The notes beneath the pieces are model-generated. The model had not been told where the DNA came from. It was given only the letters and a program-made list of their open reading frames with translations, and did no database searches. Position numbers and translations under genes: made by a program. From Oscillospiraceae bacterium (GTDB taxonomy: Bacteria > Bacillota > Clostridia > Oscillospirales > Acutalibacteraceae): DNA of 64,000 bases. The DNA lies in assembly GCA_015066465.1 (NCBI GenBank), contig SVOI01000004.1, positions 39,416 to 103,415 on the forward strand. The letters are read 5' to 3'. Each line of letters starts with the position of its first letter. Positions within the stretch are counted from its first letter, which is position 1. Of the stretch, positions 1 to 64,000 are shown one piece after another.

Positions 1-1440
1 GCCTACCACAAAGCAACCGGAAAATCTAAATTTTTAAGATGTATGGAAAAATACGTGCTTCATATTAAAGACGTATTTATGGATAAATATGAAGCAGCAT
101 TTGCAACACCAGGTCACGAAGAAATTGAGCTTGCTTTAATAAAGTTATGGGAATACACAGAAAAGTTAGAATATTTAAAGCTTGCACGTTACTTTGTTAA
201 TTTAAGAGGTAACAACGAAAAGGACAGGCCAATATATAACCATACTGATTTTGTATATGAACAAAGTCACGAGCCTGTAAGAGAGATGAGAGAAGCAGTA
301 GGTCACTCTGTAAGAGCTGAATACCTTTACTGTGCTATGGCTGACCTTGCAAGAATTGACAATGACGAAGAATTAAAAACTGCCTGCAAAGCGATTTTTA
401 ATGATATTGCAACTAAAAAGATGTATATCACAGGTGGCGTGGGCTCTGGTATCTTAGGCGAATGCTTTACTGAAGAGTATGATTTACCTAACCAGTTTGC
501 ATACTCTGAAAGCTGTGCGGGTATTGGTCTTGCATTACTTGCCAGAAGAATGAATTTACTAGACGTAAACTCAATTTATGACGACGTTGCAGAAAGAGTT
601 ATTTATAACAACGTTTTTGCTTCGTGCTCTATAAGTGGCAGAGAATTTTTCTACACAAATCCGCTTGAAATCAACTTAAAAGAGCGTAGACTCACCCACA
701 AATACAGAATGGAAAATCAGAATTACCCTGCTACTGAAAGACAGCCAGTTTTCGATTGCTCATGCTGTCCACCGAACTTCACAAGATTTATTGAGTCATT
801 TGGTGATTTTCTTTACACTACAGATGATAATACAATTTTCATTCACCACTATGCAAAATCTACTGCGGCGTTTGATGGGGTTAAAATTAAGCAGACAACC
901 GATTACCCATTAAATGGTAAAATTAAAATTACTGTTTCTGGTAAATGCACAGGCAAACAAATTGCTTTAAGAATTCCTGGCTGGTGTCAGAAATTCACTC
1001 TTAAAGCAGACGGCACCCAAGTTAAGCAAAAACCACAAAACGGATTTATTTATATTAAATGCGAAAACAAAAAACTCGTTGTAGAGTTAGATTTAGAAAT
1101 GAAAGCAGTTTTAAACGAAGCAAACCCATTAATTGACCAGAACTTTGGTAGGGTTGCCGTGTCTTACGGTCCGTTTATTTATTGCCTTGAAGATATTGAC
1201 ACAGATTACAGAATTTCAGAAATTTCACTTTCTAAAAATCTTAATGAAACTATTAAATACGTTGAATTCTTCAAAGCAAATATTATGGAAGTAGATGCCT
1301 TTATTGTGGAAAACTTTGAGGGACTTTACAGACCATTAGACAACAAAAAAACACCTATCCGCTTAATGCTTGTTCCATATTACACATTCGCAAACCGTGG
1401 CGAATCAGATATGGCGGTGTGGCTAAAACTTTCAAGATAA
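1..1440 (+). CDS. GH127 beta-L-arabinofuranosidase-like protein (5' end outside window)
   Basis: The reading frame is open to the left edge, so the first residues are missing; the ATG at 43 is internal. The protein matches GH127 (former DUF1680), which removes terminal beta-L-arabinofuranose from plant glycans. Visible motifs are TGGVGSGILGECF (family acid/base Glu region), YDLPNQFAYSESCA (Glu and Cys metal ligands) and CSCCPPNFTR (the Cys pair that holds the nucleophile and zinc in characterised members). About 480 residues are present, against 600-700 for full-length enzymes, so an N-terminal part of the (alpha/alpha)6 barrel lies upstream. No signal peptide can be assessed. Substrate is inferred from the family only. 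Confidence 0.85.
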   Translation, partial: AYHKATGKSKFLRCMEKYVLHIKDVFMDKYEAAFATPGHEEIELALIKLWEYTEKLEYLKLARYFVNLRGNNEKDRPIYNHTDFVYEQSHEPVREMREAVGHSVRAEYLYCAMADLARIDNDEELKTACKAIFNDIATKKMYITGGVGSGILGECFTEEYDLPNQFAYSESCAGIGLALLARRMNLLDVNSIYDDVAERVIYNNVFASCSISGREFFYTNPLEINLKERRLTHKYRMENQNYPATERQPVFDCSCCPPNFTRFIESFGDFLYTTDDNTIFIHHYAKSTAAFDGVKIKQTTDYPLNGKIKITVSGKCTGKQIALRIPGWCQKFTLKADGTQVKQKPQNGFIYIKCENKKLVVELDLEMKAVLNEANPLIDQNFGRVAVSYGPFIYCLEDIDTDYRISEISLSKNLNETIKYVEFFKANIMEVDAFIVENFEGLYRPLDNKKTPIRLMLVPYYTFANRGESDMAVWLKLSR

Positions 1441-1476
1441 ATAAAACCTGGTATCAATGGTGATACCAGGTTTTAT
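1441..1476. terminator. bidirectional rho-independent terminator
   Basis: A 16-bp perfect hairpin with loop ATGG and AT-rich flanks lies between the convergent GH127 and hydrolase genes and would serve both. Confidence 0.85.
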
Positions 1477-2409
1477 TTATACATTCTTCATAATCCAATC
1501 TGCAATATCAGAAATAACTTCTTCGCCTATATGTCTTTCAGTATTATACTCCTGCTTAGCTTTTAAAATATCACTATATAAGTAATTCACAAAAGCGTGA
1601 TTAAGATTTTCATATAAACGGAATTCTACGTTAGTTTTATCGTTTAAAAGTCTTTTGTATTCGTTAAAATCTTTTTCTACCGAAGCTTGAAAATCTTTTT
1701 CGCCCTGTACAATAAGCATTGGTTTTTTTGTTGTCGCAAGGTAATCAGCAACAGAGTGCTCTCCCATTTCTTTAAAATAGTAGAGAGTAGTACCACCCAT
1801 AACTTTCTTTTTCTTTGCCTCTTCGTCTGAAAGTTCATATAACCCTGAAAACAAACCCGATAATTTTGCTACTTGTTTTCTCACAATCCAATTCACCAAG
1901 CCTTTAGTAGAGCTAAGAACGGCTTCGTTTTGTTCTAACATAACGTCTTCTAATTTACGTGGAGTTCCGGCCATAATAATAAACCCTTTGTATTTACCAC
2001 CCTCAGAATCAATACGTGGCGCTAACATTCCCCCCATACTATGACCTATAATGAATATATTATGAGAATCAATTCTTGAATCTTTCTTTAAAAGTTCTGT
2101 AGCAAGAACAGCATCGTCTATGGTTTCTTCTTTTACGGTTATTATCGTGCTTTTATCTCTCACCATTTTCAAGCCGTGAGCAAAACTTCTTTTGTCGTAT
2201 CTGATGGATGCAATCCCTTTATTTGCAAGACCTTCTGCTAAATCTTTGAAAGGCGTTAATTGACCAACTTTTTCATCCATATTGCTTGAACCCGAACCAT
2301 GAACAAACACAACTGCAGGTACTGGCTCGGTTATATTTTCCGGCAATGTCAACAATCCATTCAAAGGATATTTTGTATTTTCACCTATTATAATTTTTTC
2401 AATTTCCAT
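1477..2409 (-). CDS. alpha/beta hydrolase (esterase/peptidase-like)
   Basis: The alpha/beta-hydrolase fold is shown by an oxyanion-type HGSGSS stretch near residue 40, the nucleophile elbow GHSMGG near residue 125, a late Asp (GEKDFQ) and a C-terminal His (LNHAF). It is probably a cytoplasmic serine hydrolase; there is no signal peptide. The ATG at 2409 is chosen because the GTG at 2418 lies inside the GAGGTG ribosome binding site. It starts 30 bp after the XRE regulator gene ends on the same strand and is likely its regulated partner. The substrate cannot be told. Confidence 0.8.
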   Translation of the reverse strand: MEIEKIIIGENTKYPLNGLLTLPENITEPVPAVVFVHGSGSSNMDEKVGQLTPFKDLAEGLANKGIASIRYDKRSFAHGLKMVRDKSTIITVKEETIDDAVLATELLKKDSRIDSHNIFIIGHSMGGMLAPRIDSEGGKYKGFIIMAGTPRKLEDVMLEQNEAVLSSTKGLVNWIVRKQVAKLSGLFSGLYELSDEEAKKKKVMGGTTLYYFKEMGEHSVADYLATTKKPMLIVQGEKDFQASVEKDFNEYKRLLNDKTNVEFRLYENLNHAFVNYLYSDILKAKQEYNTERHIGEEVISDIADWIMKNV

Positions 2410-2439
2410 TCGTTTCACCTCACAGGGTAATACAATAAA

Positions 2440-3051
2440 TTAATCTTTACTAACAACCTTCTTCTGCCAGCTTCTTTTGTGACATTCAGGGCATTTCATA
2501 TAACGTGTTCTGCCAAAATGCATAGCCATATTTACCGCCTTATATGTTGGCACATAACAATGACCACACACTTTACATTTATAATAACCTGCAACCTGTT
2601 CAATTTTCATAGCAAAACACAAACCAATAACTCCAGGAATAAAGCCTGAGAATATAAGGACCAATCTGTGCCAATCTTCCATTGGTAACAACGCAGCTAT
2701 AAATATTGGCACAAACAAAATAATACAAGAAAGAATACCAATTACCCATTCGAGTGTTAAAAGTCTTCTGTCACTTTCTTCTTTTCCTTTTACCATTTCG
2801 AGTATAATTTTTTCTGAATTTTCGTTGTAGTTATTCACACTGACAACCTCCCCTGATAATAAATCGTTTACTGTGATTTTAAGTTCCTTGCATAAGTCGA
2901 GCATTAAAGAAGAATCTGGCATTGCCCTGCCATTTTCCCATTTGGAAACAGCCCTGTCGGTTATACCCAACTTTTCTGCTAACTGCATTTGTGTCAGATT
3001 ATTTTTGTTTCTGCACTCTTTAATGAACTTGCCAATTTTAATCTGGTCCAT
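2440..3051 (-). CDS. XRE-family regulator with membrane anchor and zinc-ribbon tail
   Basis: An N-terminal helix-turn-helix of the Cro/CI type is clear (LTQMQLAEKLGITDRAVSKWE). It is followed by a linker, two hydrophobic segments near residues 103-145 that look like a membrane hairpin, and a C-terminal CxxC...CxxC zinc ribbon (CKVCGHC, CPEC). The start at 3051 has a strong AAGGAGG site; the longer frame to 3105 has none. This is a membrane-tethered regulator type common in Clostridia. It lies just upstream of the hydrolase in one operon and probably regulates it and itself. Confidence 0.8.
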   Translation of the reverse strand: MDQIKIGKFIKECRNKNNLTQMQLAEKLGITDRAVSKWENGRAMPDSSLMLDLCKELKITVNDLLSGEVVSVNNYNENSEKIILEMVKGKEESDRRLLTLEWVIGILSCIILFVPIFIAALLPMEDWHRLVLIFSGFIPGVIGLCFAMKIEQVAGYYKCKVCGHCYVPTYKAVNMAMHFGRTRYMKCPECHKRSWQKKVVSKD

Positions 3052-3075
3052 TCTGTGCCCTCCTTTCAACTTTAT

Positions 3076-3091
3076 TGTAGCAAAGACTACA
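3076..3091. promoter_or_regulatory. candidate operator of the XRE regulator
   Basis: The inverted repeat TGTAG-N6-CTACA overlaps a possible -10 (TACAAT on the minus strand) about 25 bp upstream of the XRE start. The position suits autoregulation. Inferred from position only. Confidence 0.4.
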
Positions 3092-3337
3092 TTAAAAGTA
3101 TACAAACCGCTGGTTGAGTGGGGAGTTTTTTGTTATTCTCAACCAAAAGTCGATGTTAGATGTTAGTTTATAGAACAGACCTTTAGTCGCCCATTTATTT
3201 GTTATTATAATTATATCACAGAATAAAAAGTTTTACTATTCAATTACGTTTTTCACAAAAAAACATATTAAAATACTTGATTTTATAAAATGTATAATGT
3301 ATAATTCTATTGCTCAACAAGAGAAACATTTTAATAT

Positions 3338-3730
3338 CGAGATGTGGCTCAGTTTGGTAGCTTGAGTGTGACCGCCGCCTGTGGTGGATGAAGGGAACAC
3401 GAAAGGCGCCAGTGGTCAAAATTGTGCGAAGCGAAAAGCGAGCAAACAATTTTGGGTACCACAAGGGGTCATTAAAATAAACTTTCTCATTTTGTGCACT
3501 TTCAAGCGTGTAACATTAATTTACAATTTAACATCGGGGTGTGGCTCAGTTTGGTAGCTTGAGTGTGACCGCCGCCTGTGGCGGATGAAGGGAACACGAA
3601 AGGCGTCAGCGGTCAAAATTGTGCGAAGTGAGCAACGAGCAAACAATTTTGGGCACCGCAAGGGGTATTTAAATAAACTTTCTAATTTAATGCACTTTCA
3701 AGCGTGCAACTTAAAACTAAAATTTAACAT
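3338..3730 (+). repeat. two tandem ~196-bp units starting with the 5' half of tRNA-Pro
   Basis: Units start at 3338 and 3535. Each begins with the first ~23 nt of the neighbouring tRNA-Pro (acceptor strand and D arm, ending GGTAG). Each then switches to a shared ~130-nt sequence with internal inverted repeats (CCGCC/GGCGG and CAAAATTG/CAATTTTG) and a less conserved AT-rich tail. The third repeat start is the intact tRNA at 3731. The units cannot fold as tRNAs and hold no plausible gene. They look like remnants of repeated integration or duplication at the tRNA locus. The 3106-3337 stretch before them holds only AT-rich DNA with a possible TATAAT near 3290. Confidence 0.75.
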
Positions 3731-3807
3731 CGGGGTGTGGCTCAGTTTGGTAGAGCGTCTGGTTCGGGACCAGAAGGTCGGGTGTTCGAATCACCTCACT
3801 CCGACCA
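3731..3807 (+). tRNA. tRNA-Pro (anticodon CGG)
   Basis: A 77-nt cloverleaf with encoded CCA. The acceptor stem is CGGGGTG/CACTCCG (one G-T pair), the D stem GCTC/GAGC, and the anticodon stem TCTGG/CCAGA with loop TTCGGGA, which gives anticodon CGG. The T arm is GGGTG-TTCGAAT-CACCT. The last 46 nt recur at 45410-45483, which marks this tRNA as the integration site of the island. Confidence 0.93.
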
Positions 3808-3930
3808 CGAGAACCGTTGATACCATTGGGTTTCAGCGGTTTTTTCATTTTTTCAAAAACGTCCCAAAATGCCTTTGACCACTTATTTGCCCACACAGAG
3901 AATTATTTTTGAAACCAAAAAATTTAATAT

Positions 3931-3994
3931 CGAGATGTGGCTCAATTTGGTAGAGCGTTGCGTTCGGGAAAACGCAGTCCGGACGGTTCGAGTA
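3931..3994 (+). pseudogene. broken tRNA-Pro
   Basis: The acceptor 5' strand (CGAGATG), D arm and part of a CGG-type anticodon arm (TTCGGG) are present. The anticodon loop carries extra A residues, and the T arm and the 3' acceptor strand are missing after GGTTCGAG. It lies 200 bp after the first tRNA-Pro and 191 bp before the last. The spacers on both sides resemble each other (TTGATACNNNTTGGG and TTGACCAC/ATGACCAC motifs), which suggests duplicated integration-site DNA. Confidence 0.7.
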
Positions 3995-4121
3995 AAAAAC
4001 AAAAACCGCCATAAGCCTTGATACACTTGGGATTGTAGCATTTCAGAAATTTTGAAAAACACTTCAAAAAACCGAAATGACCACATAACATCCCACAAAC
4101 AGAAAAACAAAAAATTAATAA

Positions 4122-4198
<77 letters not shown>

Positions 4199-4207
4199 AA
4201 AACAAAG

Positions 4208-4236
4208 CGGATAGCGACAGCTATCCGTTTTGCTTT
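4208..4236 (+). terminator. terminator after tRNA-Pro
   Basis: Hairpin CGGATAGC-GACA-GCTATCCG followed by TTTTGCTTTTT, 9 bp after the tRNA. Confidence 0.8.
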
Positions 4237-4257
4237 TTATATTCAATATGTTAAGGA

Positions 4258-5415
4258 TTAATTGGTTGATTCGTAAATTTCAATTGCTTTATCTAAAATT
4301 GGGTTAAGACAATTTTCTATATAATTGTGTGTTTTAAACGTCCAATCAGAGCCGTGCATTGTTCGAATGATTGAAATATGTTTTGAATTTACATAGCCTT
4401 CATATAAATTGGCTGCAGAACCATCTATATCTAATGTTTTTTTACAACTGAATTCTTGATATAATTTTGTGCGCATAGTTTCTGTAAAAACGCCATCATT
4501 GGAGGATTGTATTACTATAATATCAGGTTCAAGTATTTTGATTTCTTTTATCAACAAGTTTATACAATTAGATGACATTTCTCTTGTGTGGCACAAACCT
4601 TTCTCTTTATCCGGTTCATTTTCGGGAACAAAAGCACATTTATAGAGATTGCATAATGTGTACCTTTTTAGTGCATCATTGACCCACGGCACACCTTTTT
4701 TTGTGATTTTTGGCTGTGGCTTGTCCTTGCCCAAAAAATCTGCAAGTAAATATGCTAAAATATACTTAACTCCTCTGTAATGAGGATTAACAGCGCGATC
4801 AGTCAGCGCAGGATGAATCACCGTTGAGATAACTTGTTCACTCGAAAAGCCTTCAATGCCAACCATAACAATTTTCGGAATGTTGTTTTCAACGCCATAT
4901 AGTTCGCCTATTCTTGCACGGTCAAAAACAAATTTATCTATAATTTTATTACAATTACTGTATTTTACGTATTTTCTGCATTCGGCATAATGAGGGCAAG
5001 AGTTATTTGGACCAAACATTTCTTGGATTTTGTTTTTGTAAATTTCAAACATAGTAATTCCTCCGTTAGTTTTATTTTCTATAAACTTTTTGAGTTCTTT
5101 GTTTAGCCATAAAGAAATATCATTCAAGCCTGAATACGAACATTCGGCTTTGGATACAGATAAAAGCTCTTTTTGGTTTTGATTATTCCAAGGCTTTGAA
5201 ATATAACACTCTCCAACAATATGAGCGGTGTCTTTACCGACATCAACAACATGTACTTTGTAATTGAAGATTGTTGATGTCGCACAGCCATGTTGTTTAT
5301 CTGTACCATAAGAACCGGTGAATATATTGGATACAGGTTTGTTATCTTTTTTGTTAACGAACCATTCATATTGTGGTAGTACTATTTCTTTTTTTATCTC
5401 ATTATCATTTGTCAC
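4258..5415 (-). CDS. UDG-superfamily-like protein with duplicated N-terminal domain
   Basis: Two parts are visible. Residues ~10-115 form a domain (WFVNKKDNKPVSNIFTGSYGTD...) that recurs as the stand-alone protein at 6088-6429. Residues ~125-385 resemble the uracil-DNA glycosylase fold: MVGIEGF near the start, a central YTLCNLYKCAF segment, and INLLIKEIKILEPDIIVIQSS, which fits the usual helix plus strand 'Kp.iiv.lG'. Cysteines near residues 135-145 (CPHYAEC...) could bind a metal or an Fe-S cluster. The GTG at 5415 is chosen because it follows AAAAGGAG; the longer frame has no such site. A base-excision or nucleic-acid binding role is inferred from fold similarity only. It is transcribed away from the palindromic promoter region at 5494-5596. 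Confidence 0.55.
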   Translation of the reverse strand: MTNDNEIKKEIVLPQYEWFVNKKDNKPVSNIFTGSYGTDKQHGCATSTIFNYKVHVVDVGKDTAHIVGECYISKPWNNQNQKELLSVSKAECSYSGLNDISLWLNKELKKFIENKTNGGITMFEIYKNKIQEMFGPNNSCPHYAECRKYVKYSNCNKIIDKFVFDRARIGELYGVENNIPKIVMVGIEGFSSEQVISTVIHPALTDRAVNPHYRGVKYILAYLLADFLGKDKPQPKITKKGVPWVNDALKRYTLCNLYKCAFVPENEPDKEKGLCHTREMSSNCINLLIKEIKILEPDIIVIQSSNDGVFTETMRTKLYQEFSCKKTLDIDGSAANLYEGYVNSKHISIIRTMHGSDWTFKTHNYIENCLNPILDKAIEIYESTN

Positions 5416-5493
5416 TTTTATTCTCCTTTTAATTATATATTTTTGTTTGAATACTGTCAAATTAATTGAATGTAGTTATACCTCCCATGCTTT

Positions 5494-5596
5494 TATAATC
5501 GTTTCAGTTTCGAAAGTTGGTCCGTTTTTGCGATATTTTTTCAAAATTTTTTCAAAAAGTGGACCAACTTTGAAGAATTAAACGATTATATATAAT
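5494..5596. promoter_or_regulatory. divergent promoter region built as a large inverted repeat
   Basis: Between the divergent genes, AAAGTTGGTCC (5513-5523) mirrors GGACCAACTTT (5561-5571), and TATAATCGTTT (5494-5504) mirrors AAACGATTATA (5580-5590). The symmetry places a -10-like box and an identical upstream box in both directions, with TATAAT at 5591-5596 on the plus strand. One factor could therefore control both genes. This differs from the operator used elsewhere in the island. Confidence 0.55.
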
Positions 5597-5628
5597 AGAA
5601 CTATAAAATTAATTTCAGGAGGAAGTTT

Positions 5629-6070
5629 ATGCGCAACTACAAAATGATTGCTATTAGCTACAATAAAGAGAATAAAAACATAGGAATGAGTGCCCTTGAC
5701 AAACTACTTCATGGCGAAAACGCTATTTTGCAAAAAGGCGATAAGATTATCTGGAGCAGAAAATCAAAACTGCTTGACGATTTAAAAAATTGTATTAAAA
5801 ACAATCCTGAACAAGACAGGTGTGTGTTTGTAACTAAAATAAAAGCAAATCAAGGTAAAAAATATCATAAGAATCTTTACAGACCTGTTTATGCCGCTGT
5901 TAAGAACACTAATATTTCAGTAATTCTTCTTTTTGAATATCAAGACCATCTATACAGCAACGCCACTAATGCTGGATTGGAAATGTCTGTTTGATTTGAT
6001 TGTTGTCGAAGAAAAAAATGATGAAAAAGTTATATTATCTCCAAATGAAGGTAAAAAATATTTTAAGTAA
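5629..6070 (+). pseudogene. unknown protein gene with a frameshift
   Basis: The first frame (from ATG 5629, good AGGAGG site) codes for 121 residues and stops at 5994. From about 5960 a different frame continues without a stop (PLMLDWKCLFDLIVVEE...) to TAA at 6068-6070 and ends 17 bp before the next gene. A single-base change near AACGCCACT would join them into about 147 residues. The family was not recognised. The break may be real decay or a sequencing error. It shares the divergent palindromic promoter with the UDG-like gene. Confidence 0.55.
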
Positions 6071-6087
6071 AGGTTGGCTAAAAAACA

Positions 6088-6429
6088 ATGACTACAATAA
6101 AAACACCTCCATATAACTGGTTTGTAAATAAAAGTGATAACAAGCCTGTTACTAATATTTATTCCGGCTCTTGCGGTACAGACCCCAAAAAAGGTGTCGC
6201 ACATTTAAAAACATTTAACTATAAAGTTTATGTTGTTGATATAGGTACAGAAAATGCAAAATTTGTTGCAGAGTGTTACTCTGTTGCCCCTTGGAATGCC
6301 GGATATAAAAAAGAAGATATTTCAAATAAAGAAGCTACTTGTTCAGTTAATGGTTTACTTGAGCTTAACGAGTGGTTAAACCAAGAACATAAAAAATTTA
6401 TCGAGAAAGCAACGAGCAGACTTCACTAA
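6088..6429 (+). CDS. small protein, stand-alone copy of the UDG-like protein's N-terminal domain
   Basis: The 113 residues align over their whole length with residues ~10-115 of the protein at 4258-5415 (WFVNKxDNKPVxNIxxGSxGTD, FNYKVxVVDxG, ECYxxxPWN, LNxxLxxEhKKFIE). The two divergent transcription units therefore share a domain. The function is unknown; the sequence looks globular, with alternating beta strands. It is likely co-transcribed with the frameshifted gene upstream. Confidence 0.65.
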   Translation: MTTIKTPPYNWFVNKSDNKPVTNIYSGSCGTDPKKGVAHLKTFNYKVYVVDIGTENAKFVAECYSVAPWNAGYKKEDISNKEATCSVNGLLELNEWLNQEHKKFIEKATSRLH

Positions 6430-6453
6430 TGATGTCTGCTCGTTTCTTTTATT

Positions 6454-7650
6454 TCATCTATTTTTCAGTTCTGGAAAATTCAATTCATACCACGCTTTTT
6501 CACAAGCCAATTGCATTCGGGTTATACAAGCACACATCGGCCAGAGGTTTGTAGTATTTTTAAAATTCTCTATTAACTGCTCGGGTGCATTATGTTCTTT
6601 AAGCTTTTCTATATATTTTTCTTTTCTCTCGCCAAGACTCCACACACCGTGTTTCACAAAATCGAGGTAACTTTTAGCGCTGAAACCTATTGCTGCAAGT
6701 TGTGAAATCAATTCTTCCCTCGTTACAAAAAAGTCGGGATTATCAAGATTTTTTAAACTCTTACCATTTTTAAAAGAAGCACAGTGATAAGCAAATATTC
6801 TGCATAAAGTATGAAAATCGCAATTTTTGATATTTCGCAATTCGTCAGCAAATTTTAAAATGCCTTCTTCATCTTTCTCGTCTTCTTCAACCATTTCTTT
6901 CGCTTTTTCAGATAAGTTCTTTAATGCTCTAAGATAAACCTCATTAGTGTACTGTTCTGTTTCTGGCTTTACTCCAATCTGTTTATACATATTTCCAATA
7001 TCGCTACACTGACAAGAATCATTCATATTAAATTCAAGATAAGATTCTTCATCAGATTTAACTGACTTAAATTTCTGATTTAATCTGTCCTCTATAAAAG
7101 GTCTTATTTCAGGTGCAATTTCAATTGAAAAATCAGGAGCTTTGGGATGTCGTAATGGTCCCCATGCAATAAATTTCAAACTATATCCATCTTTAGTCAT
7201 TTTTCTTTTGCACTTCGGGCAGAGCTTATCTTCAGCATCTATTCCGAAAACGTTGTCTTTAATCTCTTCATAAATTTTTGAACACTCTTCGTTTTCGCAA
7301 TAATAATGTGCTTTTAAAGGGTTAACGTTTGTTATTCCAAGTAAGTATGCAATAAGTGAGCTTGACAAATTACCTTCAACTAATATAGGGTACCCTTTCT
7401 CGCGGGACAACTCTGCTATTTCTTTAAGAATCAGAAAATTGTGCGTAGTTTCAGTTACCTGAACATTATAAATTTCTGGTGCAAGCCACTCTAACCCAAG
7501 TTCAGTTACGCCATATAATTTTCCGAGTCTGTCACAACATAACTGCCAGATTTCTTTTGTTGCTTTTTCAATTTCTTCTTGTATTGGCGCAGAAAATCTT
7601 AATTTACCGCAAGTTTTACTTTCTTCTGGTGATATAATCTCAATATTCAT
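6454..7650 (-). CDS. PolC-derived protein, probably without polymerase activity
   Basis: Residues ~85-185 resemble the alpha/finger region of Gram-positive DNA polymerase III PolC: SSSLIAYLLGITNVNPLKAHYYC, a CxxxxC...CPKC zinc-binding pattern, then a segment aligning to the PolC active-site strand. Where PolC has PDIDLNF this protein has PDFSIEI, so one of the two aspartates in that motif is lost. Its 398 residues compare with about 1,400 for PolC, and the exonuclease and PHP parts are absent. The C-terminal region keeps a motif resembling the PolC KAHAAAY area. It may bind DNA or replisome partners. A regulon-type promoter lies just upstream. Confidence 0.55.
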   Translation of the reverse strand: MNIEIISPEESKTCGKLRFSAPIQEEIEKATKEIWQLCCDRLGKLYGVTELGLEWLAPEIYNVQVTETTHNFLILKEIAELSREKGYPILVEGNLSSSLIAYLLGITNVNPLKAHYYCENEECSKIYEEIKDNVFGIDAEDKLCPKCKRKMTKDGYSLKFIAWGPLRHPKAPDFSIEIAPEIRPFIEDRLNQKFKSVKSDEESYLEFNMNDSCQCSDIGNMYKQIGVKPETEQYTNEVYLRALKNLSEKAKEMVEEDEKDEEGILKFADELRNIKNCDFHTLCRIFAYHCASFKNGKSLKNLDNPDFFVTREELISQLAAIGFSAKSYLDFVKHGVWSLGERKEKYIEKLKEHNAPEQLIENFKNTTNLWPMCACITRMQLACEKAWYELNFPELKNR

Positions 7651-7679
7651 ATTAACAACTCCTGTTTCTTGTTTACTAT

Positions 7680-7713
7680 ATTATACAAAGCTCTATATCC
7701 CAAAAAGTGTACA
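7680..7713 (-). promoter_or_regulatory. regulon promoter 1 (PolC-like gene)
   Basis: On the minus strand: TGTACA-N6-GGGATA-N10-TATAAT. The 18 nt GATGTACACTTTTTGGGA are identical to the retron operon promoter at 29041-29058. The right half-site ends 10 bp before the -10, as at the other regulon promoters. Confidence 0.7.
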
Positions 7714-7781
7714 TCAGACAATCCAAAATAGTTGAAAACGGATATTCTTGTATGATATAATGTAGCAAATGGGGTGGTTTT

Positions 7782-8978
7782 GTGCTTAAATATGAAAAAT
7801 TATCAAGTGAAATTACAGAAAAAATAGAAAATGACAGAGCGAATAACACTCTGCCGAAATTAGCTTTTGATGAAAGTAAGGTTCTGAGAAGAGATAATGA
7901 AAGGGACAAGGCAACAATTATAAGAACGCCATTTATCCGTGATATTGATAAAATAATACACTGCCCTTTTTACAATCGTTATGCAGACAAAACACAGGTT
8001 CTTTCATTTTATAAAAATGATGATATAACAAGACGTGCTTTGCACGTTCAGTTAGTTTCACGAATTGCAAGAACTATTGGTAAGGCACTCAACCTAAATC
8101 TTGATTTGATTGAGGCTATTGCTTTAGGACACGATATTGGTCACACACCTTTTGGTCACGCTGGTGAAGAGTTTTTAGATGACCTGTATTTTGAGCATAC
8201 CAAGAGACATTTCAGCCATAATATACATTCAGTTCGTGTACTTGATAAGATTTTTCCGTATAATATCAGTTTACAGACTCTCAACGGAATTGCCGCTCAC
8301 GATGGTGAAATGGAATTATGTGAATATCATCCAAAACCACTTGAGAATTTCAAAGACTTTGACGAACAGATTGAAGCTTGTTACATAGACAAAACAAATG
8401 TAAGAAAGCTTTTAGTTCCCGCAACACTTGAAGGCTGTGTAATGCGTATATCAGATATAATTGCATACTTGGGTAAGGACAGACAGGATGCTGACAGAGC
8501 AAAGATTATCAGCAACAGAGATTTTGATGACGGCACAATAGGAATTTATAATGCCCAGATTATAAATAATCTTATTGTAAATATTGTTGAAAACAGTTAT
8601 GGAAAGCCGTATATTAAAATGGACGAAGAGCATTTTGAAGCTTTGAAAAAGGCTAAAGCAGATAACTATGCTCTCATTTATAAACAAGAAGCTGTTGGTG
8701 AAGCCTACAAAACTGTAAAGCCGATGATGACTGAGCTCTACGAGAAGCTGCTTGAGGATTTAATAAGTAAAAACAAGACTTCACCTATCTTCACTCATCA
8801 TATAGACTATGTGAATGAAGCACATTATAAAAGAGAAATTCCATATGAAGAGACAGAACCAAACCAGATAGTTGTTGACTATATCGCGAGTATGACCGAC
8901 GATTATTTCGTTGATATTTACAACTATATTTTTCCGAATAGCACAAAGAAAATTGAGTATAAGGGGTATTTCGAATGA
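7782..8978 (+). CDS. dgt: HD-domain dGTPase-like triphosphohydrolase
   Basis: The HD phosphohydrolase signature is complete: His in RRALHVQLVSRIART, the GHDIGHTPFGH motif near residue 125, and a downstream Asp in RISDIIAYLGKD. This matches dGTP triphosphohydrolases, which cleave dNTPs to the deoxynucleoside and triphosphate. Start is GTG 7782 after GGGGTGG. The gene overlaps the next one by 4 bp (ATGA), so translation is coupled. Enzymes of this type can keep DNA clean or starve phages of dNTPs; the island context favours the second, as inference. Confidence 0.85.
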   Translation: MLKYEKLSSEITEKIENDRANNTLPKLAFDESKVLRRDNERDKATIIRTPFIRDIDKIIHCPFYNRYADKTQVLSFYKNDDITRRALHVQLVSRIARTIGKALNLNLDLIEAIALGHDIGHTPFGHAGEEFLDDLYFEHTKRHFSHNIHSVRVLDKIFPYNISLQTLNGIAAHDGEMELCEYHPKPLENFKDFDEQIEACYIDKTNVRKLLVPATLEGCVMRISDIIAYLGKDRQDADRAKIISNRDFDDGTIGIYNAQIINNLIVNIVENSYGKPYIKMDEEHFEALKKAKADNYALIYKQEAVGEAYKTVKPMMTELYEKLLEDLISKNKTSPIFTHHIDYVNEAHYKREIPYEETEPNQIVVDYIASMTDDYFVDIYNYIFPNSTKKIEYKGYFE

Positions 8979-10480
8979 GTTTTAATTTTTCAAAATCAAA
9001 ATACTGCGGTCTCTGGCAATGTCCGAAAATTGCCTGGTTAAGAAAATATAAACCCGAAGAAATGACCATTGATGGTAGTGTAATAACACGAATGGAAGAA
9101 GGTAACGTTGTTGGTGACCTTGCTATGGGTCTTTTTGGTGATTTTGTAGAGGTCACTGCTTATAATGGCGACAAAATCGACCTTTCAAAAATGATTGAAA
9201 ACACCAAAGCAGAAATAGAAAAAGGCACACCTGTTATATGTGAAGCATCTTTTGATTATAACGGACTTTACTGTGCGGTTGATATCCTCAGAAAAGAAAA
9301 TGATGGCTGGGCAATTTACGAAGTAAAAAGCTCAACAAAAGAAAAAAAGGATGTTTATGCGGCAGACGTTGCATATCAGAAATACGTACTTGAAAATTGT
9401 GGCATAAACGTTACAGGTACATATCTTGTGTGCATAAATAATGAATATGTATTTGATGGCACACTCGACATTCACAAGCTTTTCAAAATTACCGATATAA
9501 GCGAAACTGTATTTTTTGAAAGTGCAAACGTCAAAACAAATCTTAATGTTGCCGAATTAATTTTAAAGTCAGAAGATGAACCGCCGATTGATTTGTCTAC
9601 CGCTTGTAAAAACCCATATATGTGTTCTTTCTGGAAATATTGCTCAAAACATATTCCTTCACCATCTGTTTTTGACCTTTATGGTAAAGCTTTACACTTT
9701 GATAAAAAAATAGATTACTATAAAAAAGGCAAAATAAGATATGAAGATTTAATAAATGAACCTAAAATCACAAACGAAAAGCTAATTCGTCAGATGTCAT
9801 ATTATCTTGAAGATAAAGGCACTTATGTTGATAAAGCTGGTTTAGGTGAGTTTTTAAACACACTCTCTTACCCGATTTATTTCCTTGATTTTGAAACTGT
9901 CAGACCAATTATTCCAGAATATATCGGCACAAAGCCTTATGCTCAGATTCCGTTCCAATATTCTTTACACTACATAGAAAAAGAGGGCGGCGAATTAAAG
10001 CACAAGGAATTTTTAGCAGAGTCTGGCACAGACCCAAGAAGAGCAATTGCAGAAAGACTTTGCGAAGATATACCAATGAATGTTTGTGTTACTGCATATA
10101 GCAAAAGTTTTGAATGTGACAGGCTTAAGGAACTTGCTGAAACATTCCCTGATTTAGCTGAGCATTTACTAAACATTGCAAGTAATATTATAGACCTCAT
10201 CGTACCTTTCAGAAGCGGATATTATTATAACAAAGCTATGGGCGGAAGCTTTTCTATTAAAAGTGTTTTACCTGCTATCTTCCCAGATGACCCTGCACTT
10301 AATTACAAAAATCTTGAACAGATACACAATGGCGGTGAAGCTATGAGCATATTCCCGAAAATCAAGGATATGCCAAAAGAAGAACAAGAATCCACCCGCC
10401 ACAATCTTCTCAAATATTGCGAATTAGATACATACGCAATGGTTAAGGTTTGGGAAGAGTTAAGACGAGTGATGGAATAG
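8975..10480 (+). CDS. DUF2779 protein with RecB/Cas4-like nuclease domain
   Basis: The N-terminal ~230 residues look like a PD-(D/E)XK nuclease of the RecB/Cas4 type: an early Cys pair (YCGLWQC), then AVDILRKENDGWAIYEVKSS with the Asp and ExK, then a later Cys cluster (CKNPYMCSFWKYC) as in Fe-S Cas4-like enzymes. The C-terminal part is DUF2779, with a DEDD-exonuclease-like pattern (FLDFET near residue 310, a central Asp region, YCELDTYAMV near the end). It is translationally coupled to the dGTPase. Joint action on DNA and dNTPs is inferred. Confidence 0.75.
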   Translation: MSFNFSKSKYCGLWQCPKIAWLRKYKPEEMTIDGSVITRMEEGNVVGDLAMGLFGDFVEVTAYNGDKIDLSKMIENTKAEIEKGTPVICEASFDYNGLYCAVDILRKENDGWAIYEVKSSTKEKKDVYAADVAYQKYVLENCGINVTGTYLVCINNEYVFDGTLDIHKLFKITDISETVFFESANVKTNLNVAELILKSEDEPPIDLSTACKNPYMCSFWKYCSKHIPSPSVFDLYGKALHFDKKIDYYKKGKIRYEDLINEPKITNEKLIRQMSYYLEDKGTYVDKAGLGEFLNTLSYPIYFLDFETVRPIIPEYIGTKPYAQIPFQYSLHYIEKEGGELKHKEFLAESGTDPRRAIAERLCEDIPMNVCVTAYSKSFECDRLKELAETFPDLAEHLLNIASNIIDLIVPFRSGYYYNKAMGGSFSIKSVLPAIFPDDPALNYKNLEQIHNGGEAMSIFPKIKDMPKEEQESTRHNLLKYCELDTYAMVKVWEELRRVME

Positions 10481-10535
10481 TTGATTATGCAAAATTATTT
10501 TGATGTAATAATGGAAAACAACCAGGAGACAAACA

Positions 10536-11414
10536 ATGGATATAAAATTATTTTATGAAAAAACATACGAGTACTTAGTCGAAAAAGCAAAGAACAATAA
10601 TGTTAATGAAGAAAAATTACAAGAATATTTTACACCAAAAACAGGTAATGGTGAAATTTTTAGAAAACGACCTGAAAAAACCTTAAATAATCTGCTTTTC
10701 AGACTTGCGTTTCACACTCAAAATAGCGGACAAAAAAAGAATGTAATAAAATTTCCAACTACAAATTCAGAATATGATACAACACGAGAAAATTTATTTT
10801 CTGAAATTTTCTGCAATTATGACCCTGCTAACATCTTAGAAACATATAAAAATGGAGATGAACTTTTTAATAGATTTATTTGTGATTTGGGTTACGAAAA
10901 ATTAAGTAAAAAAAGCAAAACGGGTGACCATAAAAAATCAATCCCTTACAAATATTGCAACAGTATATATTCTTCCGCTTCTTTTTTACTTCAATTTGAA
11001 AGTTATGATGAAGTCATATCTAAATTAAAGTCATTAGGTGAATTTTCTCCGATATATTTATCTTATGAATTACCTGAATTTGGAATTGCACTCGCTTGTG
11101 ATTTTATTAAAGAACTCGACGAAGATTTCAATGATTTTCCAAAACCAGATACTCATATACTTGAATTCCTTTTTGACCTTGGTCTTATTAATAAAAAATC
11201 TGGTGACGAAGCTAAATATAAAGCAATAAAGAAAATGAAAGAACTCGTTGATGATATTAAACAATTTGATAATTCTATGACATCTTACAAATTGGATAAA
11301 ATCATTTGGTTGATTTCCACTGAATATTTTTACAATGACAACGGCACCAAAAATAGCGGCAATGCTAAAAGAAACGCCTTCGTCAAATACATAAAAAACA
11401 TTTGTAAAATTTAA
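10536..11414 (+). CDS. unknown protein with HhH-glycosylase-like KPD motif
   Basis: 292 residues with no confident family. The stretch FGIALACDFIKEL followed by FPKPDTHILEFLFDLGLI resembles the 'iG...A.dfl...KPD.h' pattern of helix-hairpin-helix DNA glycosylases, and a later LDKIIWLISTEYF fits the last helix of such folds. A base-repair or DNA-recognition role is possible but weakly supported. It lies 55 bp after the DUF2779 gene with its own CAGGAG site and ends at a strong terminator, so it probably belongs to the same operon. Confidence 0.45.
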   Translation: MDIKLFYEKTYEYLVEKAKNNNVNEEKLQEYFTPKTGNGEIFRKRPEKTLNNLLFRLAFHTQNSGQKKNVIKFPTTNSEYDTTRENLFSEIFCNYDPANILETYKNGDELFNRFICDLGYEKLSKKSKTGDHKKSIPYKYCNSIYSSASFLLQFESYDEVISKLKSLGEFSPIYLSYELPEFGIALACDFIKELDEDFNDFPKPDTHILEFLFDLGLINKKSGDEAKYKAIKKMKELVDDIKQFDNSMTSYKLDKIIWLISTEYFYNDNGTKNSGNAKRNAFVKYIKNICKI

Positions 11415-11430
11415 TATAAAGTAAAACCAC

Positions 11431-11460
11431 CCGACTATTGAAAACAAATTCAATAGTCGG
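11431..11460. terminator. bidirectional terminator
   Basis: 12-bp stem CCGACTATTGAA/TTCAATAGTCGG between convergent genes, with GGAGTTTT on one side and AAAAC on the other. Confidence 0.85.
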
Positions 11461-11472
11461 GGAGTTTTATAC

Positions 11473-12030
11473 TCACTTAACTTCAACCTTTTTTAAATCA
11501 ATATAAAGTTCTGATGAATAATCTTGTCCGAATAAATCGTCAATATAAATATAGTAATCTTTTTCTTCATCCATTGAAAAAGCGTTTGTGGCAATATAAG
11601 GGTCATAACCATTGCAAGGACCGTCATCCACACCATAAATCATAATCGAATTACCATCATAATTCAACCCTATCATACCATCCATATATTCGTTTTCATA
11701 TAAATCTAACACTACTTTTTCACCATTAAAAATGGAATAAAATGCTTTTTGGATTTTTAGTAACATAGTTCTTGTCAAAAAATCCTCACAACACTCTTCG
11801 TTCTCACCATCCTCATACATATAGCCTATGTATTTATCCAAAGCTGTTATTCTTCCGTCAGCCTCGAACATAGTATTTTTTGAAAATGCAAAATCTTTAA
11901 TTGTATCTCGCATAGCATTTTTAGCTTTTTCAAATGTTTCAAATGCAGAGACTGTTGTTTTCAAATCCGCCTTTGTGTCGCACTCATCCGGCAACGATGT
12001 CTTTACTGATAATACCCATAATTCTTTCAT
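11473..12030 (-). CDS. unknown acidic protein
   Basis: 185 residues with no family recognised. It is acidic, lacks membrane segments or a signal peptide, and has paired Cys (EECCEDF) and repeated Tyr/Asp near the C-terminus. Start ATG follows AAGAGGTTTATATT. It is transcribed alone from a regulon-type promoter (12063-12096), which ties it to the island genes rather than the chromosome. Confidence 0.5.
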   Translation of the reverse strand: MKELWVLSVKTSLPDECDTKADLKTTVSAFETFEKAKNAMRDTIKDFAFSKNTMFEADGRITALDKYIGYMYEDGENEECCEDFLTRTMLLKIQKAFYSIFNGEKVVLDLYENEYMDGMIGLNYDGNSIMIYGVDDGPCNGYDPYIATNAFSMDEEKDYYIYIDDLFGQDYSSELYIDLKKVEVK

Positions 12031-12062
12031 AATATAAACCTCTTTTCTTATTTGGTAACTAT

Positions 12063-12096
12063 ATTATAAAACACCCAATGCACCAGTTTCGGTACA
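12063..12096 (-). promoter_or_regulatory. regulon promoter 2
   Basis: Minus strand: TGTACC-GAAACT-GGTGCA-N10-TATAAT, upstream of the unknown acidic protein gene. One of the clearest palindromes in the set. Confidence 0.75.
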
Positions 12097-12108
12097 TCGG
12101 GTGAAAAA

Positions 12109-12564
12109 TTACTGTTCTTTCACAACAATCTTTTCAAGATATCTATTGAGCGAAAAGGCGTGTGTTGCAATTTCTTCTAAATCTTCGGGAATTGTAACTT
12201 CCTTAAGTCCTGTGTATGCAAAGGACATATAGCCTAACTCTGTTACGCAATCAGGAACTGTAATACTCTTTAATGCCTGACAACCATTAAAGGCACATTT
12301 GCCAATTTTAGTAACTGAACCATCATCTGGAATAACGCTGTTTTTGCAACCTAAAACAAGTGTTTTGGTAGCGGTTTCAATAAGGCAGTTACCTGCACTG
12401 TGGTAATAAGGATTCCCTTCTTCAACTTCAATAGTTTCAATATCATCGGTTATACCAAGAGCCATATAAAATTCATCATCAATATCTGTCATATCTTCCG
12501 GAAACACAAGATGGGGGCAATTTAATTCATCAATATACTTTAAAACACCATTTTCAATTTTCAT
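12109..12564 (-). CDS. BspA-type leucine-rich repeat protein
   Basis: The C-terminal ~75 residues are LRR_5 (BspA-like) repeats: IGKCAFNGCQALKSITVPDCVTELG..FAYTGLKEVTIPEDLEEIATHAFSL. The N-terminal half looks like further degenerate repeats. With 151 residues and no signal peptide it is a small cytoplasmic member; most family proteins are long and surface-exposed. A protein-binding role is inferred. Promoter: regulon site 12597-12630. Confidence 0.75.
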   Translation of the reverse strand: MKIENGVLKYIDELNCPHLVFPEDMTDIDDEFYMALGITDDIETIEVEEGNPYYHSAGNCLIETATKTLVLGCKNSVIPDDGSVTKIGKCAFNGCQALKSITVPDCVTELGYMSFAYTGLKEVTIPEDLEEIATHAFSLNRYLEKIVVKEQ

Positions 12565-12596
12565 AACACAAACCCCTTTTCTTAAGCTTTGAGTTT

Positions 12597-12630
12597 ATTA
12601 TATGAAACCTGATGCACTGAAATTGGTGCA
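12597..12630 (-). promoter_or_regulatory. regulon promoter 3 (LRR gene)
   Basis: Minus strand: TGCACC-AATTTC-AGTGCA-N10-TATAAT. Confidence 0.75.
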
Positions 12631-12744
12631 TTAATTTTCATTTAATAATTTTCTAAACTATATAATTTTTGCAGATAAAGTCAGCTATTTTCGCTCTTTT
12701 TACAATATTATATAGCCTATAAAACCTGTCGTATTGTATCAATT

Positions 12745-12846
12745 TTATATGTAGCAGGTTCCCTCGTGAATCCTTAAAGTTTTTCTAATTTCTTTAAGAA
12801 TAACAGTTCTACCTAAATCATCAATTTTTCTGACAATCCCTGTCAC
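12745..12846 (-). pseudogene. AbrB/SpoVT-like DNA-binding domain fragment
   Basis: Thirty-three codons from GTG 12846 read VTGIVRKIDDLGRTVILKEI..., the N-terminal swapped-hairpin domain of AbrB-type transition-state regulators. The frame stops (TAA) right after the domain. A ribosome site CAAAGGAG lies upstream, but the usual ATG two codons earlier appears lost through a one-base deletion (ATAAAGTG). It is most likely a truncated regulator gene; a short functional DNA-binding peptide cannot be excluded. Otherwise 12631-12929 is AT-rich and shows no gene. Confidence 0.55.
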
Positions 12847-12929
12847 TTTATATAAAAATCTCCTTTGTTTTACTTGATAACACTTCTATCACCTATAAAA
12901 CAAGGAGACTTATACTTGCATTTCTTCAA

Positions 12930-13274
12930 TTAATCGGAGGAATCAGTCCAACTATCAAACGATTTAAAAACAGAAACATCAAAATTAAAAATTTCATTTA
13001 CAGGGAGCCAAGGCTCATCTAAACAAAGGCGCTTACCTTCTAAGTAATGACCATCTAATTCCTCGTCAAAGAATAAATCGAAAGAATTACAGAAATCTTC
13101 TCCTATCTTCAATTCGAAGTACATTCCACTTGCTTCTCCGCTATCCAATGGTATGCAATAAACTAATGAACAATCAATTTTTGAAATAGTTACTTTTTTG
13201 CCTAAATAATTTGAAACTGCATGTTCAATATCTGCAATATCTAACAGGTTGATTTCTTTTATAATGGTTTTCAT
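12930..13274 (-). CDS. unknown small protein
   Basis: 114 residues, acidic, no membrane segment, no family recognised. The N-terminus MKTIIKEINLLDI resembles the first residues of the protein at 16595-17392 (MKTIIKKLTV), too short to mean homology by itself. Strong GGAGGG site; expressed from regulon promoter 4. Confidence 0.5.
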   Translation of the reverse strand: MKTIIKEINLLDIADIEHAVSNYLGKKVTISKIDCSLVYCIPLDSGEASGMYFELKIGEDFCNSFDLFFDEELDGHYLEGKRLCLDEPWLPVNEIFNFDVSVFKSFDSWTDSSD

Positions 13275-13314
13275 ATGTTACCCTCCAAAAATATTTATAT
13301 CTTTCGACCTTTGC

Positions 13315-13348
13315 ATTGTACCATTGTGGTTGCACTAAATTTGGTGCG
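13315..13348 (-). promoter_or_regulatory. regulon promoter 4
   Basis: Minus strand: CGCACC-AAATTT-AGTGCA-N10-TACAAT, upstream of the 114-residue protein gene. Confidence 0.7.
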
Positions 13349-13357
13349 TATAGTATT

Positions 13358-14593
13358 TTACTCATTATTTTTTTCTATCTCATTTTTTATATATTCAGCA
13401 CAATCTAACATTAGATTTATTTCGTTTCCAGTGATTTGCTCACCATATTGACATGTCCACTTCACAATACAGTGTTTCCCCCTTATAGATAAAACATCTT
13501 TATATTTTGAAGTTTTCATTGATTCTTTTAGATCTTCTCTATATTTTTCATATTTAGTTTTTAGGTTTGAATGTGGAATATCTTTAAATGGCACATATCC
13601 ATGAACCTTTTCTAAATCAGCTATTAATGTATAATTCACTTGAAAAACAATCTTTTCATCATCAAAAGTTATTATTGCCAATACACAATAATTCTCCTTA
13701 ACTGAGTCAGCACTTTCAACACCTTTTTTGTATTTTAGACAATCCTTGCAAATAATACAACATTCATAACCTCTTTTACCGCCACCGACATTAGGTTTAG
13801 AAAAATGATACTTAACCACTTTATCTTTTTTGGAATCTAAAAATTTACACACATCATTATATCTATCATTATAATTAGCACAAAGATGTTTACTATTATC
13901 GTTAGTTAAAAACGACCAGTAATAATCAAGTATGTAATCAGCTTTAGATTTAGAGCGTTCAATATACTCTTTATATTTTTCTCCATTTACAATATTCTCA
14001 ACTACACATATCGTTCCTGCCTTATTCAAATAATTTCTTATTGAATTCAGTGTCTTATCCGCAAGTTTTTCATTTGATACTTTAATTTTAGGTTCACCAT
14101 TAATTTTCACCTCAAACTTATCTTCGATTTCTTGCAAAATTTTTTCGTTTTGTTTACCTTTTATGTTTTCCAGAAGTTGTTTTTCAAAAACGAATTCGCG
14201 TTTTTCAATTTCAGGTATGTCACCAGTTTTAACAAGAACGAAATGAATTTTATTATATTTAATTTTTCCTTTTTCTTTTTCTTCTGCAATTTTTCCGATG
14301 TATTTTAACATTTGAAAATCATGCAAGAATGTATCTGTTTTGTCTTCAATAATAATTGCTTCTTTTCCATCATCTTTTTCTATTTCAACGAAAACATCTA
14401 TACTTTTATATTGTCTTATAACATTTGTTATTTCAAAATTTTCTGAAGTTTTCCACCCCATTAAATTACAGAGGAAATTTCTCCCTGTTTCATCTGTTTC
14501 ATTCACACAACTTTTGTTAATTAGCCACGCAATAATTGCATCTTGTGAAAGTTCTTTTGTTGCAAAACTGAACAAATTATTCTCTATATTCAT
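13358..14593 (-). CDS. PD-(D/E)XK nuclease superfamily protein
   Basis: The opening FSFATKELSQDAIIAWLI is typical of the PD-(D/E)XK family PF14281. The catalytic core follows near residues 63-90: SIDVFVEIEKDDGKEAIIIEDK (Asp, then ExK-like EDK). The remaining ~300 residues are helical with a Cys pair (CCIICKDC) near residue 275. Relatives occur as stand-alone nucleases in defence islands and near restriction systems. Cytoplasmic. The promoter is sigma-A-like rather than the shared regulon type, and an 80-bp copy of it exists at 25127-25206. Confidence 0.7.
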   Translation of the reverse strand: MNIENNLFSFATKELSQDAIIAWLINKSCVNETDETGRNFLCNLMGWKTSENFEITNVIRQYKSIDVFVEIEKDDGKEAIIIEDKTDTFLHDFQMLKYIGKIAEEKEKGKIKYNKIHFVLVKTGDIPEIEKREFVFEKQLLENIKGKQNEKILQEIEDKFEVKINGEPKIKVSNEKLADKTLNSIRNYLNKAGTICVVENIVNGEKYKEYIERSKSKADYILDYYWSFLTNDNSKHLCANYNDRYNDVCKFLDSKKDKVVKYHFSKPNVGGGKRGYECCIICKDCLKYKKGVESADSVKENYCVLAIITFDDEKIVFQVNYTLIADLEKVHGYVPFKDIPHSNLKTKYEKYREDLKESMKTSKYKDVLSIRGKHCIVKWTCQYGEQITGNEINLMLDCAEYIKNEIEKNNE

Positions 14594-14673
14594 TTAACAC
14601 ACCTCACAAAAATATTACACTATTCAAATCACTTTTTCCATTGACAAAGAGCACAATTTTCTTTTAACGAAAT
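14594..14673 (-). promoter_or_regulatory. promoter of the PDDEXK gene, duplicated at 25127-25206
   Basis: This 80-bp stretch contains the ribosome site (GTGAGGTGTGTT), a TTGTCA -35-like box and an inverted AATTTC/GAAATT-type motif. It aligns without gaps and with few mismatches to 25127-25206. Both copies face the same way. Confidence 0.7.
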
Positions 14674-14706
14674 TGGCACAAACAATTTTTCCACATATCT
14701 TTATTC

Positions 14707-15561
14707 TCATAATATACTGAATTTAGCATGTAAAAACGCATTAATAATATCTTTTTGTTTTTCAGGTATTTTTGAAAGGCAAAAAGATTTTATATATTCA
14801 GGCACACCGCCATAATAAGCTTCTGCAATAGAACCTGCCATTGCAGCTATGGTATCAGAATCACTGGCATAAGAAATAGCGTTTTTAATAGCACTTTCAT
14901 AATCTTCACTTTCTAAAAACGCAACAATAGCCATAGGTACCGTATCCTGACAAATATCACTCCAAAGACATTCTTCCCGGAGCTCATTGATGGTTTTGTT
15001 AAGCAAATCATAACCGAATTTTCGTAACAAATAATTTTTTATTTCTTCCTTTGTTTTTCCTTTCCGTGCTAAAAATACAGCACCAGCAATACACATTGCA
15101 CCTTTTTGACCTTCGGGATGATTATGTGTAACATCGGCAGAAAGTTTTGCAAAACGCAGAACTTCCTCCATTGTATTAAAGAACCAACCGATAGGACTAA
15201 CTCTCATAGCAGAACCATTACCAAAACTATTATATGGTGTGAATTCTTGAATCAAGTCAGCTTTTGCACACCATTGATAATAAGAAGTTCCAAAACTCAA
15301 ACTTCCTTCATTTTTTTGAAATGTATGAAACGAATATTTAACAAATTGTTTTCCGAGTGCCAATTTTAATGCATCATCATTATAATAATTCTTATCATTG
15401 ACATCGTTCAAAAGCCAATCTGCAACAGCAAGAGTTAAAGCTGTATCATCAGTAAATGTATCAGTTTCAAGACACAAGTTTATATTTAAGGGATCATTAT
15501 ATTTTACTTTTTTAAATTCATAAGAGGAGCCCAATACATCTCCACAAATAGCACCTAACAT
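14707..15561 (-). CDS. ADP-ribosylglycohydrolase (DraG/ARH family)
   Basis: All ARH metal-binding signatures are visible: GAICGDVLGS at the N-terminus, FTDDTALT near residue 57, GNGSAMRVSPIG near 115, and SDSDTIAAMAGSIAEAYYG near 232. The length (284) is normal. The enzyme removes ADP-ribose from proteins or nucleic acids, so it could reverse an ADP-ribosylating toxin or act on cellular targets. No transferase gene was recognised beside it. Upstream 15562-15660 has a TGCACT half-site but not the full regulon promoter. Confidence 0.87.
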   Translation of the reverse strand: MLGAICGDVLGSSYEFKKVKYNDPLNINLCLETDTFTDDTALTLAVADWLLNDVNDKNYYNDDALKLALGKQFVKYSFHTFQKNEGSLSFGTSYYQWCAKADLIQEFTPYNSFGNGSAMRVSPIGWFFNTMEEVLRFAKLSADVTHNHPEGQKGAMCIAGAVFLARKGKTKEEIKNYLLRKFGYDLLNKTINELREECLWSDICQDTVPMAIVAFLESEDYESAIKNAISYASDSDTIAAMAGSIAEAYYGGVPEYIKSFCLSKIPEKQKDIINAFLHAKFSIL

Positions 15562-15688
15562 AAAAATTTTCCTTTACTTTATTATTTTCTCTACAGTTCT
15601 CAAAATTAAATTTATACTTTTTTCATACTCAAATGCACTTGAATTTTTTTGACACAATAAACCTCACTAATCTATCTTTAGTGTTGTT

Positions 15689-16525
15689 TTAAATACATTC
15701 TTTAAAACTGACACTATTTTCATCAAATTGCATTTTAATGATATCGTATTTTTCACTATTATTTTTTACAACAATAATTTCTGCATTATTATCAACTGGT
15801 TCAATATCAAAATAACCCTTTCGCTTAATAAACAAAATCATAGCCGATTTATGCATTACATAATCACTTGAAAGAATATCTTCGAAAGAAAAACGTGGTT
15901 CTTTCAATCTCCTATGGACTTGCGCCACTACAAGCATAGGCACACAATACTTTTTCGCTTGTGCCAAAAGTTCTGCTTCTATTTCATAAACTTCCTGTTG
16001 GCGTAAGTTTTTCTTTTCATCCGCTTGAACAAGCCCGATATAGTCAAGCATAACCAATCCTGCATTTTTATGTTCTTGTAAACATTTTTCAATATATGCA
16101 GGTGGAACAAACCAAGTATCATCTATAAGAATATTAAGTTCCTGTAAAAATGCTATGGCAATTGATATTTTGTTTTGGTCTGCCTCATTTCTTTCTTCAA
16201 TATCGCATTTCCAGAAATCTCCACCAACACTACTAATTTTTTCTATCAAACGCACTAAAAGTTGTTTTGTTCCGAGTTCTAATGTAAATATCAGAATTTC
16301 TTTATCCGAATTTATAGCTGCATCAAGTACAATATCAAGAGCGAGAGATGTTTTTCCAGCGCCTGGTTGTGAAGCGATACAAATTAATTTATCTCGGTTA
16401 TCGGTTTTTAATTTCAGCACATTACGCAATCCAGGCAATTCATTAATCTGCACATCTTTTTTTATTGGAACAATTCCAAATTCATTTGAAAAATTTTCGC
16501 ATATTGTTTTAATATGTGTAAGCAT
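15689..16525 (-). CDS. DnaB-like RecA-fold ATPase
   Basis: It corresponds to the C-terminal motor of replicative helicase DnaB: Walker A GQPGAGKTS-type (ASQPGAGKTSLA), Walker B VMLDYIGLV, and the H4-like AQVHRRLKEPRF. The DnaB N-terminal domain is missing (about 278 residues instead of ~450). The ATG at 16525 is chosen because the upstream ATG at 16543 lies in the GAAAGGTGAG ribosome site. Similar truncated DnaB-like ATPases occur in mobile elements. It may load onto DNA or act as a switch ATPase. Regulon promoter 5 precedes it. Confidence 0.75.
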   Translation of the reverse strand: MLTHIKTICENFSNEFGIVPIKKDVQINELPGLRNVLKLKTDNRDKLICIASQPGAGKTSLALDIVLDAAINSDKEILIFTLELGTKQLLVRLIEKISSVGGDFWKCDIEERNEADQNKISIAIAFLQELNILIDDTWFVPPAYIEKCLQEHKNAGLVMLDYIGLVQADEKKNLRQQEVYEIEAELLAQAKKYCVPMLVVAQVHRRLKEPRFSFEDILSSDYVMHKSAMILFIKRKGYFDIEPVDNNAEIIVVKNNSEKYDIIKMQFDENSVSFKECI

Positions 16526-16557
16526 TTTATTCTCACCTTTCATAACTTATTAATATA

Positions 16558-16592
16558 ATAATACACAAATCGAATGCACCAAAATAAGGTCG
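16558..16592 (-). promoter_or_regulatory. regulon promoter 5 (DnaB-like gene)
   Basis: Minus strand: CGACCT-TATTTT-GGTGCA-N11-TATTAT. The left half-site is weak and the spacer is one base longer than in the other sites. Confidence 0.55.
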
Positions 16593-16594
16593 TT

Positions 16595-17392
16595 CTACAA
16601 AAAAAGAATTTGTTTGTTCATTTCCCTTGTTCTTGCAATATAATAATCTAACGCAAAATCACAGCTGTCCGGTAGTTTTATAACAACAGGCGTTTTTATG
16701 GTATTGATATTCCGTATTTCATTGAATTCATCCCAAAACTCAACAAGATTCATAAAGCAAAGCAGGCTATATTTTAAAAAATCATCTTCTGAAAAGTCGG
16801 TTATTTCTTCTCCTGCTTTGCCTTTTGTTACAACAAACTCGCCAGTTTCTTTTAAACCCAACCACAAATTTTTTTCTTTGTTTATTTGTTCTGGTTCAAA
16901 GTCTTTTATAAAACTACTTAAAAAGGCTTGAAAAGAACGGGTTACACCTACTCCATTTGTCATTTCTGAAAAACGCCCTTTGAAGTAATATTTACAATCC
17001 TTATAAAAAGCCAGTCTTAATGGATAGTTCTGCTTACTTTTATATTCAAAGCTTGTTACAAAAGACTCTTCCACCGATTTTTTTACAAGTGAAAAATATT
17101 CATCTGTGTAATCACCATCACTGTTATTTTTACTTGCATATAAAACCCAGTTTTTAGAATTCTTTTTCTTATAACCAGTAATATAATAATTTTCAACAAG
17201 CTCCACTTCTGCGCTGAAACGAACTGTCACAAACGATTTTTCAGTTGCTTCAATACCCGTAAGCAATTTGATTATTTCAAGTATTATTTCGTTATCTGCA
17301 TTGTTGAGAACAGTGCAAAAACTCTCAAACGTTATATCGGCAGTTTTAACACCATTCTCTTCAACAGTCAATTTTTTTATTATAGTTTTCAT
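16595..17392 (-). CDS. unknown protein coupled to the CbbX-like ATPase
   Basis: 265 residues with no family recognised: mixed alpha/beta, no membrane segments. The gene overlaps the end of the upstream AAA+ gene by 4 bp (ATGA), so the two proteins are made together and probably work together. The start of the sequence (beta strands, then ...NNADNEIILEIIKLLTG) hints at an ATPase-derived or adaptor fold, but no Walker motif is present. It could be a substrate or adaptor of the AAA+ protein. Confidence 0.55.
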   Translation of the reverse strand: MKTIIKKLTVEENGVKTADITFESFCTVLNNADNEIILEIIKLLTGIEATEKSFVTVRFSAEVELVENYYITGYKKKNSKNWVLYASKNNSDGDYTDEYFSLVKKSVEESFVTSFEYKSKQNYPLRLAFYKDCKYYFKGRFSEMTNGVGVTRSFQAFLSSFIKDFEPEQINKEKNLWLGLKETGEFVVTKGKAGEEITDFSEDDFLKYSLLCFMNLVEFWDEFNEIRNINTIKTPVVIKLPDSCDFALDYYIARTREMNKQILFL

Positions 17393-19407
17393 ACTGCAAA
17401 GCCTATTCTTTGTAATTGCTTATTTGGGTTTATTTCAGGTTCTTCAATATCAGTTTCACAGAGTGTGACAATATCTTCGTCAGTTATTTCACTTAAATCC
17501 ATTGACACGAGTCTGCCGGCTTGTGTCATTTTTGCTTTTTCAAGGATATTTCTTACATATCTTCCGTTGCCGAAATCTTCTGTAAAAACTACTGATTCAA
17601 ATATATTTTCCAACTTTTTCATAGCATCGTCTGATAATTTTACACCCTTGTCAGACGCTATGAGCCTTGCAATATCACAAAGCTCTTCTGAAGTATAATC
17701 TTCAAATGGTATGTGAAAAGCAATTCTTGAACGAAGTCCGGGATTTTTATTTAAAAAACCTTCCATTTTATCAGGGTAACCAGCAAAAATAACCACCATA
17801 TCTTCTCTGTTATTCTCCATCTCTTGAACAATGGTGTTAATCGCCTCGTCACCATAAAGGCCATCTCTTTCATCAACAAGAGAATACGCTTCATCTATAA
17901 ATAACACTCCGCCTTTTGCTTTTTTGAATGCCTTTTGCACGAGTGGTGCAGTTTGTCCGACATATTGCCCAACAATATCTGCTCTGCCAACTTCATATAA
18001 ATCGCCTTTACTTAATAAACCATTTTCTTTCATTATCTGAGCAAAAAGACGAGCTACTGTTGTCTTGGCAGTTCCTGGGTTACCTGTAAAAATCATATGC
18101 ATTGCAGGGTGGTCATCTGTAAAACCCCTGTCAGCAAATAATTTTTGTGCTTTATAGAAATTCAAAGCCTGATCCATCACTTTTTTCGCTTCACTCAAGC
18201 CAACAAGTGCCTGCAATCTTTCATAAGCACTACCTTTAGGCTTCTCATTTTTTACTTTTGCTTTAGCCGCTATTGCTTCTTTATATTCTGGGTAAACTGT
18301 GCTACGAAGCTTTTGGTTGTACCATTCATCAAATATCCTGTTTAATTCGGTAGCGGTGTAGCCTTTACCACTATCATCAGACAAACTGGTTAATTTTTTA
18401 TCGCTTTTAATTTTAACTTGCTTTGCTTTAAACTTTAAATATTCTTGCGCCTGATCTTTAAATACAACGTCTTCATAAAGCTCAATAAAAGCGGTAGAGC
18501 CAAAATGCAATAAAAACTCCTCTTTTATTTTAGTACTTGCAACAGGAAGACATATAACAGTTAAAACGTTGTTTTTGTATTTATTTGCGACCTCGCAGAT
18601 TTTTGAAATAACATCACATCCACGACTATTGTATTCACCTGTACAATCAACATCGGTCTCGTAACGGATTACAATAGCACCACCTACATTGATTTTATAA
18701 TGTGTTTCAAGCGACTTTGTATTAACACGGCTATCGGAATCAAAATCTATAAAGCAATATCTTTTATTTTGTATTCTGTTATTGTTATAAAGTGCCGCTA
18801 ATAAAGTTCTGTAAATTTCTTTTCTTGAATCGTTACTGTCATTTTTCACAATATAGTGCACAGGGTGACCTTTGAATTTTCTTGGTGAATTTTCAGAATA
18901 AATTCTATTGAGCTCTGGCGTTAACGTTCCACTGACAAGATTTTGCTCTGCAATTTTAAAAACGGCTTCTTTTGATAAAGCATCTTCAATTATATTTTCA
19001 CCATAAACAATACTGCCATAGCCTGATATATCGTTAATTTCAAAATCATCAAGAATATGCTCATCATCAAATATGTAAGATGAATGACATGCATTTTTGA
19101 GCGTGGATAATATATTTCTGAACGTCACTTCTTCAAACTCAATATTTTTAAGTTTAAATGGTAATAACTTTTCGTATTTTTCAAACCAGTTTTTTTCATC
19201 TCCGTTTACACGCATCAACATTCCAAAGCTGACTTTATCATCGCGTATATTAGTCACAAAAGCAAAACAGCTTCCTTTGCTTTTTCTGTAAAATGTTTCA
19301 CTTTTTTCTGCAAGCTCTTCCGCAAAATTCCTTTGAGCGCGTCTGTTTGATAACTCAAACTTTTCTTCAACATCTTCACTTACTGCATCAATCTTATAAA
19401 ATACCAT
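17389..19407 (-). CDS. CbbX/SpoVK-like AAA+ ATPase with long N-terminal region
   Basis: The C-terminal ~270 residues are a CbxX/CfqX-type AAA+ module: LQALVGLSEAKKVM, Walker A TGNPGTAKTT (near residue 445), VGQYVGQTA pore-region motif, Walker B GGVLFIDEAYSL, sensor FAGYPDKM, and arginine-finger region NPGLRSRI. The N-terminal ~380 residues resemble a second alpha/beta domain (YCFIDFDSDSR, GGAIVIRYETD), possibly a degenerate AAA domain. The ATG at 19407 follows CAGGAGGTAAAG; the longer frame overlaps the promoter. It is probably a hexameric remodelling motor and is translationally coupled to the 265-residue protein. Confidence 0.8.
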   Translation of the reverse strand: MVFYKIDAVSEDVEEKFELSNRRAQRNFAEELAEKSETFYRKSKGSCFAFVTNIRDDKVSFGMLMRVNGDEKNWFEKYEKLLPFKLKNIEFEEVTFRNILSTLKNACHSSYIFDDEHILDDFEINDISGYGSIVYGENIIEDALSKEAVFKIAEQNLVSGTLTPELNRIYSENSPRKFKGHPVHYIVKNDSNDSRKEIYRTLLAALYNNNRIQNKRYCFIDFDSDSRVNTKSLETHYKINVGGAIVIRYETDVDCTGEYNSRGCDVISKICEVANKYKNNVLTVICLPVASTKIKEEFLLHFGSTAFIELYEDVVFKDQAQEYLKFKAKQVKIKSDKKLTSLSDDSGKGYTATELNRIFDEWYNQKLRSTVYPEYKEAIAAKAKVKNEKPKGSAYERLQALVGLSEAKKVMDQALNFYKAQKLFADRGFTDDHPAMHMIFTGNPGTAKTTVARLFAQIMKENGLLSKGDLYEVGRADIVGQYVGQTAPLVQKAFKKAKGGVLFIDEAYSLVDERDGLYGDEAINTIVQEMENNREDMVVIFAGYPDKMEGFLNKNPGLRSRIAFHIPFEDYTSEELCDIARLIASDKGVKLSDDAMKKLENIFESVVFTEDFGNGRYVRNILEKAKMTQAGRLVSMDLSEITDEDIVTLCETDIEEPEINPNKQLQRIGFAV

Positions 19408-19437
19408 ATCTTTACCTCCTGAATTTTTTACACTCAT

Positions 19438-19471
19438 ATAATACAAAATGTTATGTACTGTTTTTGGGATG
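19438..19471 (-). promoter_or_regulatory. regulon promoter 6 (CbbX-like operon)
   Basis: Minus strand: CATCCC-AAAAAC-AGTACA-N10-TATTAT. Read on the other strand the palindrome is TGTACT-N6-GGGATG, the same halves as promoters 1 and 10 in reverse. A short stretch, CAGTACATAACATTTTG, closely matches promoter 8. Confidence 0.7.
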
Positions 19472-19532
19472 TACTGCTATTGATTTTTAAAAAAAGTTAT
19501 GTTAGAGTTATTACAAGTTAGTATTTGAGTAA

Positions 19533-19566
19533 TGCACCCGATTTGGTACAAGAAATATATTATAAT
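19533..19566 (+). promoter_or_regulatory. regulon promoter 7 (plus strand)
   Basis: TGCACC-CGATTT-GGTACA-N10-TATAAT, upstream of the gene at 19600. It is the clearest plus-strand member and shows that the arrangement follows the promoter direction. Confidence 0.75.
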
Positions 19567-19599
19567 GTATTTATTCTAAAAAAAGGATGGTTGAAATTT

Positions 19600-20106
19600 A
19601 TGGATATTTTTGAACTCAGCCATAAATGGCAAAACGAAGTAGATAACAGAAACCCTTATGTCTTTGGTGAAGAGCCAATAGATACAGTTAAATTCGCTGA
19701 ACTATACAGGGAGACCTTTGAAGTAATCAAAAAACACAAAAATGATTTAATCAACGGGGTTTTACCTGAAGACAAGCTTGAAATTTTTGATTACACTCGA
19801 TTATTGTGTGCTTTATCTCAATATACTATGTATGATTGTCTGGAAGATGAAAGTGAGCACAAATTATTTACCGTCACTTGCGAAATAGCGCAAGAACTTG
19901 TACATTATGCAAACTCATTTGAAATTTTCGAGTACACTGAAAATGGTCGTATTTGTTCTGACTACGAGGAAACACAAAAAGGAATTTTAAGATTCCCGCT
20001 TATTGAAGGAGTTAAAGACGATATTGACACTGAAGATGGCTTTATATATGATATTTACAAAGGTGATTTCAAAGATATTATTGAGTATGTATTTTTCAAT
20101 AGCTGA
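19600..20106 (+). CDS. unknown protein
   Basis: 168 residues with no family recognised: acidic, helical, no membrane segment. ATG 19600 follows AAAGGATGGTTGAAATTT; a longer TTG-started frame would run through the promoter and is rejected. It is the first gene of a two-gene unit with the UDG-like protein, 16 bp upstream of it, under regulon promoter 7. Pairing suggests an accessory or regulatory partner of that protein. Confidence 0.55.
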   Translation: MDIFELSHKWQNEVDNRNPYVFGEEPIDTVKFAELYRETFEVIKKHKNDLINGVLPEDKLEIFDYTRLLCALSQYTMYDCLEDESEHKLFTVTCEIAQELVHYANSFEIFEYTENGRICSDYEETQKGILRFPLIEGVKDDIDTEDGFIYDIYKGDFKDIIEYVFFNS

Positions 20107-20122
20107 AAGGTGGATGTATTAA

Positions 20123-20683
20123 ATGAACGAGAAAAAAGTTGAAATAAAAGACGGTAAAGTAACGGAGAATTATAGCAATTCAGAAAACAAAATACTTTTT
20201 ATTTTGAAGGAATCTAATATCAGTAATAGCGATAACAAACCTGTTTTCTGGTTTAAAAAAGTTTATAATGCTAAAAAAAGTGGCGAAAAATATTACAATC
20301 ATAAAAATTGTAACCGCGTAGAAAAAGCTGCTCAAACAAAGTATTACAATTGTATTATGGGTATCGTAGAAAAACTTTATCCCAACAACCAAGATATCGG
20401 AATTGCATACATCAACATAAATAAAAACGGTGGCGGAAGCACATCCGATGGCAAAGGCATTGCGAAGTGGCTAAAAGAAAACTCTGATGAAAAAAAGTTT
20501 TTATTAGCTCAAATCAAAGAATTAAACCCTTCTAAAATTGTTATATTTTCTTGTAATAACACTAATAAACTGATTATGAAATTCGCAAAAGAATTAAAAA
20601 ATAAATATGAATATGAATGCGTTTATGGTGCAGACTTCCACCCGAGCAGATATTCTAAAGATTACGAGCTCAATAAACTATAA
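20123..20683 (+). CDS. UDG-superfamily-like protein
   Basis: 186 residues with the layout of a small uracil-DNA-glycosylase-type fold: ILFILKESNIS near the start (first strand and loop), GIAYININKNGGGSTSDGKG in the middle, LLAQIKELNPSKIVIFSC (helix then strand, as in 'kp..iv.lG'), and a C-terminal FHPSRYS resembling the family HPS motif. It probably binds or cleaves altered bases or a related nucleic-acid target. It is not close to the 4258-5415 protein outside these motifs. A strong terminator follows. Confidence 0.55.
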   Translation: MNEKKVEIKDGKVTENYSNSENKILFILKESNISNSDNKPVFWFKKVYNAKKSGEKYYNHKNCNRVEKAAQTKYYNCIMGIVEKLYPNNQDIGIAYININKNGGGSTSDGKGIAKWLKENSDEKKFLLAQIKELNPSKIVIFSCNNTNKLIMKFAKELKNKYEYECVYGADFHPSRYSKDYELNKL

Positions 20684-20690
20684 ACATACA

Positions 20691-20718
20691 CCCCAACTAT
20701 TTATTTCAATAGTCGGGG
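20691..20718. terminator. terminator between convergent genes
   Basis: CCCCAACTATT/AATAGTCGGGG stem followed by TTTTGTTTT on the plus strand. Confidence 0.8.
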
Positions 20719-20725
20719 TTTTGTT

Positions 20726-23700
20726 TTACTCAAACTCTTCAAAAATATCCATTTTTTCTCTAATTTTTTCAATTTCTTCTTCACAGAGTCGTAATTTTTC
20801 AACATAAACATTGTTTTCAGTTTTTAAAAGTTCTTCAAGCTCGTCCTTTCTTTTTCTTGAACTACCGAGTTTTTCTTCAACCTCTGTCTGTACCCTGTTA
20901 AAACGCTTCAACAGATTTATCACTCGTTTAGCATTACCAATAGTTGATTCCCCCATCTCCACTAAAAATTGTTCTTTTTTACATTCAAGAAAAATATATG
21001 GTTTTTTCTCATTAACCACTTCGGGTAACACAATTTTAAATCCCAGAATAGTTACATTTTCTTCAAACGCAGTCTTTTTTATCACTACATCGTAAGTCAG
21101 AATATTTTCGATTTGGTGATAAGCATTTAAGAACTTTTCATTAGTAGTATTACGCAAAACTTTTACCAACTCTTTAACCTTAGCAAGACGATTTTCTGTT
21201 GAAATAATAGCTCCATCAAGCGAGTTAAACTCTTTTTCCATATCGTTTCTTACATCTTTTTCCTTTGCAATCAACACCCTTAAATTCTGTGCTTCATTTT
21301 CTTTTTCTGCAAGTTGCTTCATAAGAGGTTCTGACAATGCAAGTGCTTTTACTTCAGCATAGCTTAACACGCTATCTTCTAAATCAGATGCTGTACGCTG
21401 ATAAAGGCTGTCTGTTAAGAATTGTGAAATAAATCTTTGCTTTGTTTCTAATAACTGCCACGAATATGAATCAAAGCTACCCTCGGACACATATCTGTAA
21501 ATTAAAACATCTGTGTTTGTATTTCCCTTTCTTAAAATTCTACCTTCTCTCTGAACCATATCTGCAGGTCGCCACGGAACATCAAGATGGTGAATTGCCT
21601 TCAGCTTAACCTGAACATTAGCACCAACGCCAAGTTTAAATGTTGAGCCTAATAAAATACGAATTTCTCCATTATTGAATTTCTTGAACAACTCAACCTT
21701 ACGACTTTCAGTTTTGTAATTATGTATAAATGCAATCTCTTTTTTGGGAATGCCTTTTTCAACCAATTTATCGCGAAGTTCTGCATAAACACTAAAATCT
21801 TCTCCCTTAGGTGTAGAATAATCGCAAAATATCAATTGGGTTTCGTCAGAACTTTCTTTATATAGATTGTAAACATTCTCAACACATCTGAAAATTTTTG
21901 AATACTGGTTGTAAGGTTGTTCTTCACCCACAAGTTTAAGGTCAAGTGCAGCTTTTCTTCCATCAGTACTGACTTTAAGCATATTGTCGTGTTTTTTGTC
22001 AATTATCCCTGAGCGTATCAGTTCTGACCTTTCGCAAAGATTTTTCATATACCCTGCCAATTCAGGATATTTTTCAATAACCTCATCCTTATAACCACTG
22101 AATTCGGGTAATCCTTCAATGTTTGTATTCGCATAAAATATCGCTATTTGCGAGAATAATTTTGACAACTCTGGCAAATTAAAGAACTTGGCAAAACGAT
22201 AAACAAATCTGTATTGTGAAGCATTAACATCAATCTCACAAAATTGTTCAGGTAAAGCAAAGGTTTTAACCCAGTTATCAAACACATCTAACTTTCGTTC
22301 CTGTAATTGTTCATATTGTAAATACATCTGCATAGCATAAGCATCCGCAATTGAGTTACAAAGCGGTGTACCTGTGGCAAAAACAACTCCCCTGCCATCA
22401 TTTGCCTGCTGAACACATCTTACCTTATGCAATAAATCAAGGCATTTGTTTGAGCCCTTTGTATTTATTCCCCTCAAATTTCTCATCGAGGTTCTAATAG
22501 GCAAATTTTTATAATTGTGTGCCTCATCAAGAAACAATGTATTTATCTCAAGTTCATCAAATGATACTTCCGTATTATCAGTATTCATACAATTGATAAA
22601 ATCCTGTGTGAGTTTAACTATACGTTTTTTCTCCTGATTCAAAGGTGTATCCCAACCGTAAATATACCCCTGATGAGTTCGCATACTATTAAGTGTTGTT
22701 TCAATTCGCTTCAATTGAACATTCATATTGTCAAGAATAGAATCGACCGATAACGGAATCATCTCAAAACAACTGTAAGCTATAATTATTCCGTCATAAT
22801 CGCCATCACGAATCTGAGTAAGCACCTTAGTGCGCATTTCAGGTTTAAACATTTTGGGTTCAATTGCAAGAATCTTTGATGTTGGATATAATTCAGAAAA
22901 AATTTTTTCCCACTGACCAACAATGTGGTTCGGAACCACAAACATATTTTTTCTTGAAATCCCCTCCTGGCGCATTTTCATAGCGGCTGCTATCATAATA
23001 TAAGTTTTACCCGCACCTACATCAAATGCTAACAAAGTATTATTACCGCTAATTATTTTCTGCACCGCATCTTTTTGATAAGGATACAATGTAAATTTCT
23101 CTGACATATTTGGAAAAGATAATTTACTACCATCAAAGCTTGGTTTTTCAAGATTTGAAAACATTTTATTGTACGCTTCTTCTACCTCCCATATTCTGTC
23201 TTCATCTTGCCATATCCATTTTTTAAACTCATCTTTTATGAGTTTTTGTTTTTCTATAGCAGCAACAGTGTTTTTCTCATCATATTTATTGTTTTTATCG
23301 TGAAGCCTTATTTCTCTTAAATTCAATGTAGCTTCAATTATATAAAGAGCATTGTACTGTTTTATACCATATTTAACCTCTGCATTAGTATTATTATAAC
23401 CCAGAGCTCTTTTACTTGGTATCGACCAACTACCTGTAATTTCTTCATATTCTACATAACACGGCTTAAAAAAACGATTATCATTAACAGTTGGAGTTCT
23501 ATCTAAAATATGATAAATAAAATCATTGATTATATCTTTACTTACCCATGGAACGCCTAAAGAAACCTCAATATCTGTGTAAGGTATCTCATGCATTACT
23601 CGTTTTTCAACAGTTTTTTCAAATAGTTTGTTTTTATGTTCCTTTACTAACGTCGCTTTTTTATATATTTCTATCCATTTATCTAAAGTAAATTCAGAAA

Positions 23701-24322
23701 GGTCGTTTTCTGATAATACATCTACAATTTCCTCTGTTGGAAACTCATCTTCTTCACGGTTGTTTGAATAAATACTGTAATCCTTAGCATCGTACACTGA
23801 ATAATCTCTATGCATAAGTTGGTTTGCAATTTGTTTTCCTAACAATTCACCATCAACTATTGCGGCCAATCTGTCAGCTATATAACCTTTTTCTTTTTGC
23901 GCGTATACTGGCATATTATTTTGTATCAATAGGTTTTTCAATTCAAGTTTCCAAAGAATAGACAATTGCCTTCTTCTTGATACACTTTTATTTATTATAG
24001 CTTTGCGTATAATTTCCACATCAGTTTCTTTAATACAAATTATTCCCCAACTTGATGGTATTTTGCCTGCCGCAGACTCAGAATGCTTTTCACCCACAAC
24101 AATATAATTTTCATCAAAAAACAGATTATATGCCTTTACTTGCTCCTGTAACCTACTATAGTTATCTAAATCACTTTTTATCTCAAAGCCCATAAGCCTG
24201 TCCGTTACAGCCATAACATCACAAATAGATGAACCAATGCTTTTTTCCTGATATATTCTTACTTCAGAATAAGTCGCCTGTAAGTACGAAACAAGAATTG
24301 ACTTTATATTTTTTGCATTCAT
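20726..24322 (-). CDS. PD-(D/E)XK nuclease fused to SNF2-type helicase
   Basis: 1,198 residues. Residues ~30-75 carry a PD-(D/E)XK core of the sce7726/MmcB kind (CDVMAVTDRLMGFEIKSDLDN). Residues ~250-350 resemble the linker of large phage/ICE helicase-methylase proteins (TGSWSIPSKRALGYNNTNAEVKYG). The superfamily 2 helicase follows: Walker A AFDVGAGKT near 435, LFLDEAHNYKNL near 598, GSTFKLGVGANVQ and the motif VI segment QREGRILRKG. The last ~150 residues are coiled coil. The methyltransferase often found in such proteins is absent and a nuclease takes its place, so it likely translocates on and cuts DNA. Regulon promoter 8. Confidence 0.8.
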   Translation of the reverse strand: MNAKNIKSILVSYLQATYSEVRIYQEKSIGSSICDVMAVTDRLMGFEIKSDLDNYSRLQEQVKAYNLFFDENYIVVGEKHSESAAGKIPSSWGIICIKETDVEIIRKAIINKSVSRRRQLSILWKLELKNLLIQNNMPVYAQKEKGYIADRLAAIVDGELLGKQIANQLMHRDYSVYDAKDYSIYSNNREEDEFPTEEIVDVLSENDLSEFTLDKWIEIYKKATLVKEHKNKLFEKTVEKRVMHEIPYTDIEVSLGVPWVSKDIINDFIYHILDRTPTVNDNRFFKPCYVEYEEITGSWSIPSKRALGYNNTNAEVKYGIKQYNALYIIEATLNLREIRLHDKNNKYDEKNTVAAIEKQKLIKDEFKKWIWQDEDRIWEVEEAYNKMFSNLEKPSFDGSKLSFPNMSEKFTLYPYQKDAVQKIISGNNTLLAFDVGAGKTYIMIAAAMKMRQEGISRKNMFVVPNHIVGQWEKIFSELYPTSKILAIEPKMFKPEMRTKVLTQIRDGDYDGIIIAYSCFEMIPLSVDSILDNMNVQLKRIETTLNSMRTHQGYIYGWDTPLNQEKKRIVKLTQDFINCMNTDNTEVSFDELEINTLFLDEAHNYKNLPIRTSMRNLRGINTKGSNKCLDLLHKVRCVQQANDGRGVVFATGTPLCNSIADAYAMQMYLQYEQLQERKLDVFDNWVKTFALPEQFCEIDVNASQYRFVYRFAKFFNLPELSKLFSQIAIFYANTNIEGLPEFSGYKDEVIEKYPELAGYMKNLCERSELIRSGIIDKKHDNMLKVSTDGRKAALDLKLVGEEQPYNQYSKIFRCVENVYNLYKESSDETQLIFCDYSTPKGEDFSVYAELRDKLVEKGIPKKEIAFIHNYKTESRKVELFKKFNNGEIRILLGSTFKLGVGANVQVKLKAIHHLDVPWRPADMVQREGRILRKGNTNTDVLIYRYVSEGSFDSYSWQLLETKQRFISQFLTDSLYQRTASDLEDSVLSYAEVKALALSEPLMKQLAEKENEAQNLRVLIAKEKDVRNDMEKEFNSLDGAIISTENRLAKVKELVKVLRNTTNEKFLNAYHQIENILTYDVVIKKTAFEENVTILGFKIVLPEVVNEKKPYIFLECKKEQFLVEMGESTIGNAKRVINLLKRFNRVQTEVEEKLGSSRKRKDELEELLKTENNVYVEKLRLCEEEIEKIREKMDIFEEFE

Positions 24323-24353
24323 AAAAACACCCCTATAGACTTTTTACATACAA

Positions 24354-24387
24354 ATAATACAAAATGTTACGTACTGTTTTCAGGACA
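24354..24387 (-). promoter_or_regulatory. regulon promoter 8 (nuclease-helicase)
   Basis: Minus strand: TGTCCT-GAAAAC-AGTACG-N10-TATTAT. The surrounding bases (terminator GTTTTTATGTCCTGAAAACAG) match the pre-insertion sequence of promoter 11, so the two are duplicates. Confidence 0.7.
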
Positions 24388-24396
24388 TAAAAACGC

Positions 24397-24415
24397 CCCT
24401 TGCAAAATACAAGGG
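24397..24415 (-). terminator. short terminator upstream of promoter 8
   Basis: CCCTTG/CAAGGG hairpin followed on the minus strand by GGCGTTTTTATG. Confidence 0.5.
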
Positions 24416-24427
24416 ACAAAAAATTTA

Positions 24428-24461
24428 TGCACCAGATTTATCGCGTACTTTAGGTTATGAT
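24428..24461 (+). promoter_or_regulatory. regulon promoter 9 (degenerate)
   Basis: TGCACC-AGATTT-ATCGCG-N10-TATGAT. Good left half, eroded right half, correct spacing; it lies 40 bp before a decayed gene. Confidence 0.5.
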
Positions 24462-24500
24462 AAAAAGCCATAAAAATATATAATACAGGAGATAGAAAAA

Positions 24501-24908
24501 ATGAAATATTTATATCTGGCAGTAAAGAAATAAGCAAACTACCACGAGAAGCGACAAACAAAATAATAGAGATTTGTTAAAAAAAAGCACGATATACTCA
24601 TAGGTGATTGCTATGGTATTGATACAACTGTTCAAGCTTTATTAAAACAGCTGAATTATAAAAAAAGTTACTATATTTACATCTTGTGAGAAAGAAAGAG
24701 TAAACCTTGGTAACTGGAAAGTGGTTAATATTAATAGTGATAAACACGGCATAGTACACACGCTGAAAAAGATAAAGCTATGATTAAAGCTTGTGATTAT
24801 GGCATAGCAATATGGAATGGAAAATCAAAAGGAACTGGAAATAATATAACAGGCTTAAAAAAAGAAGATAAAGAAGTTTGCATATTTTATGTTGATAAAC
24901 TTAAATAA
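24501..24908 (+). pseudogene. decayed SLOG-type (DprA/TIR-adjacent Rossmann) gene
   Basis: Three frames together read like one ~125-residue protein: IFISGSKEISKLPREATNKI, then ILIGDCYGIDTTVQALLKQL...LGNWKVVNI, then KDKAMIKACDYGIAIWNGKS...VCIFYVDKLK and TAA at 24906. SGS, GDCYGID, the AMIKACDYGIAIWNG region and the overall layout fit small SLOG-fold proteins, thought to bind nucleotides. At least two frameshifts inactivate it. It has a ribosome site (CAGGAG) and regulon promoter 9, so it once belonged to the regulon. Confidence 0.6.
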
Positions 24909-24912
24909 AAGC

Positions 24913-24943
24913 ACCCCTTATCGACAAAAAATCGGTAAGGGGT
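24913..24943 (+). terminator. terminator of the decayed SLOG gene
   Basis: ACCCCTTA/TAAGGGGT hairpin just after the stop codon. The T-run is poor. Confidence 0.5.
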
Positions 24944-24994
24944 ACTCAAATCACAAATCTATAAGCATTGGTTTTGCAACTAACTCATAATGAA

Positions 24995-25206
24995 TTATGA
25001 TTTAATTTCTTTCTTCGTAACATAAATACCAGCTAAAATTGGGCACTCTGATAGTGTTGTGTCGATTGCAAGAGGGTACATTTGCCATTCAGCATATTCC
25101 CCTTCACACTCTTCATAACTCCATAAAACACACCTCACAAAAATATTACACCATTCAAAATACTTTTTCCATTGACAAAGAACACAAATTTCTTTTAACG
25201 AAATTG
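24995..25206 (-). pseudogene. gene remnant behind a duplicated promoter
   Basis: 25127-25206 copies the 80-bp promoter and ribosome site of the PDDEXK gene at 13358-14593. Here the ATG is followed by GAG TTA TGA, an immediate stop. The rest to 24995 (for example CEGEYAEWQMYPLAIDTTL) shows no recognisable family and does not match the PDDEXK protein. It looks like a promoter duplication whose gene has been lost or replaced. Nothing else is seen between 24944 and 25237. Confidence 0.45.
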
Positions 25207-25237
25207 TGATGATAAATACTGCCGCCTGATACAACTT

Positions 25238-26302
25238 TCAATCAAATACAGCTTTCTCTGCAAGCTCTTTGGCTTTAGTTCTGAACCAGGCGTTATCTGG
25301 TTCAATCTGCAAAACATAATTCACACGACCTATGAGCGAATCCTGATATTTCATACTGTCTGCAATTTCAACACCATTTTCAACGGTGATAAAATTTTTG
25401 TTATCACTTTTAATTATTGCATCTTCAAACCCAAATTTCAAAGCATAATAAATTTCCTGACGGAGTTTTCGTTTGTAATCCTTTGAAACATTTACCTTTT
25501 CATTAACTGTAAGACCTGTAACACTCTGTCTGTTACCACTTGAAACAAATACTGTTTTATTTTCATTCAGGTCAAAACCATTTTTATCTAACACATTCTT
25601 CACTTTTTTATATACATCTAAAAGTGGTCTGTCCCCTGAAAAAGTCATATCATCACAATAACGGGTGTAGGTTACGCCTCTTTTTTTACACCACTCACCA
25701 ATGTAATCATCAAAGCTTTTCAATACAAGATTTGACAATGCCGGTGAGGTTGGTGCCCCTTGTGGCAAAAAACCATTTTTACAACAAAGTTTTGTAAGCA
25801 TATATGAAATCTGTTTTGGATAATACTTAATGAACACAAAGCGATAAACAGTTAAAAAGTCAATACTGTTAAAAAAATCTGTGATATCTAATTTCAACAA
25901 ATATTTTTTGTTTGTATGCGGTGAAGCATTACTGTAAAGTGTAGCACCTTTTTTATAAGCGGTTGCATACTCTGAAACGGGAATTTTATTAAGAATTCTT
26001 CTGAGAATTATTCGCTGAATTCGTTTCAGTTGCTTACCGGGAACAAGAAGCATTCTGTCGTTACCATTTTTCTTTTTTATTGTTACATAGCTATATGTTT
26101 TATCACAATTACGCACCGCTCTGTAAACCTGCTTATTGCTGATATCTAAAAATTGTGATAGCTGAAAAGTATCATAAATAAATGGTACAGAATTTTTCTT
26201 TTTATAATCCAGAATCATTTCTGTTGCCGCTATAAGACCGAACTTTTTCACAAAAGCCATATCAGAATTCTGGAATTTTATGCTTTGACCGTTGATAAAC
26301 AT
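25238..26302 (-). CDS. retron-type reverse transcriptase
   Basis: 354 residues with a complete reverse transcriptase core and the retron hallmarks: region X NAxxH (NASPH, residues 125-129), motif A LDITDFFNS with Asp139, QGAPTSP (181-187), catalytic YCDD (215-218) and region Y VTGL (261-264). No maturase, endonuclease or group II intron features are present. ATG follows GAGGTGACTATAT. It is the last gene of the operon ncRNA-MoxR-VWA-RT, 14 bp after the VWA gene. In retrons the enzyme copies part of the adjacent RNA into DNA linked to that RNA; the structured RNA at 28781-29016 is the likely template. A diversity-generating element is unlikely, since no template/variable repeat was seen. Confidence 0.9.
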   Translation of the reverse strand: MFINGQSIKFQNSDMAFVKKFGLIAATEMILDYKKKNSVPFIYDTFQLSQFLDISNKQVYRAVRNCDKTYSYVTIKKKNGNDRMLLVPGKQLKRIQRIILRRILNKIPVSEYATAYKKGATLYSNASPHTNKKYLLKLDITDFFNSIDFLTVYRFVFIKYYPKQISYMLTKLCCKNGFLPQGAPTSPALSNLVLKSFDDYIGEWCKKRGVTYTRYCDDMTFSGDRPLLDVYKKVKNVLDKNGFDLNENKTVFVSSGNRQSVTGLTVNEKVNVSKDYKRKLRQEIYYALKFGFEDAIIKSDNKNFITVENGVEIADSMKYQDSLIGRVNYVLQIEPDNAWFRTKAKELAEKAVFD

Positions 26303-26316
26303 ATATAGTCACCTCA

Positions 26317-27651
26317 CTAAGTCTCAGAAGAATAACGAACAACACGCCCGAATGGCAATTTTTCTTTACTGCTTACAAGCCAGAGTATAGGAATATTTAT
26401 CGGAGCAGTTTCAGGACACGAGCCAAAGCCATCGGTAAAAATTATTATGCACGACGGAAGATTATCTTGCATTTTGTTTTTTACATACCTGAAAATACAG
26501 TGGAAATCCGTACCGCCACCCCCACTGGGCGTTATGTTATAAACATCCGAACACTCAGAAAGGGGTTCAACCTTTGAAACCTCTGTATCAAAAAAACCGA
26601 TATAACCACTTATACAACCATTAAACATTTCTATTGCGCTACTAAGTTCAGAATAAACCCTTCCAAGTTCTCTGGCATCTACCGAGCCAGAAGTATCTAT
26701 CATAAAAAGTACATTTTTGATTTCGGCTGAATTCTCATTAAAATCAGGCAAGAAAAAATCTGTATCTGAGTACCTTCTGTCTGGTGGTGAAAAAGAATAA
26801 TCACTTATTGTCTCCTGCACAAAGTCGATTAAGAGCTTACGCCAATCAACTACTTTCTCGTCCGTTTTAAGTATTTCACATTCCAAATCTCCGGGCACAC
26901 TGCCAATTCCACAACCATATTGTTTCATTATATTACCAATTATCTTTGCACGCTCTCCCCACATTTCTTTCAAAGATATATCACTTACAATTTGATTATC
27001 TTCGGAAGTTTTCTCATCACCATTTTCGCCACTACCAGCTTTATCATCACCTGCACCGTTTGAAGCGTTCACTTGCATTTTTATAAGTGGATTGTTTTTA
27101 GCTATATCTAAAATCAGTGTTCCACCTGATGTTTCAGGATCAGAACCCCAGTAAAAATTGCTATCGGGCAAATAATCTTTCTGAATCCGTTCATCAAAAA
27201 CTTCCAGACTGAAACACATACTTCTAAAAAGTTCGTCTCTGCTCCACCCTGTCAGATTATCGGTTTTGACTAAAAACGGCTTTCTGAAATCGCCTAAATG
27301 TGCATATCTTTTTTTCAGGTAACCTGCTTGTCTTAATTCTTGATTTACAAATTCATCACAAGCAAGATGATAATCTTTGCTACCTGAAGCATTTAAATCC
27401 CAGATATCGCCAAAAACAATATGTAAAACCTGGTGACACAGAATATACTCTAATTCATCAGGATAAAGTTTTTCTAAAAAAGAAGGCGAAAAATAAATTG
27501 CAACGCCATCTGTTGATATACTTTTGATATCAGAAACAGCTACAAATTTAAGATACATAAGCATAATAGCGTAAAATGGATTAGTATTAAGCAGATTACT
27601 TCTTGCTTCTTCAATTCTGGTTTTTAGCTTATAAATTTTCTGTTTAGTCAT
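26317..27651 (-). CDS. VWA protein with altered metallopeptidase-like N-domain (DUF2201-type)
   Basis: The N-terminal ~150 residues match the putative metallopeptidase domain that precedes VWA-like domains: LEYILCHQVLHIVFGD then LACDEFVNQEL. The motif reads HQVLH near residue 75, so the catalytic Glu of HExxH is Gln; zinc binding may persist but proteolysis is doubtful. After a low-complexity linker (~205-225) comes a VWA domain with an intact MIDAS site: DTSGS near 320, GGTDF near 380, FTDGFG. The ATG at 27651 (GGGAGGATT before it) overlaps the end of the MoxR gene by 8 bp. MoxR-VWA pairs commonly form chaperone-like complexes; here the pair is joined to a retron enzyme. Confidence 0.82.
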   Translation of the reverse strand: MTKQKIYKLKTRIEEARSNLLNTNPFYAIMLMYLKFVAVSDIKSISTDGVAIYFSPSFLEKLYPDELEYILCHQVLHIVFGDIWDLNASGSKDYHLACDEFVNQELRQAGYLKKRYAHLGDFRKPFLVKTDNLTGWSRDELFRSMCFSLEVFDERIQKDYLPDSNFYWGSDPETSGGTLILDIAKNNPLIKMQVNASNGAGDDKAGSGENGDEKTSEDNQIVSDISLKEMWGERAKIIGNIMKQYGCGIGSVPGDLECEILKTDEKVVDWRKLLIDFVQETISDYSFSPPDRRYSDTDFFLPDFNENSAEIKNVLFMIDTSGSVDARELGRVYSELSSAIEMFNGCISGYIGFFDTEVSKVEPLSECSDVYNITPSGGGGTDFHCIFRYVKNKMQDNLPSCIIIFTDGFGSCPETAPINIPILWLVSSKEKLPFGRVVRYSSET

Positions 27652-28750
27652 AATCCTCCCAGAAGCGTCCGCTTCGCATAAACCAATCATTATAAATTTT
27701 ATTACTTTCTAAAATCTTTCTGATATTTTTAATCTTTAAAAACTCTTCAAAAATATTAGTTCTAAATTCCAACGGCATTTTATCCACAAAGTCAATTGCA
27801 TTATAAATTTCTTGCTCTGAACTATGTTTTTTTACATTTGAAGTAATCATTGTTGCAGTTGCCATCAAGGCTTCAGGTCTTCCTGGCACAATACATTTTC
27901 CTTTTACAAATACATCTTTAGCTGACGGAATTTTAGAATATATTTCACACCAATTTTTAAAATCATACGCCGCTTCTTCACCGACACAACCAGCTATTAA
28001 AGGAAAAACACTGTTAATATCAGATGAAACATCATTTAATATATTGCTTACCATTTCCCATGATCTCGGTGTAGGAAATGCAAGAGAGTTTTCCTCTGTA
28101 TTAAAGGCATTCAGAACATCGGGAGTATTTTTTATATAACCACACACTTTTTCGTTTATGCCATTTTTTACCGCCCATTCATACCACGCAGTCGCATTAC
28201 TCTTAATTTCAATATGACATAACCTGTTCGCCAACGCTTTCGGCATTGTGTAAGCCACTGATTTATCTGTAACTCTGTTACCTGCGGCAATAACAATGCA
28301 GTTTTCAGGTAATTTATGCTCACCGACTGTCCTGTCAAGCGTAATTTGATAAGCCGAAGCCTGTACAGATTGCGGTGCTGCTGAAATTTCATCTAAAAAC
28401 AAAATATTTATAACATCTTCACTGTCATCCATCTGAAAAATCTGTGGCTTCAACCAGACCGCAAGTGTTTTATCTGCATTCGCAGTCGGAATACCTCTTA
28501 AATCAACCGGATTTAAAAGTAAGAGTCGTACATCTGTAATTACAACCTTTTTACCAGTTGCAACACTCATTTCTTCCGCAATTTGTTTTACCCCCTGAGA
28601 CTTGCCGACACCGGGTTGTCCCCAGAGCATAACTGACGGAAAACGCTTTAAAGGAAGCTTATTTTTTATGAGTGTGGTATATGCAAATGATAATTGCCTT
28701 ACCATTTGTGCTACTGTCATTGTTGTAGCAAATGATTGATTTTCAAGCAT
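27644..28750 (-). CDS. MoxR-type AAA+ ATPase of the retron operon
   Basis: 368 residues from ATG 28750 (AAAGGATGG upstream). Walker A is GQPGVGKS (44-51), Walker B ILFLDEI (~116-122), sensor 1 AAGNR (~150), and the arginine-finger region ALANRLCHIEI. The domain order fits MoxR/AAA_5 ATPases, which act on a partner VWA protein. It is the first protein gene after the structured RNA, 30 bp downstream of it, and overlaps the VWA gene. It probably remodels or regulates the VWA partner in response to the reverse transcriptase/RNA state; that part is inference. Confidence 0.88.
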   Translation of the reverse strand: MLENQSFATTMTVAQMVRQLSFAYTTLIKNKLPLKRFPSVMLWGQPGVGKSQGVKQIAEEMSVATGKKVVITDVRLLLLNPVDLRGIPTANADKTLAVWLKPQIFQMDDSEDVINILFLDEISAAPQSVQASAYQITLDRTVGEHKLPENCIVIAAGNRVTDKSVAYTMPKALANRLCHIEIKSNATAWYEWAVKNGINEKVCGYIKNTPDVLNAFNTEENSLAFPTPRSWEMVSNILNDVSSDINSVFPLIAGCVGEEAAYDFKNWCEIYSKIPSAKDVFVKGKCIVPGRPEALMATATMITSNVKKHSSEQEIYNAIDFVDKMPLEFRTNIFEEFLKIKNIRKILESNKIYNDWFMRSGRFWEDYD

Positions 28751-28780
28751 ACACTTCCATCCTTTATGTGTTTCTTTTAT

Positions 28781-29016
28781 GTAAAACACCCACTCTACAG
28801 TACAATCTCACCTGATAAAAGCGGAGGCGAATTGCGTGTCACGAAGTGACATTTTATTCGTTGGAGCGTTATCAGGAGAACCGGCGGAGGCCGAAATTTC
28901 CAAGTTTTTAGTTCATCAGAGAGCGACTTCGCTCACTGTAGGCACCAAGACTATTCTTTTAAACCTTACTTAAAGATAACTTTAAGTATTTTACACTACT
29001 GTAGAGTGGTGTTTAC
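28781..29016 (-). ncRNA. candidate retron msr-msd RNA
   Basis: On the minus strand the transcript would start about 29016, 7 nt after the -10 box. The 5' end (29016-28997, GTAAACACCACTCTACAGTA) pairs with the 3' end (28802-28781) over ~19 bp with a small bulge, like retron a1/a2. Between them lie a 9-bp hairpin with loop TTAT (28988-28967), a CAG-T-GAGCG-AAGT-CGCTC-T-CTG hairpin (28938-28917), a small CGGC/GCCG hairpin and a long stem-loop (28876-28811) closed by CCTGATAA/TTATCAGG with inner CGAAT/ATTCG and TGTCAC-TTC-GTGACA stems, msd-like. The branch guanosine and the exact DNA limits cannot be assigned. The order RNA-effector genes-RT fits known retrons. An alternative is a regulatory leader or a MITE, but the promoter fit argues for a specific RNA. 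Confidence 0.75.
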
Positions 29017-29022
29017 AATTAC

Positions 29023-29056
29023 ATTATAGCAGGCAATGAGTCCCAAAAAGTGTACA
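29023..29056 (-). promoter_or_regulatory. regulon promoter 10 (retron RNA and operon)
   Basis: Minus strand: TGTACA-CTTTTT-GGGACT-N10-TATAAT, with an extended -10 (TGCTATAAT). Transcription would start at about 29016, exactly the first paired base of the candidate retron RNA. Confidence 0.75.
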
Positions 29057-29093
29057 TCCTCTTCAAACCCCACCATAAATTTGCTACAATTAT

Positions 29094-29127
29094 ATAATAC
29101 AACACTTTATGCACTGTTTTCAGGCTC
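29094..29127 (-). promoter_or_regulatory. regulon promoter 11, operator split by the transposon
   Basis: Minus strand: GAGCCT-GAAAAC-AGTGCA-N10-TATTAT, about 70 bp upstream of promoter 10. The transposon end lies at 29122/29123, inside the left half-site. Removing the transposon restores TGTCCT as left half, identical to promoter 8. It is a second, upstream promoter for the retron operon. Confidence 0.65.
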
Positions 29128-29147
29128 TATTCTATTTTAATATGGAT
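29123..29147 (+). repeat. left terminal inverted repeat of the transposon
   Basis: Starts GGCTCTATTCTATTTTAAT; pairs with 43398-43422 with two mismatches. Confidence 0.85.
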
Positions 29148-29271
29148 GGGAATTTATGCAAAAAAGTGTATATTTTCAAGGCTTTTTGGTGATTTTAATT
29201 CATGTTATATGCCACAATTTATTAACTAATTTTTTATCCACACGAACAATAAAATTAAACACAAAAACTAA

Positions 29272-29301
29272 AGGCTATGCGAATAAAAAATCGCATAGCC
29301 T
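29272..29301. terminator. terminator at the transposon's left end
   Basis: 11-bp stem AGGCTATGCGA/TCGCATAGCCT followed by AATATTTTTTT on the plus strand. It probably insulates the element and ends the minus-strand gene at 29379. The rest of 29148-29378 holds no gene. Confidence 0.75.
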
Positions 29302-29378
29302 AATATTTTTTTGATTTTTACTTACGTTTTAGTTTTTAGCAGACCCATAACAATAGTAGAGAGGAAAGAATATACTCG

Positions 29379-29822
29379 TTATTTCTCTACTCCAGTGTAT
29401 CTTGCATCTTTAGGATATGGTGCGTGTTTTGGTACAAACCATTTACCAGCTTTCTTTACTGCACCAGGAATTCTTTCTTCACGACACAACGCCTTAATTC
29501 TATTGTCGTTTTTGCCTTGGAGTTCAGCGTACTCGTGAAGAGTTATATATTCATCATCCACAAGATTTTGCATTAGTGATACAAAAGGATTTTCAATTAA
29601 ACAAAGGTGGTTGTCATCTGTTACATAAGCTAAAGTATGAGCTTCATATTTTTCGATGTTATTAACTTCTGTATTCCATTGTCCATCATTGCCTTTGATT
29701 TTGTCTACAGTTTGCCAGCAAATAAACAATTGTTTCAAAACAACATCATCAGCAAGCTTTATGCTGCCATCAGGACAAAGTAATTTTATTTGACCATCTT
29801 TTTTTACTAAACGAGCTTTCAT
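29379..29822 (-). CDS. excisionase-like helix-turn-helix protein
   Basis: 147 residues. The C-terminal ~50 residues carry a MerR/excisionase-type HTH (YITLHEYAELQGKNDNRIKALC, then IPGAVKKAGKWFVP, the wing pattern of HTH_17). The N-terminal ~90 residues are unrecognised. ATG 29822 is preferred over 29831, which abuts the AAGGAA site. It sits at the left edge of the transposon, divergent from the LHH nuclease gene, so it may regulate the element's own genes. Confidence 0.6.
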   Translation of the reverse strand: MKARLVKKDGQIKLLCPDGSIKLADDVVLKQLFICWQTVDKIKGNDGQWNTEVNNIEKYEAHTLAYVTDDNHLCLIENPFVSLMQNLVDDEYITLHEYAELQGKNDNRIKALCREERIPGAVKKAGKWFVPKHAPYPKDARYTGVEK

Positions 29823-29863
29823 AATTTTCATTTCCTTTCAATTTTTATTGGGAGTTGTAATTT

Positions 29864-30388
29864 ATGTATTATAACCAAGAGCTTGTTGAGTATATAAAAG
29901 CAGCTTATACTGCTATCTATCAAATTAACGTACAAAGTGTCATTGATGAAATTCAAAAACTAAGCCCATATTCTGAGAAAATAACACCATATATTCGTAA
30001 TGTTGAAGAACTTCAAAAATATTTAGAATTAAACCTTAAAGAGGGATTTATAACACGACCAACTCTATTAATAGATATAGACATTAACTATCGTGTTAAT
30101 GGAGGTCTTACCAATTTGGAAAAAATGTTAAAAGGCTCTCCACCATATGATTACAGAACAGGACAAGTTATTGAATTACATCATATAGGCCAACATTATG
30201 ATTCACCATTTGCTGAATTACCACAGCTTATACATGGTGGAACAGGTATGTTTGGTATATTTCATAACTTGCAAATAGAAAGTTGGAGAGTAAACAAAGA
30301 TTGTGTTATTAAAACTCAAAACGAGACTTCTCAATATTGGATAAAACGAGGTGAACAACTGTATGAAATATCAGCCAAACGAGATTAA
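29864..30388 (+). CDS. LHH-type HNH nuclease
   Basis: The C-terminal ~100 residues contain the LHH signature of the HNH/ENDO VII superfamily: PPYDYRTGQVIELHHIGQHYDSPFAELPQLIH. This domain is known mostly as the toxin tip of polymorphic toxins. Here there is no export leader, only ~75 helical residues in front. No immunity gene was recognised, unless the downstream protein serves. The gene overlaps the transposase reading frame by 26 bp, so the two are expressed together and the nuclease may take part in transposition. Confidence 0.75.
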   Translation: MYYNQELVEYIKAAYTAIYQINVQSVIDEIQKLSPYSEKITPYIRNVEELQKYLELNLKEGFITRPTLLIDIDINYRVNGGLTNLEKMLKGSPPYDYRTGQVIELHHIGQHYDSPFAELPQLIHGGTGMFGIFHNLQIESWRVNKDCVIKTQNETSQYWIKRGEQLYEISAKRD

Positions 30389-32324
30389 TTCCAGTAACCT
30401 TGCTGATGTTGTCACCGATATTTTCAAACAACTAAACTATGAAGATGCTAAAAAATGCAAGGAAAACATAGTTAGTTATTTTGATTGTTTAGAAATCGGA
30501 GCTCAATCCTTTGACGATTTGTATAATAATACTCTTTCAAATGAAAGTTTTCAAGAGGTTTATTGTCCTAATGATGATGAGCACTTAATTCAAAAGAATG
30601 GGAAAAGCACCGATGGAAAACAACGTTATCGCTGTAAAACCTGTGGAAAAACCTTTTTTGCTATTCAAAATTCCTTGGTTTCTAATGTTAATCAGGATGT
30701 TTCTGTTTGGATTAAATTTATAAGAGGAATGATTACTCAAAACACCATGGAAGAACTTAGTGATATATGTGGGATTAGCAAATCAACTGCGTGTAATTGG
30801 CGATTAAGAGTTTTTCAAGCTCTTGAATTACTTTCTAATGATGTAAAGTTATCCGGAACAATAGTAGCTGATGATACACGATTAAATTACAATTTCAACG
30901 GAAATCACGGTGATAGTTTTATATATCAGAGAAACCCAAAAAAGAGAGGAAATTCAAATACAATACATAATTTTCAAAAAAATCAAATTTGTGTTATGTG
31001 TGCAATTGATGAATACGGTAATTCATTCTCAAGGACTGCTGGATTTGGAACCCCAACTAGTGCTCGTGTTGTAAACGCATTTAAAGATAAAATTGAAATC
31101 AACGACAACAACATACTTGTAACAGATGGAGCCAATTATTATAAAAAGACATATGAAACATATAATTTTGCAGAACTTAAGCTCAAAAAAACACTAATTA
31201 AAGGAAACAAACGTGTTCCTGACACATCTGATAAATACCATATCCAAAGAATAAACGCTTATCATAGCAAATTAAAACGCTTTATGCGTAAATATAACGG
31301 CGTTTCTTCACGATATTTGCCAGGGTATTTATTGCTTTTTGATTACTTACAAAACACGGCTAATATGGATAACACCAGACGATGTCAAAATATATTAAGT
31401 GCTATGATTATAGCCCCTAAGAAAACAAATAAAGAATTAGAAAATCTTTATGTTTTACCTGTTTCAAATATTCCAGAATTGGAACCTTGGGAAATAAAGA
31501 TATCTATGGAAGAGCAAAAGATTTATAGAGATTGGCAAAATCATATTCCAATAAAAGAAATAACACGAAAGTATAAAATCAACAGAAGAAAAATCTACTC
31601 AATTGCTGAAAAAGTAAAAAAGTACAATGTACATAATAAAATAATATCCAAAACCTCAGAAGAATTAAATAAAAAACCTTTAAAACCAATATCTGAACGT
31701 GATTGGGATGTATTTTTAAGGTGTTATCGCGATGGATATAAACAAGCTGATGTTGCTAAAGAGTTAAATTTATCTCCTGCAAGAATTGCTGTAATAATCA
31801 AAGAAATTAAAAATAGACCTGAAGCTATTGGCATAGAAAAATATAAACGCCCACAAAAGCTGCGAATTGAACGCACTGACACTAAAGAAAGAAACGAGAA
31901 GATTTACAAGGATTATTTATTTTTGAAAACTGCTTATAAAACCGATAAAGAAGTATATATACTTTTGTCACAAAAGTACAATTTATCTATAAGTCGGTGC
32001 AACAAAGCAATTTTTAAGTTGCGTAAAGAAAACAACAAACTCTTTAACGCTCGATGCTGGAAATTCGAAAAGCTAACATTATCAGAATATGAGTACTACG
32101 AATTTTTACAATCTCGCAACATTGCTCTCGTGGATGAAATCATTTTTTATAGAACCACTTATCCCAAAATGCGTAAGCAAGATATTTATAAAATAGTTGC
32201 TCCTAAATACAATGTTTCGGTTGACCACGCAGCCAAAATATTTACCCATCAAAAGAAGTATTTGAATATACATGATGATTTTGTTAAAAAGAAACTCAGG
32301 CTGCAGGAGCGAGTTCTGGTATAG
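30363..32324 (+). CDS. IS1595-family transposase with long C-terminal extension
   Basis: 653 residues from ATG 30363 (GAGGTG upstream). A zinc-ribbon-like region (CPNDDEH...CKTCGKTF, residues ~55-90) and an HTH (SDICGISKSTACNWR) precede an IS1595-type DDE domain: VADDTRLNYN, ILVTDGANYY, and INAYHSKLKRFMRKYNGVSSRYL. The extra ~270 C-terminal residues contain several HTH-like segments (IPIKEITRKYKINRRKI, YKQADVAKELNLSPARI) not usual in the family. They may bind the long terminal repeats or a target. It is the best candidate for the enzyme that moved the 14.3-kb element. Confidence 0.78.
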   Translation: MKYQPNEINSSNLADVVTDIFKQLNYEDAKKCKENIVSYFDCLEIGAQSFDDLYNNTLSNESFQEVYCPNDDEHLIQKNGKSTDGKQRYRCKTCGKTFFAIQNSLVSNVNQDVSVWIKFIRGMITQNTMEELSDICGISKSTACNWRLRVFQALELLSNDVKLSGTIVADDTRLNYNFNGNHGDSFIYQRNPKKRGNSNTIHNFQKNQICVMCAIDEYGNSFSRTAGFGTPTSARVVNAFKDKIEINDNNILVTDGANYYKKTYETYNFAELKLKKTLIKGNKRVPDTSDKYHIQRINAYHSKLKRFMRKYNGVSSRYLPGYLLLFDYLQNTANMDNTRRCQNILSAMIIAPKKTNKELENLYVLPVSNIPELEPWEIKISMEEQKIYRDWQNHIPIKEITRKYKINRRKIYSIAEKVKKYNVHNKIISKTSEELNKKPLKPISERDWDVFLRCYRDGYKQADVAKELNLSPARIAVIIKEIKNRPEAIGIEKYKRPQKLRIERTDTKERNEKIYKDYLFLKTAYKTDKEVYILLSQKYNLSISRCNKAIFKLRKENNKLFNARCWKFEKLTLSEYEYYEFLQSRNIALVDEIIFYRTTYPKMRKQDIYKIVAPKYNVSVDHAAKIFTHQKKYLNIHDDFVKKKLRLQERVLV

Positions 32325-33354
32325 GTGCAAATTCAGTTAAAGCACTACCGGAAATATACGAACCAACTTTAGTTAATTCTTCGTTTAAAATAGTTTCTTT
32401 ATCGTAGTATTTGTTATTTTCAAGCCATAAAAACAATGCAAGGTAATTATGCAAATACTTTGTAGAAACACCATTGTATTTCTCTAAAAACTTTCTGAAA
32501 CGATGATGTAAAGCATTAACATTGTTAATGTGATATACACCCTTTACAGTTGGCTTGTGGTTATTTGTAGGCAATACAATATGCTCAACATTCGTGGTTC
32601 TGAAATATTGATTGTAAGCCCAACAACCATCTGTTAAAATAACACTTTCTTCAGAAACCTTGTCTCCGAAAAGTTGCTCCAACAAAGGTTTATTAATAGC
32701 ACCGCGGCAAGGAATTATACCAGAAAATGATTTATCTCTTTGAACAACACAAAGAACGCAAGCCTTCGAATTGCTACTTGTACAAACGTTATCGGTTCCT
32801 CTTTTAAATGGTTTTCGTGGCATTGAAAACTTCTTACTGTTCTTATGATTACCTTTATAGCTAATTCTCATAAATAACTCATCCATTTCAACTAAGCCTG
32901 TATAACTTGTTGAGAAAGAATGCTCAGTTAAAGCGTTAAGAATTTTATGTCTCCAAGTAAATGCTGTTTGTATAGCAATGCCACAGGCTTCTGCGGTCTT
33001 TGCAATAGAAAGACCTTGAAGCATACACTTTATATATTCCTGCCAGGTATCAGCGTCTTTACGGGTACGAGATACGACAGATGAACTTAATGTACCAAAA
33101 GTTTTGCCGCAATCTCTGCACAAATAACGAATATGTCTGTGAGAATCTTTACCATTTTTAACTACATGAACAGAACCACATTTATTGCAGACTGGCAAAT
33201 CTTCTTTTACAAGACTGTACACAGAGTTATCATCATCTTTTATATTACTTGTTAACTTAGAATAAAGTTCGCCAACAATGGAATCTAATTCATTTTGGGG
33301 AAGCTTTTTAAGTAATTTTAAGATATCGTTTATCTGGGTATTTGTTTTCTCCAT
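32296..33354 (-). CDS. IS1595-family transposase
   Basis: 352 residues of normal family length from ATG 33354 (AAAGGAGAGATACTA). It has a classic zinc ribbon (CNKCGSVHV...CRDCGKTF), HTH (AEACGIAIQTAFTWR) and DDE catalytic pattern: VEMDELFM, ILTDGCWAYNQ, and NALHHRFRKFLEKYNGVSTKYL. The last 29 bp overlap the convergent larger transposase gene. I could not see separate terminal repeats around it, so it may be part of the larger element rather than an independent IS. Confidence 0.85.
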   Translation of the reverse strand: MEKTNTQINDILKLLKKLPQNELDSIVGELYSKLTSNIKDDDNSVYSLVKEDLPVCNKCGSVHVVKNGKDSHRHIRYLCRDCGKTFGTLSSSVVSRTRKDADTWQEYIKCMLQGLSIAKTAEACGIAIQTAFTWRHKILNALTEHSFSTSYTGLVEMDELFMRISYKGNHKNSKKFSMPRKPFKRGTDNVCTSSNSKACVLCVVQRDKSFSGIIPCRGAINKPLLEQLFGDKVSEESVILTDGCWAYNQYFRTTNVEHIVLPTNNHKPTVKGVYHINNVNALHHRFRKFLEKYNGVSTKYLHNYLALFLWLENNKYYDKETILNEELTKVGSYISGSALTEFAPIPELAPAA

Positions 33355-33433
33355 TAGTATCTCTCCTTTATCTATATTATATCGCAAACGACACAATATG
33401 TCAAGAAAAATCGTATTTTCTAAGGAAAAAAGC

Positions 33434-33453
33434 CGTCAAGATTTCTCTTGACG
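33434..33453 (-). terminator. terminator of the RHH-like gene
   Basis: CGTCAAGA/TCTTGACG hairpin followed on the minus strand by GCTTTTTT, 12 bp after the gene at 33466-34026. Confidence 0.85.
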
Positions 33454-33465
33454 ACCCGGTTTAAA

Positions 33466-34026
33466 TTAACCTATTTTTGATTGTTTGCGAATCTCTGTTT
33501 CGCGCTGTACTCTTTTTTTCTTAATTCTTTCGCATTCTGCAGCAAAGCTCTTTATATTCGATTTCTTTTGAGAATTCATTAAACAAGCCATAAGATAATC
33601 AGAACGCTTAATACCAGAACTTTTAATCATATTGTTAATCATTTCACCTTCATCTGCATAAACAGTGAACCTGATAGTTGTTTTGTTGTAAGGAGAAGGG
33701 GTTCTGGTAATAGGTTGATAGTTTCTGTTTCTCTTTGTTTCAATTTCAATTACTGGTTCTGTTGGAGCATCATCTTCAACATCAGGATTGCTATTACTAT
33801 TAGTTTTATCAATTACATAGAAATCTTCCTCTTTTATATCTTCGCCGTTATTAAGAAGAATATCAACCGTTTCAGCTTTTACAACATAAGTAATGTTGTC
33901 GTTATCAACTGGATGTAAATACGCTTTATCACGTCTTATTTCAGCAGATTTAAGGTCTAATACAAATCCTTTTCCAGCTATATTAAATATAGCTTTAATA
34001 GTTTTCACAAAATTTTTCATATCCAT
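33466..34026 (-). CDS. unknown protein, possible MobC/RHH-like tail
   Basis: 186 residues. Residues ~115-186 (TTIRFTVYADEGEMINNMIKSSGIKRSDYLMACLMNS) have the strand-helix-helix layout of ribbon-helix-helix or MobC-type DNA-binding proteins. An acidic low-complexity linker (~80-100) separates an unrecognised N-terminal domain. It lies between the transposase and the small RNA gene, with its own terminator. DNA binding is likely; a mobilisation role is a guess. Confidence 0.5.
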   Translation of the reverse strand: MDMKNFVKTIKAIFNIAGKGFVLDLKSAEIRRDKAYLHPVDNDNITYVVKAETVDILLNNGEDIKEEDFYVIDKTNSNSNPDVEDDAPTEPVIEIETKRNRNYQPITRTPSPYNKTTIRFTVYADEGEMINNMIKSSGIKRSDYLMACLMNSQKKSNIKSFAAECERIKKKRVQRETEIRKQSKIG

Positions 34027-34163
34027 AATTGTTACCTCTTTTATATTTATTCGTTCTGTCTATCACGTAAAAAATTTGTGATAGTAAAAAGTTGCAAAAA
34101 AATAATCACCTCCGTATAGCAACGAAGATGATTATGCATATTTTTATGGACATTTCAAATAAA

Positions 34164-34192
34164 AAAAGTCATACACAAAGTGTGTGACTTTT
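34164..34192 (-). terminator. terminator downstream of DUF3825 gene
   Basis: AAAAGTCATACAC/GTGTGTGACTTTT stem, followed by TTTTTTTATTT on the minus strand. A DUF3825 transcript ending here would run antisense through the small RNA at 34351-34455. Confidence 0.7.
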
Positions 34193-34315
34193 AACTGTTT
34201 CAAATTTTTTGTCAATACTTGGGATTACGAATTCAGTAAATCGATAACAGCAGTATAAAATCAATATTAAAACTTAATTCCAAATAATTAACACAATAAA
34301 ATAATAAAAAATGTA

Positions 34316-34344
34316 TTGACTTTTTGAAAAAATCTGCATATAAT
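34316..34344 (+). promoter_or_regulatory. strong sigma-A promoter of a small RNA
   Basis: TTGACT, 17-bp spacer, TATAAT (34339-34344), with a second overlapping TATAAT at 34344-34349. Confidence 0.85.
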
Positions 34345-34350
34345 ATAATC

Positions 34351-34455
34351 ACAGACAAAAATTTGAACACTAAGTTTCGAATACAAATTTTTATTTTACA
34401 GACAAGCATTGATAAAGAGCAGAGTGATTTTAATCTTCTGCTCTTTATTTTTTTA
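34351..34455 (+). ncRNA. unannotated ~105-nt small RNA
   Basis: A consensus promoter is followed by ~60 nt with a CAAAAATTTG...CAAATTTTTATTTT stem-loop, then a terminator hairpin (AAAGAGCAGA 34414-34423 with TCTGCTCTTT 34437-34446) and ATTTTTTTATT. There is no start codon with a ribosome site and no long reading frame. It is convergent with the DUF3825 gene and touches its stop codon. It could be an antisense or antitoxin-type RNA or an independent regulator of the transposon. The rest of 34027-34315 is AT-rich and shows only the terminator above. Confidence 0.7.
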
Positions 34456-35232
34456 TTCCATTAACCAATTAGATTCTGGTTTCATTAGTAATCTTGCTTT
34501 TTCGTATGCTATTTCTTTTGTAAAAATAGTATTTGCTCTATACTGTTCGGTATCAGTTTTTTCAACTGCCAACGCCATCGTCTCATAATTGCCATTGTTA
34601 TCGGGTATTTTTATAGGAACTAAATACATAATTTCATCTCTATAGAACTGAGGAACCACTAGTCGAAGATTTCTACAAATTCGTAATTTAGCATCTTCAA
34701 TAGCACCAAATAATAAAGATTTAACAACAATTTTATCAAAACTGATAACACTGCTTATACGCTCCCAGTTATCGTCTAAAATATGGTCAGTATTAACTAT
34801 AATATTATAATTTGGATTAAAATATAATTCGCGATAATCATCAGTATATGTTGCTAATTTAGGAACATCATAAAAAACATCTAAAAAGTCTCTATGACAT
34901 TTATCTTTGAATCCTTTTAGTATCCAAGGTTGAGCTTCTTCTAAGTCGTTTTTCTTAAATAAACCAACAATATCATTTCCGTTATTTGTTAATAATCCTG
35001 TATTAAAACAAGAGAAATTTCCATCGTTGGAAACTAATATTTTATCTTGCTTGTAGCATTGAGAAAAAGTTCCTATAATATATTTTTTCAATATGTTATT
35101 TGGAGTTTTTTCATCGAAAGTCCATTTTTCTTCCTCTGCCAGATTAGATAAATATAGTAACATTTTACTGAAACCTAATTCAGTACCGCAAAATGCATAA
35201 TTAAAAATATAACTCATATCTTTTTCTTCCAT
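34453..35232 (-). CDS. DUF3825-family protein
   Basis: 259 residues from ATG 35232, after ACAGGAGTTACTTT; a longer frame would add a hydrophobic stretch without a ribosome site. The conserved DUF3825 pattern is clear: FNTGLLTNNGNDIVGLF, PWILKGF, LATYTDDYRELYFNPNYNIIVNTDHILDDNWERI and VPQFYRDEIMYLVPIKI. The fold is probably a nucleic-acid or nucleotide binding domain of unknown role; family members occur near helicases and in phage-like regions. Its 3' end faces the small RNA gene. Confidence 0.75.
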   Translation of the reverse strand: MEEKDMSYIFNYAFCGTELGFSKMLLYLSNLAEEEKWTFDEKTPNNILKKYIIGTFSQCYKQDKILVSNDGNFSCFNTGLLTNNGNDIVGLFKKNDLEEAQPWILKGFKDKCHRDFLDVFYDVPKLATYTDDYRELYFNPNYNIIVNTDHILDDNWERISSVISFDKIVVKSLLFGAIEDAKLRICRNLRLVVPQFYRDEIMYLVPIKIPDNNGNYETMALAVEKTDTEQYRANTIFTKEIAYEKARLLMKPESNWLME

Positions 35233-35324
35233 AAAGTAACTCCTGTGCACATTTTTTCGTATTATATCATAAAATAATGGATTTATCAACAAAAAGCGAC
35301 AAAAAACGAATATTATAAAAAACA

Positions 35325-35369
35325 AAAAGACCAACTTCGATATCAACTTCAATTGAAGCTGGTCTTTTT
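35325..35369. terminator. terminator between DUF3825 and zinc-finger genes
   Basis: AAAAAGACCA...TGGTCTTTTT with inner ACTTC/GAAGC pairing; T-runs on both strands. Confidence 0.75.
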
Positions 35370-35396
35370 ATTTATGTAGTTATATAAACTTGATTA

Positions 35397-36665
35397 TTAT
35401 TCCTCAAAATATGTAAACTTTTTATGCTTAAAAGATTTGTAAGTATGCTTTTTATAACCATCTGGTAAAAGTTCATAGTATACAATATCTGCACTACTCT
35501 TAAACTTATTAATTTTCGGTGTTTCAAGAATAATTTTATCGCACCATTTATCAAAGTTGTCTAAGAACCTTTTATCGTGTTGAACGTCTTTGATATTCTC
35601 TCTAATTGCCTTGCGCACAACATTTGAAACATCTCTGTAATATTCAATAACATTGTATAAAGCATAATAAACATCATCATTGCAATTTTTATTTTTAGCA
35701 TATGTTTCAAGTCTGGTTTGTAGATTTTTAATTGTTCGTGTGGACTTTTCACAACAAGGATAGACATTTCGCTTTTTGCTATTTCTTTTCTTCACAATGT
35801 CTATACATTCTTCCGAACAAGATTTAGCATTTTGATTTTGAGGAATAAAAAATTTATTACAACCATCGCATTTCTTTATTATCGCTCCGTTTTTATACAG
35901 TTGAACTATCGCTGTAGCAAAAACCTCTGCTAACGAATGCACAGAAAAATTTTTACAATTATCTTTGTAAATGGAAGATAGTTTTTGATATTCTAAATAC
36001 TCTTTCATTGAATATATATTTGCAGCATCAGGCACCATGTACTCTTTTGTAGAAAAAATAATATATGGAATTATTTTTTCGAGTAAATAATAGTGTTCCT
36101 CATTTTCAATGTGTGATTTAAGCCACTTTTTCAATTGGGAATATTCATATTTGAATGCGTTATGTTCTTCCCAAAAACGTTTCAAAAATTCTTCAGGATT
36201 GATTTTATAACAATACAAAATCGGATTACAAAGAGTCAGAATACGAGCATCGTTCATTGCTTCATCTTTATCCTGTAAATATTTATATTCAAAATAATTA
36301 ATTACGTCTGATTCGTTTATGTCTTTATATTCAGTAATATCTTGTAAATTTTTATAAATAGTAGACAAAAGATTAAAGGTTTCATAAAGAGATGATAAAC
36401 CTTGCGAACTTTCAATTTTTATAAATAAATTTAAAAGTTTTTTTGTATCACCACTTAAATTTGAATTGTTAATAGTTTCATAGGGGGTATGGCGAGAATG
36501 GGAACTATAGAATTTATTCCAGGATATGTTGGAGTTATATAGTTCAAGGATGATTTTCAATATATTAACCTTGATTTTTTTTACTTCACAACTATCTTCA
36601 TACTTGGTTATAGAAATTTCAAATTGTAAATAAGTTTTTCTTTCATCAACAATTCTAACTAACAT
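35397..36665 (-). CDS. DUF6076-like protein with treble-clef zinc finger
   Basis: 422 residues. Near residues 280-310 a zinc finger CDGCNKFFIPQNQNAKSCSEEC is followed by basic residues (KKRNSKKR), resembling CGNR/DUF6076-type proteins. The N-terminal ~250 residues are helical and unrecognised. It is probably a nucleic-acid binding protein. It lies alone on the minus strand of the transposon, between DUF3825 and the divergent clpP unit. The family name is given from memory of the motif, so moderate certainty. Confidence 0.5.
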   Translation of the reverse strand: MLVRIVDERKTYLQFEISITKYEDSCEVKKIKVNILKIILELYNSNISWNKFYSSHSRHTPYETINNSNLSGDTKKLLNLFIKIESSQGLSSLYETFNLLSTIYKNLQDITEYKDINESDVINYFEYKYLQDKDEAMNDARILTLCNPILYCYKINPEEFLKRFWEEHNAFKYEYSQLKKWLKSHIENEEHYYLLEKIIPYIIFSTKEYMVPDAANIYSMKEYLEYQKLSSIYKDNCKNFSVHSLAEVFATAIVQLYKNGAIIKKCDGCNKFFIPQNQNAKSCSEECIDIVKKRNSKKRNVYPCCEKSTRTIKNLQTRLETYAKNKNCNDDVYYALYNVIEYYRDVSNVVRKAIRENIKDVQHDKRFLDNFDKWCDKIILETPKINKFKSSADIVYYELLPDGYKKHTYKSFKHKKFTYFEE

Positions 36666-36767
36666 ATCCTACACCTTTTTTTACGGAAACAAGAAATGGT
36701 AATAAAAATACCTTTTCTTGTTTTTCTTTATTACGCATTTTTCTTATGCTACAATCCTCTCGCAATA

Positions 36768-36798
36768 CGGAAACAATGTGGAAAACATGCTGTTTCCG
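36768..36798. promoter_or_regulatory. palindrome upstream of clpP
   Basis: CGGAAACA/TGTTTCCG with an inner ATGT-GGAA-ACAT-type hairpin, about 105 bp before the clpP start and just downstream of a possible -10 (TACAAT at 36750). Candidate operator or attenuator. Confidence 0.4.
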
Positions 36799-36904
36799 CA
36801 ACGCATACACGATATTACCAAATAATTACAATTCTGTCAAGGAATTTCCACTTTTCAGGGTATTTTCGTGAAAGTGCAAAGTATTTTTTGAAAGGATGAA
36901 AAAA

Positions 36905-37474
36905 ATGATTATTCCAACAGTACTCGAAAACACAGGTTATGGCGAAAGAGGTATGGACCTCTATTCACGACTTCTCGATGACAGAATTATATTCTTATCA
37001 GAAGAAGTAAACAATGCAACAGCTTCAATAATTGTTGCACAAATGCTTTACTTAGAAGCTCAAGACCCCGAAAAAGATATCAGCTTCTATATTAATAGTC
37101 CCGGTGGAAGTATCAGTGCCGGTATGGCTATTTACGATACTATGCAACACATTAAATGCGACGTTTCAACAATTGGTGTCGGCCTACAGGCTTCAATGGG
37201 TGCTTTTTTGCTCTCATCAGGAACTAAGGGTAAGCGCTTTATATTGCCAAATGCAGAAGTTATGATACATCAGCCTTTATCAGGCACACAAGGTCAGGCA
37301 AGCGATATTATAATTGCTGCAGAGCATATTCAACGATTAAAACAACGATTGAACAAAATTTTAGCAGAGCAAACCAGCAAATCTATTGAACAGATTGCTA
37401 TAGATACAGACCGTGACAACTGGCTCACTGCTGAAGAATCACTTGAATACGGCTTGGTTGACAAAATACTTTAA
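36905..37474 (+). CDS. clpP: ATP-dependent Clp protease proteolytic subunit (accessory copy)
   Basis: 189 residues, normal ClpP length. The catalytic triad is present: Ser97 in [12 protein letters not shown], His122 in MIHQPLSG and Asp171 in [11 protein letters not shown] 36905 is chosen because the ATG at 36896 lies in the AAAGGATG site. It is the first gene of a unit with a small membrane protein and a ClpX-like unfoldase. Its place inside a transposon means it is an extra copy, probably devoted to substrates of the element; that is inference. Confidence 0.9.
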
Positions 37475-37500
37475 AACAAATTATGAAAGGTATGGTCTTA

Positions 37501-37797
37501 ATGAAGAAAACCAATATATTCAAAAAAATATACGCTTTAGCAGGTGTCAGTTTTGTGTTACTTGCTAAAAAGTGTGTGTTGACCTTTAAAATTAAAAGTC
37601 AGTATAAAAATCTCGGCAAGCTCGACAACGCTATTGCGAAATATCACGGTATGCTCTTTAACCCTTATCGTATTTCAAACGGATTAAGACCTACCTTTGG
37701 CATACAGAAAAGCAACGCTACAAGCATTTCTCGTGAGAACTTAGAGAGATGCCACGAAATCATAAGCCAGAAACGACAAAACGAATCAAAAGAATAA
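37501..37797 (+). CDS. small membrane-anchored protein between clpP and clpX-like genes
   Basis: 98 residues from ATG 37501 (AAAGGT upstream). A hydrophobic segment (residues ~10-25, YALAGVSFVLLAKKCVL) is followed by a basic soluble part. No family recognised. Its position in the ClpP/ClpX-like unit suggests an anchor, adaptor or substrate of the protease. Confidence 0.55.
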   Translation: MKKTNIFKKIYALAGVSFVLLAKKCVLTFKIKSQYKNLGKLDNAIAKYHGMLFNPYRISNGLRPTFGIQKSNATSISRENLERCHEIISQKRQNESKE

Positions 37798-37820
37798 TTA
37801 AAGAAAGAGGTTTTATAACT

Positions 37821-39362
37821 ATGAACGAAATTAACTACTTATCAACAAATCAATTAATCGAAAAAGCAAGAGAAAAAATCGTAAACCTCCCTACTCAGTC
37901 CCGTGCTCAGGAGAAGTTGGCAACGCTTCTCTCATTACATTTGAACAATATAAAGGCAATTGAAAACGGAGTGTCAGCAGATGAGTTACCTTCACTTTCA
38001 AGCTTTATCATTGGTGGTACAGGTTCAGGTAAAAGTCACATTACTCAAAATTTAGCGAAAGTTTGTGGATTAAATTTCGAAAGAGTTGATTCAAGTAACC
38101 TTACTTCTGCTGGATACCGTGGAAGGAATGTCAATAATGTTATACTTGGAATTTTAGAGAAAAATCCTGAATGGTTCGATGAAGGCGGTGTTATCCTCTT
38201 TGATGAAGCCGATAAATTGCGTACAGTCGGATATTTCGCCTACGATGTTTATTCTCCACAGAAAGATTTATTGTGTCTTTTAGAAAAAGGCGATTATACC
38301 TTGCTTTCAGAGGATAAGAAAACTGTAACAGTAAACCTTGATAAAACCTTAATTTTGTTTGCGGGTGCCTGCGCTCAGATTACACCTCTTCTTGAGAAAA
38401 AATATGCTAAGAAAAAAACACTCGGTTTCTCTACAGAGCTAACTGATACTCAGGAAGAAGCTGTTGAATTGCTTTCAAAGGCAACTCTTGAAGATATAAA
38501 AAATTATGGTTTTATGCCTGAAATTGTCGGAAGATTAAAACAAGTTATCTATATTCCACCTATTGACATTGAAGGCTATAAAATACTCGTTAATGATTCA
38601 GCTCGTACAAGTGCACTCAATAAGTATAAGCATGTCTTTGGAGCACGAGGTGTTAAGTTTAAAATCACAAGCCAGGCTCGTGATATTATCGCAGAAAAAG
38701 CCTTAAAAGAAGGCTTAGGTGCTCGTAGCATTGAGGGTGTATTAAATAAGATTATTGTTGATGCACATAACCATGTTGACAGAAATCCTGAATGTAACAA
38801 AGTTGTTCTTACATCCAATAAAAATGGTGAATTCAAGCTCAACTACTACAATGGTGAGCGCATTAAGAAAAAGACGGCTTCAGAAAAAACGGTTACTGTA
38901 ACGGATGCAGAGCTTGATATTAACATAAAAGAAGACCTTGAAAACAGGTTGTTGCTTCATATTTTCTGCCGTGATATATGTGACTTCGCAAGTCCCCCTA
39001 ACAAATTCCACGAAGCAGTTCTCTTCAGTTTTCTTCATACAGTTTGCTATTATCTTGCAAAAGAAGTAAGACCAAGCGAACGCACTTATTTAAACATCAT
39101 AAAACTTGCAAAGGCTACTGAACGTCAGGCGGGTGAAGGTTTGGATGCTATAACTCCGTTTGAGATTATCTGTAATGATTACCTCGCAAAACCACACGAA
39201 GGTAGAGAAAAGCTCGATTTAGAGGATGGTTTTCTTCCTTACTACCTACAATTTAAAAAGGTAAGCTGTGGTATGGATGTAACCGACATTATTGTTAAGT
39301 CTTTACACAAAGCGTTCGTGCCATATATGGAAACAAAAGCACTTAACAAAGAAACTGCATAA
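37821..39362 (+). CDS. ClpX-like AAA+ unfoldase
   Basis: 513 residues from ATG 37821 (AAAGAGG upstream). Walker A GGTGSGKS is at 65-72, ClpX-type pore-1-like GYRGRN, Walker B GGVILFDEADKL, and sensor/arginine region YGFMPEIVGRL. The ClpP-docking loop is LGF (KKKTLGFSTE), in the place of the IGF loop of ClpX. Sensor 2 is GLGARSIEGVLN. The N-terminal zinc domain of ClpX is absent and a ~125-residue C-terminal extension is added. With the adjacent ClpP it can form a complete protease with its own substrate choice. Confidence 0.85.
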   Translation: MNEINYLSTNQLIEKAREKIVNLPTQSRAQEKLATLLSLHLNNIKAIENGVSADELPSLSSFIIGGTGSGKSHITQNLAKVCGLNFERVDSSNLTSAGYRGRNVNNVILGILEKNPEWFDEGGVILFDEADKLRTVGYFAYDVYSPQKDLLCLLEKGDYTLLSEDKKTVTVNLDKTLILFAGACAQITPLLEKKYAKKKTLGFSTELTDTQEEAVELLSKATLEDIKNYGFMPEIVGRLKQVIYIPPIDIEGYKILVNDSARTSALNKYKHVFGARGVKFKITSQARDIIAEKALKEGLGARSIEGVLNKIIVDAHNHVDRNPECNKVVLTSNKNGEFKLNYYNGERIKKKTASEKTVTVTDAELDINIKEDLENRLLLHIFCRDICDFASPPNKFHEAVLFSFLHTVCYYLAKEVRPSERTYLNIIKLAKATERQAGEGLDAITPFEIICNDYLAKPHEGREKLDLEDGFLPYYLQFKKVSCGMDVTDIIVKSLHKAFVPYMETKALNKETA

Positions 39363-39394
39363 ATCTCTGCAGCTTAACTGTTGCTTGAGAATAG

Positions 39395-39454
39395 AAGCCC
39401 CCGATTCTAATTCTGTGTCATAAATTACTATGACTGGGAGCTAAGGGGGCTTCG
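39395..39454. other. hairpin after the clpX-like gene
   Basis: GAAGCCCCC (39395-39403) pairs with GGGGGCTTC (39446-39454), with further pairing in the loop (TGTCAT/ATGACT). No T-run follows, so this is a structured RNA element or a weak terminator in the 185-bp gap. Confidence 0.5.
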
Positions 39455-39547
39455 AACTAAAAGAGATTAATGCGAACAATTAACCTACAAAACCTTTGAA
39501 CAACAAAATGTAGGTTAACTAAATAAAAAGCTAAGGAGTGTGTAACT

Positions 39548-40045
39548 ATGAAAGTTATATTTCTTGACGTGGACGGTGTTCTCAATACAACTTCAACAAC
39601 AGAAATGTTTGAAGAATACACATTTATTGAAGATGAAAAGGTTCAGTTATTAAAACAGCTTGTTACAAGAACAGGAGCTGAAATAGTTCTTTCATCATCT
39701 TGGCGTTACGGTTGGTGGGTGAAGCAAAAAGTTAATCCCACGCCATCCGATTTAAGCTCTATAAGGTTATTTGATGCTTTAGAGAAAAAACTGTCTGAAT
39801 ACGGTTTAGAGCTTTTAGACCACACAGATGAAACCAGTACTCGCGGACAAGAAATAGCTTGGTGGCTTGAAAGCTGGGATGGTGAACCCATAGAAAGTTT
39901 CGTCATACTAGATGATATGCATTTGTCATATCTCTTGCCACACACCAGCCATGTAGTTTCCACGTCGTTATCAAAAGGTTTAACCCAGTCTCTTGTTGAA
40001 AGAGCTGTGAGTATGTTGAAGGATAGTTCTCGTAAAATTAAATAA
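39548..40045 (+). CDS. HAD-like hydrolase of the RNA-repair-associated type
   Basis: 165 residues. Motif I is FLDVDGVLNT, followed by IVLSSSWRY (motif II Ser region) and FVILDDMHLS (motif IV). This layout matches small HAD proteins found as the phosphatase part of Swiss-army-knife RNA repair proteins, and stand-alone on mobile elements. It probably removes phosphate from nucleic-acid ends or nucleotides. Start ATG follows AAGGAGTGTG. It belongs to the plus-strand cargo of the transposon. Confidence 0.75.
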   Translation: MKVIFLDVDGVLNTTSTTEMFEEYTFIEDEKVQLLKQLVTRTGAEIVLSSSWRYGWWVKQKVNPTPSDLSSIRLFDALEKKLSEYGLELLDHTDETSTRGQEIAWWLESWDGEPIESFVILDDMHLSYLLPHTSHVVSTSLSKGLTQSLVERAVSMLKDSSRKIK

Positions 40046-40120
40046 GGAAAATTTGCGTGAAATTTTCAATGTCATTTTCATTGAAAATTATATTTGAAAA
40101 GTGTTATGAAAGGTGGTAGT

Positions 40121-40450
40121 ATGTCGCAGAACTTTGAATTCAATGAATTAAGTGAATTGGAGGCAACTGTAATGGATAGCGTAAAACAAGAAGCTTTAAA
40201 CGATGTGTATAAAGAAATAGCTTCCGAATTGGGCATAGATGCTGCGCACGCTATTTACAGATTGTATAGAGGTACACAAATAAACTTTCCAAAACAGTTT
40301 TTGTCACCTGATTACATAAAAGGCAGAATTGTATATGAATACACTTACGAAAACGTTTCAGTTGAACGTTTAGCTGTTAAATACAATTATACGCAGCGAA
40401 CAGTCAAACGAATTTTGCAGTCTCAAAATACTGTAAAATCAGGTAAATAA
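40121..40450 (+). CDS. Mor/C-like transcription activator
   Basis: 109 residues from ATG 40121 (AAAGGTGGTAG). The C-terminal ~75 residues have the phage Mu Mor/C pattern: IASELGIDAAHAIYRLYRGTQINFPKQF then an HTH, VERLAVKYNYTQRTVKRIL. Such proteins activate middle or late promoters of transposing phages; on mobile elements they usually control local genes. Likely regulator of the transposon cargo. Confidence 0.75.
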   Translation: MSQNFEFNELSELEATVMDSVKQEALNDVYKEIASELGIDAAHAIYRLYRGTQINFPKQFLSPDYIKGRIVYEYTYENVSVERLAVKYNYTQRTVKRILQSQNTVKSGK

Positions 40451-40478
40451 ATTTAATATAAGGTTAGTGGTGAGAAAT

Positions 40479-41303
40479 ATGGGATTATTTAAGAAAAAAG
40501 ATTGTGCCATTTGTGGTGGAGAGGCAAAGCTATTAGGACGCACAGAATTAGCCGATGGTAATTATTTGTGTAAGGAATGTGGTTCGTGCATTCCTAAACA
40601 TATGTATAAAAGTGTTATAGAACGCTATACTCTTGATGATTTTAACGGATTTAAAAATTACTTACAAACTGAAAATAAAAGTTTGAAAAGTAGATTCAGA
40701 GAAACGGCGTCGTATTTTGAATTACATTTGGATAATGAAAACAAATTAATGTACATAGGTAAAAAGATTGATAATGAAACTGTATTTATTAAGCTTACGG
40801 ATATTGAAGAGTTTGAAATTGAATTTAATCCGAGTGAATTAAAAGAAGGAGTTTTCAACGATAAGATTACTGGAAAAATTGTATGTGTTGTTAAATGTTC
40901 TTATCCTTATTTTTACTATGAATCTGTTTTAGACCCATATGCGACAACAACTTCAAAAAAATCTCTATTAGGAAAGAATATATCATATAGTAACCCCACA
41001 AACATGGATGATTTTTTATCAGCGTTTAATAGGTCTTGGGTACGAGCATTAGAAGATGAAAATGATAGAATTGACCAAGAAATCAGAGAGATATATGAGA
41101 ATGCAGAAACTATTTCCGATGAATTGAGTCAGGCATTGGCTCTATTTATGTTTGATAGTTTAGAAGAAGTAACTTTAGAATCTCTGAAAAGTCAGCGAAA
41201 TCGTTTGATGAAAACGTATCATCCAGATACCGGTTCTGTAACAGACAATAAATTTGCACAAAAAATTAATAGTGCATATGAAATAATAAAAAGCAATATT
41301 TAA
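40479..41303 (+). CDS. zinc-finger protein with C-terminal J domain
   Basis: 274 residues from ATG 40479. The N-terminal CAICGGEAKL...CKECGSC is a DUF4428-type zinc finger. A middle beta-rich region (PH-like in related proteins) follows. The last ~60 residues resemble a DnaJ domain: LKSQRNRLMKTYHPDTGSV with the HPD tripeptide and FAQKINSAYEII. It may recruit Hsp70 or deliver substrates to the nearby ClpX-like/ClpP pair; that is inference. Confidence 0.7.
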   Translation: MGLFKKKDCAICGGEAKLLGRTELADGNYLCKECGSCIPKHMYKSVIERYTLDDFNGFKNYLQTENKSLKSRFRETASYFELHLDNENKLMYIGKKIDNETVFIKLTDIEEFEIEFNPSELKEGVFNDKITGKIVCVVKCSYPYFYYESVLDPYATTTSKKSLLGKNISYSNPTNMDDFLSAFNRSWVRALEDENDRIDQEIREIYENAETISDELSQALALFMFDSLEEVTLESLKSQRNRLMKTYHPDTGSVTDNKFAQKINSAYEIIKSNI

Positions 41304-41315
41304 TAACTTAGTAGA

Positions 41316-41380
41316 AAAACCCATCAAGCATTCCTCTATGGGCAATTGTAGCCCGACAGACTGAATGAGATGGGTTTTTT
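41316..41380 (+). terminator. terminator after the J-domain gene
   Basis: AAAACCCATC (41316-41325) pairs with GATGGGTTTT (41369-41378), inner GGGC/GCCC hairpin, then TTTTAT. Confidence 0.75.
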
Positions 41381-41402
41381 ATAAGAAAAGGATGAAAACA
41401 AT

Positions 41403-43130
41403 ATGAAGAAAAAGGCAATAGCAATAATAGCAGGTGTAGTAGTGGTTGCAATAGCAATAGGATTAATCTCGATGCTTGCTATCAATAATCAAGAAAATGA
41501 ATTAAGTACCGAAGAAGTTGTTTTAGAGAAAAATGTAAGCGTTATTACAAGCAAAACAACAGAAAATGAACAACCATATAAAGTAGATGAAAATCATTTA
41601 TATTATAAAAATAACCCTGATTTGAAAAAAGATGATGTTGTGGTTTCAGGTATTACAGAAGCAGCACCTACAGGGTTTATGCGAAAGATTGTAAGCATTG
41701 AAAAACTTAATGGTGAATATGTTGTAGAAACAATTCCTGCAAATTTCAACGAGGTTTTTAAAGCAGTTAATTTTGAAGATAGCATTGATTTAAACGAAAC
41801 AACAGCTTCTTCGGAAATAAAAACACAAAGCAAATTGCTAAGTCCAACAGTTATGCCATTATCTTATGACTCAGAATCAGCAGTTTTTATAAAAATAAAT
41901 GAAAAAACAATAGATGAAGATGGTATTTACGCACGAGTAAGTGGTAGCCTCGATTTAAAAATTCATCCAAAACTCCAAGTAGCAGATGATAACGTGATTT
42001 TTGATTTGTTATGGGAAAATGGAATTGAAAGCTGTATATATTTTTTCAACACTGAAGATATTAATGGAACCATAGAAAAAGAATTGCGTAAATATAAATT
42101 TATGCCAAGAGAATTTTATATCGGTGCAGTACCTGTTGTATTAACAAATGAGGTTAGTGCATATTTAAAGGTTGATGGCGAGATTACCGGTGAAATAAGT
42201 GCAGATTTAAAATTAAACGATGTAATTTCACAGGGGTTTCAATATGTTTCAAACGAGAAAGCTTATTATCAGAATGATAGTGCTGAGGCAATAGAAAATA
42301 ATGTAGATTTAGTTGTTCACGGGCCAGTTGATAGTGATGCAACAATAGGTGTGTTTGTAAAAAGTGCAACTACACTTTACGATGGTATAAGTGTAGAAAA
42401 CTACAGTGGGTTAAAGGCTGATATAACTGGTGATATAAGAATTGACGATACTTTAAAATCCACGAATGGCATTCGTTATGGTGTATTGGAAACCCTTGTT
42501 TCTGCAGATAATGTAGTTGAATTTATACCCGGAGAACCATTGTGTACCGACCTTTCAGAAGTGCCGATAACCTTCGACCGTGAAGATGAATTTCTTTGGG
42601 AAGATAAAAAGGCATTTAACGGCCCAGTGGCACCAGGAGAAGCGTGGATTGCCTCACACTTCTATAAAGCTTTGGATTTTTATGAGCATAGCCTTTATGG
42701 TAGAACTTATAGGGTGTCAGAACAAGAGCAACCAACACCACCTTTCGAAGATGCAATTATGTTTAACGGTGAATGGCTTGCTCCATATCCCCACAACGAC
42801 TTTCCAACTTATGAGGATTTTGTTGCACAATGTGGTGAATATTTTGATGCCGAAATGACTGAAGCAATCAGACATTCAATTGCGGGTGAAGATTATAAAG
42901 GTGCTTTTTACTCCCGTTTTCATTGGGGTATTGGAGATTGGCGACTTAGTGATTACAACTTGAGTGTAAAGGAAATTCAACTTGATGAATATACATATTA
43001 CTATGAAGTTTATGGTTCATTTGAAAATATCGGAGGCGAACAAGTAAACGTAGAAATGTCTTGCAACTACAAAAATGGTAAATGGCTTTTCGATAGATGT
43101 GCGTTTTACGGTGAAGATACATTTCAATAA
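41403..43130 (+). CDS. large exported or membrane-anchored protein of unknown function
   Basis: 575 residues. The N-terminus (MKKKAIAIIAGVVVVAIAIGLISMLA) is a signal anchor without a clear cleavage or lipobox site. The body is acidic, beta-rich and unrecognised. The last ~110 residues (ALDFYEH..., then a domain ending YNLSVKEIQLDEYTYYYEVYGSF) resemble small NTF2-like or DUF4878-like modules, weakly. It is the last cargo gene before the right end of the transposon. Confidence 0.55.
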   Translation: MKKKAIAIIAGVVVVAIAIGLISMLAINNQENELSTEEVVLEKNVSVITSKTTENEQPYKVDENHLYYKNNPDLKKDDVVVSGITEAAPTGFMRKIVSIEKLNGEYVVETIPANFNEVFKAVNFEDSIDLNETTASSEIKTQSKLLSPTVMPLSYDSESAVFIKINEKTIDEDGIYARVSGSLDLKIHPKLQVADDNVIFDLLWENGIESCIYFFNTEDINGTIEKELRKYKFMPREFYIGAVPVVLTNEVSAYLKVDGEITGEISADLKLNDVISQGFQYVSNEKAYYQNDSAEAIENNVDLVVHGPVDSDATIGVFVKSATTLYDGISVENYSGLKADITGDIRIDDTLKSTNGIRYGVLETLVSADNVVEFIPGEPLCTDLSEVPITFDREDEFLWEDKKAFNGPVAPGEAWIASHFYKALDFYEHSLYGRTYRVSEQEQPTPPFEDAIMFNGEWLAPYPHNDFPTYEDFVAQCGEYFDAEMTEAIRHSIAGEDYKGAFYSRFHWGIGDWRLSDYNLSVKEIQLDEYTYYYEVYGSFENIGGEQVNVEMSCNYKNGKWLFDRCAFYGEDTFQ

Positions 43131-43142
43131 AAAATTATATTT

Positions 43143-43172
43143 AAAGGCAGTCAGTTTATGGCTGCCTTTTTT
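43143..43172 (+). terminator. terminator after the exported-protein gene
   Basis: AAAGGCAG/CTGCCTTT stem plus TTTTT. The remaining 43173-43397 is AT-rich, with no gene seen. Confidence 0.85.
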
Positions 43173-43397
43173 GTATACTTAATTACATACTTTATTAATT
43201 TGAAAATTCATCAAAATTTTTCTGAAAAGCATTAGATTCGCTTTGCAATCGACATATAACATAAGTAGAAAAAGAAGATAAAAATTTATTTTATTGTATC
43301 TTGAACGATACAATACAAAAGATTTTCATGAATACTTTTTGCATGAATATACATCAAACCCCAATAATTTCAACGGTTTTACTAAAAATATCACTAA

Positions 43398-43422
43398 ATC
43401 CACATTAAATTAGAATAGAGCC
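43398..43422 (-). repeat. right terminal inverted repeat of the transposon
   Basis: Reverse complement starts GGCTCTATTCTAATTTAAT; matches 29123-29147 at 23 of 25 positions. Confidence 0.85.
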
Positions 43423-43442
43423 TGTTTTCAGGACATTAAAAA

Positions 43443-43465
43443 CAGCCCTACAAAATGTAGGACTG
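43443..43465 (-). terminator. terminator of the WYL regulator gene
   Basis: Minus strand: CAGTCCTACA/TGTAGGGCTG hairpin then TTTTTAATG. The same terminator-plus-operator arrangement is found at 24376-24415. Confidence 0.7.
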
Positions 43466-43471
43466 TAAATT

Positions 43472-44455
43472 TTATTTGTATTTCTCCTGTGCCTTTTCTA
43501 TATTTGTTTTTATTTTTTCTCTTAATTCAACAGGTTTTACCACTTCAACAAAATTCATATACTGCATAGCCCAGAATTCCATAGCGTTAGGGCTTGCGAC
43601 TAATTCAACTTTTACATATTCTTCGTCAAGTGGTGTGATTTTAATATCTTTACCAAACCAATCGACAATCTGGTCAACTATTCTTTCCTGTGCTTTAAGC
43701 TCAATTTTTTCGTGTTTATCGGTAAACATATACGGTAAAGCAGAAGAAAATTGTTTGTAATCAATTCCTCTTTCAAAACCCTCTACTGTGCGGATATCAG
43801 TAAGAGCCGCAGCCTCATTCAATCGCATATTACTGATTCTGTCTAATCTGTAATAGCCCATATTGTGCCATTTTTCGTTAAGTGCCATTAAGTAATAGCG
43901 TTGGTTATGTAAAATCAACTGGTATGGACTTGCCTTATGGAAAGCAGATTTATGAAGCTTTTTATCAGTTCCAAATTTATTATAATCAAATTCAATCTGA
44001 CATTTTCGTTCTATTGCTTCATCAATAAGCTCAATATTTAAAAACAACGCCTGGTTATCTGTTTTATTCCAGTCATTAACAGAATAAACATTTTTCACGT
44101 GTGAACGAAAATAAACATTTGACATATTGCAAAGCTTTTCTATAAGCTCTTTTGAATGCTTTGCGGTTATATGCTTACTTGAAAGCACACCGTCTATAAG
44201 CATACGAAGCTCACTGTCTTCAAAAGGTCTGTCGACTAAAAAACTGCCCTGTCTTGTAGATTCTATTTCATAACCTAATTCTTTTAAAAGTGAAATATTA
44301 CGGCTTATAGATTTTCGTTCAACTATAATTCCATAGTCACGCTCTAAAATTTCAATAATATCATTCTGCTTTAATGGATGATTGAAATCACTGTATTTCT
44401 CAAATATCTGCAATATTCTTATAAGTGCAGATTTTTTTGGTTCAAGGTCTGACAT
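43472..44455 (-). CDS. WYL-domain transcription regulator
   Basis: 327 residues from ATG 44455 (CAGGATGTG upstream); the longer frame lacks a site and crosses the promoter. The N-terminal winged HTH (ALIRILQIFEKYS...IVERKSISRNISLLKELG) is followed by the WYL domain (ASPYQLILHNQRYYLMALNE...YYRLDRISNM) and a C-terminal WCX-like part. Such regulators sense nucleic-acid ligands and control several anti-phage systems. Its own promoter carries the island's shared operator, which makes it the leading candidate for the regulon's regulator. Before the transposon inserted it lay directly upstream of the retron operon. Confidence 0.85.
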   Translation of the reverse strand: MSDLEPKKSALIRILQIFEKYSDFNHPLKQNDIIEILERDYGIIVERKSISRNISLLKELGYEIESTRQGSFLVDRPFEDSELRMLIDGVLSSKHITAKHSKELIEKLCNMSNVYFRSHVKNVYSVNDWNKTDNQALFLNIELIDEAIERKCQIEFDYNKFGTDKKLHKSAFHKASPYQLILHNQRYYLMALNEKWHNMGYYRLDRISNMRLNEAAALTDIRTVEGFERGIDYKQFSSALPYMFTDKHEKIELKAQERIVDQIVDWFGKDIKITPLDEEYVKVELVASPNAMEFWAMQYMNFVEVVKPVELREKIKTNIEKAQEKYK

Positions 44456-44474
44456 TATATCACATCCTGTAAAT

Positions 44475-44508
44475 ATTGTAACAATACCATTGTACCATAT
44501 TTGCACCA
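44475..44508 (-). promoter_or_regulatory. regulon promoter 12 (WYL regulator)
   Basis: Minus strand: GGTACA-N10-TACAAT with the standard spacing. The second half-site (GGTGCA) is in direct rather than inverted orientation, 5 bp upstream. It suggests autoregulation. Confidence 0.6.
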
Positions 44509-44947
44509 TAAAACAAGATGCAATATGCGACAAAAAGAGTGCATTGTTATTGTGCGAAATATTAAAAAATTCCACTCAATAATTATTTTCCACTATATGC
44601 CTTTAAGCATATTTAATACTTCTCTGTCACTTCGTTCGCAATTCCAGTGCTTAATAAGCAGTTCGTAATTATCTGAAATTCATTTTTTTATTTCGAAGTC
44701 CACATTTTCAGATATACTTATTTTTATATAACCCACTATCTTCAGTAGTAACCTTTACAACGTTATATCCGTTAAATACCATTTTTCCTAATATAGCCCC
44801 ATATCTTAACTTAATACAAATATACAAGAAAAGTTGGAATAAAAACGGTGCATTATTATAAAATCGTTTCTCCCTTTTCTTTGTTTTATGCGTATAAAAA
44901 AATTGCACCCTAAACAAATCAAATTTGATTCATTTAGGATGTTTAGA
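44509..44947. other. gene-free stretch
   Basis: AT-rich, with no gene having both a ribosome site and coding character. One palindrome (44908-44938, CCTAAA...AATCAAATTTGATT...TTTAGG) lies just before the MITE-like repeat and could be a terminator. Confidence 0.5.
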
Positions 44948-45227
44948 TTAGAGTGAGTGTATTCGAACCAAATATGCCTTAAATGTCCGATTTCACGCAC
45001 CTTTTGTATTTTTTTGCCTTGATATACACCAGTATAACTTCGTCAAAGAAAATCCAAAATGCACGTAAACTCGGACATTTCAGGTTCTGCGAAGTTTAAT
45101 ACTTGGCAATTTTTTCTGTAACAAGGCAAAACTCGCAGGAATACTGACGTATTTCAAGAGTTTTAACGATGTTACAGGGAAAAGTGACTGTATTAAACCA
45201 TATCTGGTTCGAACACACTCACTCTAA
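44948..45227. repeat. 280-bp MITE-like element
   Basis: Terminal inverted repeats of 29 bp match at 27 positions (TTAGAGTGAGTGT...TTCGAACCA...ATATG). Inside are further mirrored segments (AAATGTCCGA/TCGGACATTT) and a long stem-loop around 45117-45176 (CTGTAACA...TGTTACAG with AAAACTC/GAGTTTT). It has no coding capacity. Confidence 0.75.
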
Positions 45228-45409
45228 CCAAATTTTATCAATTTATAAAATTCAACTTAAAAACAACCCAATATTTTGACCACAATTTACTCCACATTTG
45301 GAACTGGAATATATGGAATTATCGGAATTTTTCTTGTGTTTTAGCATATATAATTAGAACAAAAACCACTATATGTAGTGGTTGGAATTATTGATAAATA
45401 AAAATCGGC

Positions 45410-45483
45410 GTTCGGGACCAGAAGGTCGGGTGTTCGCAAAGCGAACGCAAGGCAGAGCCTTGCGAATCACCTCACTCCGACCA
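45410..45483 (+). pseudogene. 3' tRNA-Pro fragment (right island boundary) with a 28-nt double-hairpin insert
   Basis: 45410-45436 plus 45465-45483 give 46 nt identical to the end of tRNA-Pro 3762-3807, including CCA. The 28 nt between them fall inside the T loop and form two hairpins with the flank: TTCGC-AAA-GCGAA and CGCAAGGC-AGA-GCCTTGCG. The 5' tRNA half is absent. It is best explained as the displaced tRNA end left by island integration and later hit by a small palindromic element. 45484-45665 holds no gene. Confidence 0.75.
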
Positions 45484-45665
45484 AAATGCAGTTGAAAATC
45501 AAGCATTTTCGACTGCTTTTATTTTATCTTAAAGTAACTTTAATATAATGTTTTTTCAATCGCTTCAAATATTTTTAGGTTGTTATAAGTATTCTTTTGT
45601 GATAGAATGAATTCACAACTCAATTTTATCAATCAAAACTCTGACTATAAAGCGAGATATTTATT

Positions 45666-47126
45666 ATGAAAGATAAAGCTTATTTTCTTACGAAAGCTCA
45701 GGAAAATTATCCTGAACTGAATTTTACAGTTCTCACTCCTGATATAACTGAATTCATCGCCACAAATGGTGACAGCGTACTTTTAGACCTGGGCGAGCAC
45801 GCAGTAGGACATTTCTCTTTCACCTTTGATAGAGTTAATATCTTCGTAGATTCACCCGTTCGTTTAAATATAAAATTTGGTGAAGATATCAGAGAGATTA
45901 ACGATGATTTTTCTCAATACAACGGTACACTTTCTAATACTTGGTTGCAAGAAGAAATAATTAACCTTGATTTTCCTCAAAATATAACTATGCCAAGAAG
46001 GTACGCTTGCAGATTCATTAAAATAACTGTAGAAAGAACCACAAGACCAATAAGACTTTCTGATTTTAGCTTCAAGGCTTCAACAAGCGCCGATATATCC
46101 GTGCTAAAACCTGCAAATACAACTGATGATTTATTAAAAAAAATTGACCGTGTTGCAACTAACACTCTTAAAGAATGTATGCAAACCTTCTTTGAAGATG
46201 GCCCTAAACGTGACCGCCGTCTTTGGATTGGTGACCTTCGTCTTGAGGCACTTACAAATTATTATACATTCAAAAACACAGATATTGTAAAAAGATGTTT
46301 ATATCTTTTTGCTGCCGGTGAATGTAATAATATCGGTTTTCTTCCATCTTTCGTTTACGAAACACCTTACTATCATTCAGGAGCAACACACATTGAAGAC
46401 TATGCACTTTTATATGTTGTTAGCGTATGCGATTATTATGAGCACACGGGCGATATTGATGTTTTAAATGACCTTTTAGAAATTTGCAAATCACAGCTTG
46501 AAAGCTTCAGCGCAACGCTGAATGAGAATTTGATTACAACAAAGCAGGATGGTTGGTTCGCTTTTATTGACTGGTGCCCCGGGCTCGAATGTCTTACTGC
46601 ATTACAAGGTGTATATCTTTACACTCTTGAGCGTTTTTCAGATGTTTTAAAAACAATCGGTGATAAAGACTACCAAAAATACTCTGCTCTCATTTCAAAG
46701 ATTCGCTCTGCTTGTAAAACGCTGTTTTATGATAAAAACGCCAATGCATTTATAAATGATTACGATAACAAACAGCTCAGCGTTCATTCTCAGGTCTGGA
46801 TGATTTTGGGCGGTGTAATAGAGGGAGAAGAAGCTAAAAAACTTCTTCTTTATTGCCTCCACAACAAAAATTTTAAACAACCTGTTACACCTTATATGCG
46901 CCACTATGTTATTGAAGCTATGCTAAAGCTTCAAATGAAAGCAGAAGCAATACAATATTTAAAAACATTCTGGGGCGGAATGGTAGAAATCGGTGTTGAT
47001 ACTTTCTGGGAGGCATATATTCCCAATGACCTTGAATTTTCACCATATAATGACAGAATGATAAACAGCCTATGTCATGCATGGAGCTGTACACCATCAT
47101 ATTTCATCCGAAAATATGGGTTATAA
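45666..47126 (+). CDS. GH78-like (alpha-L-rhamnosidase-type) protein
   Basis: 486 residues. A beta-sandwich N-terminal part (~1-145) precedes an (alpha/alpha)6 barrel with the rhamnosidase motif EDGPKRDRRLWIGDLRLEALTNYYTF near 178, and later TFWEAYIPND and SLCHAWSCTPSYF. Acidic residues for catalysis in GH78 lie in the first motif. It is about half the length of many GH78 enzymes, lacking extra N-terminal domains and a signal peptide, so it is cytoplasmic. The ribosome site is weak. The sugar specificity is inferred. First gene after the island. Confidence 0.75.
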   Translation: MKDKAYFLTKAQENYPELNFTVLTPDITEFIATNGDSVLLDLGEHAVGHFSFTFDRVNIFVDSPVRLNIKFGEDIREINDDFSQYNGTLSNTWLQEEIINLDFPQNITMPRRYACRFIKITVERTTRPIRLSDFSFKASTSADISVLKPANTTDDLLKKIDRVATNTLKECMQTFFEDGPKRDRRLWIGDLRLEALTNYYTFKNTDIVKRCLYLFAAGECNNIGFLPSFVYETPYYHSGATHIEDYALLYVVSVCDYYEHTGDIDVLNDLLEICKSQLESFSATLNENLITTKQDGWFAFIDWCPGLECLTALQGVYLYTLERFSDVLKTIGDKDYQKYSALISKIRSACKTLFYDKNANAFINDYDNKQLSVHSQVWMILGGVIEGEEAKKLLLYCLHNKNFKQPVTPYMRHYVIEAMLKLQMKAEAIQYLKTFWGGMVEIGVDTFWEAYIPNDLEFSPYNDRMINSLCHAWSCTPSYFIRKYGL

Positions 47127-47226
47127 TGCCAAAAGCTTTTTAGTAACAAATCAAAACATAAACTGTTGAAAATATTTGATAAATATGATATAATTTTAAC
47201 AATATGTATTTTTAGGGGTGCGAAAA

Positions 47227-48072
47227 ATGGCAAAATGGATTGATAATAAAACCGTAATTCTTACAGGTGCTTCAAGTGGTATTGGTAAAATGCTTGCTGA
47301 ACGCCTTATGAAAGAGCACAACTGCAAGGTTATAGGCATTGCAAGAAGCGAAAAGAAAATGCTTAACTTTGTTGAAGAGCTTGGCGATTATGCAAAGTTA
47401 TTTTCTTACAAGCTTTTCGACGTTTCAAGCTACGACAACTGGCAAGATTTTCACTCTTGGCTTATTGAAAACAACGTAAAGCCAGACGTTCTTATAAATA
47501 ACGCAGGTGTTCTCCCTCGTTTTGACAGACTTATGAACTACACAAAAGAAGAAATTGATGAGTCAATTAACATTGACTTTTATTCTGCGGCTTATTCTTC
47601 AAAAATTATGCTTCCACTTCTTATGGAAAGTGAAACTCCTGCAATTATAAACGTTGCATCTTCTGCGGCTCTTATGGCTCTTGGTGGTACTTCAATGTAC
47701 TCTGCAAGTAAAGCGGCTGTTAAAGGTCTTACTGAAGCTATGAGAGAAGAGCTCCGTGGCGAAGCATATATTGGTCTTGTTTGCCCAGGCTTTACAAAAA
47801 CAGATATTTTCAGAAATCAGGGTGAAACTAATGGTATGGACCTTATTAATATGGTTTCAACACCTTGCGACAAAGCAGTTAACAGAATTCTTAAAGGTAT
47901 TCTTAAAAAGAAATCTTACATAGTTGTAGGCTTTGACGGTAACGCTATGGGCAGATTTAACAGACTTATGCCAGTTCAAGGCTCAAGACTTTTCAGTTCT
48001 GTTATTAAAATGTTTAAAATTGACCTTTTCGCTTCTACATTTGGATATGAAAAGAAGAGCGAGAAGAAGTAA
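47227..48072 (+). CDS. short-chain dehydrogenase/reductase
   Basis: 281 residues from ATG 47227 (AGGGGTG upstream). Classical SDR: cofactor motif TGASSGIG, NNAG, catalytic Ser in INVASSAA and YSASK. The C-terminal ~60 residues are basic and hydrophobic, as in SDRs of lipid or cell-envelope metabolism. Substrate unknown. It lies in a short plus-strand series with the small XRE protein and the acyltransferase-like protein. Confidence 0.9.
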   Translation: MAKWIDNKTVILTGASSGIGKMLAERLMKEHNCKVIGIARSEKKMLNFVEELGDYAKLFSYKLFDVSSYDNWQDFHSWLIENNVKPDVLINNAGVLPRFDRLMNYTKEEIDESINIDFYSAAYSSKIMLPLLMESETPAIINVASSAALMALGGTSMYSASKAAVKGLTEAMREELRGEAYIGLVCPGFTKTDIFRNQGETNGMDLINMVSTPCDKAVNRILKGILKKKSYIVVGFDGNAMGRFNRLMPVQGSRLFSSVIKMFKIDLFASTFGYEKKSEKK

Positions 48073-48108
48073 GTATTAAATTGCTAACACTACTTATGAG
48101 GTACAATT

Positions 48109-48363
48109 ATGGACTACTCGGAACTTTATGTAAACCGTATTTTAACTCTCTGTAAGCAAAGGGGAATTACTGTAAATAAACTTGCAACAATGAGTGGTAT
48201 AAATCAATCTACTCTTGATAATATTGTAAGAGGTTTGACAAAAGACCCAAGAGCCAAAACACTTCATAAAATTGCAATAGCCTTTAATATGACATTAGCT
48301 GAATTTCTTGACTTCGATGAATTGAACAACTTCTCATTTGAAGATAATGATGACGAAGAATAA
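48109..48363 (+). CDS. small XRE-family regulator
   Basis: 84 residues, almost all one HTH domain: CKQRGITVNKLATMSGINQSTLDNIVRG then KTLHKIAIAFNMTLAEFLDF. Acidic tail. It starts 36 bp after the SDR gene with GAGGTAC in front. Likely DNA-binding; targets unknown. Confidence 0.85.
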   Translation: MDYSELYVNRILTLCKQRGITVNKLATMSGINQSTLDNIVRGLTKDPRAKTLHKIAIAFNMTLAEFLDFDELNNFSFEDNDDEE

Positions 48364-48501
48364 ATAATATTACAAAACAAACCTTATCATTTCGCATTTT
48401 TTGAGTTTTACAGAATTTGCGAAATGAGTTTTTGTTTATCTTGACTCAATTAAATAATCTATGTATAATTAAAACTACACATCAAAAAGGACGGTGAGAT
48501 T

Positions 48502-50232
48502 TTGGAAAAGAAAAATTTATTTTTCGGCAAGGATTTTTTAGAGCTTGACAATGCCGCAAAGGTATTCCCCGCTCAGAATACTAAACAATGGTCGAACGTT
48601 ATTCGTTATTCCATAAATCTCACAGTAGAAATCGACCCCCAGATTTTAGAAAAGGCGTTAAAGGATATTTTGCCACGCTTCCCTTCTATGTGTGTAAAAA
48701 TACGTCGTGGCGTTTTCTGGTATTACTTTGAGCACAATGACAAATTGCCTGTTATTCAGGAAGATGATTTTAAAAATCACTGTTTACCAATAAAATATTC
48801 TGAAAGCAACGACTTTTTATTTAAAATTTTCTATTTTAAAAATCGTCTTACTATCGAAGCCTTTCACGCTCTTACAGATGGTTTTGGTTGTGAGGTTTTT
48901 ATTAATACTCTTGCTGCACAATATTTAAGACTTTTGGGGCACAAAATTTCTTCTGGCGGTTCTGTTTTTGATATTACAGAAAAGCCTAAGGATAGTGAAT
49001 TAGAGGATTCATTTTTAAAAAATGCAACAAAAGGTGCAAAAGCTTCAAGAAGCAAACCTAATATTTATCACAGAAAAGGCGAAAAGCTCCCCGCTTTATG
49101 CTCTCACGTAACTTACGGATATATGCCGTTAGATAAAATTAAAGAACTCTGCAAAAAATATGAAGTAACCATTACGGAATTTTTTACAGCAATTCTTACA
49201 GAAATTTATATTGATTTTCAAAAAAGAGAAGAAAAAAAGCAAAAAGAAATAAGCATTCAGGTACCTGTTAATGCGAGAAATCAATTTAATTCAGAGACCT
49301 TGAGAAACTTTTCGCTTTGCTACAGTGTAAGAACCAACCCTACTTTAGGTGACTACACGTTCGAAGAAATTTTAAAACAAGTTGCACTTTATTTAAGATA
49401 TATAAATAACAAAAAGACTCTTGGGGCTATGTTTGCTTCAAACATTAAGCTTGAGGCTTTACCTATAATGAGAATTATTCCTCTTGTTATTAAGGATTTA
49501 GCAATTGGCGTTTCTTACGCTCTCACAGCAGAAACAACTACAACAGCACTTTTTTCAAACGTTGGCAAGGTAGATTTGCCAGAAGAAATGCTCCCTTTTG
49601 TAGAAAGCTGTATTCTTATGCCGGCGGCTGGTCTTCTTAATGGTGGCAGACTCGGTGCTGTTTCAGTTAAAAACATTTTAACTGTTGGTGTTGCTAACTG
49701 TTATGATGACACAGATTTTGAAAGAGCATTTTTCACAAAGCTTCAGAAAATGGGAATTCCAATTCAGTTTGAAACTAACTACGCTACAAAAAACAGTGAT
49801 GAGTTACTCGAACCACTCCCAGAACAAGAAATTATTGAATATCAGAAGAAAAAGCATTTAAAAACAATTTCTTCTTCAATACTTGCAGTTTTAAGTATTA
49901 TTTCTGTCATTCTTAATATTTTACTCACTCCAGAAACGCCGTGGTCGAGTTACGTTGTTACCACCTGTGGTGTTTTGTGGCTTCTTTCAATACAACCATT
50001 CATTTTAAGAATGTATTTGACAAAATTCCACAGCGTTATGGCTACGTTTGGTAGCATAACCCTCTTTACACTTTTAGCAGAAATAATAATGCAATTTTTA
50101 CCTCACAGCATAATTTTCGACTGCCTCAACACAACCATTGGCATTACGGCATTTATTTTATTCACAATGTCACTGGTGGCGAGTAAAAATAAAAGGTTCA
50201 GAGAATGGTGCAGGAAGAAATTTTATTTCTAA
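48502..50232 (+). CDS. condensation/alcohol-acetyltransferase-like protein with membrane tail
   Basis: 576 residues, TTG start 48502 after AAAGGACGGTGAG. The first ~430 residues have the chloramphenicol-acetyltransferase/condensation fold, with the HxxxDG motif as HALTDGFG near residue 120 and a late VPVNARNQF segment. The last ~120 residues hold about four membrane segments (DUF6320-like). It is probably an acyl-transferring enzyme at the membrane acting on lipid or glycan precursors, by family only. Confidence 0.7.
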   Translation: MEKKNLFFGKDFLELDNAAKVFPAQNTKQWSNVIRYSINLTVEIDPQILEKALKDILPRFPSMCVKIRRGVFWYYFEHNDKLPVIQEDDFKNHCLPIKYSESNDFLFKIFYFKNRLTIEAFHALTDGFGCEVFINTLAAQYLRLLGHKISSGGSVFDITEKPKDSELEDSFLKNATKGAKASRSKPNIYHRKGEKLPALCSHVTYGYMPLDKIKELCKKYEVTITEFFTAILTEIYIDFQKREEKKQKEISIQVPVNARNQFNSETLRNFSLCYSVRTNPTLGDYTFEEILKQVALYLRYINNKKTLGAMFASNIKLEALPIMRIIPLVIKDLAIGVSYALTAETTTTALFSNVGKVDLPEEMLPFVESCILMPAAGLLNGGRLGAVSVKNILTVGVANCYDDTDFERAFFTKLQKMGIPIQFETNYATKNSDELLEPLPEQEIIEYQKKKHLKTISSSILAVLSIISVILNILLTPETPWSSYVVTTCGVLWLLSIQPFILRMYLTKFHSVMATFGSITLFTLLAEIIMQFLPHSIIFDCLNTTIGITAFILFTMSLVASKNKRFREWCRKKFYF

Positions 50233-50239
50233 AGTGCTG

Positions 50240-50433
50240 AGTGCTGAGTGCAAAGTGCTGAGTTAATGGTCTGCGACGCTATTGTATTAAATATCAACAC
50301 AAACAAATATATCCTATCATTTTTAGTTGATACCAAAACCAACTTTAAATGATAGGATAAACTATTTTTTATTCACCAATAATTATAATCAAGCCGTAAG
50401 GCTTCCGAAACTCAGCACTTTGCACTCAGCACT
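50240..50433. repeat. ~194-bp palindromic element
   Basis: A perfect 25-bp inverted repeat (AGTGCTGAGTGCAAAGTGCT...) closes the element. Inside is TATCCTATCATTT/AAATGATAGGATA with a nested AGTTG/CAACT hairpin. It holds no reading frame and lies between a gene end and a terminator. Confidence 0.75.
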
Positions 50434-50441
50434 AAAAAATC

Positions 50442-50465
50442 CCCGACAGTCTTTCGACTATCGGG
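50442..50465. terminator. bidirectional terminator
   Basis: CCCGACAGTC-TTTC-GACTATCGGG with AAATTTTT on one side and GATTTTTTAG on the other. Confidence 0.8.
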
Positions 50466-50474
50466 AAATTTTTA

Positions 50475-53400
50475 TTATAACTTAACTTTATAGCACTTAA
50501 TCTCAAATGGATTAATTGTGAAAGAAAGCTTGTTGCCGTTTGCAATAGAAACTGCAACGTCATTTCTTTCAAGTAAGTCACATTCTGCAACAGATTTAAT
50601 TTCAGAGAAGAGCTCTGCAGTTACGTCAGTTCTTGAGCCTGCTTTTTCAACAAAACGGATAATGTAAGCATCTTCATCTTCACATTTTTTAACTGCTTCA
50701 AGAGTAACGTTTTTGCCGTCAACCTTAATGAATGAACCAGCTGTGTCGCCCTTAGCATCAGCCTTAATGTCAACTGCAACTGCAGGGTTATTCATTTCAA
50801 GACCACGAACTAATGTCTCTGCATTCTTCCAGTTACCACTATGTGGATAAATTGAATATGTGAAGTAGTGGTCACCACGGTCAGACATTGGGTCTGGATT
50901 CATAGGTGCTTTAAGAAGTGTGATAATCATTCTCTGCTTATCTACTTCGTAACCATACTTACAATCGTTAAGAATTGTGACACCGTAGTTGTCTTCTGAC
51001 ATATCAATAAAGTTATGAGCAGAAACCTCAAACTTAGCCTTGTCATAAGGGTTATGACGATAGTTAGAGCTTTCAATAGTTGCATAAGCAATATCTCTTG
51101 TAAACTTCTGTGCTTTAACGTCAACGTCGAAGCCAACCTTAAGAAGCTTTTCTTGCTCGTGCCAGCTAATGAATGTATCAAAGTCAATCTTGTCAAGCTC
51201 ATTATAAAGAATGATATTCTGCTTAAGGAGTGACTTATTGATATTCTTTTCAATAGAAACTACTGTGAACACATCGCCTTCTGAAACTGCAACAACTTTA
51301 CCCGCTTCTGTGTCAAATTCTCTGTCAACGTAAGAAGCAACAATATCCCAAGCGTCATACTTACCTGGAAGGTCTTCATAAAGGCGGAATACGTTACCTT
51401 TGCCACTGAGAACTTCACGATTGTTTTTCTTATCGAAAATAGATGTAAGCTCTGCTGAACTGTCAAGAACTACCTTGAAGTTATCATTTTGGACTGCACC
51501 GCTGAATGCAACTGTTTTTGCTTCTGCAACCTTTGCATCTTTTGTATAGAATACCTTGTAGCCTACTGCAGGAATATCCTTTGCAATAAATACAAGTACC
51601 TTTGTACCATCAAGCTTTGTGTAGCTTTGAGTTGGAACCTTGTTGCCGTCTGCATCATAAATTTCAACGTCTTTATATGGAAGCTCAATCTTGCTTGTTG
51701 CAGCTGTGCCGAGTGAATTGAAGAGTGCAAATGGCTTACCATATTTTTCGCTACCGTCAACGTTACCAGCTAATACGTCTAATGCTTCGCTTCTTACGCT
51801 TTCACCGATTTTAATAATATCTTCATAAATAGCGCAGAGGTCACCGAATACTTCTGTAATATGTGAGCCAGGAAGTGAATCGTGGAACTGATTTGTTAAA
51901 ATCATCTGCCAGCCTTCGTTGAGCTTTTCGAGTGGATATTTGTAACCGTATTTCATAGCGATACTTGCGAACATCTCTGCTTGTCTGTAAAGGTTTTCGC
52001 AATATCTGTTATATTTTTTAAGAAGTGCTTTAGTTGTGTGAACACCACGGTGCTCTTCTAAGTAAAGCTCATCCTTCCATGTAGGAATGTTAGTTTCAGT
52101 AGCATTCGCTTTCATACGAGCTAAAGAATCTTCAATTTTACTTACTTGTGTCTTTGGAAGACCTGGGAAGTTTTTATAACGTTTTACGTATTCGAGCATT
52201 TCGGTATCAACACCGCCACCGCCGTCACCCCAGCCGTAGCAATACATTGATTCGCCGATTGTTTCTTTATCTGTATATTTTTTCCAGTTAACTTTGAGTG
52301 AGTCTGCTTCAACAGTACCAATAAAGTGTGTTGGTGGAACAATTGAGAATACCTTTGAGCCGTCTGGGCCTTCCCACCAGAATGTGTTGTACTGCCAAGG
52401 GTTTGTATCATTCCAGATACCCATTTTATGAGTAACGAAATATTCAACGCCAGCTTTTTTGAGAATCTGTGGCATAGCGTAGCCGTTACCAAATACGTCT
52501 GGTACCCAGCAGGTTTTTGGTGTGATGCCAAATTCTTTTTCAGCAAAGCGTACACCGTGAAGAAGCTGACGAACGAAAGATTCACCAGAAACCAAGTTAC
52601 AGTCTGGTTCAACCCACATAGCGCCGATGTATTCCCATCTTCCCTCTTTAATTCTGTCTTGAACCTGTCTGTAAAGAGATGGGTATCTCTTTGCCATTTC
52701 AATATATGTAGGTGCTGTACTCTGTGAGAAAATGAAGTCAGGATATTGCTCCATAAGACGAAGCATTGTAGCGTGAGTTCTGCCTAACTTTCTTATATAT
52801 TCTTTATAAGCCCACATAAATACAATATCAAGGTGAGAGTTACCAACTAAAGCTAAGTTACCCTCTGATTTGTAGTTAGGGTTATTATAAACCTTATCTT
52901 TAAGAACCTTTTGTGCTTTTAAAAGACCCGCCTTGAATTCTTCACCATCAAGGTCAAAGTTAACAAAAGTAAATGCTTCTTTTAATGCTGCTCTTATGAG
53001 CTCTTGTAAACCAGTATCGTGAACAGGCATAAAGAGTGCATTGAACACTGCTTTAAAATCCCAATAAATTTCTTCAATAACAGGGTCAACAACACCAATA
53101 AATGAGCAAGAAAGTGTTTTAACTGTTGATTCGTTTGAGTGCCATACATAGTAAGACTCAATATCAACATCGTAGTGCTCGTCACCCTTTGCGCAATCTG
53201 TAAGTAAAACAGAGTTTCTGAATGGGTCAAGACCCTGATAAGGCTCACCATTAAGAGTTAAAAGTGAGTCACCGCCGAAATATACATTAAGAGTAACCTT
53301 TTTACCCTTGAAACGAGCTGGCATATCAAATGAATTTTTAAAGAATGCGCTCCAACCGTTATTACCCCAACGGTCACCAACGTTTAATTCTTTCCATTCA

Positions 53401-53639
53401 TCGTAAAGATATTCGTAATCATCAACGCCCTTGTAGATGCATTCTTTCATCTTCCAAGCAGGAATTGACTCGATATCAGTATAAATTCTCTTTTTAAGAT
53501 TTTTAATTTTGAGTGCCGCAACATCATCAAATGAGAAAATACCTCTTTGCTTACCTTTTGTAGCGTCACGCCAATCATCAACGTGAGCATCCATAGCATC
53601 GAGTGCTGCAACAGCATCCATATTTTTGATTTCTGCCAA
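50475..53639 (-). CDS. GH38 alpha-mannosidase
   Basis: 1,054 residues, TTG start 53639 after AAGGAAGGAAG. The GH38 catalytic domain begins near residue 265: NSHLDIVFMWAY (zinc His and Asp), TCWVPDVFGNGYAMPQIL (Asp nucleophile and zinc ligand) and HDSLPGSHITEVFGD (zinc His). The N-terminal ~260 residues are a family-typical beta domain; the C-terminal half is beta-rich, ending with typical all-beta domains. No signal peptide, so it degrades imported mannosides inside the cell. It lies head-to-head with the sugar symporter gene. Confidence 0.92.
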   Translation of the reverse strand: MAEIKNMDAVAALDAMDAHVDDWRDATKGKQRGIFSFDDVAALKIKNLKKRIYTDIESIPAWKMKECIYKGVDDYEYLYDEWKELNVGDRWGNNGWSAFFKNSFDMPARFKGKKVTLNVYFGGDSLLTLNGEPYQGLDPFRNSVLLTDCAKGDEHYDVDIESYYVWHSNESTVKTLSCSFIGVVDPVIEEIYWDFKAVFNALFMPVHDTGLQELIRAALKEAFTFVNFDLDGEEFKAGLLKAQKVLKDKVYNNPNYKSEGNLALVGNSHLDIVFMWAYKEYIRKLGRTHATMLRLMEQYPDFIFSQSTAPTYIEMAKRYPSLYRQVQDRIKEGRWEYIGAMWVEPDCNLVSGESFVRQLLHGVRFAEKEFGITPKTCWVPDVFGNGYAMPQILKKAGVEYFVTHKMGIWNDTNPWQYNTFWWEGPDGSKVFSIVPPTHFIGTVEADSLKVNWKKYTDKETIGESMYCYGWGDGGGGVDTEMLEYVKRYKNFPGLPKTQVSKIEDSLARMKANATETNIPTWKDELYLEEHRGVHTTKALLKKYNRYCENLYRQAEMFASIAMKYGYKYPLEKLNEGWQMILTNQFHDSLPGSHITEVFGDLCAIYEDIIKIGESVRSEALDVLAGNVDGSEKYGKPFALFNSLGTAATSKIELPYKDVEIYDADGNKVPTQSYTKLDGTKVLVFIAKDIPAVGYKVFYTKDAKVAEAKTVAFSGAVQNDNFKVVLDSSAELTSIFDKKNNREVLSGKGNVFRLYEDLPGKYDAWDIVASYVDREFDTEAGKVVAVSEGDVFTVVSIEKNINKSLLKQNIILYNELDKIDFDTFISWHEQEKLLKVGFDVDVKAQKFTRDIAYATIESSNYRHNPYDKAKFEVSAHNFIDMSEDNYGVTILNDCKYGYEVDKQRMIITLLKAPMNPDPMSDRGDHYFTYSIYPHSGNWKNAETLVRGLEMNNPAVAVDIKADAKGDTAGSFIKVDGKNVTLEAVKKCEDEDAYIIRFVEKAGSRTDVTAELFSEIKSVAECDLLERNDVAVSIANGNKLSFTINPFEIKCYKVKL

Positions 53640-53815
53640 AAAAATCTTCCTTCCTTAAACTGCAAAACAGTTTTATTTCGTACATAGATTAGTATATCAT
53701 TATTGGTATTTATTTTCAATATGAAAACATGTGTTTTTTGAAATATTTTATAGTTGATTTAATAGTGTAAGATACTGTATAATGAAAGTATAGATTTATA
53801 AAAGGTGGTGCGCTT

Positions 53816-55252
53816 ATGAAATACGTTTCAAGAAAAGAACAAGTAAACTACTTGGCTGGTCTTTCGGGTCAGAATTTAGTTTACTCCCTTATTGGTGGCT
53901 CATTCTTTACATACTTTATGACAGATATTGCAATGTTTCCTGCGGCAATAGTTTCTGTTATTCTCATTTTAATGAAAGTCTGGGACGGCATAAATGACCC
54001 GATTGTCGGCTCCTTTGTTGACAGGCACAGTTTTAAAAACGGCGAAAAGCTAAGACCATTTTTACGCTACACTCCTCTGCCAGTTGGTGTGTTCACAGTT
54101 TTAATATTCCTTGTTTTTTCAACTGAAGAAAGTTTATTGTGGCTCAGGGTTTCATACTTTATAATTATGTATATCGCGTGGGACATAGCCTACACTTTAC
54201 AAGATGTTTCTATTTGGGGAATTACCGCATCTGTTTCGCCTGACAGTAATGAACGTGATAATTTCATTAAATGGGCAAGAACAATAGGTTCATTAGTTTA
54301 TGGCATTTTCAATATGTTAATACCTATGTTTATTGAAATGATTGCTTTAAGAACACAGAATAAAATGTCTCTCGTTACTCTTGTCTTTGCAGTTATATTT
54401 GGTCTTGGTGGCGGTATGCTCAGTTACCGTTCATATAAGGCACAGGAAAGAATTAAAACAAACCCACAAACTCAGCAAAGCTCTTTAAAGGAAAGCTTCT
54501 CGCTCCTCTTTAAAAACAAGATGATGCTTCTTGTGACACTTGCTAACCTCTTTGGTTCTTTAGGCTTCGGCACACAGCTTGTTACTTATTTCTTTAAGTA
54601 CAAATTGCCCGTTGACTTCCCTGGTGCTGACGGATTTATAGGTGCTTTAGGTCTTACAACAATCTATTTTGCAATCACAAATGTGCCACAGTTTATAGGT
54701 ATGATTTTCGCCGATAAATTAAAGAAGCTATTTAAAGGCTACGTTAACGTTCTTATATTCATCCAAGCTACAAATGCAGTTGTAAGAACGGTTGCTTTCT
54801 TAATAGGCTTTGAGGGAGCTAACTTCTGGATTGGTATGGCTCTTTTAGCAATAGGCTCAATTCCTATGGGTGCATTAAGCATTGCACAAACCTCTGTTTT
54901 CTGCGATAGTGTTGACTATATGGAATGGGAAACAGGCAAACGAACCGAGGGCGTTACCTTCTCAATGCAGACCTTCTTCACAAAGGTTTCAAGTGGTATA
55001 ACTGGCGGTCTTGCTACACTTTCATTATCGCTCTTAGGCTACAAGGCTATTGACGACACTGCTACCTCTTTTATAGGTACACAAACTGCTGAATTTGACG
55101 CATGGATATGGCCACTTGTAATGCTCACCCCAGTTATTGCAAGCGTTCTTTATATAGTTCCTTTATTCTTTATAAGATACTCCCCTGAAAAGAGAGCACA
55201 GGTTGAAAAGGATTTAGAAGAAAGAAGAAAATTGCAAGAAGTTACTGAATAA
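53816..55252 (+). CDS. GPH-family sugar:cation symporter
   Basis: 478 residues with 12 predicted membrane segments and the glycoside-pentoside-hexuronide layout: MKVWDGINDPIVGSFVDR near residue 60 and ERDNFIKWAR. A DSVDYMEWETGKRTEG motif near 365 is typical of the family. It probably imports oligosaccharides for the divergent GH38 enzyme. Start follows AAAGGTGG. Confidence 0.9.
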   Translation: MKYVSRKEQVNYLAGLSGQNLVYSLIGGSFFTYFMTDIAMFPAAIVSVILILMKVWDGINDPIVGSFVDRHSFKNGEKLRPFLRYTPLPVGVFTVLIFLVFSTEESLLWLRVSYFIIMYIAWDIAYTLQDVSIWGITASVSPDSNERDNFIKWARTIGSLVYGIFNMLIPMFIEMIALRTQNKMSLVTLVFAVIFGLGGGMLSYRSYKAQERIKTNPQTQQSSLKESFSLLFKNKMMLLVTLANLFGSLGFGTQLVTYFFKYKLPVDFPGADGFIGALGLTTIYFAITNVPQFIGMIFADKLKKLFKGYVNVLIFIQATNAVVRTVAFLIGFEGANFWIGMALLAIGSIPMGALSIAQTSVFCDSVDYMEWETGKRTEGVTFSMQTFFTKVSSGITGGLATLSLSLLGYKAIDDTATSFIGTQTAEFDAWIWPLVMLTPVIASVLYIVPLFFIRYSPEKRAQVEKDLEERRKLQEVTE

Positions 55253-55260
55253 AACAAAAC

Positions 55261-55296
55261 AACACCCCAACGAATTATGAAATTCGTTGGGGTGTT
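55261..55296. terminator. bidirectional terminator
   Basis: 16-bp perfect stem AACACCCCAACGAATT with loop ATGA between convergent genes, followed by GTTTT. Confidence 0.9.
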
Positions 55297-55318
55297 GTTT
55301 TAACTACTATTTCGTTTC

Positions 55319-57616
55319 TCAGAAAACGTATCTTGTCTTTATGTAAACAAGCTTATTTGAAACTTTGTAATAACTCTTATATTCGCCCTTCTGAGCTTTT
55401 ACGGCATATTTATAATTAGTATCGGTTTCTACTGTTTCGTCTACCCAATATTCTGTAGAAGCCTTTACAGTTTTAACCTTTTTCCACTTAGTCCATTTAC
55501 CGTTATTTTCAACTGAACGATAAATAATATACTTCTCAGCACCATCAACCTTTGACCAATTAACTACCATACCGGTTTCGCCATTAACAATACTTGTGTC
55601 AGGTGAATTAAGATATAAAAGCTTATCTGAAGAAGCTCTTGCACCTAATGAACTACCATTAACAGCTTTAACTGAATATTTGTAAGTCACACCTGGTTTT
55701 ACAGTGTTATCTACAAAAGTAGTATTAGCTGCTTCAACCTTAGTAAGAGTTGACCATGAACTCCATTTACCATTTTGAAGCTCTGAGCGATAGAGTTTGT
55801 ACTGAGTTGCACCTGCTACCTTTGACCAACTGAGCTTAATACCATTTGCTCTTGCTGCAACTTTTAACGTAGTTGTTTTGAGACGAACAAGTGAATCTGT
55901 AGATTTGATAGAACTCTTAACCTTACCATTTATTGCTTTTACAGTGTATTTATATTTAACACCAGATTCTGCTTTTTTATCTGTGTATGAGGTTGCATCC
56001 TTTTTAGCTGTGGTTACCTTTTTCCACTTAGTCCACTTGCCATCAGTATATTGTGATCTGTAAACAGCATAGCTTGCAGCTGAATCTACTTTATTCCATT
56101 TAATTTTAATACCTGAGCTTGTGTTAGAAATTGTTGCTTTTGGTGTTGCAAGATATGTAACACTTACACCAGGCTTCTGACAACTACCTGTACCAGCAAT
56201 ATTTTTTGCTTTTACAGTGTATTCATATTTAACGCCACTCTTTGCTGTTTTATCTACATAAGAGTTAGTTTCAGAAGTACCGATTTTTTTGAAGCTCTTA
56301 GCACCACTTACTTTTCTGTAAATAATGTAAGTATCAGCAGTTTTCTGTGCTTCCCAGGTAACTTTAACGCCACTTACCGAGTTTACTGCTTTTGTTAATT
56401 TTACTTTACCAGGTGCTTTTTCAACAATAGTATTTGTTGTAATAACCTGACTCTCGTTTATGCAATCGTAATATGTTTCTGTGCCCTTTACGTTTAATTC
56501 TTTATAGGTATCTTTAGGATTATATATGAGTACTAATTTACCATATTTTGAATGCTCAACAATCTCATAAACTTCATAATATGGTTTATCTTCATCGTCA
56601 TAATATTCTTCAAAAGCACATAACTTATCATTTTCATCTATGCAAGTATTCATATCCATTGGCTCTGGCCAGATATCTAAAATCACAGCCGGAACTGAGG
56701 TTGCGCCTGTTGCTGGTTTAAAGCCGTAATCATCCAATTTTATTTCATAAAATTCTTCTGAATAAACAATAACGTAATTTTCTAATTCTTCATCATAAAC
56801 AACTTCATCTAAGTAATAAAGCTCGCCATCGTATGTATCACCAACGAATAATCTACCTTTAAACTCTTCTTTATCGCTTATATAATAGTCACTTGCGCCC
56901 CAATATTTGTCAACCCAATAGCCCTCAATCTGCTCATAAGTTGTAACTTCAAAAGGTTCAGCTTTAAGCTCTTTATCTGCTTTAAGCTCACCTTCAAGCA
57001 TAATAACCTTAGATGGGTCTGCTTCTTTTGTACCATACACAGAAATTGTAGGAAGAGCTTCGCTTATTTCAGTATCAATATTTCCAAAAAACTTTGTTGC
57101 TACAGTTTTTTCTGTTTTAAAGAAACCATAACCAGTACCAGAAACATCCATTTCAACTGCTGATGGATAAGTTTTATTTTTGTTAACCACGAGCGCACCA
57201 TTACCTGTAACAGTAATTGAGCAACCCCAACTCATAGTTGATGATATAATGCTACCAACTTCGTTATAACCTTTTACGTTAATTTTAAAATCGTCGCCCA
57301 TAGACGTTATAGTGAGAATTTTTTCTGTTTTGAAATTATCGAGTGTAAGAGTGTTACTTTTTTCATCGTAACTCATACCTTTTTCCTGAACAGGCATAGC
57401 TTCTGCCATAAACTCAGGATAAACGTAACCCATATCAAAGGTATCATAATCAACAACACCTATTGCAGCAATATTAGTAATATCGCCTATGTCTTCTTCA
57501 TCCGTATTTTCCCACCAATCCATAGGATACGGTCCATTTTCTGCGAATACACTTAATGGCATAAGTAATGTTAAAAACATCAAGGTTGCCATAAGCACTG
57601 ATAAGATTTTTTTCAT
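55319..57616 (-). CDS. secreted protein with four FnIII-like repeats
   Basis: 765 residues. A signal peptide is clear (MKKILSVLMATLMFLTLLMPLSVFAEN). Residues ~30-400 are an acidic unrecognised region. Residues ~405-765 are four ~85-residue fibronectin-III-like repeats, each with a VTW/IKW/LSW/VNWSKV core, then YxxYRS...GKWTxWKKV and a SGVKYKYTVKA ending. Such arrays are spacers or carbohydrate/protein binders on the cell surface. No catalytic or anchoring motif was seen. Confidence 0.8.
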   Translation of the reverse strand: MKKILSVLMATLMFLTLLMPLSVFAENGPYPMDWWENTDEEDIGDITNIAAIGVVDYDTFDMGYVYPEFMAEAMPVQEKGMSYDEKSNTLTLDNFKTEKILTITSMGDDFKINVKGYNEVGSIISSTMSWGCSITVTGNGALVVNKNKTYPSAVEMDVSGTGYGFFKTEKTVATKFFGNIDTEISEALPTISVYGTKEADPSKVIMLEGELKADKELKAEPFEVTTYEQIEGYWVDKYWGASDYYISDKEEFKGRLFVGDTYDGELYYLDEVVYDEELENYVIVYSEEFYEIKLDDYGFKPATGATSVPAVILDIWPEPMDMNTCIDENDKLCAFEEYYDDEDKPYYEVYEIVEHSKYGKLVLIYNPKDTYKELNVKGTETYYDCINESQVITTNTIVEKAPGKVKLTKAVNSVSGVKVTWEAQKTADTYIIYRKVSGAKSFKKIGTSETNSYVDKTAKSGVKYEYTVKAKNIAGTGSCQKPGVSVTYLATPKATISNTSSGIKIKWNKVDSAASYAVYRSQYTDGKWTKWKKVTTAKKDATSYTDKKAESGVKYKYTVKAINGKVKSSIKSTDSLVRLKTTTLKVAARANGIKLSWSKVAGATQYKLYRSELQNGKWSSWSTLTKVEAANTTFVDNTVKPGVTYKYSVKAVNGSSLGARASSDKLLYLNSPDTSIVNGETGMVVNWSKVDGAEKYIIYRSVENNGKWTKWKKVKTVKASTEYWVDETVETDTNYKYAVKAQKGEYKSYYKVSNKLVYIKTRYVF

Positions 57617-57819
57617 TTTAATTCCTCCAAAAATAATTTTGTTATTTTATATAACGTAACAAATTTTACTATATACGCAACATTTTGTCAATTACAATTC
57701 GTAATATAAAAATTAAGAAATAATTACAAAAAATACTTTTAAAAAATCAAAATTTAAGTTTACATATTAAAACAGTTGTGATACAATAAATTTATCTATG
57801 TTGAAAGGAAAATTTTGTT

Positions 57820-58815
57820 ATGTTACTCGATAAAAAGCTTTACATTCCAGACCTTGGTGAAGTTGATGCAACAAGCGGTTTTCATCTTCTTGAAAAGACA
57901 GAAGATGGTAAATTCATAGCTGGTAAAAACGGCGTTGAATTTGTTGTTACAACTGGCGACCAGAAGGTTGAATTTGTGTCTTTCGGCACACACTCATTGG
58001 CTTGTGTAAAATCTGCTATTGCTTACCCTGTTTATTACCCTGTTTACCCTGTAAAAACAGAGTACCCATTAAATGCAGTTTTAATGGATTTAGACGGCAC
58101 AACAGTAAGAAGTGAAGAATTCTGGATTTGGATTATTGAAATGACAACTGCGAGTATGTTAGGTAATCCTAAATTCCAGCTTGAAGAAAGTGATATTCCA
58201 TTTGTTTCAGGTCACAGTGTATCTGAACACTTACAATATTGTATTGATAAATATTGCCCAGGTGAATCTTTAGAAAAAGCAAGAAGCTTCTATTTCGAAC
58301 ACACTCACAGAGAAATGGAAGAAATTATGGCTGGTCGTGGTAAAGACGGTGCATTCACACCAACAGAGGGCGTTAAAGATTTCTTACTCGAATTAAAAGA
58401 TATGGGTATTAAAATCGGTCTTGTTACTTCTGGTCTTTACGAAAAAGCTTGGCCAGAAATTCTTTCTGCATTTAAAACTCTTGGTATGGGCGACCCTAAA
58501 GATTTTTACGATGCAATTATCTCTGCTGGCTTCCCTTTGAGAAAAGGCTCTGTTGGTACATTAGGTGAGCTTTCCCCTAAACCACACCCTTGGCTTTATT
58601 CAGAAACCTCTATTGTAGGTCTTGGGGAAGCATTCGCTGACAGAAGCAAAGTAATCGGTATTGAAGATAGCGGTGCTGGTGCTTGCTCTGTAAGACTTGC
58701 CGGTTACACAACAATCGGTATTGCTGGTGGTAACATTGAATCAAGTGGTACTAAAGCAGTTTGCACTCACTTCTGTGATACATTCGCTGATATTATGAAA
58801 ATTATTAAAGGATAA
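57820..58815 (+). CDS. HAD-family phosphatase/phosphomutase-like protein
   Basis: 331 residues. After an unusual ~85-residue N-terminal part come HAD motifs: motif I LMDLDGTTVRSEEF, motif II VTSGLYEKAW, motif III Lys in SPKPHPWLY, motif IV IGIEDSGAGACSVR. The cap domain fits beta-phosphoglucomutase-like enzymes. It is 10 bp upstream of a GH38 gene, so it probably handles a sugar phosphate of the same pathway. Confidence 0.85.
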   Translation: MLLDKKLYIPDLGEVDATSGFHLLEKTEDGKFIAGKNGVEFVVTTGDQKVEFVSFGTHSLACVKSAIAYPVYYPVYPVKTEYPLNAVLMDLDGTTVRSEEFWIWIIEMTTASMLGNPKFQLEESDIPFVSGHSVSEHLQYCIDKYCPGESLEKARSFYFEHTHREMEEIMAGRGKDGAFTPTEGVKDFLLELKDMGIKIGLVTSGLYEKAWPEILSAFKTLGMGDPKDFYDAIISAGFPLRKGSVGTLGELSPKPHPWLYSETSIVGLGEAFADRSKVIGIEDSGAGACSVRLAGYTTIGIAGGNIESSGTKAVCTHFCDTFADIMKIIKG

Positions 58816-58825
58816 GGAGATAGTT

Positions 58826-61687
58826 ATGGATAACAAAAAGAACGACCAAGTACAGTGCCATTTTATATCTAACACCCACTGGGACAGAGAATGGCGCTTC
58901 AGTGCAAGAAGAACACAGTATATGCTCGGCTATATGCTCGATATGCTTCTTGATATTTTAGACAAAAACCCTGACTACAAGCATTTCCACTTAGACTCAC
59001 AGACAATGCCTGTTCAGGATTACCTTGAAGTGTACCCAGAAAAGAAAGAAAAACTTCAGAAATACATAAAAGAAGGCAGAATTGCAGTTGGTCCTTGGTT
59101 CTGTCTTCCTGATGAATTTACAGTTGGTAGCGAAGCACTTATCAGAAACCTTCTTTTAGGTCACAAAATCGGTAAAGAAATGGGCGGTATCAGTAAAACT
59201 GGTTACTCACCATTCGGTTGGGGTCAGATTTCTCAGCTTCCACAGATTTACTCAGGCTTCGGTATTAACTTTGCATCATTCTACCGTGGTATAAACGAAT
59301 ACAAAGCTCCTAAATCAGAGTTCTTCTGGGAAAGCCCTGACGGAACTCGTATTTACGCTTCTCGTCTTGCAAAAAGACCAAGATATAACATCTGGTACGT
59401 TGTTCAGAGACCTGTTTACTTTAATCAGACAGATGAAAACAACAGAGATATGGTCTGGAACGACAACAACGGTGTATTCAAATTCATTGATGGTGACTGG
59501 AAGTTAGACTATCAATACGCTCACCCATTCTATGAATACCACAAGGAAAATGTAAAAGCTCGTGCAGAACAGGCTATGAAAGAACAAGACAACGACTGGA
59601 CAACAAATCATCGTTTCTGGTCAATCGGCCACGACTCCTCTTGCCCAGACGAAAGAGAAGTTCAACTTGTTAAAGACCTTAATGATGCACTTCCAGAAGC
59701 AAATGTATTCCACAGCACATTAAAAGAAATGGAACAAGGCATTATTGATAACTTCAAAGAAGACTGCCCTGTATTAAAAGGCGAAATGCGTGACCCATAC
59801 ACAAAGGGTAGCGTTAGTGAGCTTTGCGGTTGGATTCTTTCTGCAAGAACATACATCAAACAAGAAAACTTCGACACAGAAAGAAGACTTATAAACTACG
59901 CTGAACCACTCGCAGTATTCTCTGCTCTTTGTGGTGCACCTTACCAACAGAACTTTATTGACCTTTCATATAACTATCTTCTTCAGAACCACGGTCACGA
60001 TAGTATCGGCGCTTGTGGACGTGACGTTGTTTACGAAGACGTTATGTCACGTTACAGACAGTCTCGTGAGCTTTCAATGTGCGTTTACGAAAGAGCATTT
60101 ATGGACGTTGCTGGTGACATTGACCTTTCAAAATGGGATAGGAACGACGTTGCAGTTGTTCTCTTTAACCCTGCACCATTCAAACGTAACGAAACAATTA
60201 ATTTAAGAGTTGAAATTCCTGCTGAATGGAAAGCAGACTCTTTCCAGATTCTTGATGATGAAAACAATGTTCTCAAATATCAGGTTATTTCTACAAACAA
60301 AGCAAATGCACAAATCATTCAGAATCCTAACGATACTGCTAACGTTCTTCACACAGAACAATATTATATTGCTGTTGAAGTTAAAAATGTTCCGGGTATG
60401 GGTTACACAACACTTAAAATCCGCCCACTTTACAATGTTCGTGCTACAACTCCTGTAACACTTGTTAAAACAACAAATGTTATGGAAAATGAATTCTTAA
60501 AGGTTTCATTTAACCACAATGGTACTTACAATGTAATTGACAAAGAAACAGGTAAAGAATACAAGAATTTAGGCTACTTCAAAGACAGCGGTGAAATCGG
60601 TAACCCTTGGCAACACATTGCTCCTGAAATTGATGAAGTATTCACAACTCTCGGCGAACAAGCAACTGTTTCTCGTATTTATGAAGGCGAATTTGAAACA
60701 AGCTACAGAATTAAAATGCGTTGGCTTCTTCCTGAAAAGAAAGCAGACGATGAAAAAACAAGAAGCGAACACAAGCTTCCTGTTGATATTGAATCAATTG
60801 TTACATTAAGAAAAGGTTCAAGATATTTAGAAATTGAAACAACAATCAACAACCGTTGCGAAGACCACTACTTACAGGTTGCATTCCCAACAGGAATTAA
60901 AGCAACTCACGCAGATTCACAAGGTCAGTTTGATGTTGTTAGTAGACCAATTGCTGCTCCTGACTACTCACTTTATGACGAGCCACCAATGACAGAGCAT
61001 CCAATGAATTCATTTGTAAGCATTACAGATGGCAAAAACGGTGTTGCACTTCTTAACACCGGTCTTAAAGCTTATGAAGCAGCAGACGATGAAGAAAACA
61101 CAGTATTCCTTTCACTTCTTCGTGCTTACCCACTTCGTATCTGCGTTACTAAAGATATGCAGAACTACAACGATTGGGATAAAGGCTCACAATGCATTGG
61201 TAAAAACACATTCCGTTATGCATTTATGCCACATAAGGGCAACTGGGAAGAAGGCAATGTATGGCAAGAAAGCGAACGTTTCAACCTCTACCTTGCAGCA
61301 GGTCAGATTGCTCCTACTGCTCACGGTAAAAATGCTACAACTCACTCATTCATTGAATTAAAAACAGAAAACCTTAACATTTCTGCAGTTAAGAAGAGTG
61401 AAGATGGCGAAGGTTACATTGTTCGTCTTTTCAACCCATCTGATAAAACAGTTAAAAATGCTATTCGTCTTAACGGTGGTATTGCACCAATTACTGATGT
61501 TCAGTCACCAGTAGAAAGACAAAAAGCAGAGTTTGAATTACCACAGTATTCAGGCAAAAAGTGGTCACAGGTTAAGCTTGTTACACTCGAAGAGCTTGAT
61601 GAAAAAGAACTCACAATGTCAAACGATGGCTTTGTTGATTTTGAAATCACGGGCAAGAAAATTCTTACATTAAAGTTTATAGGCTAA
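58826..61687 (+). CDS. GH38-family protein lacking the canonical nucleophile
   Basis: 953 residues, start after AAGGAGATAG. GH38 motifs are present: NTHWDREW (zinc His and Asp), VGPWFCLPDEF, and NHGHDSIGACGRDV (zinc His region). At the nucleophile site, where family members read GYLPDSFGQ or similar, this protein reads GYSPFGWGQISQLPQI, so the Asp that is both nucleophile and zinc ligand is Phe. It may be inactive, use another residue or belong to a divergent subgroup. The rest is full length, with beta domains. Operon with the HAD gene. Confidence 0.85.
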   Translation: MDNKKNDQVQCHFISNTHWDREWRFSARRTQYMLGYMLDMLLDILDKNPDYKHFHLDSQTMPVQDYLEVYPEKKEKLQKYIKEGRIAVGPWFCLPDEFTVGSEALIRNLLLGHKIGKEMGGISKTGYSPFGWGQISQLPQIYSGFGINFASFYRGINEYKAPKSEFFWESPDGTRIYASRLAKRPRYNIWYVVQRPVYFNQTDENNRDMVWNDNNGVFKFIDGDWKLDYQYAHPFYEYHKENVKARAEQAMKEQDNDWTTNHRFWSIGHDSSCPDEREVQLVKDLNDALPEANVFHSTLKEMEQGIIDNFKEDCPVLKGEMRDPYTKGSVSELCGWILSARTYIKQENFDTERRLINYAEPLAVFSALCGAPYQQNFIDLSYNYLLQNHGHDSIGACGRDVVYEDVMSRYRQSRELSMCVYERAFMDVAGDIDLSKWDRNDVAVVLFNPAPFKRNETINLRVEIPAEWKADSFQILDDENNVLKYQVISTNKANAQIIQNPNDTANVLHTEQYYIAVEVKNVPGMGYTTLKIRPLYNVRATTPVTLVKTTNVMENEFLKVSFNHNGTYNVIDKETGKEYKNLGYFKDSGEIGNPWQHIAPEIDEVFTTLGEQATVSRIYEGEFETSYRIKMRWLLPEKKADDEKTRSEHKLPVDIESIVTLRKGSRYLEIETTINNRCEDHYLQVAFPTGIKATHADSQGQFDVVSRPIAAPDYSLYDEPPMTEHPMNSFVSITDGKNGVALLNTGLKAYEAADDEENTVFLSLLRAYPLRICVTKDMQNYNDWDKGSQCIGKNTFRYAFMPHKGNWEEGNVWQESERFNLYLAAGQIAPTAHGKNATTHSFIELKTENLNISAVKKSEDGEGYIVRLFNPSDKTVKNAIRLNGGIAPITDVQSPVERQKAEFELPQYSGKKWSQVKLVTLEELDEKELTMSNDGFVDFEITGKKILTLKFIG

Positions 61688-61696
61688 GTAAGTTGC

Positions 61697-61725
61697 CCCC
61701 ACAACATTTCAGAAATGTTGTGGGG
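61697..61725. terminator. bidirectional terminator
   Basis: CCCCACAACATTTC/GAAATGTTGTGGGG stem between convergent genes. Confidence 0.85.
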
Positions 61726-61734
61726 ACACTTGTT

Positions 61735-62715
61735 TTATTTTATAACTGCATATTTAAAAATCTCTTGTGCTTCTTCTTTTGTGAAGCCGTAAACACTTAT
61801 CGTAGGGCTTTTTCTTAAATCCTTCTTTGATTGAAATTCCAACTGATAAGTATTAAAATCCTCGGTAAATCTCGTCCAACCCCACGCAGAAAACTCATCA
61901 TTTTCAGCTAAAAGATAATATTCTGAATTAGTTGCATAAGGCATAATGAGATTGAAGCAACCATAGTAAGCACAAGCTGTTGCGTAAGAATCATAAGAGT
62001 AGAAAAACTTTACTTCCGGTGGTGCTGTTTTTATTAAAGTTTTGCATACGTTTCTGTCGTAACCTAAAGCAACCTCGGTATTTACACCTAAATTCTCCAG
62101 ACCTCGTTTTATAACCGACGGCAACATATGGTATGACTCATACATATCCTTTAACACATTTTCATCTTCATCCCACGAAGGAATACTTTCAAGTCCTGTA
62201 TAATACACAATAATTTTCTTGCCATCTTCATACTTAAACACTAAACTCTGTCCGTTATCACTCACTTCGTATTTACCAAAGTTTTCGTTAATATACATAT
62301 CAACCGCCTTGTGTGAGAAATTCTTTTTTTCTTTACTACCAATTTCCCAGGTTTCATAATTTTCGGGATAACTAATACCTGAATCTTGAAACGCCTCTTT
62401 TGCTACGTAAAGTGGCACTTTAAAAAACGCAACTACCCCAGCAACAATAATTATCGCAAGAATAATCGAAATAGTTTTTATTATTGCTTTCTTTTTATCC
62501 TTACCGAACTTTTTATTCACCTTTTTTATTAACTCTTGCGAATTATCCTGTTGTGGTTTTACTTTTGGTTCGGTTTTAAGTGTTTCATATTCTTTGTTAC
62601 AATCCTCACAGATTTCAAGGTGGTTACCTACAATTTCTGTTGTTTCCTTACTGCAAAGGTCATCAATATAAAGTGGTAATAAATCTTTTATTAAAGAACA
62701 ATTTATTTTACTCAT
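61735..62715 (-). CDS. anti-sigma factor with zinc-finger N-terminus
   Basis: 326 residues from ATG 62715. The N-terminus is a zf-HC2 domain (CSLIKDLLPLYIDDLC...HLEICEDC). One membrane segment (~82-102) and an extracellular ~220-residue sensor of unknown fold follow. The gene overlaps the sigma gene by 8 bp. Known pairs of this kind hold the sigma factor at the membrane until an envelope signal releases it. Confidence 0.8.
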   Translation of the reverse strand: MSKINCSLIKDLLPLYIDDLCSKETTEIVGNHLEICEDCNKEYETLKTEPKVKPQQDNSQELIKKVNKKFGKDKKKAIIKTISIILAIIIVAGVVAFFKVPLYVAKEAFQDSGISYPENYETWEIGSKEKKNFSHKAVDMYINENFGKYEVSDNGQSLVFKYEDGKKIIVYYTGLESIPSWDEDENVLKDMYESYHMLPSVIKRGLENLGVNTEVALGYDRNVCKTLIKTAPPEVKFFYSYDSYATACAYYGCFNLIMPYATNSEYYLLAENDEFSAWGWTRFTEDFNTYQLEFQSKKDLRKSPTISVYGFTKEEAQEIFKYAVIK

Positions 62716-63190
62716 CACTACTCATCCTTTCTTCTATTTGTTTTTTTGCTCTGAAGTAAGTAACTCTCGCCCAGTTTTCACTTTTGGCAAAAACGTCTGC
62801 AATAGTGCTGTATGGCATATCACCCAAAGACTTCATATAAAAAACTTCTTTGTAGGGTGTGTCTAATTTCACGGCTTCGGTTAAAATTCTTTTAACGTTT
62901 TCGTCTTTAATGACGTTTTCTTCTATGTCACTGTCTGCTATTAAATTGGGGTAGTCTAAAATATTTTCTGTAGTCTTTTTCCGTTTTAAATTTAAGAAAA
63001 TATTTTTTGCAATACTACAAAGCCACGTTTCAATTTTGCAGTCGTTTTTAAATGTGTCTATCTTCTTAATTGCATTATAAAATGTTTCTTGAGTAATATC
63101 TTCTGCCAGCGTTTCATTTAAGCACAAAGACAATGCGTAGCTTTTTACATATTTATAATGCAGATTACACATTTTTTCCAAGTCATCCAA
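62708..63190 (-). CDS. ECF-type sigma factor
   Basis: About 160 residues. Region 2 is LAEDITQETFYNAIKKID...WLCSIAKNIFLNLKR; region 4 is LDTPYKEVFYMKSLGDMPYSTIADVFAKSENWARVTYFRAKKQI. TTG 63190 fits the AAAGGGGTG site better than the upstream start at 63208. Operon with its anti-sigma factor. Confidence 0.85.
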   Translation of the reverse strand: MDDLEKMCNLHYKYVKSYALSLCLNETLAEDITQETFYNAIKKIDTFKNDCKIETWLCSIAKNIFLNLKRKKTTENILDYPNLIADSDIEENVIKDENVKRILTEAVKLDTPYKEVFYMKSLGDMPYSTIADVFAKSENWARVTYFRAKKQIEERMSSDE

Positions 63191-63340
63191 AGCCGTCACC
63201 CCTTTCAAAATTTATTCTATATTTCACATTCTCCCGCCCCCTTTTTGTGTTTTCAACTATTAGACACACAAAAAAGGGATTTATTACAAGTTTTTTAAAA
63301 ATAAAATATCAACCTTTCAGAGCAATTCTACTCTACACGG

Positions 63341-63368
63341 TTGACTTTTTAAGAGTTTGTGTTATAAT
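63341..63368 (+). promoter_or_regulatory. promoter of the antitoxin RNA
   Basis: TTGACT (63341-63346), 16-bp spacer, TATAAT (63363-63368). Confidence 0.8.
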
Positions 63369-63374
63369 AAAGAT

Positions 63375-63470
63375 GAAATAAGGCAAACCTAATGATAAAC
63401 GGCTTGTCTTTAAAAAGTTTGATTAAAGAAATAACCGCACAGTTTGCAGACGGGCGGTTATTTCTTTTTT
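63375..63470 (+). ncRNA. type I antitoxin-like RNA
   Basis: From the promoter at 63341 a ~95-nt RNA would end at the hairpin GAAATAACCGC/GCGGTTATTTC plus TTTTTT (63427-63470). The terminator overlaps the last codons and 3' end of the convergent toxin gene, so the two RNAs would pair tail to tail. This is the layout of TxpA/RatA-like loci. The RNA ends are inferred. Confidence 0.6.
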
Positions 63471-63556
63471 GTTAATTGAATTATTACATCAACTACAAGT
63501 GCTATAATCGCAACAATAAGATTGAGAAGTAAAAACAACTCACTATATGTAACCAT
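63458..63556 (-). CDS. small hydrophobic type I toxin (holin-like)
   Basis: 32 residues: MVTYSELFLLLNLIVAIIAL then VVDVIIQLTKKK. One membrane helix and a basic tail match the putative holin-like toxins of Firmicutes, which begin with MVTYSEL-like residues. The ribosome site AAAGGGGGCGG is strong. The minus-strand promoter TTGAAA-N17-TAATAT lies near 63663-63691, and the ~100-nt leader contains hairpins (CCTCTTATAAGAGG) that could control translation. Together with the plus-strand RNA it forms a likely type I toxin-antitoxin locus. Confidence 0.75.
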   Translation of the reverse strand: MVTYSELFLLLNLIVAIIALVVDVIIQLTKKK

Positions 63557-63774
63557 TGCACCGCCCCCTTTCTCAAGAGGACGAAAGAGCCCTCTTATAA
63601 GAGGACAAACCGCCTACCGCTGTAGATTCACCTTATTTCTTCTACATATTACCACAAACTTAAATAAATTTCAACAAAATTCAATATTTACTTGCTTTTT
63701 CCTATTGTATTTTTATAAAAAAAAGAGTATATTTATAAGGTATATAATATTTTTTGTAAATTGGTGGTGACGAA

Positions 63775-64000
63775 ATGACTAAAAGGCAGAAAGCAGAAGA
63801 AATTTGTAAGCTTTTAAAGGTAGATTACCCCGAAGCAATTTGTCAGTTAAATGCCGAAACGCCTTTTCAGTTACTCGTTGCAACACGTCTTTCTGCACAG
63901 TGTACTGACGCAAGAGTAAACCTTGTAACTCCTGCACTTTTCAAGAAATACCCAACAGAAAACGAACTGTCTGAAGCAGACATTAAAGATGTTGAAGGTT
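63775..64000 (+). CDS. nth: endonuclease III (3' end outside window)
   Basis: The first 75 residues match the Nth N-terminus: MTKRQKAEEICKLLKVDYPEA, then ETPFQLLVATRLSAQCTDARVN, the helix that carries the conserved LSAQxTD motif. Nth removes oxidised pyrimidines and nicks abasic sites. The helix-hairpin-helix and Fe-S cluster parts lie outside the window. Start ATG follows GGTGGTGACGAA. Confidence 0.9.
   Translation, partial: MTKRQKAEEICKLLKVDYPEAICQLNAETPFQLLVATRLSAQCTDARVNLVTPALFKKYPTENELSEADIKDVEG

Follow-up and report, generated by a model that had tools for sequence, protein, structure and literature searches.

A DUF3825 gene and its adjacent small RNA gene as a candidate RNA-neutralised toxin module in an Oscillospiraceae bacterium

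An experimentally shown precedent for a pairing of one protein with one RNA is AbiF-RCd22 of a C. difficile prophage, at which an Abi_2 protein is accompanied by an RNA antitoxin that has a promoter, a terminator and repeated motifs and is proposed to bind the protein (PMC12373285). In type III systems (ToxIN, CptIN, TenpIN), the RNA repeats precede the toxin, a single promoter is present and the RNA forms pseudoknots (PMC5086642). Here we describe a DUF3825 gene and a small noncoding RNA gene lying next to it in a window, by which we mean the whole 64,000-nucleotide stretch of DNA that was analysed. Similar to AbiF/RCd22, this module is composed of one gene and an adjacent noncoding RNA of ~100 nt with a SigA promoter, an intrinsic terminator and repeated motifs, and both occur in prophages. 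However, AbiF is a HEPN RNase whose RNA lies upstream in the same transcript and carries the abiF motif RF03085, whereas DUF3825 has no Abi_2/HEPN match and its RNA is a separate downstream unit without RF03085 or any other Rfam family at threshold. With type III systems the module has in common a presumed RNase and a noncoding RNA, repetitive at part of the loci, beside an intrinsic terminator, yet the RNA of DUF3825 is found after the gene, on either strand and with its own promoter, and its repeats are shorter and not universal. The upstream repeat RNA, single promoter and intervening terminator of a type III locus were not found in the window, where DUF3825 has a promoter of its own, nor did the Pfam, PADLOC and NCBIfam searches or the fold leads, which point to RelE/BECR, give homology to ToxN, CptN or TenpN. 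The module belongs to neither the type III nor the AbiF-RNA systems, from which it is set apart by its protein family, the order of its genes and the arrangement of its promoters.

Antisense pairs of type I whose 3′ ends converge, such as txpA/RatA and bsrG/SR4, have small membrane peptides as toxins. The likeness to them is confined to the window's clade, where a convergent small RNA meets the 3′ end of the gene; the orientation of the RNA beside DUF3825 is not conserved, and in two other groups it lies on the same strand rather than antisense to the DUF3825 mRNA. Known RelE-family toxins have about 90-110 aa and are paired with protein antitoxins. The best, although weak, fold resemblance of two distant DUF3825 models is to the RelE/YoeB/HigB type II toxins and CDI tRNases; unlike the RelE family, DUF3825 is ~250 aa long, has no sequence match and has an RNA partner.

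Anatomy and conservation of the small RNA gene

The features of the locus are given below, where L037 is the nearest relative of the window locus and other L numbers denote further DUF3825 loci.

34316..34344 (+): sigma-70/A-type promoter of the small RNA, TTGACT-N17-TATAAT, 11/12 match; 91% identity in L037, present across the rest of the clade
34351..34453 (+): small RNA gene, ~105 nt, ORF-free, by folding, ORF scan and identity to L037
34351..34358 (+): ACAGACAA, first copy in the RNA; second copy at 34398-34405 (offset 47), with p 0.14 for the window and 0.01 for L037
34365..34373 (+): GAACACTAA, repeat motif, consensus about GARWACWAA; related copies in L040 and L038
34379..34387 (+): GAATACAAA, repeat motif related to GAACACTAA and 14 nt after it, by motif scan
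34411..34453 (+): intrinsic terminator of the small RNA, hairpin ~34411-34447 followed by TTTTTTT to 34453; relatives have hairpins at the matching place
34453..35232 (-): DUF3825 (PF12873) gene, 259 aa, by Pfam match; predicted RelE/BECR-like fold in part
35261..35289 (-): promoter of DUF3825, TTGATA-N17-TATAAT with TG before the -10, 11/12 match; inside the block common to L037

Judging from sequence anatomy and conservation, it is nearly certain that the small RNA gene is real, and it is presumably transcribed. Its hexamers, TTGACT at 34316-34321 and TATAAT at 34339-34344, are separated by a 17-nt spacer, and promoters of at least 11/12 with this spacer are found at 8 sites in the whole 64-kb window on both strands (128 kb of strand), one of them being DUF3825's own (35289-35261). 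The preliminary description of the locus had placed this promoter before a gene-free span of ~105 nt, and its coordinates proved exact; the 5′ end of the RNA was assumed to lie ~7 nt past the -10. No start-to-stop ORF was found within the RNA span and a 1-nt indel separates window and L037 inside the RNA body, so a peptide product, which was considered as well, was rejected. The terminator hairpin is stable, with a predicted energy of -19.1 kcal/mol (34409-34450), and has a small bulge and an internal loop in its stem, so that calling it "perfect" in the preliminary description was slightly generous. A simple terminator scan of the window did not pick up the hairpin at 34411-34453. The span 34350-34455 (106 nt) outfolds 200/200 shuffles (z -3.7), an effect for which the terminator mostly accounts. 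The U-tract of the RNA ends at the position where the stop codon of the oppositely oriented DUF3825 gene has its first base, so that the two transcripts would meet tail to tail. In Rfam at gathering threshold, the window and 15 homologous loci matched tRNAs only, with the abiF motif RF03085 not among the matches, and a permissive scan of 34280-34480 gave matches at chance level only.

The DUF3825 protein of L037 is 85% identical to that of the window, and a single DNA block (35293-34298) is common to the two loci. One end of it lies at the DUF3825 promoter, the other a short way upstream of the RNA gene's -35. Within this block the RNA part, 34316-34453, is 89.9% identical (promoter 91%, body 88%, terminator 91%) as compared to 82.5% for the DUF3825 gene overall, 64.5% for its third codon positions and 55% for its fourfold-degenerate sites (33/60); the RNA is thus better conserved than weakly constrained positions. 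Identity drops to 65% in the 66 nt that precede the -35 and to 41% beyond. The common block holds DUF3825 and the RNA only; the RNA moves together with DUF3825 rather than with the transposases nearby. Nor is it a genus-wide RNA, since a DNA search for it in 60 relatives gave only promoter-like fragments. The module is present as a single copy in the genome. Whether such a promoter and terminator are conserved around DUF3825 had been proposed as a check, and both were found conserved in L037, in the clade and in other groups; this, together with the recurrence at DUF3825 loci described below, supports a real small RNA gene that is functionally tied to DUF3825.

The DUF3825 protein and its genomic surroundings

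PF12873 is the sole Pfam match of the protein (E 3.4e-57, 194 bits against a cut-off of 27); PADLOC, NCBIfam and PDB sequence searches gave no match, and in PHROGs it falls in an unnamed family. The predicted structures of two distant DUF3825 proteins have mean pLDDT of 93.7 and 94.5. The best fold matches of the window protein are the CDI toxins 6cp9 (prob 0.97, E 0.05) and 6cp8, which we take to be of the BECR/RelE-like kind, plus HigB, while the protein from a clade with same-strand RNA matches mostly RelE/YoeB/HigB toxins (9g12, prob 0.97, E 0.04; also 3g5o, 1wmi, 2khe, 7v5y and 5ycl), matches that are individually below significance (best E 0.04-0.05) and consistent between the two models. 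A viral fold search gave nothing at E <= 0.001. From these models, DUF3825 is probably an RNase with a RelE/BECR-like domain, in which H150, R158, Y231 and R247, all invariant, and T235, nearly so, may make up an active site. Longer DUF3825 relatives show a sub-threshold match to the RNA-binding domain OST-HTH; three of them (L018, L020 and L184) are proteins of 500-700 aa at which this OST-HTH/LOTUS match is N-terminal, and they have no obvious downstream RNA. Among open-licence PubMed Central papers we found none naming DUF3825, and neither these papers nor Rfam at threshold nor the PADLOC models yielded a description of the gene-plus-RNA module, which ordinary annotation overlooked because half of it is a short RNA matching no Rfam family.

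Two IS1595-family transposase genes, at 30351-32324 (+) and 32296-33354 (-), lie near the RNA and DUF3825 and overlap tail to tail. The first product (657 aa) is unusual for an IS1595-family member in carrying additional helix-turn-helix-like segments at its C terminus, and the start of its gene is overlapped by a gene for an LHH-type HNH/endonuclease VII nuclease (29864-30388), while the second (352 aa) is preceded by a promoter of 12/12 consensus, TTGACA-N17-TATAAT, at 33376-33404 (-). A protein encoded at 33466-34026 has a weak NikA-like (mobilisation) match just under the Pfam cut-off. Directly upstream of DUF3825 and on the same strand, 35397-36665 encodes a protein of 422 aa that has a zinc motif of the CxxC type and gave no Pfam, PADLOC or NCBIfam match. 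Despite the closeness of the transposases, no clean terminal inverted repeats bracketing the region were found, and the placement of the RNA "inside the transposon" by the preliminary description is therefore not established.

DUF3825 homologues occur in phages, prophages, plasmids and chromosomes of several phyla. In the 3.1-kb ColE1-type Enterobacter plasmid pK666_3k (L033), DUF3825 is among only four annotated genes, the others being two replication-related genes and one helix-turn-helix gene; an E. coli search with this locus returned the ColE1 backbone only. Divergent DUF3825 proteins (~25% identity) are common on Campylobacter coli/jejuni plasmids (H14-H27; 35/44 plasmid records). For 31 loci, 99 neighbours were tallied, without a matched control; integrases are among them, as are several matches to defence proteins.

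Recurrence of the pairing and sequence character of the RNAs

About 135 DUF3825 loci were gathered from genomes and viral contigs. In the window's clade, 11/14 tree rows have an RNA, about 80-145 nt long, that is convergent with DUF3825, its promoter being recognisable in other members by sequence comparison. In a second large clade, from Bacillota and Actinomycetota, a strict promoter scan detected the RNA on the same strand in 17/24 rows, with the promoter mostly <=80 nt after the DUF3825 stop; twelve proteins of this clade are 66-80% identical to one member. The Bacteroidetes promoter consensus is TTGC-N17-21-TAnnTTTG. It follows the DUF3825 stop in 7/7 loci from Bacteroidota, at a distance of 6-7 nt (23 nt in L101), and is the sole forward-strand match at each of them. 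For counting, we used representatives of <80% identity, and other ORFs of the same loci served as controls. A promoter, a noncoding span and a terminator on the same strand were found at 13/86 DUF3825 genes versus 3/634 control ORFs (p 1.8e-10) and in convergent orientation at 10/86 versus 3/634 (p 7.7e-8), counts in which the loci share ancestry and are not fully independent, with the tree spreading the positives over several clades. For the same-strand promoter alone, the figures are 19/87 and 21/712. By these criteria 63/99 labelled tree rows have no such RNA, including those with Bacteroidota-type promoters, invisible to that scan; the DUF3825 proteins concerned may work without RNA, or the RNA may have been missed, as some may have other promoter types.

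L038 has a second RNA, upstream and divergent; a 24-nt motif is found both in it and in the downstream RNA, as would suit an RNA acting in trans. A divergent upstream RNA candidate was also seen in Listeria phage A006. An upstream small RNA as a general feature of DUF3825 was considered and rejected, convincing divergent units being found only in L032 and L038. Longer candidate RNAs, with a length of ~190-210 nt and located after the stop, were noted in a clade composed of L182, L187 and L035 (a Geobacillus plasmid and relatives), that of L182 being A-rich.

Most of the RNAs are 80-200 nt long, contain little C and G except in hairpins, lack a conserved ORF and close with an intrinsic terminator. 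Many same-strand RNAs start with a small hairpin; outside the terminator and some 5′ hairpins little structure is common to them, and the sequences are hardly alignable between clades. Clear tandem repeats are present in L188 (19 nt x 3.6), in L105 and L059 (17 nt) and in L040 (33 nt x 2). Moreover, L040 has five related copies of the GARWACWAA-type motif, spaced by 16/16/17/16 nt, and L038 has three copies in its downstream RNA and one in the upstream RNA. Recurrence of 4-mers at 15-19-nt spacing is strong in the pooled same-strand RNAs (z 12.9; 7.1 minus the strongest) and is also seen in pooled Bacteroidota (z 5.0). The same pooled test did not detect this periodicity in RNAs of the window's clade, where the signal lies at 33 nt (z 15.1; 7.8 minus L040, for nine sequences only), and tandem repeats in the window RNA itself are weak (p 0.14). 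No k-mer motif is universal to all groups; GTACAAA is enriched in the window's clade (4/10).

Possible roles of the RNA and the proposed mechanism

For the RNA, the preliminary description offered three roles: control of DUF3825, an antitoxin RNA or element copy control. By analogy, we consider it an even proposition that the module is a probable RNase toxin, DUF3825, neutralised by the small RNA in a type III- or AbiF-RCd22-like manner, and the antitoxin is the best of the three roles. A toxin held by a binding RNA is the best reading because of the repeats, the weak RNase-toxin fold, the mobile neighbourhood, the change of orientation and the RNA's own promoter. That the RNA is no inhibitor, and instead serves a DUF3825 ribonucleoprotein effector as its functional cofactor, its guide or a sensor of the trigger, seems unlikely. 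The association and the motifs are equally compatible with it, rapid divergence of the RNA sequences from clade to clade is what a sensor or guide might show, and the sub-threshold OST-HTH of the long DUF3825 forms is in its favour. Nonetheless, the RNA body, of low complexity, with repeats and no spacer-like part, does not resemble a guide, many homologues have no detectable RNA, and the weak fold leads are to small RNase toxins.

Antisense (type I-like) control of DUF3825 by the convergent RNA, or transcriptional interference, would agree with the arrangement in the window, where the hairpin makes a poor terminator for transcription coming from the gene and DUF3825 mRNA could enter the antisense of the RNA. 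As a general mechanism it does not hold: the RNA of the same-strand loci and of those from Bacteroidota is not antisense to the gene, and L038 has its extra divergent copy upstream. In L038, L040, L043, L044 and L063 the hairpin has A/T runs on both sides, so that either transcript could stop at it, and a single bidirectional terminator appears to serve the two transcripts in several loci of the window's clade. As the orientation switches between clades, the RNA would act as a separate molecule rather than as antisense of the gene, and we regard antisense control as improbable. A comparably low probability is given to a role of the RNA as substrate of DUF3825, or in merely autoregulating DUF3825 synthesis, with no toxin involved. 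The same anatomy would allow this and the predicted RNase-like fold is compatible, but a dedicated strong promoter beside a gene that has its own suggests RNA in excess, and neighbourhoods that are mobile and rich in defence genes point to addiction or immunity. It is very improbable that the RNA controls the copy number of the surrounding transposon or regulates it, an idea prompted by the nearby IS1595-family transposases, or that the promoter is due to chance, given that the DNA common to L037 (35293-34298) lacks transposases, the module is single-copy and both locus statistics and conservation speak against chance.

For the RNA-neutralised toxin, the following course of events is proposed. 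An RNA of ~100 nt would be made from its own strong housekeeping promoter, offering short single-stranded motifs, repeated every 15-19 nt in many relatives, ahead of a stable terminator hairpin. Because of this promoter the RNA would be kept in excess in growing cells, where it would bind DUF3825 directly and hold the protein inactive. If a phage or loss of the element halted RNA synthesis, the short-lived RNA would decay, and DUF3825 thus freed would cut RNA and growth would stop.

Perhaps, and here our confidence falls somewhat below even, these loci represent an undescribed immune or addiction module in several phyla, in which an RNase of RelE/BECR fold is neutralised by a small RNA that is for the most part unstructured, carries motifs at intervals of 15-19 nt and is encoded next to the RNase gene in one or the other orientation. 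If this is true, a fold known up to now from pairs with protein antitoxins would have an RNA as its antitoxin. The finding of a dedicated RNA partner provides the DUF3825 family with a testable job, and would add a further kind of RNA-controlled toxin beside ToxIN and AbiF.
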